Shown: in pieces, positions 1-42,683 of the stretch
Position numbering within the stretch: the stretch's first letter is position 1
Layout: each line of letters opens with the position of its first letter
Assembly (NCBI GenBank): GCA_029981855.1
Contig: JARRCS010000020.1
Span: 1 to 42,683, forward strand
Source: Halanaerobiales bacterium
GTDB lineage: Bacteria; Bacillota; Halanaerobiia; Halanaerobiales; DTU029
DNA: 42,683 bases
Direction of reading: 5' to 3'
Made by a program: the position numbers and the translations under genes
The notes under the pieces: model-generated
Seen by the model: the letters and a program-made list of their open reading frames with translations, nothing else
Databases searched by the model: none
What the model was told of the DNA's origin: nothing

Positions 1-40
1 AGGATGACCCATTTGATAAGTTTGCCTGATTTTTAACGGA

Positions 41-116
41 GATGAACCTTAGAGTCATCAAAAAATTTCCACTGAATCGGAAACATCTATTTGCAGTTTT
101 AAAAAAGAAATTCCTT
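41..116 (-). repeat. Dispersed leader repeat, copy A
   Basis: Positions 41-70 match 24324-24353 at 28 of 30 bases, and 71-116 match 4185-4230 with about six differences. Read on the minus strand it lies just downstream of a promoter (125-152), so it would be the 5' leader of a gene beyond the left edge of the window. It contains a small hairpin, GATGA-N9-TCATC, whose 24.3-kb counterpart keeps pairing through a G-U change. The function is unknown; it could be a mobile promoter/leader cassette or a MITE-like remnant. Confidence 0.6.
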
Positions 117-124
117 GGTATTAA

Positions 125-152
125 ATTATATCATAAAATATATAAAATGCAA
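125..152 (-). promoter_or_regulatory. Sigma-A promoter upstream of repeat copy A
   Basis: On the minus strand TTGCAT (147-152) and TATAAT (125-130) are separated by 16 nt. The promoter fires toward the left edge through repeat copy A. The same TTGCAT/TATAAT pair with a near-identical downstream leader precedes mltG at 4236-4264. The gene it drives is outside the window. Confidence 0.55.
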
Positions 153-228
153 TGTCAAAGAAACAGGTCGTTCCAGAAATCATCATTGTTCCAAAAAATT
201 ATCTAAAACAGCGAAATCTCTAAGAAAA

Positions 229-252
229 CAAAAAAGACCGGGTTTACCGGTC
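229..252 (-). terminator. Intrinsic terminator of sigK
   Basis: On the minus strand the stem GACCGG / CCGGTC with loop TAAAC is followed by TTTTTTG. The sigK stop codon TAA lies in the loop, so the terminator overlaps the end of the gene. Confidence 0.8.
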
Positions 253-936
253 CTGTTCATTAAAGAGCTTAGATAACTCCTCCACAGCCTTTTTCTCTAT
301 TCTGGAAACATAGGAGCGAGATATGCCAAGAATTGATGCCACCTCACTCTGGGTTAATTGTTTGCCGTCAAGCAAACCATACCTTAACTGGATTACCTTC
401 TTCTCTCTGGGTGATAAAAGGTCCAGCTTGCTATATAACTTCTCCTCATTGATCATCCTCTCCACCTTACTGATAACCGAGTCATCTTTTGTTTCCAGAA
501 TATCCAGTAAGGTTATCTCATTGCCTTCACGGTCCGCCCCGATGGACTCCTGCAGCAGCATCTCCTGATTCAATTTTTTGGTCGACCTGAGATGCATTAA
601 GATTTCATTTTCAATACAACGGGCAGCATAGGTGGCCAGTTTAGTATTTTTATTTTCATCATAGGTATTAATTCCTTTAATCAGGCCGATAGTCCCGATA
701 GATATCAGGTCCTCATTATCGGTATGAGCTGTATCGTATTTTTTTACTATATGAGCTACCAGTCTTAGATTATGTTCAATCAGAACGTTTCTGGCTAAAT
801 CACTACCTGCTTTCATCTCCCTCAGGTATTTTTCTTCCTCTTCAGGAGAAAGGGGTTCGGGAAAAATCTTACCATTCCTGATATATGATACTAATAATAA
901 AAACCCCTGTAGCAAGCCAGCTAAAACAGCTAACAA
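244..936 (-). CDS. sigK: RNA polymerase sporulation sigma factor SigK
   Basis: Mother-cell sigma factor for late sporulation. The 230-aa product has region 2 with NLRLVAHIVKKY and TIGLIKGI...TKLATYAARCIENEILM (about 56-114) and region 4 with a C-terminal helix-turn-helix SEVASILGISRSYVSRIEKKA. The N-terminal ~20 residues are hydrophobic (LAVLAGLLQGFLLLVSY), the pro-sequence known to tether pro-sigma-K to membrane until SpoIVFB cleaves it. The gene is uninterrupted, so no skin-type excision is needed, unlike in B. subtilis. The start is TTG at 936, with GGGGGTGAG upstream. Conserved IENEILMHLRSTKK and an intact pro-sequence favour sigK over sigE. Confidence 0.93.
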   Translation of the reverse strand: MLAVLAGLLQGFLLLVSYIRNGKIFPEPLSPEEEEKYLREMKAGSDLARNVLIEHNLRLVAHIVKKYDTAHTDNEDLISIGTIGLIKGINTYDENKNTKLATYAARCIENEILMHLRSTKKLNQEMLLQESIGADREGNEITLLDILETKDDSVISKVERMINEEKLYSKLDLLSPREKKVIQLRYGLLDGKQLTQSEVASILGISRSYVSRIEKKAVEELSKLFNEQDR

Positions 937-997
937 AAAAAGCTCACCCCCATTTTAAGTCTAAACTATATATATGAGGTGAGCCTGTAAAACGTGA

Positions 998-1219
998 TTA
1001 ACTTTCCAGGATATTTAGAGGAAATTTTTGCTTAAGGTCCTTAAGAATCTCCAGGACATCGGGCTTAGTACCGGCGGTCACATCCAAATAAAGGATTCCC
1101 TTCTCCCTTTTGTCAACCGTGACCATGGCTAGACCCTCATAAGATTTAAATACTTGATCTATAAAGACTATCTCACTCCTGGGTACCTTGATTTTAATCT
1201 TTTGTGTATCCTTCTCCAT
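998..1219 (-). CDS. DUF4911 family small protein
   Basis: A 73-aa protein of unknown function resembling the DUF4911 family. It is a compact alpha/beta protein with no signal peptide or membrane segment; the centre (EGLAMVTVDKREKGILYLDVTAGTK) looks like a small beta-sheet domain. The ATG at 1219 follows GGAGGAGAATAG and overlaps the 3' end of trhP by 26 nt, so the two are translationally coupled. It is last in the mltG-trmR-trhP operon, which suggests a link to tRNA wobble modification or cell wall work, but nothing in the sequence proves it. Confidence 0.75.
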   Translation of the reverse strand: MEKDTQKIKIKVPRSEIVFIDQVFKSYEGLAMVTVDKREKGILYLDVTAGTKPDVLEILKDLKQKFPLNILES

Positions 1220-2435
1220 CTATTCTCCTCCTGACCAGGTAATAGGGTTTTACCGGCCTGTCAACGGGAATCCGGATCAGTTCCTGAGGATGGGGGGCCT
1301 CGCTGACCTCTTCTCCCTCTTCATTAATAATATAACTTAAATCTACTGTAAAGCTTTCACAATCAGGTCCCATGATCTCCAGCCGGTCCCCCTGAATAAA
1401 TTTATGCCTTACCTCAACCACCGCTTCCTTAAAATCAGGAAGATAGTCCCTGACAATCCCCATAAAATCATAGCTGCGCCGGTAAGCAGAGCTTTGATAA
1501 TTATGCTCCCCGGGACCGGGTGGAGAAAAGAAGAAACCAGTAGTATAATCCCGGTGACTTACCTTTTTTAACTCTTCCAGCCATTCCGGCTTGAATTGAT
1601 AGGAAGTAGGGTCTTTGAAATAGCTGTCGATGGCCTGCCGGTAGACTGCAGTGACAGTGGCAACATAATGGAGGCTCTTCATCCTCCCCTCTATCTTCAG
1701 GCTATCAACCCCGGTCTCTACAACCTCAGGGATATGTTCTATTAAACAGAGGTCCCGGGAATTCATAATATAGGTTCCCTGCTCATCTTCAAACACGGGA
1801 TAATACTCCCCGGGCCTCTTTTCCTCCACCAGATAATACTTCCAGCGGCAGGAATGGGCACACCTGCCCCTGTTGGCATCCCGGTTGGCCATATAATTAC
1901 TTAAGAGACACCTGCCAGAATAGGAGATGCACATCGATCCGTGGATAAACATCTCCAGGGAGATATCCGTTTTCTTTCTGATCTCGATAATCTCATCTTT
2001 AGATAACTCTCTGGCCAGGATAACCCGCTCAACGCCCTGCTCAGCCCAAAAACGGACACTGGCCCAGTTAACGGCATTAGCCTGGGTACTCAGATGAAGG
2101 GGGAGTTGAATTCCTTCCTGCTTCAGAATACTAATAATACCCGGGTCAGAAATAATCAGGGCATCGACCCCTATCTCTTCTAGCTGGTGCAGATATTCAT
2201 CCAGTCCCACCAGGTCATCATTATGGGGAATCATATTTACCGTTATATAGATTCTACCTCCATGCTGATGGGCAAATTCCGTCCCCTCAACCAGCTCCTC
2301 CAGGGTAAAGTTATCTGCACCTTCCCTCAGCCCGTAATTATGACCGCCACAGTAAACGGCATCGGCCCCGTAGAGGATGGCCAGTTTGAGCTTTTCGAGA
2401 TTACCCGCCGGGGATAATAATTCTGGCTTTTGCAA
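1194..2435 (-). CDS. trhP: U32 family tRNA hydroxylation protein (TrhP/YrrO-like)
   Basis: A 413-aa peptidase-U32-type protein of the YegQ/YrrO (TrhP) group, which is involved in prephenate-dependent 5-hydroxylation of uridine-34 in tRNA. It carries the family signature EMFIHGSMC (161-169), and Cys169, Cys176, Cys192 and Cys196 are placed as the iron-sulfur ligands of the family. IEGRMKS follows further on. The neighbour upstream is the methyltransferase TrmR, which methylates the product, giving mo5U34, so the pair forms one pathway. The start is TTG at 2435. Its ribosome binding site is poor and a GC-rich hairpin (2443-2464) sits directly upstream. Only one U32 paralog is visible here, against two (yrrN, yrrO) in B. 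subtilis. Confidence 0.88.
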   Translation of the reverse strand: MQKPELLSPAGNLEKLKLAILYGADAVYCGGHNYGLREGADNFTLEELVEGTEFAHQHGGRIYITVNMIPHNDDLVGLDEYLHQLEEIGVDALIISDPGIISILKQEGIQLPLHLSTQANAVNWASVRFWAEQGVERVILARELSKDEIIEIRKKTDISLEMFIHGSMCISYSGRCLLSNYMANRDANRGRCAHSCRWKYYLVEEKRPGEYYPVFEDEQGTYIMNSRDLCLIEHIPEVVETGVDSLKIEGRMKSLHYVATVTAVYRQAIDSYFKDPTSYQFKPEWLEELKKVSHRDYTTGFFFSPPGPGEHNYQSSAYRRSYDFMGIVRDYLPDFKEAVVEVRHKFIQGDRLEIMGPDCESFTVDLSYIINEEGEEVSEAPHPQELIRIPVDRPVKPYYLVRRRIDGEGYTKD

Positions 2436-2442
2436 AATTGTT

Positions 2443-2464
2443 GCCCGGGAGTTTAAAGCCCGGG
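2443..2464 (-). promoter_or_regulatory. GC-rich hairpin between trmR and trhP
   Basis: A perfect 7-bp stem GCCCGGG / CCCGGGC with a short loop overlaps the trmR stop codon and ends 7 nt before the TTG start of trhP. The trailing AACAATTTTG is a weak T-tract. It could attenuate transcription or limit trhP translation; there is no direct evidence. Confidence 0.4.
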
Positions 2465-3097
2465 CTCCACCTCCCTATCATTCTTTTTAACACTCAAGGC
2501 AATTCCATCACCAATAGGAATAATACTCGTATCCAGAAGGTGATGGTGGGTAACAATATCTATATATTCCTTTAGATTATTTACCATGGTTCTCCTCTTA
2601 TGTTTAACCGGTCCTTCCTGCTGGACATAACCGCGATATAAGACGTTATCGGCAACAATCACACCGCCTGGCGGTATAATCTCCATTAGAGGGTCGAGGT
2701 AATTAATATACTGCCCCTTAGCCGCATCGATAAAGACCAGGTCAAACTCCCGCCTTAAATAGGGGATTATCTCCAGGGCATCCCCGATTTTGAGATTGAT
2801 CTGTTCCCTCAGACCGTAGAACTCAAAGTTTTCCCGGGCCTCAAAAGCCCTCTCCTCATCTATTTCGATAGTTACCACCTCAACCCCTCTACCAGCTGCC
2901 CTGGCCATCCAGATAGTAGAATACCCGATGGCAGTACCGATCTCCAGTATTCTTTTGGGCCTGGTAGCCCTGATTAGTACCTTCAGAAACTGGCCAACCT
3001 CCGGAGAGATAATCGGTATATATCTCTCCCTTGCCCTTTTTTCTATATTCTTCATAAACTCATCTCTTTCCGGCAGAAAAGAACTGGCATCACTCAT
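2453..3097 (-). CDS. trmR: tRNA 5-hydroxyuridine methyltransferase
   Basis: A 214-aa class I SAM-dependent O-methyltransferase of the O-methyltransferase-3 family (YrrM/TrmR). In Bacillus it makes 5-methoxyuridine at tRNA position 34. The SAM-binding loop RILEIGTAIGYSTIWMA is at 49-65, the acidic residue after strand 2 is in TIEIDEE (77-82), and FIDAAKGQY (122-130) and VADNVL (148-153) supply the predicted metal ligands. It overlaps mltG by 8 nt and precedes trhP, which makes its substrate. The mltG-trmR-trhP order is as in B. subtilis yrrL-yrrM-yrrN/O, which supports TrmR over catechol-type methyltransferases. Confidence 0.88.
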   Translation of the reverse strand: MSDASSFLPERDEFMKNIEKRARERYIPIISPEVGQFLKVLIRATRPKRILEIGTAIGYSTIWMARAAGRGVEVVTIEIDEERAFEARENFEFYGLREQINLKIGDALEIIPYLRREFDLVFIDAAKGQYINYLDPLMEIIPPGGVIVADNVLYRGYVQQEGPVKHKRRTMVNNLKEYIDIVTHHHLLDTSIIPIGDGIALSVKKNDREVEPGL

Positions 3098-4094
3098 TAT
3101 TCGACCTCAACTCTCTCTGCAGTAACAGGTGTTCCCTGTAGGTTTTAGAAAACTTGTGACTGCCATCAGGCAGGGCAAAATAAAAGAGATAATCAACATC
3201 AGCAGGATTTAAAGCCGCTTCAATAGAGCTATCACCCGGGCTGCAGACAGGCCCGGGGGGTAAGCCAGGAAAACGGTAGGTATTATATAATGAATCCACC
3301 TCCAGATCACGGTAGAGAATCCTTTCCTTCCTCTCCGGGAGAACATACTGAATACTGGCATCGAGCTGCAGTAACATCCCCTTCTCCAGCCGGTTATAGA
3401 TAACCGCAGCAATTAAGGGTTTTTCTTCCTCCAGTTTCGCCTCCTTTTCAATTAAAGAAGCAATAGTCATTATCTCATAGGGGGAATATTCGCTATCTTC
3501 AGTTTCCAGCTTTAACCTTTCCCACCATTTCTCTTCAAATTCATCTAAAATAACCTTGAAAATCCGGTCAGGAGTATAATCCTTTGGTATAATATATGTA
3601 TCGGGATAGAGAAATCCCTCTACAGCATACTTCTGACCGGAATTTTTAGCCAGCAGGTAAGGTTTAGCAAAGTCCGAACCTGCTATCTTTAAAAAATCCT
3701 CCATACTGTAAGGAGTCTTAGTGGCTAATCGCTCCGCTATCTCCTCTACAGTGTAGCCCTCAGGGATGGTTACCTTAAAGGTTGCCACCCTACCCTCAAC
3801 TAAGATGGCAATAACTTCCTTTAGGTTATAAGAGGGTTTTAACTGATAAAAACCGGCCTGCAATTTATCATCAATACCTTTTATCATAAGCAATAGGTTA
3901 AATAAGAATTTGGACTTAATTAAACCATAATTATAGAGTTTTTCTCCAATCTGACTACTCGTACTACCCGATTTTATTCTAAGATCGATCAACTGATTAT
4001 TATTCCTGGCAACGGGTTCCATTAAATAACCAAGCCTTAAGATTCCGGTAATTATAATAATGATTAATAAAAAAATCTTGCCGGCTTTCTTCAC
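3090..4094 (-). CDS. mltG: Endolytic murein transglycosylase MltG
   Basis: A 334-aa YceG-like lytic transglycosylase that cuts nascent glycan strands and so ends peptidoglycan polymerisation. An N-terminal membrane anchor (about 6-24) is followed by a LysM-like segment with SGSTSSQIGEKL and IPEGYTVEEIAERLA. The catalytic domain has IASLIEKEA with the catalytic Glu at about 216, then the conserved YNRLEKGM and LQLDASIQY. The start is GTG at 4094 after GGGGAGG. It is first in the operon with trmR and trhP, driven by the promoter at 4236-4264 through a long hairpin leader. Confidence 0.93.
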   Translation of the reverse strand: MKKAGKIFLLIIIIITGILRLGYLMEPVARNNNQLIDLRIKSGSTSSQIGEKLYNYGLIKSKFLFNLLLMIKGIDDKLQAGFYQLKPSYNLKEVIAILVEGRVATFKVTIPEGYTVEEIAERLATKTPYSMEDFLKIAGSDFAKPYLLAKNSGQKYAVEGFLYPDTYIIPKDYTPDRIFKVILDEFEEKWWERLKLETEDSEYSPYEIMTIASLIEKEAKLEEEKPLIAAVIYNRLEKGMLLQLDASIQYVLPERKERILYRDLEVDSLYNTYRFPGLPPGPVCSPGDSSIEAALNPADVDYLFYFALPDGSHKFSKTYREHLLLQRELRSNNE

Positions 4095-4148
4095 AATTTC
4101 CTCCCCTTGAACTTTAAATTAATGCCTCACTATCGTTCATAACTTTTA

Positions 4149-4217
4149 TAGAAAACTGCAAATAGATGTTAGAGAGATATCTCTACTGAATCGGAAACAC
4201 CTATTTATAGTTTTCTA
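4149..4217 (-). repeat. Dispersed leader repeat, copy B: long imperfect palindrome
   Basis: Arms 4149-4170 and 4196-4217 are inverted copies (about 20 of 22 pair counting G-U), with a perfect inner palindrome AGAGATATCTCT at 4173-4184. Half of it (4185-4230) matches repeat copy A. In the mltG transcript it would form a long 5' UTR hairpin. It may be the minimal palindromic form of the dispersed repeat. Confidence 0.65.
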
Positions 4218-4235
4218 AAAGGAAATTCTTATAAT

Positions 4236-4264
4236 ATTATATCAAAGGGAGGGAGATCATGCAA
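4236..4264 (-). promoter_or_regulatory. Promoter of mltG-trmR-trhP operon
   Basis: TTGCAT (4259-4264) and TATAAT (4236-4241) are spaced by 17 nt on the minus strand. The -35 box overlaps the stop codon of the preceding small gene. Downstream, the leader carries repeat copy B before the mltG start. Confidence 0.7.
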
Positions 4265-4556
4265 TTTTCTCTAGACGGGTACCATCTTTAATATGTATAT
4301 TCGCCTTGTCGATTACAGTAATAATTACCACCTTATTCAGTCTAACCTCAATAATTACAGCTATATCGTGTTCCTGATCAATAATAGCAATCTCCTCACC
4401 GCTGTTATTATATAATAAAACCTTATAATCAAGACCCTTAATCACTTCTTTGACAACCTGCTGATCGATCCGCCTTTCTTCCATCCTCTGCAGGGCATGG
4501 GTTGTACTTTCAATGCGAAAATCCTTATTAATAATTTCAAATTCTCCCAATAACAT
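4257..4556 (-). CDS. Small DUF4258-like protein
   Basis: A 99-aa cytosolic protein, beginning MLLGEFEIINKDFRIEST. THALQRMEERRID followed by a beta-rich second half (IAIIDQEHDIAVIIEVRLNKVVIITVID) resembles the DUF4258 fold, a compact RelE-like or nuclease-like scaffold in many small bacterial proteins. The ATG at 4556 was chosen because AGGGAGGTC lies 4 nt upstream; a longer reading frame to 4643 has no ribosome binding site and crosses the terminator at 4602-4640. It stands alone between two operons. The function is unknown; it could be an orphan toxin-like protein. Confidence 0.65.
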   Translation of the reverse strand: MLLGEFEIINKDFRIESTTHALQRMEERRIDQQVVKEVIKGLDYKVLLYNNSGEEIAIIDQEHDIAVIIEVRLNKVVIITVIDKANIHIKDGTRLEKIA

Positions 4557-4601
4557 AATAGACCTCCCTTTATCTCTTTTAATAACAGTATTACCATTAT
4601 T

Positions 4602-4640
4602 AAAAAAAGATATACTGGAACAAATTGGCCCAGTATATCT
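4602..4640 (-). terminator. Intrinsic terminator after the ruvX-DUF1292 operon
   Basis: On the minus strand an 11-bp stem AGATATACTGG / CCAGTATATCT with an 11-nt loop runs into TTTTTTTAA. It closes the alaS-to-DUF1292 gene run. Confidence 0.85.
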
Positions 4641-4668
4641 CAAGATAGAGGGAAGTCTATCTTAATAA

Positions 4669-4944
4669 TTAATCAAGCAATCCCAGATAAGCCTCTTTTA
4701 CCCGCTCAAACTCATTATCATCTTCAATCACACTGAGGATCTCCTGATCATCCTTCCGGATGACCTTCATAATATAAGCCTCTTCCTCTTCATCATCAAC
4801 AAGGTCTGCCGGAATCAGAATTATGTATTTATGATCATCAAGATAGATCTCATCTTCAATGACAAATCTATCCTCTCCTTCTTCATCCTGAAAAACCAGC
4901 TGACCATTCTCTTCATCAACCCAGTATTTTCCCATTTCGGCCAT
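4669..4944 (-). CDS. DUF1292 family protein (YrzB-like)
   Basis: A 91-aa highly acidic protein with the DUF1292 pattern (VDEENGQLVFQDEEGEDRFVIEDEI, then YIILIPADLVDDEEEEAYIMKVI). The function is unknown. The family nearly always follows ruvX, as here and as yrzB follows yrrK in B. subtilis. The ATG at 4944 has a strong AAGGAGGGGGG upstream. Last gene of its operon; a terminator follows. Confidence 0.88.
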   Translation of the reverse strand: MAEMGKYWVDEENGQLVFQDEEGEDRFVIEDEIYLDDHKYIILIPADLVDDEEEEAYIMKVIRKDDQEILSVIEDDNEFERVKEAYLGLLD

Positions 4945-4959
4945 GATTAACCCCCCTCC

Positions 4960-5382
4960 TTAATTTGATAACCGGTTCCTGGCATCCAGATAGGATTGGA
5001 GAATAATTGCTGCAGCCACCTGATCGATAACTACCTTCCTTTTTGCTCTGCTCAGATCGGCATTAATCAGGAGCTTCTCAGCCTCAACGGTAGAAAGCCT
5101 CTCATCCCAGAGTTTTATCGGCAGATCCAGTCTTTTTTTCAGGAAGTTAACAAACTGGCCGGTCTTTTCAGCCCTGGAACCGAGGGTCCCGTTCATATTT
5201 TTCGGTAATCCTATGATAATCTCACTCACCTGATAATCACTGATATATTTTTTTAGCTCTTCCAGGTCAGCATTGAGATTACTCCGCCTGATAACCCCTT
5301 TACTCTGAGCAGTTAAACCCAGGGCATCACTGATAGCTACACCTATAGTCTTGTCACCAAAATCCAGCCCCATCACCCGCAA
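4960..5382 (-). CDS. ruvX: Holliday junction resolvase-like / pre-16S rRNA nuclease
   Basis: A 140-aa YqgF/RuvX RNase H-fold nuclease. Members act in 16S rRNA 5' end maturation and have been proposed as Holliday junction resolvases. The acidic active-site residues are Asp7 (GLDFGDKTIGVA), Glu94 in DERLST (93-98) and Asp120 in VIDQVAAAIIL, with the conserved IIGLPKNMNG (56-65). The TTG start at 5382 fits the family N-terminus MRVMGLDFG. It lies 15 nt upstream of DUF1292 and 16 nt downstream of the baseplate-J-like gene, in one operon. Confidence 0.93.
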   Translation of the reverse strand: MRVMGLDFGDKTIGVAISDALGLTAQSKGVIRRSNLNADLEELKKYISDYQVSEIIIGLPKNMNGTLGSRAEKTGQFVNFLKKRLDLPIKLWDERLSTVEAEKLLINADLSRAKRKVVIDQVAAAIILQSYLDARNRLSN

Positions 5383-5398
5383 AGTTTAAAACCCCCAT

Positions 5399-6925
5399 TT
5401 AGTTTCTCTTAAATACCTGAAAACTATCCGGCTCCGATACCATTACTTTAATGGCAAAACCAAATCTGGGCAAACTATTGCCCCTTGTTTCAATCCTGTA
5501 TTCCTCAATATCAGATCTTCCCTGCAGAAATTTACTGGCGCTCTTGATATCCCTTCCCTGTAATTTTTTTATCAGTGCGGCAGAGTCTATTTTGGGAATA
5601 ACTGGAGCCAGCAGTTCTAATTTTATATTATACAGGCCCCTCTCCTTTTCTGCAAGTTTAAGTTCTTCAATATAAATTCCGGAGCTCAGCAACTGGAGGT
5701 TTTCCTGTAGATGATCCTGAAAGATGGTGGTAACTAACCTATCCAGTTCATTATTTCTTACGAGATACCCGCTGGCGGTAAGACTACCACTGGCCTGCAA
5801 AATATCGGCAACCTCACCTATTTGATGGTCAAAGGAGATCTCCGGGTTAGAGAAATTAATCTCCTCTTCAATTATCCGGTAATTCCCTCCCATCTCCTGA
5901 TAAAGCTTGGTAATCAGTCTACTTCTCAATTTCTCCTCCAAATTCTTCTTTAATCTCTCCTTATCCTCTTCAGTAACGATAGGAATTCTCTTATCCCTAC
6001 CCCCTCTGGTCGGCTCGGGATTTATTACATAGATATTTTCCAGTTCCTTGGTCAGTTTCTTTATTCTGCCCGTACTGACATTGCTGCCGCTTCCTTTTTG
6101 CAGGGCCTCAATTTTAACCTCTGCCTGTCCGGCTCTCATCCCTACCGGCAAATCCATCAGGTAATCAACCTCAAGTTTCGGTACCACCAGTTCCTTTACC
6201 GTCCTGAACTTAATTCCATCACCGGTTTCTACTATGGTACCGGCAGGGATTGTTACCTCTTTCTTACCTTCATTGATAAATTTGATCACACCTGTTGCTT
6301 TTGTTTCGCCAATCAGTTTTGCCCCGGTTGTCTTAACTTCATCCGTACAGGTAATATCAACTTCAATTTTATGTAAGGGTAAAACGTGGTTCTCCCAGTC
6401 TATCTGATTTATACTGGTTGAGCCGTAAAGTACAAGCTGCTCTTTAGCCTGTTTGACAACGGGTTTAATTTCAACGGTTGCGGTCGGATAAAGGAAATAG
6501 AGATAGGCCATTACCAGGATTAAAAAAATAAGGAAGAGACCAAAAATCCTGGGGAAAAGGCCAAAACCCTGCCTCCCATTCTTCTTTTCTACCCCTTCAT
6601 CATCATTATTTTCTTCGAGCCCGGCAGCCTCTGCCTGAAAGGGCATACCGCTCTCCAGGGCATTTAAATCGGGAAATATTTTAAAACCATAGTGACTGAC
6701 CTTATCAATGATTATGGGATCCGGATTGATAAAGACAATCTCTTTTTGAAATCTCTCGGCATACTGTTTTATTAGCTTCAGATTTATCGGACTGTTTAAT
6801 AATAACATCCGGTCATGAATAACCAGGGCCAGTTTTTTGGCCATTGTCCGCTTAAAAAGATCAATAAGATCATTTATTCCCTCTTCAAGATCAATATAAT
6901 AAACCCTGTAGTCTCTAACCTTCAA
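5399..6925 (-). CDS. Baseplate J/gp47-like membrane protein
   Basis: A 508-aa protein: an N-terminal ~95-aa cytoplasmic domain (NSPINLKLIKQYAERFQKEI is typical), a linker rich in Asn/Glu, one transmembrane segment (about 126-146, GLFLIFLILVMAYLYFLYP) and a large extracytoplasmic part with a baseplate-J-like section (TGVIKFINEGKKEVTIPAGT...GIKFRT). Annotated relatives in Firmicutes carry the same arrangement without being part of a phage; no other phage gene is nearby. The start is TTG at 6925. It follows the remains of an FtsA/PilM-like gene, suggesting the pair once worked together at the envelope. The role is unknown. Confidence 0.7.
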   Translation of the reverse strand: MKVRDYRVYYIDLEEGINDLIDLFKRTMAKKLALVIHDRMLLLNSPINLKLIKQYAERFQKEIVFINPDPIIIDKVSHYGFKIFPDLNALESGMPFQAEAAGLEENNDDEGVEKKNGRQGFGLFPRIFGLFLIFLILVMAYLYFLYPTATVEIKPVVKQAKEQLVLYGSTSINQIDWENHVLPLHKIEVDITCTDEVKTTGAKLIGETKATGVIKFINEGKKEVTIPAGTIVETGDGIKFRTVKELVVPKLEVDYLMDLPVGMRAGQAEVKIEALQKGSGSNVSTGRIKKLTKELENIYVINPEPTRGGRDKRIPIVTEEDKERLKKNLEEKLRSRLITKLYQEMGGNYRIIEEEINFSNPEISFDHQIGEVADILQASGSLTASGYLVRNNELDRLVTTIFQDHLQENLQLLSSGIYIEELKLAEKERGLYNIKLELLAPVIPKIDSAALIKKLQGRDIKSASKFLQGRSDIEEYRIETRGNSLPRFGFAIKVMVSEPDSFQVFKRN

Positions 6926-6952
6926 GATTCATCATTCTCCTCTCCGTTCTGG

Positions 6953-7111
6953 CTATTTCTGTCTTACTCTGCCAAAGCCGAGGATATGCTTTTCCTCATG
7001 ACTAAATTCAACAATTGCTGCCTTAAGGTATTCGGTTCCGATATCCAGAACCATCTGATAAGAGAAATTGCTTTTCCCCTTCCTTGTAAACAACTGATTG
7101 AAGAACCCCAT
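6953..7111 (-). pseudogene. Truncated FtsA/PilM-like ATPase fragment
   Basis: A 52-codon frame starting at ATG 7111 and ending in TAG. It holds the N-terminal signature of actin-like ATPases of the FtsA/PilM group (VLDIGTEYLKAAIVEF, then ILGFGRVRQ), which corresponds to the phosphate-1 loop. Intact relatives are several hundred residues, so all but the first tenth is gone; the baseplate-J-like gene starts 28 nt later. The fragment still has a plausible start and no internal stop, so recent deletion or retention as a short peptide are both possible. The assignment rests on this short motif. Confidence 0.6.
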
Positions 7112-7184
7112 AACTCCAAAAAGTAGTATTACCAGATTACCCCTATATTATTACCAAAATATTACTGCAATTTCACCAAGAAAG

Positions 7185-7270
7185 CCTCGCCCTTGTCTGC
7201 GTTACAAAAAGGAAGTGCAAATTCCCTATGGGAATCTTTGCTCGTGAGGTCAGGAACGGGCGGGGAGGTG
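7185..7270. repeat. Structured intergenic element with nested inverted repeats
   Basis: An outer stem CCTCGCCC (7186-7193) pairs with GGGCGGGGAGG near 7258-7268. Inside is a near-perfect hairpin GCAAATTCCC / GGGAATCTTTGC and a palindrome CTCGTGAG. The segment TGCGTTACAAAAAGGAAG resembles the loop of the hairpin units between pheS and pheT (TGCGTTAATAAAAAGAAGG). It fills most of the gene-free stretch 7112-7297. It is not a recognised RNA family and could be a REP-like element. Confidence 0.5.
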
Positions 7271-7297
7271 TCAACAATTATAGTTAATTGCTTATGT

Positions 7298-9394
7298 CTA
7301 ATTCCCGAGAAAGTACAGTAGGCTCATCATCGGATAGAAGAGAATTGTAGCTGCAGCCACCACCCCCGAATCATTAACAAACATTGTCACTACGCTTCCG
7401 GCCAGGGCGCCGTAAAAACCACCGGCCAGATAAGGCCTGGCTTCAAAAAACCTCTTTAAGCTGGCTACGGGATACCTGAAAAGAAAGATCAAATAGATAA
7501 TAAAGGCCAGTAAGACCCTGGTCCAGATTGTCCATCTTAATAGTTTTAGATTCATATTCAGCTTGCGGTAGATGATCCTTAAAATGCCCTGCCAGTCACC
7601 TCCGATAACCCTCCCTACAGCCTGGCCGATATGACTACTTGGCCCAAATACTGCCTTGAAGTCAAGATAGATAATCAGGATTAATAATAGAAATGAAAAA
7701 AGGAATACCTTGATTTTCCCCTGTTTCTTTTCCAGATAGAGATAGCTTATCCCACCGGCAAAAAGAATAGTAATGGTTCCACCGAAATTGGCCCCGAGAC
7801 TGGAAGAACCAATAAAATAAGTGATCATTAGAAATATAGGTATGATAAACCACCGCCAGGATTTAAGAATAGATTCTTTCTTGTCCCTCACTAACTCCAG
7901 CAACCCGGTTAAGGTAATCAATACACTACCAATAAAGAGCCCCATATATTCATTTCCCAGTCCATAGTAACGGGCCCCGATGATTGAAGAATAACCGAGC
8001 AGAGAATCGGCTAAAAGACGGTAACTGTTGACCAGGTCGAAGATAATCAACAGAATAAGGGTCAAGGTAATAAGCAGTACCCTGATTAACCTTGAGGATA
8101 TATAATTGACCAGAAGATTTAACTGAATCGTGGTTAATCCCACTAAGGCAGCCAGGAGATACCACAAAGAGGACAGACCTAGATTGGAAATAAATAAATA
8201 ATTTACCGGAATTAAAAATAGTGCTAATAATAGGTATTCAAATAGTTTCTGAATTATGATTATTGAGCCTAATTTCTTCCAGAGTAGTTTGACTATCGCT
8301 ATGATCAGGATAAAGAGCTGTATCAGGATAAATCCTTTGACAAATAAAGGCCTCAGGTTATTAATCAGGCTGATCTTATCATTGAGCCGCTGGAGATCTC
8401 TCCAGGTAACTTCTTCTCTAATAAAGCCGGCCGTTTTACCTACCGGCTTAACCCCCCTTACTCCCACCGCCTTCAGCAGGGTAGGTAGTAGATCGGAGAT
8501 AGTTATAATTCCCCTTCTTCTGGTGGACGGAGATGTCAGCCAGCCATGTTCATATCCCCTACCGGAAAATAAAACCCAGCTCAGTCTTTTGCCCTCTAAC
8601 CGAGCCTTAGGGGGTGGCGTGGGTACAATAATACCTATCTGGGTCCTGGATAGATCAAGCTCGTGAAGCAGAAAGCCAACGAAACGATCAATTCTCTCTA
8701 AGGCCTTTAGCTTTTCTGCGGTCAGCCTTTCACTACTTAATCTATCTGCATATTCCTCTATCCTGCTGAGATCACCGGTTTCGATAACTAAAATATCTAC
8801 AAATTCCCTAAATTCTAAAAGTTTACTTTTCATCATTTCCCAGTCCGTTTGGTAACCCCAGGGCCGGTCAACCCTCCTCAGGATAATCTGGCTAACCTCA
8901 GCAACGGGAACAAAACCTGCTTCATCCATGACCATCGTCACAATGATCCGGTTCTTCCCGGCAAGGGTATCGGTATTACCCAGAACACCGATTCTGATAT
9001 CATTCTCCCGGCAGATCTTACCAAGAAGGCCGGGCTGGGCCAGGTAATGGGTCTGCTGATTTAAGACTCTCAACTCCTCTATCTGTGGGTAAAGAACACC
9101 CTTATTTACTTTTTTAGTTGTATGTATATTTTTACTTCCCTGGCAACGATTTCCTGCACCGGCAGATAAATAGGTGCTTTCAGGTTGAACATGGTCTGCT
9201 GTCCGGACATTCATCAAACTGAAAGCACCTGTCTTTTGTAAATAATCAATATTTGGTGTTTCAGCGGCAATAATTTCCTCCAGACTGACCTGGTCAATAA
9301 CCAGCCAGACCAGATCGGGTAAATTGCCGGCCAGTATACTCCCGGTAAAGAGGAAAATTATAAGTCCAGAGAAGAGAAGATATCTATTCCTCAC
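7298..9394 (-). CDS. Alkaline-phosphatase-like domain fused to polytopic membrane domain
   Basis: A 698-aa envelope protein. A signal-like hydrophobic N-terminus (about 1-22) precedes an extracytoplasmic alkaline-phosphatase-superfamily domain (about 27-335): LVWLVIDQVS, ETPNIDYLQKTGAFSLMN, PESTYLSAGAGNR, DILVIETGD and RRGIITISDLLPTLLKA follow the fold's order of metal-site strands. From about 350 to the C-terminus there are roughly nine or ten transmembrane segments, with YYGLGNEYMGLFIG. Such fusions suggest phosphoryl transfer to an envelope polymer or lipid, but the substrate is unknown and the nucleophile cannot be fixed with certainty. GTG start; lies 17 nt after ireB in the same transcript. 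Confidence 0.65.
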   Translation of the reverse strand: MRNRYLLFSGLIIFLFTGSILAGNLPDLVWLVIDQVSLEEIIAAETPNIDYLQKTGAFSLMNVRTADHVQPESTYLSAGAGNRCQGSKNIHTTKKVNKGVLYPQIEELRVLNQQTHYLAQPGLLGKICRENDIRIGVLGNTDTLAGKNRIIVTMVMDEAGFVPVAEVSQIILRRVDRPWGYQTDWEMMKSKLLEFREFVDILVIETGDLSRIEEYADRLSSERLTAEKLKALERIDRFVGFLLHELDLSRTQIGIIVPTPPPKARLEGKRLSWVLFSGRGYEHGWLTSPSTRRRGIITISDLLPTLLKAVGVRGVKPVGKTAGFIREEVTWRDLQRLNDKISLINNLRPLFVKGFILIQLFILIIAIVKLLWKKLGSIIIIQKLFEYLLLALFLIPVNYLFISNLGLSSLWYLLAALVGLTTIQLNLLVNYISSRLIRVLLITLTLILLIIFDLVNSYRLLADSLLGYSSIIGARYYGLGNEYMGLFIGSVLITLTGLLELVRDKKESILKSWRWFIIPIFLMITYFIGSSSLGANFGGTITILFAGGISYLYLEKKQGKIKVFLFSFLLLILIIYLDFKAVFGPSSHIGQAVGRVIGGDWQGILRIIYRKLNMNLKLLRWTIWTRVLLAFIIYLIFLFRYPVASLKRFFEARPYLAGGFYGALAGSVVTMFVNDSGVVAAATILFYPMMSLLYFLGN

Positions 9395-9411
9395 TCATTC
9401 TATCTTCCCTT

Positions 9412-9675
9412 CTATTCTTCTCCCAGGTAGTTTCTTAACAGCTCTTCGATAATTTCATCCCTGTCAATTGTTCTGATCATAGTCCTGGCATCTTTATAAC
9501 TGGTAATATAAGCAGGATCACCTGATAAGAGATAACCTACAATCTGATTAATCGGGTTATAACCCTTTTCTTCTAGAGCTCTATAAACCCTCTGCAGTAC
9601 ATAGCCTGTTTCACTAAGCTCTTCTTTATTCAGATTAAACCTCATGGTTTGATCATTGAGATTATCCTCAGGCAT
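9412..9675 (-). CDS. ireB: IreB family regulatory phosphoprotein
   Basis: An 87-aa UPF0297/IreB protein (YrzL in B. subtilis). In Enterococcus, IreB is a substrate of the PASTA-type Ser/Thr kinase IreK and affects cephalosporin tolerance. The family core is clear: [67 protein letters not shown]. The length is typical. It lies directly after alaS, as in most Firmicutes. The usual alaS-ireB-ruvX order is here stretched by the insertion of three envelope-related genes between ireB and ruvX. Confidence 0.95.
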
Positions 9676-9741
9676 ATAATCACATCCTTTTTTGTCTTCA
9701 ATAATACTATTCTTTATCTTTTTTGAAAATCCTGTATAAAT

Positions 9742-12372
9742 TTAATTATTGGCGATAATTTTTTTCGCCTCTGCCAGGGCCTCTCCGATTTTCTCTATCT
9801 TCTGTCCCCCGGCCTGGGCCATATCGGGGCGGCCTCCGCCCCCACCGCCGGTAATTTTTGCCACCCTGCCAATTATTTTTCCGGCATGATACCCTTTTTC
9901 AACCAGATCACGGGTAACTGAAGCAACAAAGATAACCTTATCCTGCAGATTTGAAGCCAGAATAATGATCCCGGAATCCATTTTTTCCTTTAACTGGTCG
10001 GATAGTCTGCGTAACGCCTCATTGTCCATACCTTTAAGTTCCGCCGTCAACAGGCGAACCCCGTTAATATCCTCAGTTTGATTCACTAAATCGGATAGTT
10101 TAGAGCTGGCCAGCCGGTCCTTAAGAGAGTTAATCTCCTTCTCCAGTTCCTTCTGCCGGTCAAGCAAGGTATTAATCCTGTCAATTAACTTGCCTGAGGT
10201 GGTCTTCAGGATTGCAGAAGCCTGATTTACTATCTGCCCCTGTTGATTAAGATATCTCAAAAGTCCGGTACCGGTAATCGCCTCAATCCTTCTGATACCG
10301 GCGGCAACACTACTCTCACTGATGATTTTAAAAAGGCCTATCTCACCGGTAGAATGAACATGGGTACCTCCACATAACTCCTTACTAAACTCGCCCATGG
10401 TTACTACCCGAACCTGATCACCGTATTTTTCCTCAAAGAGGGATAAAGCCCCCATATCCCTGGCCTTTTCTAAAGAGGTCTCAACGACCTCAACCGGTAG
10501 ATTATCCAAAATAACCTGATTAACCATCTCCTCAACCCTGGCAATCTCCTCCTCTGTTAAGGCCGAGAAATGATTAAAGTCAAAACGCAATCTATCAGCC
10601 GTTACCAGGGATCCGGACTGATTAACATGCTCCCCCAATACCTCCTTCAGTGCTCTGTGTAGCAAGTGGGTTGCCGAATGATTACGTGCCGTAGCCTTTC
10701 TGATATCGGGAAAAACCTTGGCCTCAAGGGTCTGGCCGGGCCTAAACTCACCCTCCTGCACCCTGACAAAATGAACCGATAGCTCGGCCTTCTTCCTGGT
10801 ATCATAAACCCGTGCCAGATTATTTCCATCCCTTAATAAACCTTTATCTCCAATCTGACCACCGCTTTCGGCATAGAAGGGGGTAACATCGAGAATTATC
10901 TCTCCCATTTCACCAGCTTTAAGGACATCGACCTCTTGACCTTCCTGTAAAAGGGCCATAATCCTGCCCTGATGGTCCAGACTTTCATAACCTATAAAAT
11001 CCGTCCTCTCAATCTCATCCTTTAAGTAGCTGTAAATCTTTTCATCTTCAGGACCACTGAAACCGATATCTTCCCGGGCCTGGCGGGCTCTCTCCCGCTG
11101 TTTTTCCATCTCTTTTTTAAAACCAGCCTCATCAACCTTAAATCCCTTTTCCTCCAGCACTTCCTTGGTTAAATCAAGGGGGAAGCCGTAGGTATCGTAC
11201 AATTTAAAGGCATCAGCTCCCGATAAAACGTCTTCCTTCTTCTCCTTAAGGCCGGCTACCATCTCATTTATAATTGACAGCCCCTGATCCAGGGTCTGTA
11301 AGAACCTCTCCTCCTCGGATTTAATAACGGTCTGAATATGTTCTTCCTTTTCCTGCAATTCGGGGTAGCCACCAGCCATAATTTTAGTTACTACCGGTAC
11401 CATTCTATATAAAAAGGGTTCCTGATAACCCAGCTGACCACCGTAACGGACTGCCCGGCGTAGAATGCGCCTGATAACATACCCCCGTCCCTCATTGGAA
11501 GGTAGAGCACCATCAAAGATAGCAAAGGTAATCCCTCTGATATGGTCAGCTATAACCCTGAAGGCTGTAACGGTTTCCTCATTCTTTCGGTATTCTATCC
11601 CGGTATCTTCGGCAATAAAATCGAGTAAGGGCTTAATTAGATCGGTCTCAAAGTTGGAATCGACCCCCTGCAGAATAGAGGCAACTCTCTCTAAACCCAT
11701 TCCGGTATCGATATTTTTATTGGGCAGTGGTAGGTATTCCCCATCTTCCGTCTTATCATACTGGGTAAAAACCAGATTCCAGATCTCCAGGAAGCGGTCC
11801 CCCTCTCCTCCGACTACATCCTCTTCACTGGTACCGTACTCTTCACCCCGGTCATAATGGATCTCAGAACAGGGACCGCAGGGACCGGTACCGATCTCCC
11901 AAAAATTACCCTTCTTCCCCATCCGTAGAATCCGCTCTTCAGGCAGACCAACCGTATTATGCCAGATATCAAAGGCCTCATCATCATCCTGATAGATGGT
12001 TATCCATAATCTCTCCTTTTCAAGTTTTAAAACCTCGGTAACAAACTCCCAGGCCCAGGTAATAGCCTCCTTTTTAAAGTAATCTCCGAAGGAGAAATTA
12101 CCCAGCATCTCAAAAAAGGTGTGGTGCCTATCGGTCTTACCGACATTCTCGATATCATTTGTCCTGATACACTTCTGGCTAGTGGCAATCCTCTTTCGGG
12201 GTGGGGTTTGACGCCCATCAAAATAGGGCTTAAATGGCGCCATTCCGGCATTAATCCATAATATACTCGGATCATCTTTTGGAATTAATGGTGCACTCGG
12301 TAAAATCAGGTGTCCCTTACTTGCAAAAAAATCTAGGTAAGCCTTCCTGAGCTCATCTCCTGTCATTGTCAT
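9742..12372 (-). CDS. alaS: Alanyl-tRNA synthetase
   Basis: An 876-aa class II synthetase charging tRNA-Ala. The catalytic core has SAPLIPKDDPSILWINAGMAPFKPYF (motif 1 region), RHHTFFEMLGNFSFGDYFK (motif 2) and GMGLERV (motif 3). The editing domain has the zinc-site motifs HSATHLLH and CGGTHVHSTGEIG. The C-terminal DHHA1 region ends GGGGGGRPDMAQAGG. The ATG at 12372 is preceded by AAGGGGGACTGGAA. It heads the operon with ireB. No T-box is visible; a plain promoter lies at 12470-12498. Confidence 0.98.
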   Translation of the reverse strand: MTMTGDELRKAYLDFFASKGHLILPSAPLIPKDDPSILWINAGMAPFKPYFDGRQTPPRKRIATSQKCIRTNDIENVGKTDRHHTFFEMLGNFSFGDYFKKEAITWAWEFVTEVLKLEKERLWITIYQDDDEAFDIWHNTVGLPEERILRMGKKGNFWEIGTGPCGPCSEIHYDRGEEYGTSEEDVVGGEGDRFLEIWNLVFTQYDKTEDGEYLPLPNKNIDTGMGLERVASILQGVDSNFETDLIKPLLDFIAEDTGIEYRKNEETVTAFRVIADHIRGITFAIFDGALPSNEGRGYVIRRILRRAVRYGGQLGYQEPFLYRMVPVVTKIMAGGYPELQEKEEHIQTVIKSEEERFLQTLDQGLSIINEMVAGLKEKKEDVLSGADAFKLYDTYGFPLDLTKEVLEEKGFKVDEAGFKKEMEKQRERARQAREDIGFSGPEDEKIYSYLKDEIERTDFIGYESLDHQGRIMALLQEGQEVDVLKAGEMGEIILDVTPFYAESGGQIGDKGLLRDGNNLARVYDTRKKAELSVHFVRVQEGEFRPGQTLEAKVFPDIRKATARNHSATHLLHRALKEVLGEHVNQSGSLVTADRLRFDFNHFSALTEEEIARVEEMVNQVILDNLPVEVVETSLEKARDMGALSLFEEKYGDQVRVVTMGEFSKELCGGTHVHSTGEIGLFKIISESSVAAGIRRIEAITGTGLLRYLNQQGQIVNQASAILKTTSGKLIDRINTLLDRQKELEKEINSLKDRLASSKLSDLVNQTEDINGVRLLTAELKGMDNEALRRLSDQLKEKMDSGIIILASNLQDKVIFVASVTRDLVEKGYHAGKIIGRVAKITGGGGGGRPDMAQAGGQKIEKIGEALAEAKKIIANN

Positions 12373-12469
12373 TTCCAGTCCCCCTTAAAATTATCTTGGC
12401 TCTCCATTAAATTTAATATTATGTAGGATTATCTTAAAACATTTCTATTAAATATAATATTTACTTAAA

Positions 12470-12498
12470 ATAATACTAGAAATCTTTAGATTTGTCAA
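12470..12498 (-). promoter_or_regulatory. Promoter of alaS operon
   Basis: TTGACA (12493-12498), 17 nt, TATTAT (12470-12475) on the minus strand. The ~90-nt leader to the alaS start is AT-rich and contains no T-box. Confidence 0.7.
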
Positions 12499-12506
12499 TT
12501 ATTCAG

Positions 12507-12539
12507 CTTTCACTGCACTTTCACTACGCTTTCACTACC
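12507..12539. repeat. Three 11-bp tandem repeats at a gene end
   Basis: Units CTTTCACTGCA, CTTTCACTACG and CTTTCACTACC follow one another exactly. The stop codon of the AI-2E family gene lies inside the last unit, just upstream of the alaS promoter. The tract could arise by slippage. Confidence 0.6.
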
Positions 12540-13566
12540 AGTTTAACTCCTGCCAGATAAATCTTACTATTACCTTAATACTCCCTGCCAGAGGGACTGC
12601 AAATATTAGTCCCCAGGTGCCGATTAGCTCTGCCCCCACCAGCAGGGCGAAAATAACTGTCAGGGGATGGAGGCCTACCTTTTCACTCATAATTTTCGGC
12701 CCAATAACACTGCTCTCTACCTGCTGAATAAATACATAGAGAATGATTACTCCCAGGGCCTTCAACGGTGATGACAAAAGGGCAATAAAAACTGCCGGAA
12801 TTCCCCCGATAATAGGTCCGATATAAGGTATCATATTGGTAATACCGGAAAAAATCCCCAGAATGAGAAAGAACCTCACTTTGAAGATAAACAGGCCGAT
12901 ACTGCTTAAAATGCCTACGATAATACTGACCCAGATCAGTCCCCTTAAATAACCGACAAAGATCTTATTAATCTCAATTCCCAGTTTAAGAACCAGCCTT
13001 CTCTTTTCTTTCGGTATATATCGTAAGAAATTCCTCTTTATCTTGTCCAGATCCTTTAAAAGATAATAGGTTATGATCGGAGCTATTAAGAGACTGAAGA
13101 CCACCGGTAGGGAATTTAGTATCATCTCGGTTAGATTTTGAATAAAACCAATAACTATCTCCTCAACTCTGATTAAGGCCTGATCAATAGCTTCCTTAAT
13201 AATTGCAGGCAGCTGGACCCGGCGGTATTCCTGACTAAGGAAATCAAAATATTCTTCAATAGAATTGGTGTATTTCGGGATCATAACTGTTAATCCTTCC
13301 AGTTCCTCTAAAAAGATCGGAAAGATGACAAAGGCAGTCAGGCAGATAAAAAAGAGAAACATAATTGTCAGGATATAGATTGCCCCCAACCGGGAAAAAT
13401 TCCTCTCCTTCAAAAAGCTAATTAAGGGGTAAAAGAGATAAGCCAGGATAATTCCAAAGATAAAGGGTAACAGAACCATTCTAATTTTAATTAAAAAATA
13501 AATTATGCCCCCTGCTATTAGGAGCATAATACCAATCTGGACCTCTTTTTTTCTGATACTGAACAA
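12535..13566 (-). CDS. AI-2E family transporter (PurR-type membrane permease)
   Basis: A 343-aa polytopic membrane protein of the AI-2E transporter family (YdiK/YrrI/TqsA group). It has paired N-terminal helices (17-31 and 33-60), a soluble segment with amphipathic helices (about 85-145), and the C-terminal cluster typical of the family, GITNMIPYIGPIIGGIPAVFIALL followed by PLTVIFALLVGAELIGTWGLIFAVPLAG. The substrate is uncertain: quorum signal export and cation/proton exchange have both been reported in the family. The TTG start at 13566 follows AGGGG. In B. subtilis yrrI likewise sits just before alaS, supporting orthology. Confidence 0.9.
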   Translation of the reverse strand: MFSIRKKEVQIGIMLLIAGGIIYFLIKIRMVLLPFIFGIILAYLFYPLISFLKERNFSRLGAIYILTIMFLFFICLTAFVIFPIFLEELEGLTVMIPKYTNSIEEYFDFLSQEYRRVQLPAIIKEAIDQALIRVEEIVIGFIQNLTEMILNSLPVVFSLLIAPIITYYLLKDLDKIKRNFLRYIPKEKRRLVLKLGIEINKIFVGYLRGLIWVSIIVGILSSIGLFIFKVRFFLILGIFSGITNMIPYIGPIIGGIPAVFIALLSSPLKALGVIILYVFIQQVESSVIGPKIMSEKVGLHPLTVIFALLVGAELIGTWGLIFAVPLAGSIKVIVRFIWQELNW

Positions 13567-13619
13567 TTTTCGACAACCCCTACTTAGTATTTTCTTCTCT
13601 TAGCCTTTTAAGGGTTTCT

Positions 13620-13664
13620 TAAATCCCCCTCTGTTGGTTATTATTCCCCAGAAAAGGGGATTTA
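13620..13664 (-). terminator. Long hairpin after yunB
   Basis: On the minus strand TAAATCCCC (13656-13664) and GGGGATTTA (13620-13628) form a perfect 9-bp stem around a ~27-nt loop; the yunB stop codon is its first base triplet. There is no clear T-run, so it is a weak terminator or mRNA-stabilising hairpin. Confidence 0.35.
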
Positions 13665-14309
13665 ATGTGCAAAATCTTTACTGATAATTCCTGAAAAATT
13701 TTCCCCGTCCAATCCTATGTAGACCCTGGGAACCCTGCCCAGAATAGTTACTTCGTTAACCGGAATATCGGCTTTAACATCGATTGTTTTCGTATGAAAG
13801 GGAACGATCAGTTTAAGCCGGGTAACAACCTTAAGATAAATCTTGTGCCTGGTCTGGTTTATCCCGGCGGTAGTAAAACTGTCCTTAATTTCAGGCGGCT
13901 GGATAAAACCTACCGGAATGATTTTTGCGGAAAGATCCGGTCCCAGGCCGGCTAAAAGCTCGATCCCCAAGATTTTAGCCAGAGGAACGGAAACTTCCAT
14001 TTTGCTGATCTCCTCTAATTTCCTCTGAATCCTTAAAGATATCTTTGAGGTGAAACTATTTATATACTTAATATTGGGTTGAACCAGAATGATCTCACCA
14101 TCCTGATTGTATTTGAACTCATACCGGACCAGATTACTACAATCGCTTATCTCTATCTCCTCATTAACTGCCTCATTAACCGCTTTATTGGCTATTCTAA
14201 CCGCTTCTACCTCAGCCAGACTAAAAAAGACCGGGGTTAAGGTGTTCTGGATAAAGAAAAAAATAATAGCTATAACCAGGATTATCGAAATAATAATCTT
14301 CCATCCCAA
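13662..14309 (-). CDS. yunB: Sporulation protein YunB
   Basis: A 215-aa membrane-anchored protein. One N-terminal transmembrane helix (about 3-22, IIISIILVIAIIFFFIQN) precedes an extracytoplasmic domain with the YunB pattern: KAVNEAVNEEI, GEIILVQPNIKYINSFTSKIS, ELLAGLGPDLSAKIIPVG and a C-terminal beta-rich region (YLKVVTRLKLIVPFHTKTIDVKADIPVNEVTILGRVP). YunB is mother-cell expressed and needed for proper spores in B. subtilis; its biochemical role is unknown. TTG start at 14309 with GGGGG upstream. Divergent from the penicillin-binding protein gene. Confidence 0.88.
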   Translation of the reverse strand: MGWKIIISIILVIAIIFFFIQNTLTPVFFSLAEVEAVRIANKAVNEAVNEEIEISDCSNLVRYEFKYNQDGEIILVQPNIKYINSFTSKISLRIQRKLEEISKMEVSVPLAKILGIELLAGLGPDLSAKIIPVGFIQPPEIKDSFTTAGINQTRHKIYLKVVTRLKLIVPFHTKTIDVKADIPVNEVTILGRVPRVYIGLDGENFSGIISKDFAH

Positions 14310-14382
14310 GAAAAATCGCCCCCTTTTACTATCATATGCAGCAAGGGAGTAAATGTGACTACTATGAATTTCAAAAGTTTTA

Positions 14383-14391
14383 TGTTATAAT
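14383..14391 (+). promoter_or_regulatory. Extended -10 promoter of the class A PBP gene
   Basis: TGTTATAAT is an extended -10 element 24 nt before the ATG. No good -35 box is seen 17 nt upstream (TATGAA at best). Confidence 0.5.
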
Positions 14392-14415
14392 AAAGATTAT
14401 TGAGGGGAGGTTACC

Positions 14416-16803
14416 ATGCTTAAAAAGAGACGACAGTTCATATTAGCAACAATAATCTTAATCATTGCTCTGGGGTTCGGGATGACCATCGGCGCCATCA
14501 CCTGGATAATTCAGAATACCCCCGATATCTCCAATTATAAGGGGACAAGTGAGGCTACATTAATATATAGTGCTGATGGACAACTCCTGACAAAATTATA
14601 TAAACAAAACAGGATCTACGTTCCCTTAGAACGGATTCCGGTAGATTTACAGAATGCAATTATAGCTATTGAGGATACTAATTTCTACGTTCATCATGGT
14701 ATAGATTTTTGGGGTATCGCCAGGGCCTTCATAACCAATATTATGAAGGGGCGCCTGGCTCAGGGCGCCAGTACTATTACCCAGCAATTAGCCCGAAACG
14801 CTCTGGAACTCGGCTTTGAAAAAACCTTTTACCGTAAGATCCAGGAGGCCTATCTCGCCCTCCAGTTTGAACGGCTCTATACCAAACCAGAGATTTTGGA
14901 GATGTATTTGAATGAAATCTACCTGGGTCATAGTGCTTACGGTGTGGAGACCGCTGCCCAGCAGTACTTTAACAAACATGTCTGGGAACTGGATTTAAGT
15001 GAATGTGCTCTGATTGCAGGCCTACCTAAGGCACCAAATTATTACTCTCCCTTTAATAATCTTGAAGCGGCTAGAACAAGGAGAAATGTTGTTTTAAACC
15101 GCATGTTAGAGTTGGGCTACATTACTGAAGAAGAGGCAACCAGGGCTAAAAATAAAGAGATTAAGATAGTACCTAATAAGCCTGATGAGAAGGAGTTTGC
15201 CCCCTACTTTATCCGTTATGTAAGGGATAAATTAATTGAACGCTTCGGTGCCCAGATGGTCTATAGCGGTGGCTTAAAGGTATACACCACCCTTGACCCC
15301 CAGATGCAGAAAAAGGCCGAAGTTGCTATTAAAAAAGCCCTGGAGGAGAAATATATTCCAACTGTAGAAAGGGAAAATACAGCAGACAAACTGCAGCCCC
15401 AGATGGCCTTAATTACAATAGAGCCCAGAAATGGTGCCATCAGGGCTATGGTTGGAGGTAGGGGCAATGACCAGTTCAACCGGGCCGTCCAGGCCGTTCG
15501 CCAGCCGGGCTCGGCCTTCAAACCTTTTGTGTATACTACGGCTATCAAAAAGGGTTATTCACCCGGTTCGGTCATCAATGATATGCCCATGCTAGCCAAG
15601 GAAAAAGAAGGTGAACCGTTAAAACTCTGGCCCAGAAACTTTCAGGATGAATACCGGGGTTATGTAACCTTAAGAACTGCCTTAAACCACTCCATCAATG
15701 TGGTTGCAGTGAAGCTGTTACAGCAGGTGGGGGTAAGTGATACCATTAAAACAGCTGAAGAGATGGGGATCACCACCTTCCAGCCCGCGGATAGAAACAG
15801 TGATCACCTCTCCCTGGCCCTGGGTGGGTTAAATAAGGGCGTTACCCCCCTGGAAATGGCATCTGCCTACGGTGTCTTTGCCAATCAGGGGATTTGGGTA
15901 GAACCGGTAGCAATTACCAGGGTTCTTGATAAGAGAAACCGGGTTATCTATGAGGCCCACCCGGAAAAAAGGATAGTCCTTTCAGAGGATGTAGCCTATC
16001 TGATGACAAATATGCTCCAGACTGTTATTAGCCATGGGACTGGCTGGAGGGCAGACCTTAAGAGACCTGTAGCCGGAAAAACCGGTACAACCAATAATTA
16101 CTCCGATGCCTGGTTCGTTGGCTTTACCCCTGACCTGGTTACAAGTGTCTGGATCGGAGAGGATAACCTCAACCCGATGGAGTATAACCAGAAGGATGAA
16201 AAGGGTAACTACCTCTTTCCTGAAAATGGGCGGGGTAGGACCATATCCAGTTCTGAAGCCGCCCACCTCTGGGGTGATTACATGCGCGAGGTAGTTAAGG
16301 AAATGCCGGTAACCCACTTTAAGGTTCCTGATAATATAGTCACCGTAGAGATAGACCCTGTTACCGGTCTTTTGCCGAATAGATTTACTCCCAGGACGGT
16401 AGAAGAGGTATTTAGAAAATCCAATCAGCCGACCGAGGTTGAGAACCTGCATGAGCCGATAGCAACCGTCAAAGTTGATAAGGAGAGCGGGCTTCTGGCC
16501 ACCGAAAACTGTCCTGAAGAAAATATCATAGAATACAATTATTTTACCGATAGCAAGATCAGGGTTGGACCGGGTACCTTTAGTTTCGGTCAGGAAAGCT
16601 CCGATACAGAGATAGAGGGCACCTATATCGTTGATACCGGTGAACCCATTCAGAAGATCGATCCCGAAACAGGGGTTCCGCAAAAAAGTAAAACCGGGCA
16701 GGTTCTCTATGAGAAAATACCTACCCGGAAGTGTACTCTCCACAAACCGGAGAGCAGTAATTTAATCGACAGCATCTGGGAACTGTTTAAGGATAACTTC
16801 TAA
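14416..16803 (+). CDS. Class A penicillin-binding protein (PBP1A family)
   Basis: A 795-aa bifunctional murein synthase. Membrane anchor at about 8-32. The glycosyltransferase 51 domain has IAIEDTNFYVHHGID with catalytic Glu86, QGASTITQQLARN and RKIQEAYLALQFER. The transpeptidase domain has SxxK GSAFKP with the acylated Ser366, SxN SINVV at 426 and KTGT at 555-558. It polymerises and cross-links peptidoglycan outside the inner membrane. The ATG follows GGGGAGG. It ends one base before the convergent mutS2 stop, with no terminator between them. The C-terminal ~120 residues after the transpeptidase domain have two Cys but no PASTA repeat. Confidence 0.96.
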   Translation: MLKKRRQFILATIILIIALGFGMTIGAITWIIQNTPDISNYKGTSEATLIYSADGQLLTKLYKQNRIYVPLERIPVDLQNAIIAIEDTNFYVHHGIDFWGIARAFITNIMKGRLAQGASTITQQLARNALELGFEKTFYRKIQEAYLALQFERLYTKPEILEMYLNEIYLGHSAYGVETAAQQYFNKHVWELDLSECALIAGLPKAPNYYSPFNNLEAARTRRNVVLNRMLELGYITEEEATRAKNKEIKIVPNKPDEKEFAPYFIRYVRDKLIERFGAQMVYSGGLKVYTTLDPQMQKKAEVAIKKALEEKYIPTVERENTADKLQPQMALITIEPRNGAIRAMVGGRGNDQFNRAVQAVRQPGSAFKPFVYTTAIKKGYSPGSVINDMPMLAKEKEGEPLKLWPRNFQDEYRGYVTLRTALNHSINVVAVKLLQQVGVSDTIKTAEEMGITTFQPADRNSDHLSLALGGLNKGVTPLEMASAYGVFANQGIWVEPVAITRVLDKRNRVIYEAHPEKRIVLSEDVAYLMTNMLQTVISHGTGWRADLKRPVAGKTGTTNNYSDAWFVGFTPDLVTSVWIGEDNLNPMEYNQKDEKGNYLFPENGRGRTISSSEAAHLWGDYMREVVKEMPVTHFKVPDNIVTVEIDPVTGLLPNRFTPRTVEEVFRKSNQPTEVENLHEPIATVKVDKESGLLATENCPEENIIEYNYFTDSKIRVGPGTFSFGQESSDTEIEGTYIVDTGEPIQKIDPETGVPQKSKTGQVLYEKIPTRKCTLHKPESSNLIDSIWELFKDNF

Positions 16804-16804
16804 A

Positions 16805-19177
16805 TTACTTTAAGGTTACGATGGTTACCCCACTGCCTCCTTCTTCCTGTCTACCGAGACGGTAGGAGGAGACGTGGGGATTTTTTTCCAGTAAATCACT
16901 GACTTCCTTCCTCAGGGCACCGGTTCCCTTCCCGTGGATAATCTCCACCTGTTTTAAACCGGCTAAAAAGACATCATCCAGATATTTATCCAGTTTCCGC
17001 TGGGCTAGATCAAACCTCTCTCCTCTTAAATCAAGTCTTGAAGAAACCCTCTCTTTTTTCTTTACCCGATAACTATGGAGTAGCTCCTCCTTCTTCTCAT
17101 CAGGCATCTCAACCCTTACCAGGTCAGCAAGCCCGGCCTTTATTGTCATGATTCCTGCCTGGATGGTCGCCTCCTCTTTCTCTTCATCAATCTCCAGCAC
17201 TTCACCCTTACGTCCGACACTCTTCAATCTTACCTGATCACCAACACTGATTTCCTTATCAATTGACTCCTCCACCCCGGTAGAGTTATCAGCCAGTTCT
17301 TCACTGATATCCTTGAAGCTTTCATTGACCCGGTTGGCCATTCTATCTATCTCCGGACGGGAAGTAAGTTCTGCCTGTTTCAGTTTCTTAATTATTTCCC
17401 TGGCTTCCTCTCTTGCCCGGTTAATGAGCTCCGCTGCTTCTTCCCGGGCTTCTTTTAGAATCTTAGCTTTCTCTTCCCGGAAGCTATCAATCAGGGAACT
17501 ATATTTTTCCTTTAAGGAACAGACCTCCCTCTCCTTCTGCTGAAAGCTCTCTTTTAACTCTTGGTATTTTTTCCGTTCGGCATTTAAGCCGGCAATAATA
17601 TTTTCAATCTCAATCTCATGGCTGGAAAGCAGTTTTCTGGCCTCCTTAATAATCTCCTCAGGTATTCCCAGCCGCAAGGCGATGGCAAAGGCATTACTTC
17701 CTCCAGGTATACCCATTAATAACCGGTAAGTGGGCTGCAGGGTATCCAGGTCAAACTCTACTGAGGCATTCTCCACCCCTGACTGACTATAGGCATAGCT
17801 CTTCAGCTGGCTGTAATGGGTAGTAGCTACGGTAACTATCCCTGTTTCCCGTAACCTCTCTAAAATGGCAATGCCCAGGGCAGCACCTTCCTTGGGATCG
17901 GTTCCTGCCCCCAGTTCATCCAGTAGGACCAGGCTATCATGATCAGCATTATCCAGGAAGGATTTAATCCTGTTAATATGGGAAGAGAAGGTACTTAGAT
18001 TTTGCTCTATACTCTGCTCATCACCAATATCGGCAAAGACCTTTTTAAAGATAGAGATATCGGTCCCCCTCTCCGCCGGTATATGCAGACCCGACTCCAC
18101 CATTAAAACAAATAAACCCAGTGTCTTTAAGGCAACGGTCTTACCTCCGGTATTGGGGCCGGTAATTATTAGAGTGGTAAATTCATCCCCGACGGAAATA
18201 TCTATCGGTACAGCCTCCTTCTTCAGTAAGGGGTGTCTACCCTGATAGATCTTTATTATCCCCTGCTGATTAATCTCAGGGGCAATCCCGCCAATTTTCT
18301 GGCTGTACCCGGCCCGGGCAAAAATAACATCCAGCACCGAGACGAGCTTCAGATTCTCCCTGATAGTAGCGAGCTCACCCTGCAGTAATCCGGTTAACTG
18401 TTGGAGAATTCTGTAAATCTCCTCCTCTTCTTCCCTCTTTAGTTCCCGGAGTCTATTATTTAACTTTACGATGGCTAAAGGCTCCATAAAGAGGGTCATC
18501 CCGCTTGCCGACTGATCATGAACAATCCCGGCAAAGGTATTTCTATACTCGTGTTTAACCGGAACTACATACCTGTCCCCTCTCCTGGTTATCAGGGTAT
18601 CCTGGAGCATATTCTGGTACTTACTATTTTTGATAATCGAATCCATCCTGTCCCTGACCCTGTTACCAAGCCTGTTTATCTCCGAACGGATGTTAGCCAG
18701 TCTATCACTGGCCCTGTCCCTGATATCACCATATTCATCTAAACAACGGTCCAGCTCTCTCTCCACCACAGGCAGGGTTTTTATCTTAAGCCCCTCATCG
18801 ATAACCAGGCTAAAGGCTTTTTCAATAAGCCTGGGATCCAGATTGCTGACGACTTCATTAAAATACGACCTGAGGGACTTAAACCCACACAGGGTAGTCC
18901 TGACATCGACCAGCTCTTTTGCCGAGAGGACAATCCCCTTATCTATCTTTTTAATTATCTCTCTAAGATCCCTGATACCACCAAAGGGAGGACTGCCGTA
19001 TTCCTTTAAAAGCTCCTTCGCCGCTGTAACCTCGGCCAGTCTCTCTTTTACATAATCATAGTCAGCCACCGGGCTTAACCCGGCTATAATCTCTCTACCT
19101 ATTGTAGTGGCTGCATATTTTTTTACCTCATTCTTTATCTTTTCCAGTTCCAGTATATCTAATGGATTATTATCCAA
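16805..19177 (-). CDS. mutS2: Endonuclease MutS2
   Basis: A 790-aa MutS2: clamp/lever helices in the N-terminal third, a Walker A ITGPNTGGKT (about 338-347) and Walker B LVLLDELGAGTDPKEG, a long coiled coil with KOW-like hinge (about 520-690), and a C-terminal Smr nuclease domain (LDLRGERFDLA ... IIHGKGTGALR). MutS2 suppresses homologous recombination and in B. subtilis also splits collided ribosomes (RqcU). The start is TTG at 19177; GGAGGGG lies inside the end of polX, so the two are coupled. Confidence 0.96.
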   Translation of the reverse strand: MDNNPLDILELEKIKNEVKKYAATTIGREIIAGLSPVADYDYVKERLAEVTAAKELLKEYGSPPFGGIRDLREIIKKIDKGIVLSAKELVDVRTTLCGFKSLRSYFNEVVSNLDPRLIEKAFSLVIDEGLKIKTLPVVERELDRCLDEYGDIRDRASDRLANIRSEINRLGNRVRDRMDSIIKNSKYQNMLQDTLITRRGDRYVVPVKHEYRNTFAGIVHDQSASGMTLFMEPLAIVKLNNRLRELKREEEEEIYRILQQLTGLLQGELATIRENLKLVSVLDVIFARAGYSQKIGGIAPEINQQGIIKIYQGRHPLLKKEAVPIDISVGDEFTTLIITGPNTGGKTVALKTLGLFVLMVESGLHIPAERGTDISIFKKVFADIGDEQSIEQNLSTFSSHINRIKSFLDNADHDSLVLLDELGAGTDPKEGAALGIAILERLRETGIVTVATTHYSQLKSYAYSQSGVENASVEFDLDTLQPTYRLLMGIPGGSNAFAIALRLGIPEEIIKEARKLLSSHEIEIENIIAGLNAERKKYQELKESFQQKEREVCSLKEKYSSLIDSFREEKAKILKEAREEAAELINRAREEAREIIKKLKQAELTSRPEIDRMANRVNESFKDISEELADNSTGVEESIDKEISVGDQVRLKSVGRKGEVLEIDEEKEEATIQAGIMTIKAGLADLVRVEMPDEKKEELLHSYRVKKKERVSSRLDLRGERFDLAQRKLDKYLDDVFLAGLKQVEIIHGKGTGALRKEVSDLLEKNPHVSSYRLGRQEEGGSGVTIVTLK

Positions 19178-19178
19178 A

Positions 19179-20903
19179 TTAACCCCTCCAGTTTAAAAAC
19201 TTCAGTAGATCATCTATCTCCATTGTATTGATGATATCATCCTTTTCTAGCCAGCCACGTCTGGCTACGGCAACCCCCAGCGCCATATCGGCAAACTCGT
19301 TTATATGATGGGAATCAGTATTAATAGCAATCTTAACCCCTTCCTCCCGGGCCCTTTTTACGGAAAGATCATCAAGGTCCAGGCGGTAGGGAGAGGCATT
19401 AATCTCCAGACAGGTACCTGTTTCAGCTGCCCTTTTAATTATCCGCTCCAGATCAAGATCGTAGGCCCTTCTCTTCTTTAAGATCCTTCCCTGGGGATGG
19501 GCAATAATATTAACATAAGGGTTCTCCATAGCCTTGATAATCCGGGTTGTAATCTGTTCCCTGTCCTGATTAAAACCCGTATGGATAGAGGCTATTACCA
19601 GATCCAGCCGGGATAGGATCTCGTCACTATAATCCAGACTGCCATCATAGTCAATATCAACCTCAATCCCCTTGAGTATGGTAATATCATCATACTTTTC
19701 CTGTAGGCGGTCTATCTCTTTCATCTCCTCCTCAAGAGTTTCAGGGGTCATCCCGTGAGCAACCCTGAGGGACTGGGAGTGATCGGTAATGGCAAGATAC
19801 TGATATCCCCTGGCCCTGGCAGCCTCAACCATCTCCTCGATTGTATGGGCACCATCACTGAAACGGGAATGCATGTGGAGATCCCCCCTAATATCCTCCA
19901 GGGAGACGCTCTCAGGTAAATTGCCCCGGGCAGCAGCAGCAATCTCACCCCTGTCTTCCCTTAATTCGGGGATAATATAATCTAGTTCCAGGGCCTGATA
20001 AATATCGGCCTCTCTTTCCAGTTTTAACCGTTTTTCCCCCTTAAACAAACCGTATTCATTCAGTTTTAATCCAAACTTTTTCGCCCGCTCTCTCAGACGG
20101 AGATTATGCTCCTTTGAGCCGGTAAAATACTGTAAGGCAGCGGGAAATTCCTCTTCACTGACAACCCTCAGGTCTACCTGAACCTGTTCATCGGTAATAA
20201 TACTGGTCTTGCTCTCTCCCTGCAGCAAGACCTCCTGCACTCCCGGCCAGGCAGTGAAATATTCCATCACACCCCTGTTATTCTTGCTGGCTACCAGTAT
20301 ATCCAGATCACCAATCAGTTCCTTCTGCCGGCGAAGGCTGCCGGCCCTGGCAACGCGGATTACATCTTTACCTTTTCTCAGATAGTTAAGGATCTCCTCT
20401 GAGTAGTTCAGGGCCTGAAAGAGGAGGATTGCCTCCCGGTATCTCTCATATTCCTGCAGGGCCTTTAAGAGGTTCTCTTCAGTTTTCGGACCGAAACCCT
20501 TGAGTTTCCTGATTCTACCCTGCTCAAGAGCCCTTTTAAAATCAGCTACATCCTGGATTCCCAGCTCGTAAAATAACTGGTGGGCCCTTTTCGGGCCTAA
20601 TCCGGGAATCTGAATCAATTCCAGGACTCCGGTAGGTAGTTCCCCCTTAATCTCTTCTAAGGGAGGACAGTACCCGTTCTCAAAGATCTCCCTGATGGTA
20701 GCGGCAATTCCCTCACCGATCCCGGGAATCTCCTTCAGCCTCCCTTCCTTAGCTAGCTTTTTAAGATCCTCCGAGCTCTCCATAATCTTACGGGAGGCAT
20801 TATAATAGGCCCTGACCCTGTATCTATTTTCACCATTAATCTCAAGCAGACCAGCCAGTTCCCTCAACATCCCTGCTATCTCTTTGTTGGTTAACTCGCT
20901 CAA
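19179..20903 (-). CDS. polX: DNA polymerase X with PHP domain
   Basis: A 574-aa family X repair polymerase fused to a PHP phosphoesterase. Helix-hairpin-helix segments at IPGIGEGIAATI and IPGLGPKRAHQLF, a palm with the paired carboxylates GDLDILVA and VQVDLRVV, then the PHP domain with LHMHSRFSDGAHT, ITDHSQSL, GIEVDIDYDG, IASIHTGF, IIAHPQGR and NTDSHH as metal ligands. It fills short gaps and has 3'-5' exonuclease and AP-endonuclease activities in Bacillus. TTG start at 20903 with AGAAGGTGAT. Sits 1 nt before mutS2 as in Bacillus (yshC-yshD). Confidence 0.96.
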   Translation of the reverse strand: MSELTNKEIAGMLRELAGLLEINGENRYRVRAYYNASRKIMESSEDLKKLAKEGRLKEIPGIGEGIAATIREIFENGYCPPLEEIKGELPTGVLELIQIPGLGPKRAHQLFYELGIQDVADFKRALEQGRIRKLKGFGPKTEENLLKALQEYERYREAILLFQALNYSEEILNYLRKGKDVIRVARAGSLRRQKELIGDLDILVASKNNRGVMEYFTAWPGVQEVLLQGESKTSIITDEQVQVDLRVVSEEEFPAALQYFTGSKEHNLRLRERAKKFGLKLNEYGLFKGEKRLKLEREADIYQALELDYIIPELREDRGEIAAAARGNLPESVSLEDIRGDLHMHSRFSDGAHTIEEMVEAARARGYQYLAITDHSQSLRVAHGMTPETLEEEMKEIDRLQEKYDDITILKGIEVDIDYDGSLDYSDEILSRLDLVIASIHTGFNQDREQITTRIIKAMENPYVNIIAHPQGRILKKRRAYDLDLERIIKRAAETGTCLEINASPYRLDLDDLSVKRAREEGVKIAINTDSHHINEFADMALGVAVARRGWLEKDDIINTMEIDDLLKFLNWRG

Positions 20904-20960
20904 AATAAATCACCTTCTCATGCTAGAACAAATTAGCTACTTGCCATGTGCTAAACAGCG

Positions 20961-20984
20961 AAAAGACCATGACTCCTCATGGCC
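20961..20984 (-). terminator. Weak intrinsic terminator after cvpA
   Basis: On the minus strand GGCCATGA / TCATGGTC (8 bp, one G-U) with loop GGAG is followed by TTTTCG. It overlaps the cvpA stop codon, so part of the transcript may stop before polX. Confidence 0.55.
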
Positions 20985-21468
20985 TGAAAATATCCTGCAG
21001 ATTCTTTTGAATTATCGGGGTTACATTTAAAAGACTATTTGCCAGGTAAGAATTATCAAGTAAGTTATTTGCCCTGGAATAGGGAATCTGATCCAGCAGG
21101 AGAACCAGAAAATAGGCTATAATTACACCCTTCACTAGTCCCAGGGCAGCCCCGGCAATATGGTCAAGGGGCTCAAGAAAAAGGAGGTTTAGTAAATTTT
21201 TTAGAACCAGCCCCAACAGATGAATAAATAAATTAACCAGAATAAATAAAACAGCAAAGCTGATAAACTGCATCATCCCGGCTGAGAGATCAAAATAAGG
21301 GATAAGGTAGGATTGAAAATCCCGGTAATAGTTAATGGCGATTAAAAGTGCGGCAACTAATCCCACCAGGGTACTGGTCTGTTTAATAAAACCCTTATTA
21401 TATCCTCCTAGAACAAAATAGAGAAACAGTATCAGAATAGCAATATCCAGAAAGGTTATTCCCTTCAA
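20977..21468 (-). CDS. CvpA family membrane protein
   Basis: A 163-aa protein with four predicted transmembrane helices (about 6-24, 28-46, 60-86 and 107-125) and the CvpA N-terminal pattern FLDIAILILFLYFVLGGYNKGFIKQTSTLVG. E. coli CvpA is needed for colicin V production; the Firmicute relatives (YshB) have no firm role. It lies 3 nt after zapA, as in B. subtilis zapA-yshB-polX-mutS2. TTG start at 21468 with GGAGG upstream. Confidence 0.9.
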   Translation of the reverse strand: MKGITFLDIAILILFLYFVLGGYNKGFIKQTSTLVGLVAALLIAINYYRDFQSYLIPYFDLSAGMMQFISFAVLFILVNLFIHLLGLVLKNLLNLLFLEPLDHIAGAALGLVKGVIIAYFLVLLLDQIPYSRANNLLDNSYLANSLLNVTPIIQKNLQDIFRP

Positions 21469-21471
21469 ATA

Positions 21472-21819
21472 CTAATCTACCTCCTCCAGCAGGGCCAGGA
21501 GTTCCTGATATTCCTTACGTAATTTATTGAACTTCTCTTTAAGAATTTTGTTATCTCCTTCAAGCAGCTTTATATCCTTAAGCTTTTGTTCATACCTTCT
21601 CTTCAATTTGAAATACTCGTCAGCAATATTTATAATAATTAAGCCTAGAATACGCTGACGGGGCAAGCGAGGATAAGCCTTGATTATATCTTCTCCGATA
21701 TCGTTTATATAATTAGCTAGTTTATTAATGTAATCATCAGAAATATCACCGACAACAACTAACTCCTCCCCCATAATTTTTACATTGAACTTATTTTTAT
21801 GCTTATCCTCAACTGCCAT
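21472..21819 (-). CDS. zapA: Cell division protein ZapA
   Basis: A 115-aa ZapA: N-terminal globular part (NKFNVKIMGEELVVVGDISDDYINKLANYIND) and C-terminal coiled coil (about 68-113) for dimerisation/tetramerisation. It binds FtsZ filaments at midcell and bundles them. It is slightly longer than typical Bacillus ZapA because of an extended coiled coil. ATG at 21819 with GGAGG 10 nt upstream. Downstream of pheT, upstream of cvpA. Confidence 0.9.
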   Translation of the reverse strand: MAVEDKHKNKFNVKIMGEELVVVGDISDDYINKLANYINDIGEDIIKAYPRLPRQRILGLIIINIADEYFKLKRRYEQKLKDIKLLEGDNKILKEKFNKLRKEYQELLALLEEVD

Positions 21820-21888
21820 AATTATTCATCCTCCGGAAATAGTTTTTGTTCTATTTAATTATTTCCCTGTTCAGCGGAAAATTCCTGC

Positions 21889-24288
21889 CTATCCCCTAAT
21901 TTTTGCCCCATATTTTTTCTCTAATTCCCGAAGAATATTGCCAAAGAGCTGATTTACTTCCTCATCCCTCAGTGTCCTATCCTCTGCCTGGAACAGTAGT
22001 GTAAAGGCAAGGCTTTTCTTATTCTCGGGGATCTGATCACCTTTGTAGAGGTCGAAGATATTTACCTCCTTCAATAACTCTCCACCCCGCTCTTTGATAC
22101 TTACAAGTAGATCACCTGCATTTACATCCTTATCAACCAGGATAGCCAGATCCCGTTCGACAGCTGGATATTTGGGTAATGGCTGATAGTTTTTCTCAAG
22201 TTTAACTTCCTGCTGAATCAGTTCAAAATCAAGCTCAAAGACAGCTGTTCTCTGCTTCAAGTCCAGCTTCTCAATCAGGCCCGGTAGGACCTCTCCAATG
22301 ATGCCTAGTTCTTTTTCACCGGCAAATATTCCGGCAGCCCGGCCCGGATGGAGGTAGGGGACCTTAACCGGTTTAAATTCAATATTATTAATACCCAGGC
22401 GGTTGAAGTATGATTCCAGAACCCCCTTGAGATAGAAGAAGTCGGGAGCACCCGAGTTCCAGATATCCCGGAGATAACCTATACTCCCACCGGCCAGTTT
22501 CATTACTTCCCGGGCAGGCTCACCTTCGCCCTGATTAATAAATATTTTTCCCAGTTCAAAGACGGCCATCTTTTCAATCTGTCTTTTGGCATTATTGGCC
22601 AGGACCTCCAGTATTCCAGGAACTAAAGAGGTTCGCAGCACGGCATAGGCCTCACTTAATGGGTTTTTAATCCTGACCCATTGCCTAAGCTCACTATCTT
22701 CAGGAATATTTAATCTATCAAAACTAGTTTCACCTGTTAAGCTGAAATTAATTACCTCATCAAGGCCGGACCCGATTAATAAATCCCTGGTTAGGTCCTC
22801 TAATTTCTGTTTAAACGTTTTTCCTCCCTGCTGCTTGCTTTCAGGCCTGGTTACCGGTATATTATTGTAACCGTAGATACGGGCAACCTCTTCAATCAGA
22901 TCAGCCTCTCTCTCCACATCATTTCTATAGGAAGGTACCTTTACGAGCAGAAGGTCCTCATCCTGCTTTACTACAGTGAACTCGAGCCTCTCCAGCATTT
23001 CCCGAACCTCTGTTACCGTTAAATCTAAACCCAGTATCTTATTAACCAGAGAGATTTCCAGCTCAATCTCTAAAGGCTCAAAGGGTTGGGGGTATACATC
23101 TATCGTCCCCCGTACAACCTCTCCGCCGGCATATTTCTGCATTAAATAGGCTGCCCTGTTACCTGCTTCAACTACCTTTTCTATATCAATACCCCGTTCA
23201 AAACGGTGGGAGGCCTCACTGGGCAGGGCTAGTTTTTTAGCAGTTTTCCTGATATTAACCGGATTGAAATAGGCAGATTCCAGAAAGATATTGGTGGTTT
23301 CTTCAGTAATCTCACTATTGGCCCCCCCCATAACCCCGGCCAGGCCGATAGGCTTATCGGGATCAGCAATTACCAGTACCTCATCATCCAGCTTACGCTC
23401 TTTATCATCCAGGGTAATAATAGCCTCATTGTTTTCCGCCCGGCGGACAATTATCTTCCTGCCAGCAATCTGATCATAATCAAAGGCATGTAAAGGCTGG
23501 TTATACTCCAGCATAACATAATTGGTAATATCAACAATATTATTTATCGGACGGATACCGGCAGCAGCAAGCCTTTTCTGGAGCCATTCGGGTGAAGGCT
23601 CGATCTTGACGTTTTTAATTATCCTCCCCGTATAGCGGGGACACAGATCTTCATCCCAGACCTCAACCGCGATGAGATCATTAATTTCCTCCCCGGTCTC
23701 TTCCAGATCAATGGCAGGGTATTTAATCTTACCCTGACCCTGCATAGCCTTTAATTCGCGCGCCAGACCGAGCAATCCAAGACAGCGGGCATAATTGGGT
23801 GTCAGGTCCAGTTTTAGTACATAATCATCTAAATCCAGATAGTCGACCATCCTCATGCCGACCTCTGCCTCTTCCTCCAGGATCATTATACCCGGGGCCC
23901 GTTCCTCACTTAAGCCCAGTTCATCGGTGGAACAGATCATGCCATAGGAGGGCTCCCCTCTGAGTTTAGCCGCTTTAATCTTCATACCGTTGGGTAGGGT
24001 AACCCCAACAGGAGCTACGGGCACCTTAGCCCCTTCTACTACATTAGGTGCCCCGGTAATGATCTGTAAGACCTCCTCCCCGGTATTAACCTCACAGATT
24101 ACCAGTTTATCGGCATTAGGATGTTCCTTTATCCTGATAATCTCACCCACGATTATCTCTTTTAATTCCTCTCCCAGGTATTCCAGGCCGTCGACCTCCA
24201 TACCGGCCATGGTTAGTCTTTCGGCCAGTTCTTCCGGACTATAAGGGAAATCTATATATGTTTTTAACCAGTTATAAGAAACTCGCAT
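21889..24288 (-). CDS. pheT: Phenylalanyl-tRNA synthetase beta subunit
   Basis: A 799-aa beta subunit of the heterotetrameric PheRS. It starts MRVSYNWLKTYIDF; the tRNA-binding EMAP-like domain (about 40-150) has IGEVLRI-type core VGEIIRIKEHPNADKLVICEV, then B3/B4 editing domain with NYVMLEYNQPLHAFD, B5, the catalytic-like core, and the C-terminal FDX-ACB anticodon-binding domain (PLPKYPAVERDLAILVD ... ). The start at 24288 has GGAAGGTGAGG; the open frame extending to 24363 runs through a repeat and is not counted. The gap from pheS is 220 nt, unusually long, filled by repeat copy C. Confidence 0.96.
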   Translation of the reverse strand: MRVSYNWLKTYIDFPYSPEELAERLTMAGMEVDGLEYLGEELKEIIVGEIIRIKEHPNADKLVICEVNTGEEVLQIITGAPNVVEGAKVPVAPVGVTLPNGMKIKAAKLRGEPSYGMICSTDELGLSEERAPGIMILEEEAEVGMRMVDYLDLDDYVLKLDLTPNYARCLGLLGLARELKAMQGQGKIKYPAIDLEETGEEINDLIAVEVWDEDLCPRYTGRIIKNVKIEPSPEWLQKRLAAAGIRPINNIVDITNYVMLEYNQPLHAFDYDQIAGRKIIVRRAENNEAIITLDDKERKLDDEVLVIADPDKPIGLAGVMGGANSEITEETTNIFLESAYFNPVNIRKTAKKLALPSEASHRFERGIDIEKVVEAGNRAAYLMQKYAGGEVVRGTIDVYPQPFEPLEIELEISLVNKILGLDLTVTEVREMLERLEFTVVKQDEDLLLVKVPSYRNDVEREADLIEEVARIYGYNNIPVTRPESKQQGGKTFKQKLEDLTRDLLIGSGLDEVINFSLTGETSFDRLNIPEDSELRQWVRIKNPLSEAYAVLRTSLVPGILEVLANNAKRQIEKMAVFELGKIFINQGEGEPAREVMKLAGGSIGYLRDIWNSGAPDFFYLKGVLESYFNRLGINNIEFKPVKVPYLHPGRAAGIFAGEKELGIIGEVLPGLIEKLDLKQRTAVFELDFELIQQEVKLEKNYQPLPKYPAVERDLAILVDKDVNAGDLLVSIKERGGELLKEVNIFDLYKGDQIPENKKSLAFTLLFQAEDRTLRDEEVNQLFGNILRELEKKYGAKIRG

Positions 24289-24323
24289 TTTCCTCACCTT
24301 CCATCTTTGCTGTTTTTCCTGAA

Positions 24324-24495
24324 GATAAACCTTAGAATCATCAAAAAATTTCCTGAGACACACTCGATGTGCTAGTGTCTAAACCATCATTGCGTAATTT
24401 AAAAGAAGGTTTAGACCGATGCGCTCGATGCGCTAGTGCAGAAACATCATTGCGTTAATAAAAAGAAGGTTTCTGCAATCGGAAACATCTATTTG
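24324..24495 (-). repeat. Dispersed leader repeat, copy C, with two tandem hairpin units
   Basis: Both flanks match copy A: 24324-24353 to 41-70 (28 of 30) and 24477-24495 to 75-93 (identical). Between them, where copy A has 4 nt, lie two tandem units, 24354-24416 and 24417-24476. Each has a hairpin with the same loop type (TGCGTAATTTAAAAGAAGG or TGCGTTAATAAAAAGAAGG) but different stems: GTCTAAACC/GGTTTAGAC and GCAGAAAC/GTTTCTGC. Each also repeats CTCGATGYGCTAGTG. The stems changed on both sides and still pair, which points to selection on structure. Confidence 0.75.
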
Positions 24496-24508
24496 TAGTG
24501 TAGTAAAC

Positions 24509-25534
24509 TTAAAATTGATGCAGAAATCTCCGGTCATTTTCAAAAAAGAGACGGATATCATCGATTCCATACTTCAGCATGGCAACTCTGTCCCATCCCA
24601 TCCCGAAGGCAAAACCGCTATAAACCCTGGTATCCAGCCCGGCCATCTCCAGTACATTGGGGTGGACCATACCTGAACCCATCACCTCTAACCAGCCGGT
24701 ATGGGAACAGAGCCTGCAGCCCTTACCCCCGCAGACGATACAGGAAATATCAACCTCGGCACTCGGTTCAGTAAAAGGGAAGTAGCTGGGACGGAATCTC
24801 AGCGAACGGTTTTCACCGTAGATTGCCTTGACAAAGAGCTCGATCGTTCCCTTCAGGTCACTAAAGGAGATATCCTTATCAATCACCAGGCCTTCCACCT
24901 GATGAAAGACAGGAGAATGGGAGGCATCTAACTCATCAGAACGGTAGACCCGGCCGGGGGCAATAACCCTGATCGGTGGCTTCTGCCTGGCCAGAGTCCT
25001 AATCTGAACCGGCGATGTATGTGTACGTAAAAGGTACTTATCATCAATATAGAAGGTATCCTGCAGATCCCGGGCAGGATGATGTTCGGGTACATTCAGG
25101 GCCTCAAAATTATTATACTCGGTCTCTATCTCAGGCCCTTCGGCAATGGTAAAACCCAACCCAATAAATACATCCTTAACCTCATTAATTATCTGGGTCA
25201 GGGGATGATAATGCCCGATCTCCGGTCCCGCACCGGGCAGGGTTATATCAATCTTCTCCTCTGCAAGACGTTTTTCCCGGATCAATTCCTCCAGTTCATT
25301 CATCTTAAGTTGGATCAGTTCATTTAGCTTTGCCTTTAACTGATTGGCAATCAGACCGATAACTGGTCTCTCCTCAGCGGGTATCTTCCCCATCTGACGG
25401 AGAACATCGGTAATCCGTCCCTTTTTACCGAGGAATTCAATTCTTAATTCCTCTAACCTGTCCAGGTCATCAACATCTTTAAATAGCTTTTCTGCTTCCT
25501 TTTCAATACTTTGTAGTTTTTCTTTTAAATCCAT
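24509..25534 (-). CDS. pheS: Phenylalanyl-tRNA synthetase alpha subunit
   Basis: A 341-aa catalytic alpha subunit. An N-terminal coiled coil (1-90) precedes class II motifs: GHYHPLTQIINEVKDVFIGLGF (motif 1), FHQVEGLVIDKDISFSDLKG (motif 2 region), FPFTEPSAEVDISC and AFGMGWDRVAMLKYGIDDIR (motif 3). ATG at 25534 follows GGAGGTGTAAACAA. Expression is controlled by the Phe T-box leader upstream. Confidence 0.97.
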   Translation of the reverse strand: MDLKEKLQSIEKEAEKLFKDVDDLDRLEELRIEFLGKKGRITDVLRQMGKIPAEERPVIGLIANQLKAKLNELIQLKMNELEELIREKRLAEEKIDITLPGAGPEIGHYHPLTQIINEVKDVFIGLGFTIAEGPEIETEYNNFEALNVPEHHPARDLQDTFYIDDKYLLRTHTSPVQIRTLARQKPPIRVIAPGRVYRSDELDASHSPVFHQVEGLVIDKDISFSDLKGTIELFVKAIYGENRSLRFRPSYFPFTEPSAEVDISCIVCGGKGCRLCSHTGWLEVMGSGMVHPNVLEMAGLDTRVYSGFAFGMGWDRVAMLKYGIDDIRLFFENDRRFLHQF

Positions 25535-25563
25535 TTGTTTACACCTCCAAAACAAAGTTGCAT

Positions 25564-25800
25564 AAAAAAATCTCTCATCCCTAGGGACGAGAGATCCGCG
25601 GTACCACCCTATTTTACCTGTAAACAGGTCACTTATATTTTGCTAACGAGATACTACATCCCGGAAAAGGCCTACTAAAGATTTCAGCCCCCAGCTCCAG
25701 AGTGAACTTCATTATCCCTGCCCCGGGGATGCTTCCAGTCAATGACAACCCCTTCCTGTAGAGGCTTAAGATAACTACTCTCTCCTTCATCACCTTTAAT
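25564..25800 (-). promoter_or_regulatory. T-box riboswitch (Phe) before pheS
   Basis: T-box AGGGTGGTACCGCGG lies at 25596-25610, followed by a terminator with stem ATCTCTC.../...GAGAGAT and a T-run at 25564-25570. Stem I carries AGAGAGTAGTTATC near 25795 and the specifier context GAAG-UUC-ACUCUGGAGC, with the codon UUC at 25704-25706. Uncharged tRNA-Phe should stabilise the antiterminator and let pheST be read. Confidence 0.93.
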
Positions 25801-25804
25801 GTAT

Positions 25805-25962
25805 ATAGTTTTGTCTGCTCCGATTGGTATTCATTAACCAGTATAACTGCTTATAAGCAAGATAAGCAGTGATCGAACCAGTCGCTTCAAAAACCCTCCA
25901 GAAAAATGTTGCGGTCAACCCCATAGGACCACACCCTTCCAAGAGATATAAATAATCTTTCA
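25805..25962 (-). other. Unexplained leader domain between pheS promoter and T-box
   Basis: About 160 nt is transcribed before the T-box. It has a 9-bp hairpin ACTGCTTAT/ATAAGCAGT (25847-25871), outer partial pairing GACUGGU/ACCAAUC, and a 5' hairpin GTGGTC/GACCGC. No T-box needs such a segment. It might be a separate small RNA (a 6S-like rod was considered) or a second regulatory domain. No coding frame with a start signal is seen. Confidence 0.4.
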
Positions 25963-25968
25963 ATCTAG

Positions 25969-25997
25969 ATTATACCACACCATCGCGAAGTTGACAA
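25969..25997 (-). promoter_or_regulatory. Promoter of pheS leader
   Basis: TTGTCA (25992-25997), 17 nt, TATAAT (25969-25974) on the minus strand, placing the transcript start near 25962, about 430 nt before pheS. Confidence 0.8.
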
Positions 25998-26036
25998 GGA
26001 ATAAGCGCAAATTTATATTTAAAATTTCTGAATATA

Positions 26037-26846
26037 TTATCCATTTGCCAGATTTTTTTCTTCTACAATCCGGTAGAGGATAATTCCGGTTGCAACAGCC
26101 ACATTCAGGGAGTCAATCCTCCCTATTATCGGGATCTTGACAATATAATCCGATAATTTTAGAAGGTCATCCCTGACTCCACAGGCTTCATTACCAATAA
26201 TCAGCATAACAGGTTTACTGTAAGTAGGCTCATAGTGATACCTGTTTCCGGAAAGCCCCGTCCCTACCACCTCAAAATCCCGGCCCTTCTCTATAATTAC
26301 CTCCTTAAACTCTGCCAGGTCCATATGTAGTACCGGGATATTAAAGATTGCCCCCATGGTTGACCTTAAAACCTTAAGATTATAGATATCCACACAGCCC
26401 TTAAGAGAGATAATCCCATCTGCCCCGGCTGCCACAGCGGTCCTGATGATGGTACCCATATTTCCGGGGTCCTGAATCCGGTCCAGGACTAAAATAATCT
26501 GGGCCTCTCTAAACATATCTTCAGGATTATAATTAACCTCCCGGACAACAGCAATTATGCCCTGGGGGGTGTAGGTATCAGATATCTTCTTTAATAATTT
26601 ATCTTCAAGAAGATTAACTGCCTCCGGATTATTAATCCTGCCGATAATATCTCTACCCTCCTCCCCGGAAGCAAATTCCGGAGTCATAAAGATAGATTCG
26701 ATCTCAGCCCTGGCCTTAAAGGCCTCATCGATTATCCTGTAACCCTCCAGGATAAACTTTCCTTCCTTTTTTCTCTGCCTTTTATGGTATAATTTGCGCA
26801 AGTTTTTTACCTTTTCATTGCTTTCACTGCTAATGACTACTGCCAA
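26037..26846 (-). CDS. TrmH family RNA methyltransferase (YsgA-like)
   Basis: A 269-aa SpoU/TrmH-class methyltransferase, a SAM-dependent 2'-O-ribose methylase. N-terminal substrate-binding domain (1-100: VKNLRKLYHKRQRKKEGKFILEG) and knotted catalytic domain with motif 1 DPGNMGTIIRTA, motif 2 MLIIGNEACGV and motif 3 IPIIGRIDSLNVAVATGIILY. The target (probably 23S rRNA) is not set by the sequence. TTG start at 26846; its AAGGAG is inside a small hairpin ACTCC-AGAA-GGAGT (26856-26869). Same place as ysgA before pheS in B. subtilis. Confidence 0.9.
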   Translation of the reverse strand: MAVVISSESNEKVKNLRKLYHKRQRKKEGKFILEGYRIIDEAFKARAEIESIFMTPEFASGEEGRDIIGRINNPEAVNLLEDKLLKKISDTYTPQGIIAVVREVNYNPEDMFREAQIILVLDRIQDPGNMGTIIRTAVAAGADGIISLKGCVDIYNLKVLRSTMGAIFNIPVLHMDLAEFKEVIIEKGRDFEVVGTGLSGNRYHYEPTYSKPVMLIIGNEACGVRDDLLKLSDYIVKIPIIGRIDSLNVAVATGIILYRIVEEKNLANG

Positions 26847-26891
26847 TTCCTATCAACTCCTTCTGGAGTAGAACGAAACGGATTTTTCAAT

Positions 26892-26924
26892 AAAAAACCC
26901 CGGGTTGATGATAATTGCCCGGAG
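26892..26924 (-). terminator. Intrinsic terminator of infC-rpmI-rplT
   Basis: A 7-bp stem CTCCGGG / CCCGGGG (one T-G pair) with a 13-nt loop is followed by TTTTTT on the minus strand, 8 nt after the rplT stop codon. Confidence 0.85.
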
Positions 26925-26931
26925 TCTCGGC

Positions 26932-27291
26932 TTACATACCTAATTCCTTTTTAGCAATAGAGACTAACTCACTAAAAGTATTTTCATCTCTTACCGCCAG
27001 ATCAGCTAACATCTTGCGGTCTATATCAATATTGGCCTGTTTTAACCCGTTAATAAACCGGCTATAGGAAAGCCCATCTTTACGGGCGGCAGCATTAATA
27101 CGGGTAATCCATAGTCTCCTGAAATTTCTTTTCTTAGTCCTGCGGTCCCTGTAAGCATACTGCAAGGATTTCATAACTGCCTGATTAGCAGGGCGGTATA
27201 ACTTACTTTTAGCGCCAAAATAACCTTTGGCCAGTTTTAAGATCTTCTTTCTTCTTTTACGTGCCTTAGTACCTCTCTTTACACGTGGCAT
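26932..27291 (-). CDS. rplT: Ribosomal protein bL20
   Basis: A 119-aa 50S protein L20, assembly protein of the large subunit that binds 23S r[48 protein letters not shown] and the globular C-terminal domain are all present. The ATG at 27291 is chosen since AAGGAG lies 8 nt upstream; an ATG two codons earlier is too close to it. In Firmicutes L20 represses this operon by binding its leader. Confidence 0.97.
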
Positions 27292-27409
27292 AACCATTCT
27301 CCTTTCATCGATTAATTTGGCTTTCGGCCAAAATCATTTGTCAAAATCATTTAATATCTAGATCTAAGAAATTATAAATTTAAAAGACAGTTATTCTAAA
27401 TTAATATTT

Positions 27410-27607
27410 TTACTCATAAGGTATCAGCTGCTTGTACTTGCTTTCATAGGCCTTATCAATTAAAGCAGATTTACGCAGATCTCTTTTTTTATTACCGGAT
27501 TTTTTGGTTAGAAGATGGCTGTGAAATGCCTTCCTTCTCTTTAACTTACCCTGACTGGTTTTTTTAATCCTTTTAGCAATACCTTTATGGGTTTTAAGCT
27601 TAGGCAT
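27410..27607 (-). CDS. rpmI: Ribosomal protein bL35
   Basis: A 65-aa 50S protein L35: [21 protein letters not shown]...[10 protein letters not shown], then [11 protein letters not shown]. The start is ATG at 27607 with GGAGG 7 nt upstream; the TTG directly before it is less likely. A 118-nt gap to rplT holds a small hairpin TTTGGC/GCCAAA (27316-27332). Confidence 0.97.
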
Positions 27608-27619
27608 CAATATTCCTCC

Positions 27620-28135
27620 TTAGTTATCGAGATTTGGAGTCAATGACATGAACATATTACGGCCTTCCATTTTGGGTTTGCTCTCAACCTTGCCCAGATC
27701 ACCAATTCCTTCAATTAATCTATCCATTAATTCATAACCTAATTCCTTATGCATTAATTCGCGGCCCCTGAATTTAACCCTTACCTTGACCTTATCCTTA
27801 TTCTTCAAAAATTTCCGGGTCATCTTCAGTTTAACGTTAAAATCATGCTCTTCAATTTTAACTCCCATCTGGACTTCCTTGACATTCATTACATTCTGGT
27901 TCTTCTTTGCTTTTTTAGCCTTTTTAGCCTGTTCGTATTTATATTTACCATAATCCATAATTTTACAAACAGGCGGTTGAGCCTGGGGAGCAACCTCTAC
28001 CAGGTCGAGCCCCCTCTCTTCCGATAATTTTAAAGCCTCAGACAGGGGCTTAATCCCAATCTGATTGCCGTCAGGGGCAATTAATCTCACCTCTTTAGCC
28101 CTGATCCTGTCATTCACCCTTAAATCACTATTGAT
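27620..28135 (-). CDS. infC: Translation initiation factor IF-3 (AUC start)
   Basis: A 171-aa IF-3, which binds the 30S subunit and checks the initiator tRNA and start codon. N-domain (NDRIRAKEVRLI ... GLDLVEVAPQAQPPVCKIMDYGKYKYE), Lys-rich linker and C-domain (EVQMGVKIEEHDFNVKLK...). The chosen start is ATC at 28133-28135: AGGAGGT lies 10 nt upstream and it restores the family N-terminus INSDLRVNDRIRAKEV. The first standard start, GTG at 28117, is 28 nt from that site and would cut six conserved residues. Rare AUU/AUC starts are a known hallmark of infC autoregulation. Confidence 0.93.
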   Translation of the reverse strand: MNSDLRVNDRIRAKEVRLIAPDGNQIGIKPLSEALKLSEERGLDLVEVAPQAQPPVCKIMDYGKYKYEQAKKAKKAKKNQNVMNVKEVQMGVKIEEHDFNVKLKMTRKFLKNKDKVKVRVKFRGRELMHKELGYELMDRLIEGIGDLGKVESKPKMEGRNMFMSLTPNLDN

Positions 28136-28163
28136 TTTCTATACACCTCCTAAGAAATTTGTG

Positions 28164-28389
28164 AAAAAATTAAGCGGATGGTAGAAACCACCCGCTTGAA
28201 TTCATAGCTGTAAATGGACATAGCCTATCTGTCCAATTTAAAACCAACTATTAACCAATAACCTCCTGATTATTGGTGAGAAACGGATGTTTCTACTTTG
28301 TTTTCTAAATATAATTTGACGCTCCTCAGTGTGGATTACTGCTTCATTTTCTCCACATTCTCGTCCACCCCAGGGTACTGTACGGTTAA
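28164..28389 (-). promoter_or_regulatory. infC-rpmI-rplT leader with attenuator (L20-leader type)
   Basis: The ~240-nt untranslated leader folds into successive hairpins (AGAAAC/GTTTCT, CCAATAA/TTATTGG, GGACA/TGTCC) and ends in a clear intrinsic terminator, AAGCGGGTGG / CCATCCGCTT plus TTTTTT, at 28164-28197, only 29 nt before infC. This fits the L20 autoregulatory leader of Firmicutes, in which bound L20 favours termination. The match is by position and architecture, not by alignment. Confidence 0.75.
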
Positions 28390-28419
28390 ATTATAACACA
28401 TAATTTAATTACATGTCAA
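28390..28419 (-). promoter_or_regulatory. Promoter of infC operon
   Basis: TTGACA (28414-28419), 18 nt, TATAAT (28390-28395) on the minus strand, the consensus boxes. Confidence 0.85.
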
Positions 28420-28465
28420 TTCCTTTCATAAATTTTTTGGGAAAGATTTTGGGCATTTTTACAAA

Positions 28466-30376
28466 TTAATATTTCTTTTCCGCAATCTCTGTTAAGATGC
28501 GGTTCTTAAATTCATCCAGTTTGATGGCACCTAGATCCCCCTTACGCCTCTCACGGACCGAAACGTTATTCTCTTCAACCTCCCTGGGTCCAATGATTAA
28601 CATATACGGAATCTGCTGAACCTGGGCCTGCCGGATTTTATAACCTACTTTCTCCTGGCTGTCATCAATCTCCACCCTGACTTCCTCTTCTTCCAGAGCC
28701 CTTTTGACCTGATTAGCATAGTCCAACTGGTCATCAGAGACGGGAATAATCTCAACCTGAACAGGAGCCAGCCAGACAGGGAAGGCACCAGCAAAATGCT
28801 CAATTAAGATACCAATGAATCTCTCAATCGAACCCATTATTACCCTGTGAATCATTACAGGCCGGTGTTCCTGTCCATCTGTACCGACATAGGTAAGATC
28901 AAATCTCTCTGGCATCTGGAAGTCGAGCTGGATAGTGGCACACTGCCAGGTCCTGCCCAGACTATCTTCGATATGCACATCTATTTTGGGGCCGTAAAAA
29001 GCACCATCCCCTTCGTTGATTTCGTAATCCAGATCGAGTTCAGCTAGAGCCTCCTTAAGAGCATTGATAGCTCGCTCCCAGTCCTCATCTGAACCCATCG
29101 ATTTCTCCGGCCTGGTACTTAACTCCACATGGTAGTTAAAACCAAAGACCTGATAGAAATCATCGACCAGTTTCAGAACACCGAGCAGCTCATCTTTAAT
29201 CTGTTCAGGTAACATAAAGATATGAGCATCATCCTGAGTGAAGGCCCTGACCCGCATTAAACCATGCAGGGTTCCGGAACGCTCGTGACGGTGAACATAA
29301 CCGAGCTCTGCCGTTCTAATGGGAAATTCACGATAACTGTGCATATCATTTTTATAGACCAGAACACCGCCGGGACAGTTCATCGGTTTGATGGCGTAAT
29401 CTTCCTCATCTATTTTTGTAAAGTACATATTCTCCTTATAGTGTTCCCAGTGGCCTGATTGAAGCCAGAGCCTGCGGTTAAGGATAAGCGGGGTTTTAAT
29501 CTCCTGATACCCATTCTCCCGGTGAACCTTGCGCCAGAAATCAATCAATTGATTCCAGATAATCATCCCTTTTGGATGGAAGAAGGGAAAACCAGGTGCT
29601 TCCTCATGAAAGCTAAAAAGATCTAGCTCCTTACCGATTTTTCGGTGATCCCTCTTTTTAGCCTCTTCTAGTCTGTGGAGATAGTCATCCAGCTCAGATT
29701 TCTTGACAAAAGCGGTACCGTAGATCCTCTGCAGCATTTTATTATTTTCATCACCACGCCAGTAAGCACCGGCTACACTGAGGAGTTTATAAGCCTTAAC
29801 CCTGCCCGTAGAAGGCAAATGCGGACCGCGGCAAAGGTCGGTAAATTCTCCCTGATGGTATAAACTGACATAGTCATCGTCAAACTCCCTGATCAGTTCA
29901 ACCTTATAGGCCTCACCCTTTTCCTCCATAAGCCTGATAGCCTCTTCCTTCTTAACCAGTTCTCTCTTAATTGGATAATCCTCTTTAATTATCTTCTGCA
30001 TCTCTGCTTCAATCTCTTCCAGATCCTCCGGGGAGAATCTCTTTTCCAGATCAAAGTCATAATAAAAACCATCCTCAATTGTCGGGCCGATGGCCAGTTT
30101 AACACCGGCAAAAAGCCTTTTTACAGCCTGGGCCATAATATGGGCCGTTGTATGACGGTAGATATCCAGTCCCTCTTCCGAATCAAGGGTTATAATGGCA
30201 ACCTCAGCATCACTGTCAAGATTGGTTTTCAAATCGACCAGTTCTCCGTTTACCTTTCCGGCAACGGCAACTCGTCCCAGTCCTTTCCCAATACTATACG
30301 CTACCTCTTCTACCGTTATGCCGGATTCAAAACATTTCTCAGAGCCATCAGGTAAGGTAATTTTAATCTCAGCCAT
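28466..30376 (-). CDS. thrS: Threonyl-tRNA synthetase
   Basis: A 636-aa class II synthetase. TGS domain (1-60), editing domain with HTTAHIMAQAVKRLF (zinc/editing HxxxH), linker with FTDLCRGPHLPSTG, catalytic core with PMNCPGGVLVYK, RTAELGYVHRHERSGTLHGLMRVRAFTQDDAHIF and HRVIMGSIERFIG, and a C-terminal anticodon-binding domain (VQVEIIPVSDDQLDYANQV). Zinc ligands Cys (NCPG), His and His are present. ATG at 30376 after AAGGAGG. Controlled by the T-box upstream; lies downstream of ytxC as in Bacillus. Confidence 0.98.
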   Translation of the reverse strand: MAEIKITLPDGSEKCFESGITVEEVAYSIGKGLGRVAVAGKVNGELVDLKTNLDSDAEVAIITLDSEEGLDIYRHTTAHIMAQAVKRLFAGVKLAIGPTIEDGFYYDFDLEKRFSPEDLEEIEAEMQKIIKEDYPIKRELVKKEEAIRLMEEKGEAYKVELIREFDDDYVSLYHQGEFTDLCRGPHLPSTGRVKAYKLLSVAGAYWRGDENNKMLQRIYGTAFVKKSELDDYLHRLEEAKKRDHRKIGKELDLFSFHEEAPGFPFFHPKGMIIWNQLIDFWRKVHRENGYQEIKTPLILNRRLWLQSGHWEHYKENMYFTKIDEEDYAIKPMNCPGGVLVYKNDMHSYREFPIRTAELGYVHRHERSGTLHGLMRVRAFTQDDAHIFMLPEQIKDELLGVLKLVDDFYQVFGFNYHVELSTRPEKSMGSDEDWERAINALKEALAELDLDYEINEGDGAFYGPKIDVHIEDSLGRTWQCATIQLDFQMPERFDLTYVGTDGQEHRPVMIHRVIMGSIERFIGILIEHFAGAFPVWLAPVQVEIIPVSDDQLDYANQVKRALEEEEVRVEIDDSQEKVGYKIRQAQVQQIPYMLIIGPREVEENNVSVRERRKGDLGAIKLDEFKNRILTEIAEKKY

Positions 30377-30470
30377 ATAATTTTCCTCCTTATTATTAGC
30401 CTGCCGGCCAGTTGATTTAAGTGTTGAAACATTAGTATGTTAGACACATAACATAGTTTTCTGGACATTG

Positions 30471-30745
30471 AAAAAAAAGCCCCTTACCCCATCTTATTAG
30501 AGACGGATAAGGGACCGCGGTTCCACCCTAAATTGGTTTAATGAAATTAAACCCACTTAAGATAAGTAACGGTAATACCGGACAGAAATACTAACCCCGG
30601 GTGTTCTTCCTGTCAGCTCAGAGGTGGTCTTCAGATATATTAATCTAAGGTGCTTGCAGCCGGTGACACCATTCTCTGGATAGATTATTTATACCCTACT
30701 CTCCCCGTCATCGCCTTTATATATTTTAATTTGTTTCTAATTTTG
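30471..30745 (-). promoter_or_regulatory. T-box riboswitch (Thr) before thrS
   Basis: T-box AGGGTGGAACCGCGG at 30515-30529, then a terminator (CCCTTA.../...TAAGGGG) with T-run at 30471-30478. The specifier context GAAG-ACC-ACCTCTGAGC puts the Thr codon ACC at 30626-30628; stem I begins near GGGGAGAGTAG. Confidence 0.94.
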
Positions 30746-30751
30746 TTCCTA

Positions 30752-30780
30752 ATTATAATACTTTTCATAAGCATTGTCAA
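30752..30780 (-). promoter_or_regulatory. Promoter of thrS leader
   Basis: Perfect TTGACA (30775-30780), 17 nt, TATAAT (30752-30757) on the minus strand, immediately after the ytxC stop codon. Confidence 0.9.
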
Positions 30781-30781
30781 G

Positions 30782-31615
30782 CTATTTATCAGACCTTTTA
30801 CAGATATCACACCCGGGACAAATACTAACCCTGTCACCAAAAATACTTTTAACGGTTTTTTCAACCTCAGGATCATTAAAATGAAGAATAATCTTAACCG
30901 GAGCAATATTGATCAGGGCACTCACCAGCAAATCTTCATATTCAACCTCTTCATCAAACATCTCTGCCAGATAACCCTCTAGATACTCGTTATTGATCAG
31001 ATTATTAAATTTATCAAGTATTTGAAAGGAGCCATCTGTTTTTTGTAAAACATGTACCAGAGAGATTCTCGGTTCCTGAAGATCAACAAAATACTTAAGC
31101 AGTTCGATAAATTCATTATACTCTTTTTGAATAATAAAATCATCTACAGCCTTTTCAACTGCCAGGTTTAATTCATTGATATAATCCTTTAAGCGGAACC
31201 GAACAAAACCTTCAATATTTAGATCTTCATTCTGATTTAGGTATTTCAAGACCTGGTTGATAATCTCTTTCTTTCTGACAATCCGGCTAAGCTTACTATC
31301 AAGCTTATCTTTTTCCTTGAGGTGATCCATGGTTAATTCCTGAATCCTGTTTCTTTCATCTACAGAAAAATTCTGGTATTTATGCCTGATGATCCGGTTA
31401 ATAAACTTTTTCTCTAATTTATCGATAACAATATCCGCTATAATATTAGCTAAATACTCCAGGCTGTTGATCTTTTTGGACTGATCAAAATCTATCTGAA
31501 AAAGAGTATAATCCTTGTCTTCCTTTTCAGCAATAATAAAATTAAGTCCCAGGTTTCTCTTTAATTTATCTTTAATCTCTTCGGTAAAATCCAAAGTAGA
31601 AATGGTAATCCCCAT
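30782..31615 (-). CDS. ytxC: Putative sporulation protein YtxC
   Basis: A 277-aa YtxC-like protein, conserved in spore formers and of unknown biochemistry. It is mostly alpha-helical and charged, without a signal peptide: IIADIVIDKLEKKFINRIIRHKY, then FVRFRLKDYINELNLAVEKAVDDFIIQKEYNEFIELLKYFVDLQEPRISLVHVL, with a C-terminal GDRVSICPGCDICK. The ATG at 31615 with GAGGAGTG upstream is preferred over a frame opening at 31654. It precedes thrS, as in B. subtilis. A sigma-E-like promoter lies upstream. Confidence 0.85.
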   Translation of the reverse strand: MGITISTLDFTEEIKDKLKRNLGLNFIIAEKEDKDYTLFQIDFDQSKKINSLEYLANIIADIVIDKLEKKFINRIIRHKYQNFSVDERNRIQELTMDHLKEKDKLDSKLSRIVRKKEIINQVLKYLNQNEDLNIEGFVRFRLKDYINELNLAVEKAVDDFIIQKEYNEFIELLKYFVDLQEPRISLVHVLQKTDGSFQILDKFNNLINNEYLEGYLAEMFDEEVEYEDLLVSALINIAPVKIILHFNDPEVEKTVKSIFGDRVSICPGCDICKRSDK

Positions 31616-31640
31616 TTTTATCACTCCTCGTGTATATATT

Positions 31641-31669
31641 ATTATATGAACCATATTATATTTGTATAC
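31641..31669 (-). promoter_or_regulatory. Possible sigma-E promoter of ytxC
   Basis: GTATACA (31663-31669), 14 nt, CATATAAT (31641-31648) on the minus strand resemble the sigma-E consensus (ATA core and CATACAAT). Spacing fits, and ytxC is a sporulation gene. The whole stretch is an imperfect palindrome (GTGTATA/TATACAC), so the match could be partly chance. Confidence 0.4.
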
Positions 31670-31690
31670 ACTACTGTTGAGGTGATAAAA

Positions 31691-31738
31691 ATGGTAGATT
31701 ATAATGATAATTATAATCCCACTGTGATCTCTTTTTAA
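31691..31738 (+). CDS. Possible 15-aa peptide
   Basis: A short frame MVDYNDNYNPTVISF with a strong ribosome binding site GAGGTGATAAAA directly before the ATG, divergent from ytxC whose own start region (GAGGAGTGATAAAA-ATG) looks like a mirror copy. Upstream CATATTATA fits a sigma-K-type -10 (CATANNNTA). No family is recognised. The mirror symmetry may mean only that the ytxC translation start was duplicated by an inversion. Confidence 0.3.
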   Translation: MVDYNDNYNPTVISF

Positions 31739-31760
31739 AACATAAAGATAAGTGCCAATG

Positions 31761-31785
31761 AAAAAACCCCTGAATATCAGGGGTT
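31761..31785 (-). terminator. Intrinsic terminator of the tRNA operon
   Basis: Perfect 9-bp stem AACCCCTGA / TCAGGGGTT followed by TTTTTT on the minus strand, 23 nt after the last tRNA. Confidence 0.9.
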
Positions 31786-31807
31786 AAATTATGAAATAGC
31801 AAAAAAA

Positions 31808-31884
31808 TGGTGTGGGTAAGTGGATTCGAACCACTGGCCTCTACGATGTCAACGTAGCGCTCTGACCAACTGAGCTATACCCAC
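31808..31884 (-). tRNA. tRNA-Val (GAC)
   Basis: Acceptor GTGGGTA/TACCCAC, anticodon stem CTACG/CGTAG with loop TTGACAT giving GAC, T-arm GGTTCGAATCC, and an encoded CCA. Last of seven tRNAs in the operon. Confidence 0.96.
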
Positions 31885-31892
31885 ACATTATA

Positions 31893-31982
31893 TGGTGCCG
31901 GGGGTCGGGCTCGAACCGACACGGGTATAAGATACCCACCGGATTTTAAGTCCGATGCGTCTGCCAATTCCGCCACCCCGGC
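31893..31982 (-). tRNA. tRNA-Leu (UAA)
   Basis: A 90-nt class II tRNA with a long variable arm. Acceptor GCCGGGG/CCCCGGC, anticodon loop CTTAAAA giving UAA, CCA encoded. Confidence 0.96.
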
Positions 31983-31998
31983 ATGTTATATATTTTAA

Positions 31999-32073
31999 TG
32001 GAGGCGGCACCCAGATTCGAACTGGGGAATAAAGGATTTGCAGTCCTCTGCCTTACCACTTGGCTATGCCGCC
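31999..32073 (-). tRNA. tRNA-Cys (GCA)
   Basis: Acceptor GGCGGCA/TGCCGCC, anticodon stem AGGA/TCCT with loop CTGCAAA giving GCA, CCA encoded. Confidence 0.96.
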
Positions 32074-32078
32074 TTTTC

Positions 32079-32153
32079 TGGAGCGGGAAACGGGATTTGA
32101 ACCCGCGACCCTCACGTTGGCAACGTGATGCTCTACCACTGAGCTATTCCCGC
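32079..32153 (-). tRNA. tRNA-Gly (GCC)
   Basis: Acceptor GCGGGAA/TTCCCGC, anticodon stem TCACG/CGTGA with loop TTGCCAA giving GCC, CCA encoded. Confidence 0.96.
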
Positions 32154-32158
32154 AGAAA

Positions 32159-32234
32159 TGGTGGTGAGAGGCAGAATCGAACTGCCGACACGTGGATTTT
32201 CAGTCCACTGCTCTACCAACTGAGCTATCTCACC
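32159..32234 (-). tRNA. tRNA-Phe (GAA)
   Basis: Acceptor GGTGAGA/TCTCACC, anticodon stem GTGGA/TCCAC with loop CTGAAAA giving GAA, CCA encoded. This is the effector of the pheS T-box in the same window. Confidence 0.96.
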
Positions 32235-32236
32235 AC

Positions 32237-32314
32237 TGGCGGAGACGACGGGATTCGAACCCGCGCTCTCCGGCGTGACAGGCCGGCGCGTTGAACCAGC
32301 TACGCTACGTCTCC
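32237..32314 (-). tRNA. tRNA-Asp (GTC)
   Basis: Acceptor GGAGACG/CGTCTCC with G discriminator, anticodon stem CCGGC/GCCGG with loop CTGTCAC giving GTC, CCA encoded. Confidence 0.96.
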
Positions 32315-32322
32315 TAAATTTA

Positions 32323-32398
32323 TGGTGGGCGAAACAGGGCTCGAACCTGTGGCCCCCTGCTTGTAAGGCAGGTGCTCTCCCAACTGAGCTATTCGCCC
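32323..32398 (-). tRNA. tRNA-Val (UAC)
   Basis: Acceptor GGGCGAA/TTCGCCC, anticodon stem CCTGC/GCAGG with loop CTTACAA giving UAC, CCA encoded. First of the operon; the last one reads the other Val codons. Confidence 0.96.
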
Positions 32399-32438
32399 GA
32401 CCGCTCAACAATTGATTTATCCGCTGTCAGCATAAATA

Positions 32439-32467
32439 AGTATACACAATGACGGTTACTAAGTCAA
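32439..32467 (-). promoter_or_regulatory. Promoter of the seven-tRNA operon
   Basis: TTGACT (32462-32467), 17 nt, TATACT (32439-32444) on the minus strand, about 40 nt before tRNA-Val(UAC). Confidence 0.85.
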
Positions 32468-32557
32468 AGACAAATATTAACTATTTTCACTGCTAACAAC
32501 CGTTTAAATCTCTGTATCTCCTAAATACTCCGGTATTCTATGATAGAGTGCCGCAGA

Positions 32558-33670
32558 TTATTTCTTCCTATCAGAAATAATATTATAATTTATTTCCAGC
32601 TCAGTAGCATTATTGAAAAAGGCAATAATTTTAGTAATCATATTATATTCAATATTAGTATTTACCATCTTAAAGGTATCTACAGTTGTCTTAAACAGCT
32701 GGGGAAGATCAAAAATTGATTTATCAAAGAATGCTTTTTTAATCATGGCGCTAATTATCTGCTGCTGCCTACGGATCCGGTCCCTTTCATCCTTTGTATA
32801 ATCTAACCAGCGGGAGTAACTTAAGGCCTCAGCACCGGATAAGGTATTTCTACCGGCCTTAAGATCTAGATTAAGGCCAGGTACCTTTAGATCTTCCTTC
32901 AGAGCAATTTCAATACCATCTAGATTGTCCACAAGATTTGTAAAGCCCTGGTAACTAATAGTGAAATAGTAATCTATTTCTGTTGAGGTGATTTTTCCCA
33001 TTTTGTCTAATAGATCTATTAGCTCCTCTTCCTTATTGTTCATATCCAGGTTAAGAACCTTATCTTTAGTAATAATATTGATCAAATCAAGCTTTTTATC
33101 CTCTGGATGTAGTTTAGCCAGTACCAGTGCATCTGCTGCAATTTCTCCCCTGGTTACACTCTCAAGGTCATCTAATCCTATAATTAAAATATTTACATCT
33201 TCTTTCAGGTCCGGGTTGACAATATTACTTACGCCTTCCTTGATGGTCTGAGCTAAATTAGTGATCCCTTCCTTTATACCCGATATTAAAGCTTTGTCTT
33301 CCTCTTTGACCGACTTGTCCGAACTAGTAGTATCCTCTCTTTTGGTATCTTTTTTCAAGATCTCCGTTATTCTTTCAGTCTCTTCTTTTATTACTTCTTC
33401 TGTACTATTAGCATCCTCTTTTATGAGATTGGGCAAGGTTTTAGTTTCTTCCTTTACTACCTCTTTAGTCTCTTCCCCGGCTATCTCCCCCGGTCTCTCG
33501 TTCTCTTCTATTATGTTCTCATTTATACTGGCCATACCTGGAATCAGCTTCGGATAAAAATAGTAGAGATAAAAACCTATAAGTAGAAAAATTATGGCAA
33601 TTATTATTGCAACCCACATTTTACTAAAATTTTTTCTATTATTATTTTTATTCTGATCCTCCTCTTTCAT
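32558..33670 (-). CDS. Divergent LytR-CpsA-Psr (LCP) family protein
   Basis: A 370-aa membrane protein: cytoplasmic N-terminus, one transmembrane helix (about 18-40), a Glu/Lys/Thr-rich spacer (about 55-145, repeats of the type KEETxxL), then an LCP domain (about 155-300). LCP enzymes transfer undecaprenyl-linked glycopolymers to peptidoglycan. The C-terminal motif YSRWLDYTKDERDRIRRQQQ is typical, but the usual R-S-D and IPRDT segments read IAADALVL and IITKDKV, so key arginines seem lost. It may be inactive or have another partner. ATG at 33670 with GGGGGTG. Single gene, ends before the tRNA operon promoter. Confidence 0.75.
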   Translation of the reverse strand: MKEEDQNKNNNRKNFSKMWVAIIIAIIFLLIGFYLYYFYPKLIPGMASINENIIEENERPGEIAGEETKEVVKEETKTLPNLIKEDANSTEEVIKEETERITEILKKDTKREDTTSSDKSVKEEDKALISGIKEGITNLAQTIKEGVSNIVNPDLKEDVNILIIGLDDLESVTRGEIAADALVLAKLHPEDKKLDLINIITKDKVLNLDMNNKEEELIDLLDKMGKITSTEIDYYFTISYQGFTNLVDNLDGIEIALKEDLKVPGLNLDLKAGRNTLSGAEALSYSRWLDYTKDERDRIRRQQQIISAMIKKAFFDKSIFDLPQLFKTTVDTFKMVNTNIEYNMITKIIAFFNNATELEINYNIISDRKK

Positions 33671-33830
33671 AAAAAACACCCCCAATTCTTTTATCACGAA
33701 CCGTTATTTTCTCTAGTCTTCATCTCTTACCTGACTATAATTGAAACCTTAAAAATCTATGTTCTTAATGATATATTCTATATAGCATGATAAATTCCTG
33801 CATCTTTAGAAATTTTTTCGTATAAAATCA

Positions 33831-33858
33831 TTGACAGAAAAAATAATTATGTTATAAT
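33831..33858 (+). promoter_or_regulatory. Promoter of tRNA-Leu(GAG)
   Basis: TTGACA (33831-33836), 16 nt, TATAAT (33853-33858), with TG one base before the -10 box (extended -10), 12 nt from the tRNA. Confidence 0.85.
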
Positions 33859-33870
33859 ATATATCGTAAC

Positions 33871-33959
33871 GCCGAGGTGGTGGAACTGGCAGACACGCAG
33901 CGTTGAGGGCGCTGTGGACACTTCCGTCCGTGCGGGTTCGAGTCCCGCCCTCGGCACCA
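33871..33959 (+). tRNA. tRNA-Leu (GAG)
   Basis: An 89-nt class II tRNA. Acceptor GCCGAGG/CCTCGGC, anticodon stem CAGCG/CGCTG with loop TTGAGGG giving GAG, long variable arm, CCA encoded. It has its own promoter and terminator, and marks the edge of the accessory stretch. Confidence 0.96.
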
Positions 33960-34022
33960 TTTTTATGTCTAAAGTACTAGATGTTGTCAGAGTGTATTAC
34001 ATAACAGTAAATATATGAAATT

Positions 34023-34050
34023 AACCGGCAGCCAGCGCTGCCGGTTTTAT
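34023..34050 (+). terminator. Intrinsic terminator of tRNA-Leu(GAG)
   Basis: 9-bp stem AACCGGCAG / CTGCCGGTT with loop CCAGCG, then TTTATT. Confidence 0.85.
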
Positions 34051-34059
34051 TATGCAGTG

Positions 34060-34447
34060 TTATGTATTTGTAGACTTTTTCAAGCTATGCAATTTTTCAT
34101 AAAACAAAGCCAAGTCTTGTTGTTCAGGAGGCAGGTCATAAAGAACACTATCTGACCTGAGATTAGCAATAAGTTCAAGATCATCATGTTTTTCCACTGT
34201 TTCAAGAACTTCCCCTTTAGGATACCAACTATCACAACAAAGAATAACTATTTTACGGGCAGTGTGGTCAAATAGTTTTTTCGGCATTCAAAGTGGACAC
34301 CAAATTTTGCCTGTAAAGTATCATCAATAACAATAAATATGGGCAATGATTTTAAGGTTTTCGGTATACAAGACAAAGCAATTCTAACAGTAGTTTGCAT
34401 AAGGTGTTTCAAATCCAATTTGCTATATGAAAGTAGATAATAGAATG
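34060..34447 (-). pseudogene. Remnant of a DDE transposase (DDE_5/IS701-like)
   Basis: Two out-of-frame pieces. The 5' piece (about 34447-34270) reads FYYLLSYSKLDLKHLMQT, then IPKTLKSLPIFIVIDDTLQAKFG, carrying the first catalytic Asp region. The 3' piece (34287-34060) reads KLFDHTARKIVILCCDSWYPKGE and LELIANLRSDSVLYDLPPE, the second Asp region. In intact relatives KLFDHT is followed by a long stretch before the CDSWYPK motif, so there is an internal deletion plus a frameshift near 34285. The C-terminal catalytic Glu region is missing. Family assignment is from remembered motifs. Confidence 0.7.
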
Positions 34448-34583
34448 AATGCAGTTAATTGTAATGACCCCAATACATAGCCATATAAATTTCATCTGAG
34501 TTGGTTTCGTAAAAAATCTGGTATATTGAGAAAAATATGATACAAGTATTCCAATTGTTGATTCTTTATGATATCCTTTTATT

Positions 34584-34645
34584 AAGTGCTTGATAGTATC
34601 ATCTCCTTTTAAGGTATACTGTCAAGAGATATACTGTCAAGCACT
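34584..34645. repeat. Nested direct and inverted repeats
   Basis: Two 15-bp units beginning TATACTGTCAAG stand in tandem (34615-34629 and 34630-34644). The second with its tail, TATACTGTCAAGCACT, is the inverse of AGTGCTTGATAGTATC at about 34585-34600 (14 of 16). A strong hairpin results. It may be an IS end or a duplicated hairpin from the decayed element on its left. Confidence 0.5.
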
Positions 34646-34657
34646 ATTATAAAATAA

Positions 34658-34789
34658 CTGCAATCCGCTTTTTTAAACAAGTTTTTTTATATTTTTAAGG
34701 ATTTAAGCAATATTTGCAGAATAAATGATGCCTTTTTAGGTTAAAAATATCTATTCTTTTGAACAAATGTACGAAAAAGCGGATTGCAG
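34658..34789. mobile_element. 132-bp MITE-like element with ATAA target duplication
   Basis: Perfect 16-bp terminal inverted repeats CTGCAATCCGCTTTTT (34658-34673) and AAAAAGCGGATTGCAG (34774-34789). The element is flanked on both sides by the 4-bp direct repeat ATAA (34654-34657 and 34790-34793). The AT-rich inside has no coding frame. This is the layout of a non-autonomous miniature transposon; the parent transposase is not in the window, unless it is the adjacent DDE remnant. Confidence 0.8.
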
Positions 34790-34911
34790 ATAAAACAAAT
34801 AAGACGATTTGTCCAGTCAATAGAAATTATTTACAGCATTTCTTGTAAAGTGGTGTATAGATTCTATAATCCGGGTGAAATTCCTTTCTTTAAGCCGGAC
34901 ATTCAGTTTTA

Positions 34912-34939
34912 TTGTATGAATTTCCATTTGTGATATAAT
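34912..34939 (+). promoter_or_regulatory. Promoter of the MNT/HEPN pair
   Basis: TTGTAT (34912-34917), 16 nt, TATAAT (34934-34939), 28 nt before the antitoxin gene start. The leader is short with GGAAAGGTGATAAAA before the ATG. Confidence 0.6.
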
Positions 34940-34966
34940 AAAGTTGATAAAGGAAAGGTGATAAAA

Positions 34967-35338
34967 ATGAAGGAATATTATGCCTGCTTATCTAAAAGAG
35001 AGAAGGAGCAACAACAGACAAATAAAGAATATCATAAAAAGATAGAACAAAGATTACAGAAATCTTTAATTGAGATAACAAATAGATTCCCTGCCATTAA
35101 GAAGATAATTATTTTTGGTTCATATCTAAATGATAGATTTAATAAAAATTCAGACCTGGATTTATATATTGAGGAAATAACAGGCGAAGACTTCTATAAT
35201 ATAAAAAGGATACTGGAGGATAAACTGGAGATTGATGTAGATATATATACTCAGACAGATAGTCAGGAATTTATTGATAAAATCAAAGAAAGGGGTGAGA
35301 TATTATATGAAAGAGAAGCTAACAATTTTAATAGCTGA
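34967..35338 (+). CDS. MntA-type nucleotidyltransferase antitoxin
   Basis: A 123-aa minimal nucleotidyltransferase. The catalytic pattern GS-x10-DxD is exact (Gly51-Ser52 to Asp63 and Asp65, in IIIFGSYLNDRF...SDLDLYI), with a third carboxylate in EIDVDIYT (Asp92). MntA antitoxins inactivate HepT toxin by adding AMP to a tyrosine. The first 30 residues are a charged helix. The ATG at 34967 was chosen for its ribosome binding site over a GTG three codons earlier. Overlaps the toxin gene by 32 nt. Confidence 0.88.
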   Translation: MKEYYACLSKREKEQQQTNKEYHKKIEQRLQKSLIEITNRFPAIKKIIIFGSYLNDRFNKNSDLDLYIEEITGEDFYNIKRILEDKLEIDVDIYTQTDSQEFIDKIKERGEILYEREANNFNS

Positions 35339-35804
35339 TATACAGGATGATATAAATAGTATTAATAGAATTCAAGATGAGTTTAATTCATTCACTAAAT
35401 CTTTATCAGACCCCCCGGACCGTTACGAGAAAATGGTTATAGGCTATCTAATGCATAATTTTTATAATGCTTGTGAAAATATATTTTTGAATATAGCCAG
35501 AGTATTTGAAAATAATATTGAGCCCCAGGCCTGGCATAAAAGTATTTTAAAAAGAATGAAACTAACAATTAAAGACATTAGACCTGCTGTAATAAATGAA
35601 AAATTATATAAACAATTGAATGATTTCAGAGCATTTCGACATGTATTTAGACACCTGTATTCAGATGAACTAGATTGGGAAAAAGAAAGGCTTCTTGTTA
35701 ATAAATTTAATAATACAGTCTCGACATTTATTGAGGAACTAAATGAATTTATAAATTTCCTGGAGCAACTCATAACCCAAAATGATGAGGGGAAAATGGA
35801 ATAA
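35307..35804 (+). CDS. HepT-type HEPN ribonuclease toxin
   Basis: A 165-aa all-helical HEPN protein. The RNase motif RX4HXY is intact: Arg111-x4-His116-Leu-Tyr118 in FRAFRHVFRHLYSD; the tyrosine is the site that MntA-type partners AMPylate. HEPN toxins cleave RNA (tRNA or mRNA). ATG at 35307 with GGGGTGAG upstream; the reading frame opens earlier but lacks a site. Together with the MNT gene it forms a complete toxin-antitoxin pair of the type VII kind, in a stretch of mobile-element remains. Confidence 0.87.
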   Translation: MKEKLTILIADIQDDINSINRIQDEFNSFTKSLSDPPDRYEKMVIGYLMHNFYNACENIFLNIARVFENNIEPQAWHKSILKRMKLTIKDIRPAVINEKLYKQLNDFRAFRHVFRHLYSDELDWEKERLLVNKFNNTVSTFIEELNEFINFLEQLITQNDEGKME

Positions 35805-35931
35805 ATTGGAGATGGGCAATAAATATCAATAAAAATTCCAATAGCCTATACTCCTTATTTTCACTTTTCATGGAGAAGTAAATCAATGAAAAAAGTCCAT
35901 TCACGGCAGCCATTTATATAACATTAATGAT

Positions 35932-36306
35932 TTATAAAAACGTTATTAACTTCTCTTTAACCTCTTCAACCTCTTCGCCAGTGATTTCCTTCCATGCCCT
36001 GGCATAGATCTCTACCTGGTTTGAATAGACCTCTCTCAGCTTTTCAAGTTCCTCTTCCTTTTCTACCCTGTCAGTCTTGTAATCCACGATGACCCAGCCA
36101 TCCTTTTCCCTATATGCCAGGTCGATAACCCCGGATAAGATAACGGAAATATCCTGCTCTTCAAGTTCATTATATAACTCATCACCGGGCTCTACACTGA
36201 TGGTAAAAGGTGCCTCTGTCAGGACTTCTTCAGCCTGTTGGAAAATCACCATCTTACTTAATTTCAAATTATCCTCCCTCCTCAATTCATTCTTAGCATG
36301 AGGCAC
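35932..36306 (-). pseudogene. addA: C-terminal fragment of AddA (RecB-type nuclease domain)
   Basis: A 124-aa frame equal to the last tenth of the AddA helicase-nuclease. It has the PD-(D/E)XK nuclease core: SGVIDLAYREKDGWVIVDYKTDRV with metal-binding Asp and the DYK motif, then YSNQVEIYARAWKEITGEEVEEVKEKLITF. All helicase motifs are missing and the upstream DNA is unrelated. A ribosome binding site GGAGGGAGG precedes a TTG at 36267, so a ~111-aa nuclease domain might still be made. Whether an intact addA exists elsewhere cannot be seen. Confidence 0.7.
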
Positions 36307-36349
36307 CGATCAGGGTATTATTTGAGCTCTGGCCGGAGCCGGTTTAAGA

Positions 36350-36612
36350 TTGAGCGGTAATGATGGTAGATTTAAAAGCCGGCATCAGATCAAAAGCAAG
36401 AATGGACTTAAGGAACTCCTTGCTTATAATGATATCGATGAGGCCAGGTCTCTGGAGGGAGGTCAACTTCAGGAGAATGAAATAGTAAAGCTCGGGAAAA
36501 AGTTAAAACTGTATTACTGGATAACAAAGCAGTTTTACTGGTATATAAGCCCGAAACAGAGAAAAATATCTCCTGGACTACCTGTACCAGGCAACAGATT
36601 CATAAATATTAG
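36350..36612 (+). pseudogene. Frameshifted gene of unknown family
   Basis: One frame reads LKELLAYNDIDEARSLEGG and QENEIVKLGKK; at the A-run near 36500 a different frame takes over with VLLDNKAVLLVYKPETEKNISWTTCTRQQIHKY up to TAG at 36612. The two halves join naturally as one protein with one base lost or gained. No start site is clear and the family is not recognised. Just upstream of, and co-directional with, the Cys-rich small gene. Confidence 0.4.
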
Positions 36613-36624
36613 GGTGGTGGTAAT

Positions 36625-36825
36625 ATGGATTTTAAAAATATCAAGGGCAAAATAGTATTCAGCTGGGGCAATGAGGCCTGGGAAAAAGCAAATAAGACTG
36701 CCAGCAGTTGTAATAATTTTAAATTAGATGCTGAATATGAACTGGTAGCAGATGAAAAAATATCCTGTTACAACTGCCGGTATAGAAAATGGACAGCAGA
36801 TTCCTTTATCTGTTTTAAGTTATAG
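36625..36825 (+). CDS. Small Cys-containing protein of unknown function
   Basis: A 66-aa protein ending in CYNCRYRKWTADSFICFKL. The CxxC and a later Cys suggest a metal-binding or redox turn. The N-terminal IKGKIVFSWGNEAWEKANKTASSC resembles nothing I can name. ATG at 36625 with GGGTGGTGGTAAT before it. It ends one base before the convergent tetR-type gene. It may belong with the frameshifted gene before it. Confidence 0.5.
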   Translation: MDFKNIKGKIVFSWGNEAWEKANKTASSCNNFKLDAEYELVADEKISCYNCRYRKWTADSFICFKL

Positions 36826-37440
36826 TTAATCTATTTTAACTGCTTGCCAGAAAAAATCTATATGTTTATCAACCATGTCAGCAGTATCAGGCTTTCTTTC
36901 CAGCAGTACATACTGAATACGCAGCAGGATAAAAAAACCGATAAATTCTGTAGCCAGCAGGAGGGGTTCATATTCCTTGATTAACCCCTTCTCCATCATA
37001 GTTCTGAAGATACCGGCCAAGATTTTTCTGTCTTCTTCCATAATCTTTTCCTCAATTAGTTTTTTAACTGAATCCCGGTCATGTTCTCGCATGACTAATT
37101 TTATAAACTTCTGTTCTTCCGGTTTTTTTGTCAGATTGAAGGCCTTCCTGGCCAGAAGCTGTAAAAATTCATAAGGCTTATCCACTTTTTCCTTAAGCTC
37201 TTTACTAGTCAGAATATTTTTAATCGACCCCGGTCCAAAAGTCAGTAACAACTTCTCAAAAATATCCTTTTTACCTGCAAAATGGTTATATATAGAACTT
37301 TTCTGGATATCTACCATGCTGGCAATCTCCCTCATGGAAGTTCCGTGATAACCCTTGCTGGCAAATAAATCAAGAGCAGCCTCCAGTATCTTGTCTCTGG
37401 TATCAGAGCCAGTTGCCCTGTTATCAATACCACCATCCAT
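36826..37440 (-). CDS. TetR family transcriptional regulator
   Basis: A 204-aa TetR regulator. N-terminal DNA-binding domain (about 13-65) with DKILEAALDLFASKGYHGTSMREIASMVDIQKSSIYNHFAGKKDIFEKLL; the C-terminal helical domain would bind a ligand and dimerise. ATG at 37440 with AGAAGGGAT, 17 nt after the barrel gene, so co-transcribed with it. A 12-bp perfect palindrome in front of the MMPL gene (42553-42564) is the likely target; no similar site was seen before the barrel gene. Ligand unknown. Confidence 0.9.
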   Translation of the reverse strand: MDGGIDNRATGSDTRDKILEAALDLFASKGYHGTSMREIASMVDIQKSSIYNHFAGKKDIFEKLLLTFGPGSIKNILTSKELKEKVDKPYEFLQLLARKAFNLTKKPEEQKFIKLVMREHDRDSVKKLIEEKIMEEDRKILAGIFRTMMEKGLIKEYEPLLLATEFIGFFILLRIQYVLLERKPDTADMVDKHIDFFWQAVKID

Positions 37441-37457
37441 TTTATCAATCCCTTCTT

Positions 37458-38516
37458 TTAAAAGTGTATATTTAAACCTGTATAAAATGTATCCTGAACA
37501 GGTACTCCATAATAATCTTCACCATTATCATTAACAATACTGGCTCCTACCTGTAGCTCTACCGCTTCTGCTAGGGAATAATTAAACTGTGGTCTGAGGA
37601 TCACAATATCCTTATCCAGCTCGTAGATCCCGGTAAATTCCAGTTCATGAAAGGTACGCACTGGATAGGTTATCCTTAAATTCAAAGCCTTAAAGTCAGG
37701 TTCCTGAGCTATTCTCCCCTGTTTGTAATAATATTGTCCAGTTAAAGAAAGATTATTGTAAAACCTGTATTCGGCCCCTATTACACCCTCTAGATTATTG
37801 TTAAATAAGGCATCATTGAAATTTTTATAAACAACTTCAGTCCAGACACCCACTACATTAATTGAACCGATCATATCAAATCCAACTGCAGTTACTTCGG
37901 GTTTCATTATATTTCCACCTGGTACAGTAACTTCGTCTCTACCCTTAAATCCACTCAGGGAAAGGTCCCAGCCGTGAAACTGTCTTCTGGTCGCTTTTAC
38001 CGCATATTCAATATCATCAAGATCATTGCTACCTGAAGCAAAAGGTGCCACTACACCTATCAATTCAATATCACCGGGTCCATAGTATGTACCTCTGACA
38101 GCCCTGACACCTTCTGTAATGGAAACCGGGTCCAGCTGCATTAACTGCTGAGAATCAAAATAGGAAGTCGGGTTAATTTTATAGGAACTACCCCAGTTAA
38201 TCTCCTGTTTTCCCACCCGCCAGTCCATATTTTCAGTATAATAATCAAGATAAGCCTGCGATAACTTTAATTCAATATCTTCATTTTTATCATTTTTTAT
38301 CATGGTCAAATCCAGGTAAAAATCTGAGGTAAATCCAAAATCATTTTCTCCAGTTATTGTCAGTAGATCATCATAACCCAGTTCCCCACTTTTTAAATTA
38401 TAATCCAGAAAACTTTGCAGTGAACCGGAGAGATCTAAACCACTGGCTGAACTAATGCAGGAAGTTGATAAGAGAAGAACAGTCAAAATTAATAATATCT
38501 CTATTCTTTTAAGCAT
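37458..38516 (-). CDS. Predicted outer-membrane beta-barrel protein (DUF1302-like)
   Basis: A 352-aa exported protein. Signal peptide about 1-25 (LLILTVLLLSTSCISSASG). The remainder is alternating hydrophobic/polar beta strands, with WRVGKQEINWGSSYKINPTSYF, TEGVRAVRGTYYGPGDIELIG and aromatic girdles, and it ends in a C-terminal aromatic strand FYTGLNIHF, the usual signal for barrel insertion. The pattern is like the DUF1302 or porin-like partners found with RND pumps in Gram-negatives. It implies a diderm cell. ATG at 38516 with AAAAGGGGG; the frame opens earlier. The Cys20 context is not a good lipobox. Confidence 0.75.
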   Translation of the reverse strand: MLKRIEILLILTVLLLSTSCISSASGLDLSGSLQSFLDYNLKSGELGYDDLLTITGENDFGFTSDFYLDLTMIKNDKNEDIELKLSQAYLDYYTENMDWRVGKQEINWGSSYKINPTSYFDSQQLMQLDPVSITEGVRAVRGTYYGPGDIELIGVVAPFASGSNDLDDIEYAVKATRRQFHGWDLSLSGFKGRDEVTVPGGNIMKPEVTAVGFDMIGSINVVGVWTEVVYKNFNDALFNNNLEGVIGAEYRFYNNLSLTGQYYYKQGRIAQEPDFKALNLRITYPVRTFHELEFTGIYELDKDIVILRPQFNYSLAEAVELQVGASIVNDNGEDYYGVPVQDTFYTGLNIHF

Positions 38517-38660
38517 AGAAATCCCCCTTTTCCTAATGCCCATTTATGATTCTACTGCAAAAAGGTCTTAAAAGCATTGATAAATCAAGCTTTTTCACTA
38601 CAAAAAACACCCGAAAATATGATATAATTAGAGTAACAAAGAATATCGGAGTGATAATCA

Positions 38661-39417
38661 ATGTTTAAAGAGAATAATGACCATAAACAGTTAAAAATGT
38701 TTGGATACGAAGGTAAATTAAATCAACATAGAAGAAATATGCTTGAAAAAGGTTGGCCCGCTCTATTTTATGAGCAAGTTTTTTCTAAATAGACGAAACT
38801 ATGTTTTCAGACATAATGTGCCCAGTAGACCAAATTTCCCTGTTAACATATTAATATAATATCACTGGAAATTTTAAAACATCTTCATAACTTAACTGAT
38901 GAAGAACTGCTAGAGCGTTTTCATTTTGATCTCCGCTATTAAAAAGCCTTGGGCTTACAGGAGATTGACGAATTATCATTGGCTGCAAGAACTATTTACG
39001 AATTCAGGGATAGATTGGCTGCCTACTTAAAAGAAAATGATGAAGTCTTAATGAATCTTTTTGATAACCTTGTTAGTAATTTCATTGAAGAAGCAGGTAT
39101 TTCTACTAAAATTCAACGAATGGATTCCACGATGATAAAGGCTAACATAAAGCATCTATCCCGGATTCAATTGCTGCATAAAATAACAGTTAATTTTATT
39201 GGACTCCTTTCACCTCATCAACAAAAGAAAATTCATAAAAATACTATGAGCATATTTGAACCCCAAAATTTTAAAGAATTCAGCTTCAGTAAAAACAGAA
39301 ATATTATTTTTGATTGTGATGTAGCTGCTGTTTATGCAGTAGAATCATTAATAATTTTAATTTCATTATATCTCCCAATACTTCTAATTTTACTTTTTAA
39401 TATGATTTATTTATATC
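38661..39417 (+). pseudogene. Decayed IS1182-type transposase
   Basis: N-terminal half of an IS1182 family transposase with several breaks: MFKENNDHKQLKMFGYEGK ... ALFYEQVFSK stop; then VFRHNVPSRPNFPVNILI; a frameshift; SLEILKHLHNLTDEELLERF stop near 38940; then LAARTIYEFRDRLAAYLKEN and STKIQRMDSTMIKANIKHLS. The rest of the protein is lost, the match fading by about 39330. It has an RBS at 38648. It sits in opposite orientation between the LolA-like gene and the barrel gene and splits their presumed operon. Confidence 0.75.
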
Positions 39418-40185
39418 TTAACGCTTCAGGTACCTGACACTGAAGATTTGCTCATTTACCGATTGATCATAGACTACATTAACCATCTCTATGACCGTCT
39501 TTGTTCCCTTCTGGACATTTTCCATAGTTAATTTCTGCGGTGTCCAGTAACCGTTAATCTCCTTATGATCAGCAGGATTCATCACTTTTAACAATTCACC
39601 ATCAGCATCATAAAATTCACTCTTAAGTGGATACCAGTTGGCCTTATCTACCCACATTTTCACCTGGTTGTATTCTATATCGGGATTTGTTGGTATCAGT
39701 TTTAAAACATATTCCTGATCATTTTCTTCCAGAATACTGGCCTGATAATCCTCCCTGAAATTCGCTCCACCCAGGATGGTCAGATCATTAAAGCTGAAAT
39801 CAGTGCCGACAAAACTCCCATTTCTCTGACTGGAAGCTATTTTGCGAACACTGCCCAGGGCGGGCATATACAAATACATATCTTCACTGCCGTTTTCCTG
39901 CTCCAGTGATAAAAAGGCTGTTCCTTCAATAGTTGCCGGAGACAGGAAACGAACAAAAGACTTAGTAAGACCCTCCTGATTGCTCTTATAAATTTCCATT
40001 TCTCTTTCCCGGACATCACCACTGGCACTATAAAGTTTCATATTCATCTGTAAATGAGCAGTTGTAGAATGCATCTCCTCTTCTATCCTGGCCAAAACAT
40101 CATCACCTGTCAGAACAGCATTTACCGGTAAAACCAGCAAGTAAAGTAAAAATACTGTCATTAATAAAATTATTATTTTTTTCAT
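39418..40185 (-). CDS. LolA-like outer membrane lipoprotein-sorting protein
   Basis: A 255-aa secreted protein. Signal peptide about 1-22 (MKKIIILLMTVFLLYLLVLP, cut after VNA). The mature part has the half-barrel fold of PF17131-type LolA-like proteins: VREREMEIYKSNQEGL, VRFLSPATIEGTAFLSLE, MYLYMPALGSVRKIASSQRNGSF, DFSFNDLTILGG and VKMWVDKANWYPLKSEFYD. Such proteins carry a lipid or lipid-linked cargo across the periplasm next to MMPL pumps. ATG at 40185 with GGGGTGAG. It follows the pump gene by 52 nt. Confidence 0.85.
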   Translation of the reverse strand: MKKIIILLMTVFLLYLLVLPVNAVLTGDDVLARIEEEMHSTTAHLQMNMKLYSASGDVREREMEIYKSNQEGLTKSFVRFLSPATIEGTAFLSLEQENGSEDMYLYMPALGSVRKIASSQRNGSFVGTDFSFNDLTILGGANFREDYQASILEENDQEYVLKLIPTNPDIEYNQVKMWVDKANWYPLKSEFYDADGELLKVMNPADHKEINGYWTPQKLTMENVQKGTKTVIEMVNVVYDQSVNEQIFSVRYLKR

Positions 40186-40237
40186 TAAATAACTCACCCC
40201 TGTATTTATTCCTGGAAGGAGAATGTTCCCCCAGGTT

Positions 40238-42526
40238 TTAGTTGCTTTTAATTTCAGTTGAACCTTTTACTCCCGGTCCCGGTTCCAGAAATCCCGGTTT
40301 AAAAACAATACAGATGGCCGGAAGGATAAACAGCGCACCTATGAGGCAGAATGATATCGAAACCACAATCAGCATACCAAAAAACTGTACCAGTAAGAAG
40401 TTTGACACCAGTAAGATGGCAAAACCCACTATTACGGAAAAGGCATTAAAAATAATACCTCTACCGGTTGTTTTCAGGGTAGTCTTAACAGCTTCAATAG
40501 AATCACTTTTTTGTTTTTCCCGCCTGTAGCGCCAGAGAAAGTGAATGGTATAATCAACCCCAACCCCGATCATAATTGAAGATAACGTGGCTGTAATCAT
40601 GTTCAGTTCTATGTTAAGATATCCCATCAGACCAAAAAGGCAGACAACAGCCAGTGACAGTGGTAAAATAGCCAGTAAACCAGCCATTGGTGACCGGAAA
40701 AGAATCATGACAATAATAGAGACAAGTACTATTGAGAGAACCAGGCTTAAAATCTGCCCCTGGACAATGAACTCCACCAGTTCAGCTAAAAGATGGGCAA
40801 AACCACCGTAAAGAACAAAAGGAGAATCACTATGCTGCTGAATGTAATTGCTGATATAATCCACAATTTGTTTTATCTTATTTGTACTATTGGTAGAAAT
40901 CCGGGCATTGACCAGGGCATGCTGCTGATTAAAATCGATCCATTTGCTCATATCGGCCGACATCGAGTAAAGCAGTAAATACTGTGATATCGCATTGCGC
41001 GAATCAGGAATCCTGTCATATTCCTGCTGTTCATTATGGAGTACTTCATTCATCCTCCTGATCAGAGTAGAAACTGCAGTAACTTCTCCCACGTTTTCCT
41101 TTGCCTTCAGATCCTGGACAAACTCATCTATTTTTTTCATAACTACCGGGTCAGTAATATCACCCTCAGCCAACACAGATATATTTGTGGCTCCACCGAA
41201 GTACTTATTCATTATTTCATTGGCTTTAACAATATCATAATCCTTACCAAAATAATTAATGGGATTGGTATCAATCACCAGTCGGCTAATCCCGGTTGCA
41301 ATCAGGATAACCAGAATAAGTGACACTACTATTACCTGTTTAGTGTGACCGGTTACAAACCTTGCAGTTTTATCAAGCAGTCTTTCCAGCAGATATTTCT
41401 TACGCATTTTTTTTGAAATTGGTTCTGCCCGCGGCATTAAAGATAATACAGCCGGTATAAACATCAAACTGGCCAGTAAGGCAAATCCAATTCCAACCGA
41501 AGCCAGGATTCCCAGCTGCCTCGCCGGTACAATGATGTGAGACAGCAGGCAGAGCATACCAACTATGGTTGTAATCCCAGTTGCAATAATAGGATTACCC
41601 AGATTTTCAATCACTTTCCGGGAGAGTGTTTTTTCATCAATCTTCAATCCTGTAATGTTTTCAGCCTGGTAGTCAGCTATGATATGGATACCATAGTCAT
41701 TGGTAACCGCCAGGAGTATAACAGGCAAAATAATGGTTATTAGTTGAATCTTCCAGCCCAGTAAGGAAATTAAACCAATTGAGACTATAATTGACATTAC
41801 AACTACCACAAAAGGTAGTAGAACGCCCCGGAACTGTTTAAAGCATATGTATAAAAATATCAGCATGATTAAAAGTCCCAGGGGAATAAAGTGCTGCATA
41901 TCTGATCTCATGTTAGCGGCCGCTTCAGCCCTCAAAACGGGCAGCCCGGTAAAATAAATTTTACCCGGTCCTGGTGTTTCCTTTATAATTTTATTTACTG
42001 CTGCCAGCAGTTCACTATCCTCATAATTCTCCTCCAGTATTCCCACCACAGCAGCAGCCTTAAAATCACTGGAGATTATATTACCATAAACCAGGTCATT
42101 TTTCTTGATCTTTTGTCTTAATTCTTCAATTTCCTGCTGATTCTGAGGTATTGCCTTGATTGAATCTTCAATAATAAGCTGGTCATTCTCCCCTGTTATA
42201 TCCTGAACTGTAAAGGGGCTTTTTACCTGATCAATCTGTTTTATCTTATCCATTTTATCTGACAGATTCTTTATCCTCTTTAAAACCCCGGGTGATAAGA
42301 CATCATCAGCAACTACTCCCACCATCACAATCTCTGTACCACCAAAGATATCTTCAATTTTATTAATGTTTATCCTGGCCGGTAGGTCTTCAGGAATCTG
42401 ACTCTTGATAGCAGTATCAATTTCTGTATGTGGAATCTGGACTGCAAAAAATACAGTAATCATCAGAAATATAATTATAACTAGTCTGGGGTGATTGACA
42501 GAAAAATTACCTATTTTCTTAACCAT
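40238..42526 (-). CDS. RND/MMPL family transporter
   Basis: A 762-aa pump of the HpnN/MMPL branch of the RND superfamily. First helix at 13-32, a periplasmic loop (33-210), helices about 213-375, a second loop (about 420-590) and a second helix bundle to about 745: twofold pseudo-repeat. Proton-relay Asp in TM4 is in AVTNDYGIHIIADY (Asp277) and again in GVGVDYTIHFLWRY. It likely moves lipids or hydrophobic compounds from the inner membrane to the LolA-like protein and the barrel. ATG at 42526 with GAGGGGATTAT. Likely repressed by the TetR through the operator upstream. Confidence 0.9.
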   Translation of the reverse strand: MVKKIGNFSVNHPRLVIIIFLMITVFFAVQIPHTEIDTAIKSQIPEDLPARININKIEDIFGGTEIVMVGVVADDVLSPGVLKRIKNLSDKMDKIKQIDQVKSPFTVQDITGENDQLIIEDSIKAIPQNQQEIEELRQKIKKNDLVYGNIISSDFKAAAVVGILEENYEDSELLAAVNKIIKETPGPGKIYFTGLPVLRAEAAANMRSDMQHFIPLGLLIMLIFLYICFKQFRGVLLPFVVVVMSIIVSIGLISLLGWKIQLITIILPVILLAVTNDYGIHIIADYQAENITGLKIDEKTLSRKVIENLGNPIIATGITTIVGMLCLLSHIIVPARQLGILASVGIGFALLASLMFIPAVLSLMPRAEPISKKMRKKYLLERLLDKTARFVTGHTKQVIVVSLILVILIATGISRLVIDTNPINYFGKDYDIVKANEIMNKYFGGATNISVLAEGDITDPVVMKKIDEFVQDLKAKENVGEVTAVSTLIRRMNEVLHNEQQEYDRIPDSRNAISQYLLLYSMSADMSKWIDFNQQHALVNARISTNSTNKIKQIVDYISNYIQQHSDSPFVLYGGFAHLLAELVEFIVQGQILSLVLSIVLVSIIVMILFRSPMAGLLAILPLSLAVVCLFGLMGYLNIELNMITATLSSIMIGVGVDYTIHFLWRYRREKQKSDSIEAVKTTLKTTGRGIIFNAFSVIVGFAILLVSNFLLVQFFGMLIVVSISFCLIGALFILPAICIVFKPGFLEPGPGVKGSTEIKSN

Positions 42527-42552
42527 ATAATCCCCTCGCTCTGTAATTAATT

Positions 42553-42564
42553 ACGAACGTTCGT
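42553..42564. promoter_or_regulatory. Palindromic operator before the MMPL gene
   Basis: A perfect 12-bp palindrome ACGAACGTTCGT. It lies about 20 nt downstream of the putative -10 box and 27 nt before the pump's start codon, a place where a repressor blocks transcription. The form resembles many TetR operators. Confidence 0.65.
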
Positions 42565-42583
42565 TAGTTCATTTCTAAAAAAT

Positions 42584-42592
42584 ATGATAGCA
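42584..42592 (-). promoter_or_regulatory. Extended -10 promoter of the MMPL operon
   Basis: TGCTATCAT on the minus strand is an extended -10 element; no convincing -35 box is found 17 nt upstream. Confidence 0.45.
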
Positions 42593-42683
42593 TGAAAAAG
42601 TCGGTTGGTTATGCCACATTATTATGTAACCAATAATTGTCCCATTCATTATTTAATTGAATTGTTTTTAAGGCAAGAAGAGC

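Follow-up and report, generated by a model that had tools for sequence, protein, structure and literature searches.

A TetR-associated MMPL pump, LolA-like carrier and outer-membrane barrel gene set in a spore-forming diderm of the Halanaerobiales

We analyzed the 42,683-nt contig JARRCS010000020.1 (the whole of which is referred to here as the window) from the 2.59 Mb genome of a Halanaerobiales bacterium (GCA_029981855.1). The ORF list contains four frames, all on the minus strand, exactly where a previous sequence-only reading had placed a TetR regulator, a barrel, a LolA-like protein and an MMPL pump, and these identities are borne out by Pfam matches and a structural model of the barrel (Table 1). 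Every envelope layer named in that reading is represented (a pump in the inner membrane, a carrier in the periplasm, a barrel in the outer membrane), and the regulator is present too. Its description of the host as a spore-forming diderm is also supported, by a 799-aa frame containing a SpoIIE domain, by an Omp85 gene and, in the window, by YtxC. The observation of the locus as a whole is thus confirmed, and its interpretation as an envelope-crossing export module with its own regulator is supported.

Table 1. Features of the locus, in window coordinates.
Feature	Position	Strand	Evidence
Terminal gene of the operon, repressor of the TetR family	36826..37440	-	PF00440 (TetR_N) 58.7 bits, cut-off 24
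18-strand outer-membrane barrel with a signal helix and a conserved Phe at the C-terminus; related to DUF1302	37458..38543	-	Structure model and PDB fold matches
Remnant of a DDE-transposase element (internal deletion, terminal inverted repeats) separating barrel and LolA-like genes	~38543..39353 (approximate ends)	.	tblastn and repeats
LolA-like periplasmic carrier (PF17131/LolA3-type), predicted N-terminal signal helix	39418..40197	-	PF17131 201.9 bits, cut-off 30, 9e-60
RND/MMPL (HAE3-like) inner-membrane pump	40238..42526	-	PF03176 179.5 bits, cut-off 20.5
Candidate TetR operator ACGAACGTTCGT	42553..42564	.	Exact palindrome, 26 bp upstream of pump start codon

The top NCBIfam model for the pump is TIGR00921 (HAE3; 295.1 bits, E 9e-88), even though the score remains under the cut-off of 351.9. 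Its sequence matches the MmpL5 and HpnN structures; an identity as an HpnN hopanoid transporter was rejected because the relevant scores are far under their cut-offs (TIGR03480, 153.6 vs 751.85; NF052374, 89 vs 1100). The pair Asp658-Tyr659 is conserved among 84 homologues (D658 100%, Y659 98%), and Asp658 is presumably part of a proton relay. Conservation is weaker at the first such pair, D277-Y278, whose Asp is substituted in the paralogue C31. In the MMPL tree, the Halanaerobiales clade holding the window pump is supported at 97, while C6, C31 and L133 form long branches whose placement was not used. The RND version occurs in 25 of 38 genomes of the order, with at most six copies per genome, and was not found in the other 13/38; these copies are accessory within the order. 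The source genome has three, each with a TetR or MarR gene of its own, a pattern that inducible export would predict.

The 259-aa carrier (predicted model pLDDT 91.8) belongs to the DUF1329-related LolA superfamily, and it also matches PF07044 (43.9 bits, cut-off 23.1). Its model is most similar to 9TP6, the LolA3 of Porphyromonas gingivalis, and to 3BK5 (Z 30.5), with Z 29.7 for 4Z48, and it superimposes on 9TP6 with an rmsd of 1.6 over 227 residues at 27% identity; true LolA and LolB gave much lower scores (Z about 9-16). Against the canonical LolA profile, PF03548, the window carrier reached 13.8 bits (cut-off 23.6), and a search of the source genome for this family yielded nothing over the cut-off (best 13.4 bits). 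We therefore rejected the locus as a Lol lipoprotein-sorting system, given both this score and its RND motor, the LolCDE-type ABC version being a separate locus, C22.

The 361-aa barrel protein was predicted to consist of a signal helix and 18 strands (pLDDT 88.2, pTM 0.80), and the model matched OprD/Occ, chitoporin, MOMP and AlgE in the PDB (Z 22-23, rmsd 3.1-4.3, about 290-305 residues aligned). A soluble protein, the outcome that would have spoken against the sequence-only reading, was rejected on the basis of the model and these matches. The terminal F361 is invariant in 42 sequences. Whereas the profiles TetR_N, PF17131 and MMPL were each matched over their cut-offs, Pfam returned nothing over cut-off for the window barrel alone (Wzi 22.2 vs 30.1; DUF1302 14.3 vs 23.2). 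We rejected Wzi, a sub-cut-off match across 48 residues, and likewise did not file the protein under DUF1302. It nevertheless appears to be a relative of that family: 38 of 42 aligned members of the barrel family match DUF1302 at E<=0.01, and the C31 paralogue exceeds the cut-off (24.7 vs 23.2).

The regulator has orthologues in the same operons of other Halanaerobiales, with a near-identical helix-turn-helix (GTSMREIA..V.I..SSIYNHF.GK). The palindrome ACGAACGTTCGT is the sole copy in the genome at <=1 mismatch, the reversed control pattern giving 4+4 matches. A related site, CTAACNNNCGTTNGT, is present at the start of every complete Halanaerobiales operon of the window clade among the fetched loci, despite permuted gene order, and was not found elsewhere in the 1.55 Mb of fetched DNA. 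A chance palindrome, with 0.35 expected in the window at <=2 mismatches, was rejected on the basis of this genome-wide uniqueness and of the conservation at operon starts. The pairing of regulator and matching palindrome that had been proposed is conserved among relatives. In Halanaerobium the operator overlaps the TTGACA..TATAAT spacer; at the window operon no convincing consensus sigma-70 promoter was found (28 promoter-like matches vs 20 expected).

The genes also co-occur in relatives, which disposes of the other outcome that would have weighed against the sequence-only reading. In 38 genomes of the order, the barrel accompanies 48 of 50 MMPL-linked LolA-like (PF17131) genes. For 54 of 57 barrel matches, a LolA-like gene lies no more than 3 kb away. 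All 20 loci selected by their barrel contain both MMPL and LolA-like genes; four of these loci belong to members of the same class and 16 to less closely related Firmicutes. Among 149 genomes of the phylum, the barrel was found in 24 of the 36 with Omp85 and in none of the 113 without (Fisher p 4e-19), and thus tracks the presence of outer-membrane machinery. The sequence-only reading had called such a set little described in a sporulating Firmicute; the set is not peculiar to this organism, being found in Halanaerobiales generally, in other Omp85-bearing Firmicutes and in many diderm phyla. Our literature searches on MMPL in diderm Firmicutes and on HAE3 with a lipoprotein returned nothing relevant.

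We consider it probable, at roughly 60%, that the set encodes a TetR-repressed, proton-driven exporter that moves hydrophobic or amphiphilic cargo, such as lipids or drugs, across both membranes. The carrier would take the cargo through the periplasm and dock on its cognate 18-strand barrel, by way of which the cargo would enter or cross the outer membrane. TetR would sit on the palindrome at the start of the operon and be released once the cargo or a related lipophile accumulates in the cell. Weighing against this reading, the operon contains neither a membrane-fusion protein nor a homologue of AmeC (COG4447/YCF48-like); it has no further gene. The weaker conservation of D277-Y278 and the transposon remnant between carrier and barrel, described below, also weigh against it. 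An outward direction is suggested by the ameABCD deletion, which makes cells less tolerant of monoterpenes and lets more Nile Red accumulate (PMC6394551). The Pseudomonas putida homologues, on the other hand, were found via growth on Tween 20, which uptake would fit as well and which we counted against export (PMC10866462).

Carrier and barrel may form one unit with alternative motors, either RND pumps or a LolCDE/MacB-type ABC transporter such as that at C22 in the source genome. All 20 fetched ABC-type loci contain a LolD-like ATPase, two LolCE-like permeases and a LolA-like gene, and 18 of the 20 a homologous barrel (profile-profile probability 98.6, E 6e-16). From the authors' description, these loci appear to be the cluster that Antunes et al. 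2016 (PMC5007114) present as a putative Lol system of Halanaerobiales for lipoprotein sorting, in the Lol section of which the barrel goes unmentioned. As described there, that system shares with the window set the PF17131 carrier family and, in the loci just counted, the adjoining barrel, but has a LolCDE-like ABC motor in place of the RND pump. LolB is reported as not found in Halanaerobiales. Tentatively, an exchangeable unit of PF17131 protein and 18-strand barrel might serve diderm Firmicutes as a general conduit for hydrophobes or lipids to the outer membrane, driven by RND or LolCDE-like ABC motors, the Halanaerobiales 'Lol system' being the ABC-driven form that passes its cargo to the barrel instead of LolB. 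Since this carrier-barrel pair is also present in the LolCDE-like cluster of Halanaerobiales, the nature of that cluster is directly testable, and lipid or lipophile transport to the outer membrane in Halanaerobiales and other diderm Firmicutes now has a defined, regulated and testable gene set.

The shared pair also bears on another reading, that the module serves envelope biogenesis rather than toxin expulsion, supplying the outer membrane of lineages without Mla and canonical LolA with a phospholipid, hopanoid-like lipid, lipopeptide or lipoprotein. The lipid-binding relatives of the LolA fold, the sub-threshold PF03548 scores in the source genome, the reported absence of Mla from Halanaerobiales (PMC10665443), the use of the same pair by a LolCDE-like motor, and the hopanoids carried by the related HpnN (named in PMC6394551) are all consistent with it. 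A housekeeping route, however, would be expected neither to show the patchy distribution and variable copy number of the RND version nor to be under local TetR/MarR control; furthermore, P. gingivalis LolA3 binds LolB only weakly, and deletion of lolA3 in Flavobacterium affects neither gliding nor type IX secretion (PMC13103446, PMC11885536). We regard this reading as rather unlikely.

We find it improbable that the module instead brings hydrophobic nutrients or lipids inward from the outer membrane. To our knowledge, RND pumps of known direction are exporters, which argues against it. The resemblance of the barrel to OprD/Occ uptake channels is suggestive, but a common barrel fold says nothing on direction. 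Inward transport would account for the requirement of the DUF1302/DUF1329/RND genes for growth of P. putida on Tween 20 (PMC10866462), and for the induction by C28 alkane of the Thalassolituus MMPL/LolA-like TOL_3187 and its porin-like neighbour (PMC6304351); the growth phenotypes are, however, also compatible with the removal of toxic intermediates, and the ameABCD deletion phenotype points outward.

The operon is split by an inactive transposon remnant, some 0.8 kb long, which the sequence-only reading did not mention. It resembles a 530-aa transposase in L014 (46% over 182 aa, tblastn), carries a perfect 14-bp inverted repeat, ATGATTCTACTGCA, at 38546 and 39335, and is single-copy in the source genome. 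In the relative L008, whose pump is 88% identical, it is absent, the corresponding gap being 84 bp vs 874 bp in the window. As the remnant lies between carrier and barrel, co-expression of all four genes is uncertain; a decaying locus, in which this insertion would have separated barrel and TetR from the promoter, is nonetheless very improbable, given four intact reading frames, an intact operator and a terminator scan without a match on the coding strand within the insert.

Comparable pump/LolA-like/DUF1302 sets are already known, as the sequence-only reading had noted, and the present set is therefore a variant. AmeABCD of Castellaniella defragrans, comprising an HAE3 RND pump, a DUF1329 protein, AmeC and a DUF1302 barrel, was proposed from its deletion mutant to export apolar monoterpenes (PMC6394551). 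Both cassettes combine an RND/MMPL pump, a LolA-superfamily periplasmic protein and a barrel that is of DUF1302 type in AmeABCD and probably related to it in the window, but AmeB has 451 aa compared to 259 aa for the PF17131-type carrier, and the AmeABCD barrel 605 aa compared to 361 aa; the window set, from a different phylum, has its own TetR and operator and lacks an AmeC counterpart. For the P. putida genes, the Foldy paper was the only useful literature. PP_0765, PP_0766, PP_2018 and PP_2019 include a DUF1302 barrel, a DUF1329 carrier and an RND pump, linked by a shared mutant phenotype and co-folding (PMC10866462), but lie in two loci, unlike the window operon. The closest solved fold to the carrier is that of P. 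gingivalis LolA3 (9TP6; PMC13103446). The lipid and siderophore exporters HpnN and MmpL3-MmpL5 belong to the same RND superfamily as the window pump and share the conserved Asp-Tyr pair; in contrast to the window set, with its carrier and barrel, HpnN is reported to function with no dedicated partner proteins in the periplasm or the outer membrane (PMC6394551).

The sequence-only reading had placed four genes of an envelope-crossing lipid or drug export route in a spore-forming diderm, and the observation is real and its interpretation largely right. All four genes were found where they had been placed, on one strand. The organismal label is well supported, since the genome (G000; 2.59 Mb in 39 contigs, with the window being C16 in full) encodes a protein with a SpoIIE domain as well as an Omp85 protein; among the retrieved loci, its closest relatives are Halanaerobiales.

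Features of the contig
Feature	Position	Strand	Basis or assignment
MMPL pump	42526-40238	-	ORF; Pfam well above cut-off
LolA-like carrier	40197-39418	-	ORF; Pfam well above cut-off
Transposon remnant	38543-39353		internally deleted DDE-transposase element between carrier and barrel, splitting the operon
Barrel	38543-37458	-	ORF; Pfam matches all below cut-off
TetR regulator	37440-36826	-	ORF; Pfam well above cut-off
PD-(D/E)XK nuclease piece	35932-36306		orphan, 124 aa (PF12705); possibly C-terminal remnant of an AddA-like nuclease
Nucleotidyltransferase (PF18765) and HepT-like (PF20797) pair	34958-35804		probable MNT-HEPN toxin-antitoxin
Seven-tRNA cluster	31808-32398	-	ORFs called over it probably spurious
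Baseplate J-like protein	5399-6925		PF04865; hints at a phage-tail-like gene early in the contig

The remnant shares 46% identity across 182 aa with a 530-aa transposase (DDE_Tnp_1_6) in the homologous locus L014, has a perfect 14-bp inverted repeat close to its ends, and is present once in the genome. The carrier-barrel gap is 874 bp here versus 84 bp in the homologous locus L008. All four frames are intact despite the remnant, and co-transcription of the full set in G000 is not certain.

The highest-ranking NCBIfam model for the pump is HAE3 (TIGR00921; 9e-88, under its curated cut-off). Among 84 homologues Asp658 is 100% and Tyr659 98% conserved, and the two align with an Asp-Tyr pair of MmpL5. 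Such a pair forms part of the proton relay in MmpL3-type pumps, and we infer proton coupling for this pump. The barrel was aligned with 41 relatives (n = 42), each from a locus retrieved via its MMPL gene. Its conserved core lies around Q113-W117-G118-P125, and the C-terminal Phe, expected in proteins that the Bam machinery inserts, is invariant. The predicted structure combines a signal helix with 18 strands (pLDDT 88.2, pTM 0.80); its best solved-fold matches, at Z about 22-23 (rmsd 3.1-4.3, about 290-305 residues aligned), are OprD/Occ channels, chitoporins, MOMP, and AlgE. Because 38/42 aligned sequences match DUF1302 at E<=0.01 and the window protein itself scores short of formal membership, we call it DUF1302-related. 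The carrier model (pLDDT 91.8) resembles LolA3 of Porphyromonas gingivalis (9TP6) and 3BK5 (Z 30.5 each) and the DUF1329 protein 4Z48 (Z 29.7), whereas true LolA and LolB structures reach only about 9-16; LolA3 itself interacts only weakly with LolB (PMC13103446).

Pump, carrier, and barrel occur together in many of 80 retrieved loci, from Myxococcota, Aminicenantes, KSB1, Spirochaetota, Latescibacterota, Bacteroidota, and others. The 38 genomes of the order hold 96 PF17131 (carrier-family) genes, 50 of which adjoin MMPL, 48 of these with a barrel. Such RND sets occur in 25/38 genomes (maximum six per genome), absences being soft because several genomes are incomplete. G000 has three, on C16 and C6 with TetR and on C31 with MarR; downstream of the C31 module lies a gene pair laid out like the PF18765/PF20797 pair (L089:9253-10064). 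Of 149 genomes from the phylum, 24 carry the barrel, each of them one of the 36 that have Omp85; it is found in 0/113 without Omp85 (Fisher p 4e-19, which overstates independence because the genomes are related). Pump and carrier accompany it in 20/20 loci of that scan, a figure conditional on the barrel by which the loci were picked. In another Firmicute (L161:863-3219) the MMPL gene is split into several frames; of its neighbours, the carrier is intact and the barrel is truncated by the contig end.

The putative operator ACGAACGTTCGT occurs once in the whole genome at <=1 mismatch, versus 4+4 occurrences of a reversed control pattern. L008, whose pump is 88% identical, retains it inside a 35-bp island, the rest of the upstream DNA being unaligned. 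In six further loci whose gene order differs (L009, L011-L014, L032), a related site, CTAACNNNCGTTNGT, is found at the head of the operon; in Halanaerobium this site falls within the spacer that separates TTGACA from TATAAT or TAAAAT. Since the pattern is found solely at these operon starts across 1.55 Mb of retrieved DNA, and the TetR helix-turn-helix is near-identical among operator-bearing operons, TetR very likely represses its own operon. A 28-bp inverted repeat directly upstream of the C31 MarR gene (L089:3396-3423), AATTATAGTTGCGAACGCAACTATAATT, is likely the operator of that module.

The fourth PF17131 gene of G000 lies on contig C22 (G000:C22:8000-18000; L097:550-6373) in the order TetR, LolD-like ATPase, two LolCE-like permeases, carrier, and another barrel. 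ATPase, permeases, and carrier recur in 20/20 such ABC loci retrieved from the order, and a barrel in 18/20; ABC- and RND-linked barrels are homologous (profile-profile probability 98.6, E 6e-16). Because the ABC loci bear a carrier of the same family and, in most, a homologous barrel, the carrier-barrel pair is the constant unit and the motor the variable part.

Most likely, the pump would load cargo onto the carrier, which would dock at the barrel, with TetR detecting the lipophile. The accessory distribution and local regulators point to inducible export rather than housekeeping lipid traffic, but envelope biogenesis is still a serious rival because Mla is reported missing from Halanaerobiales (PMC10665443). 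Uptake is possible, since the P. putida set is required on Tween 20 (PMC10866462).

Antunes et al. 2016 (PMC5007114) presented a cluster of the C22 make-up as the first Lol system in Firmicutes and did not find LolB; a 2024 review regards it as lolCDE and lolA gained horizontally (PMC11784454). No PF03548 LolA scores above cut-off in the G000 genome, and the C22 cluster, composed like the published 'Lol system' of Halanaerobiales, has the same carrier-barrel pair as the window, its barrel being a homologue. The closest tested system to the export set is AmeABCD, whose deletion lowers monoterpene tolerance and raises Nile Red accumulation (PMC6394551), a phenotype that supports efflux. The kind of system is already known; what is added is an AmeC-less form, its tie to outer-membrane-bearing Firmicutes, a conserved operator, and a swapped motor.
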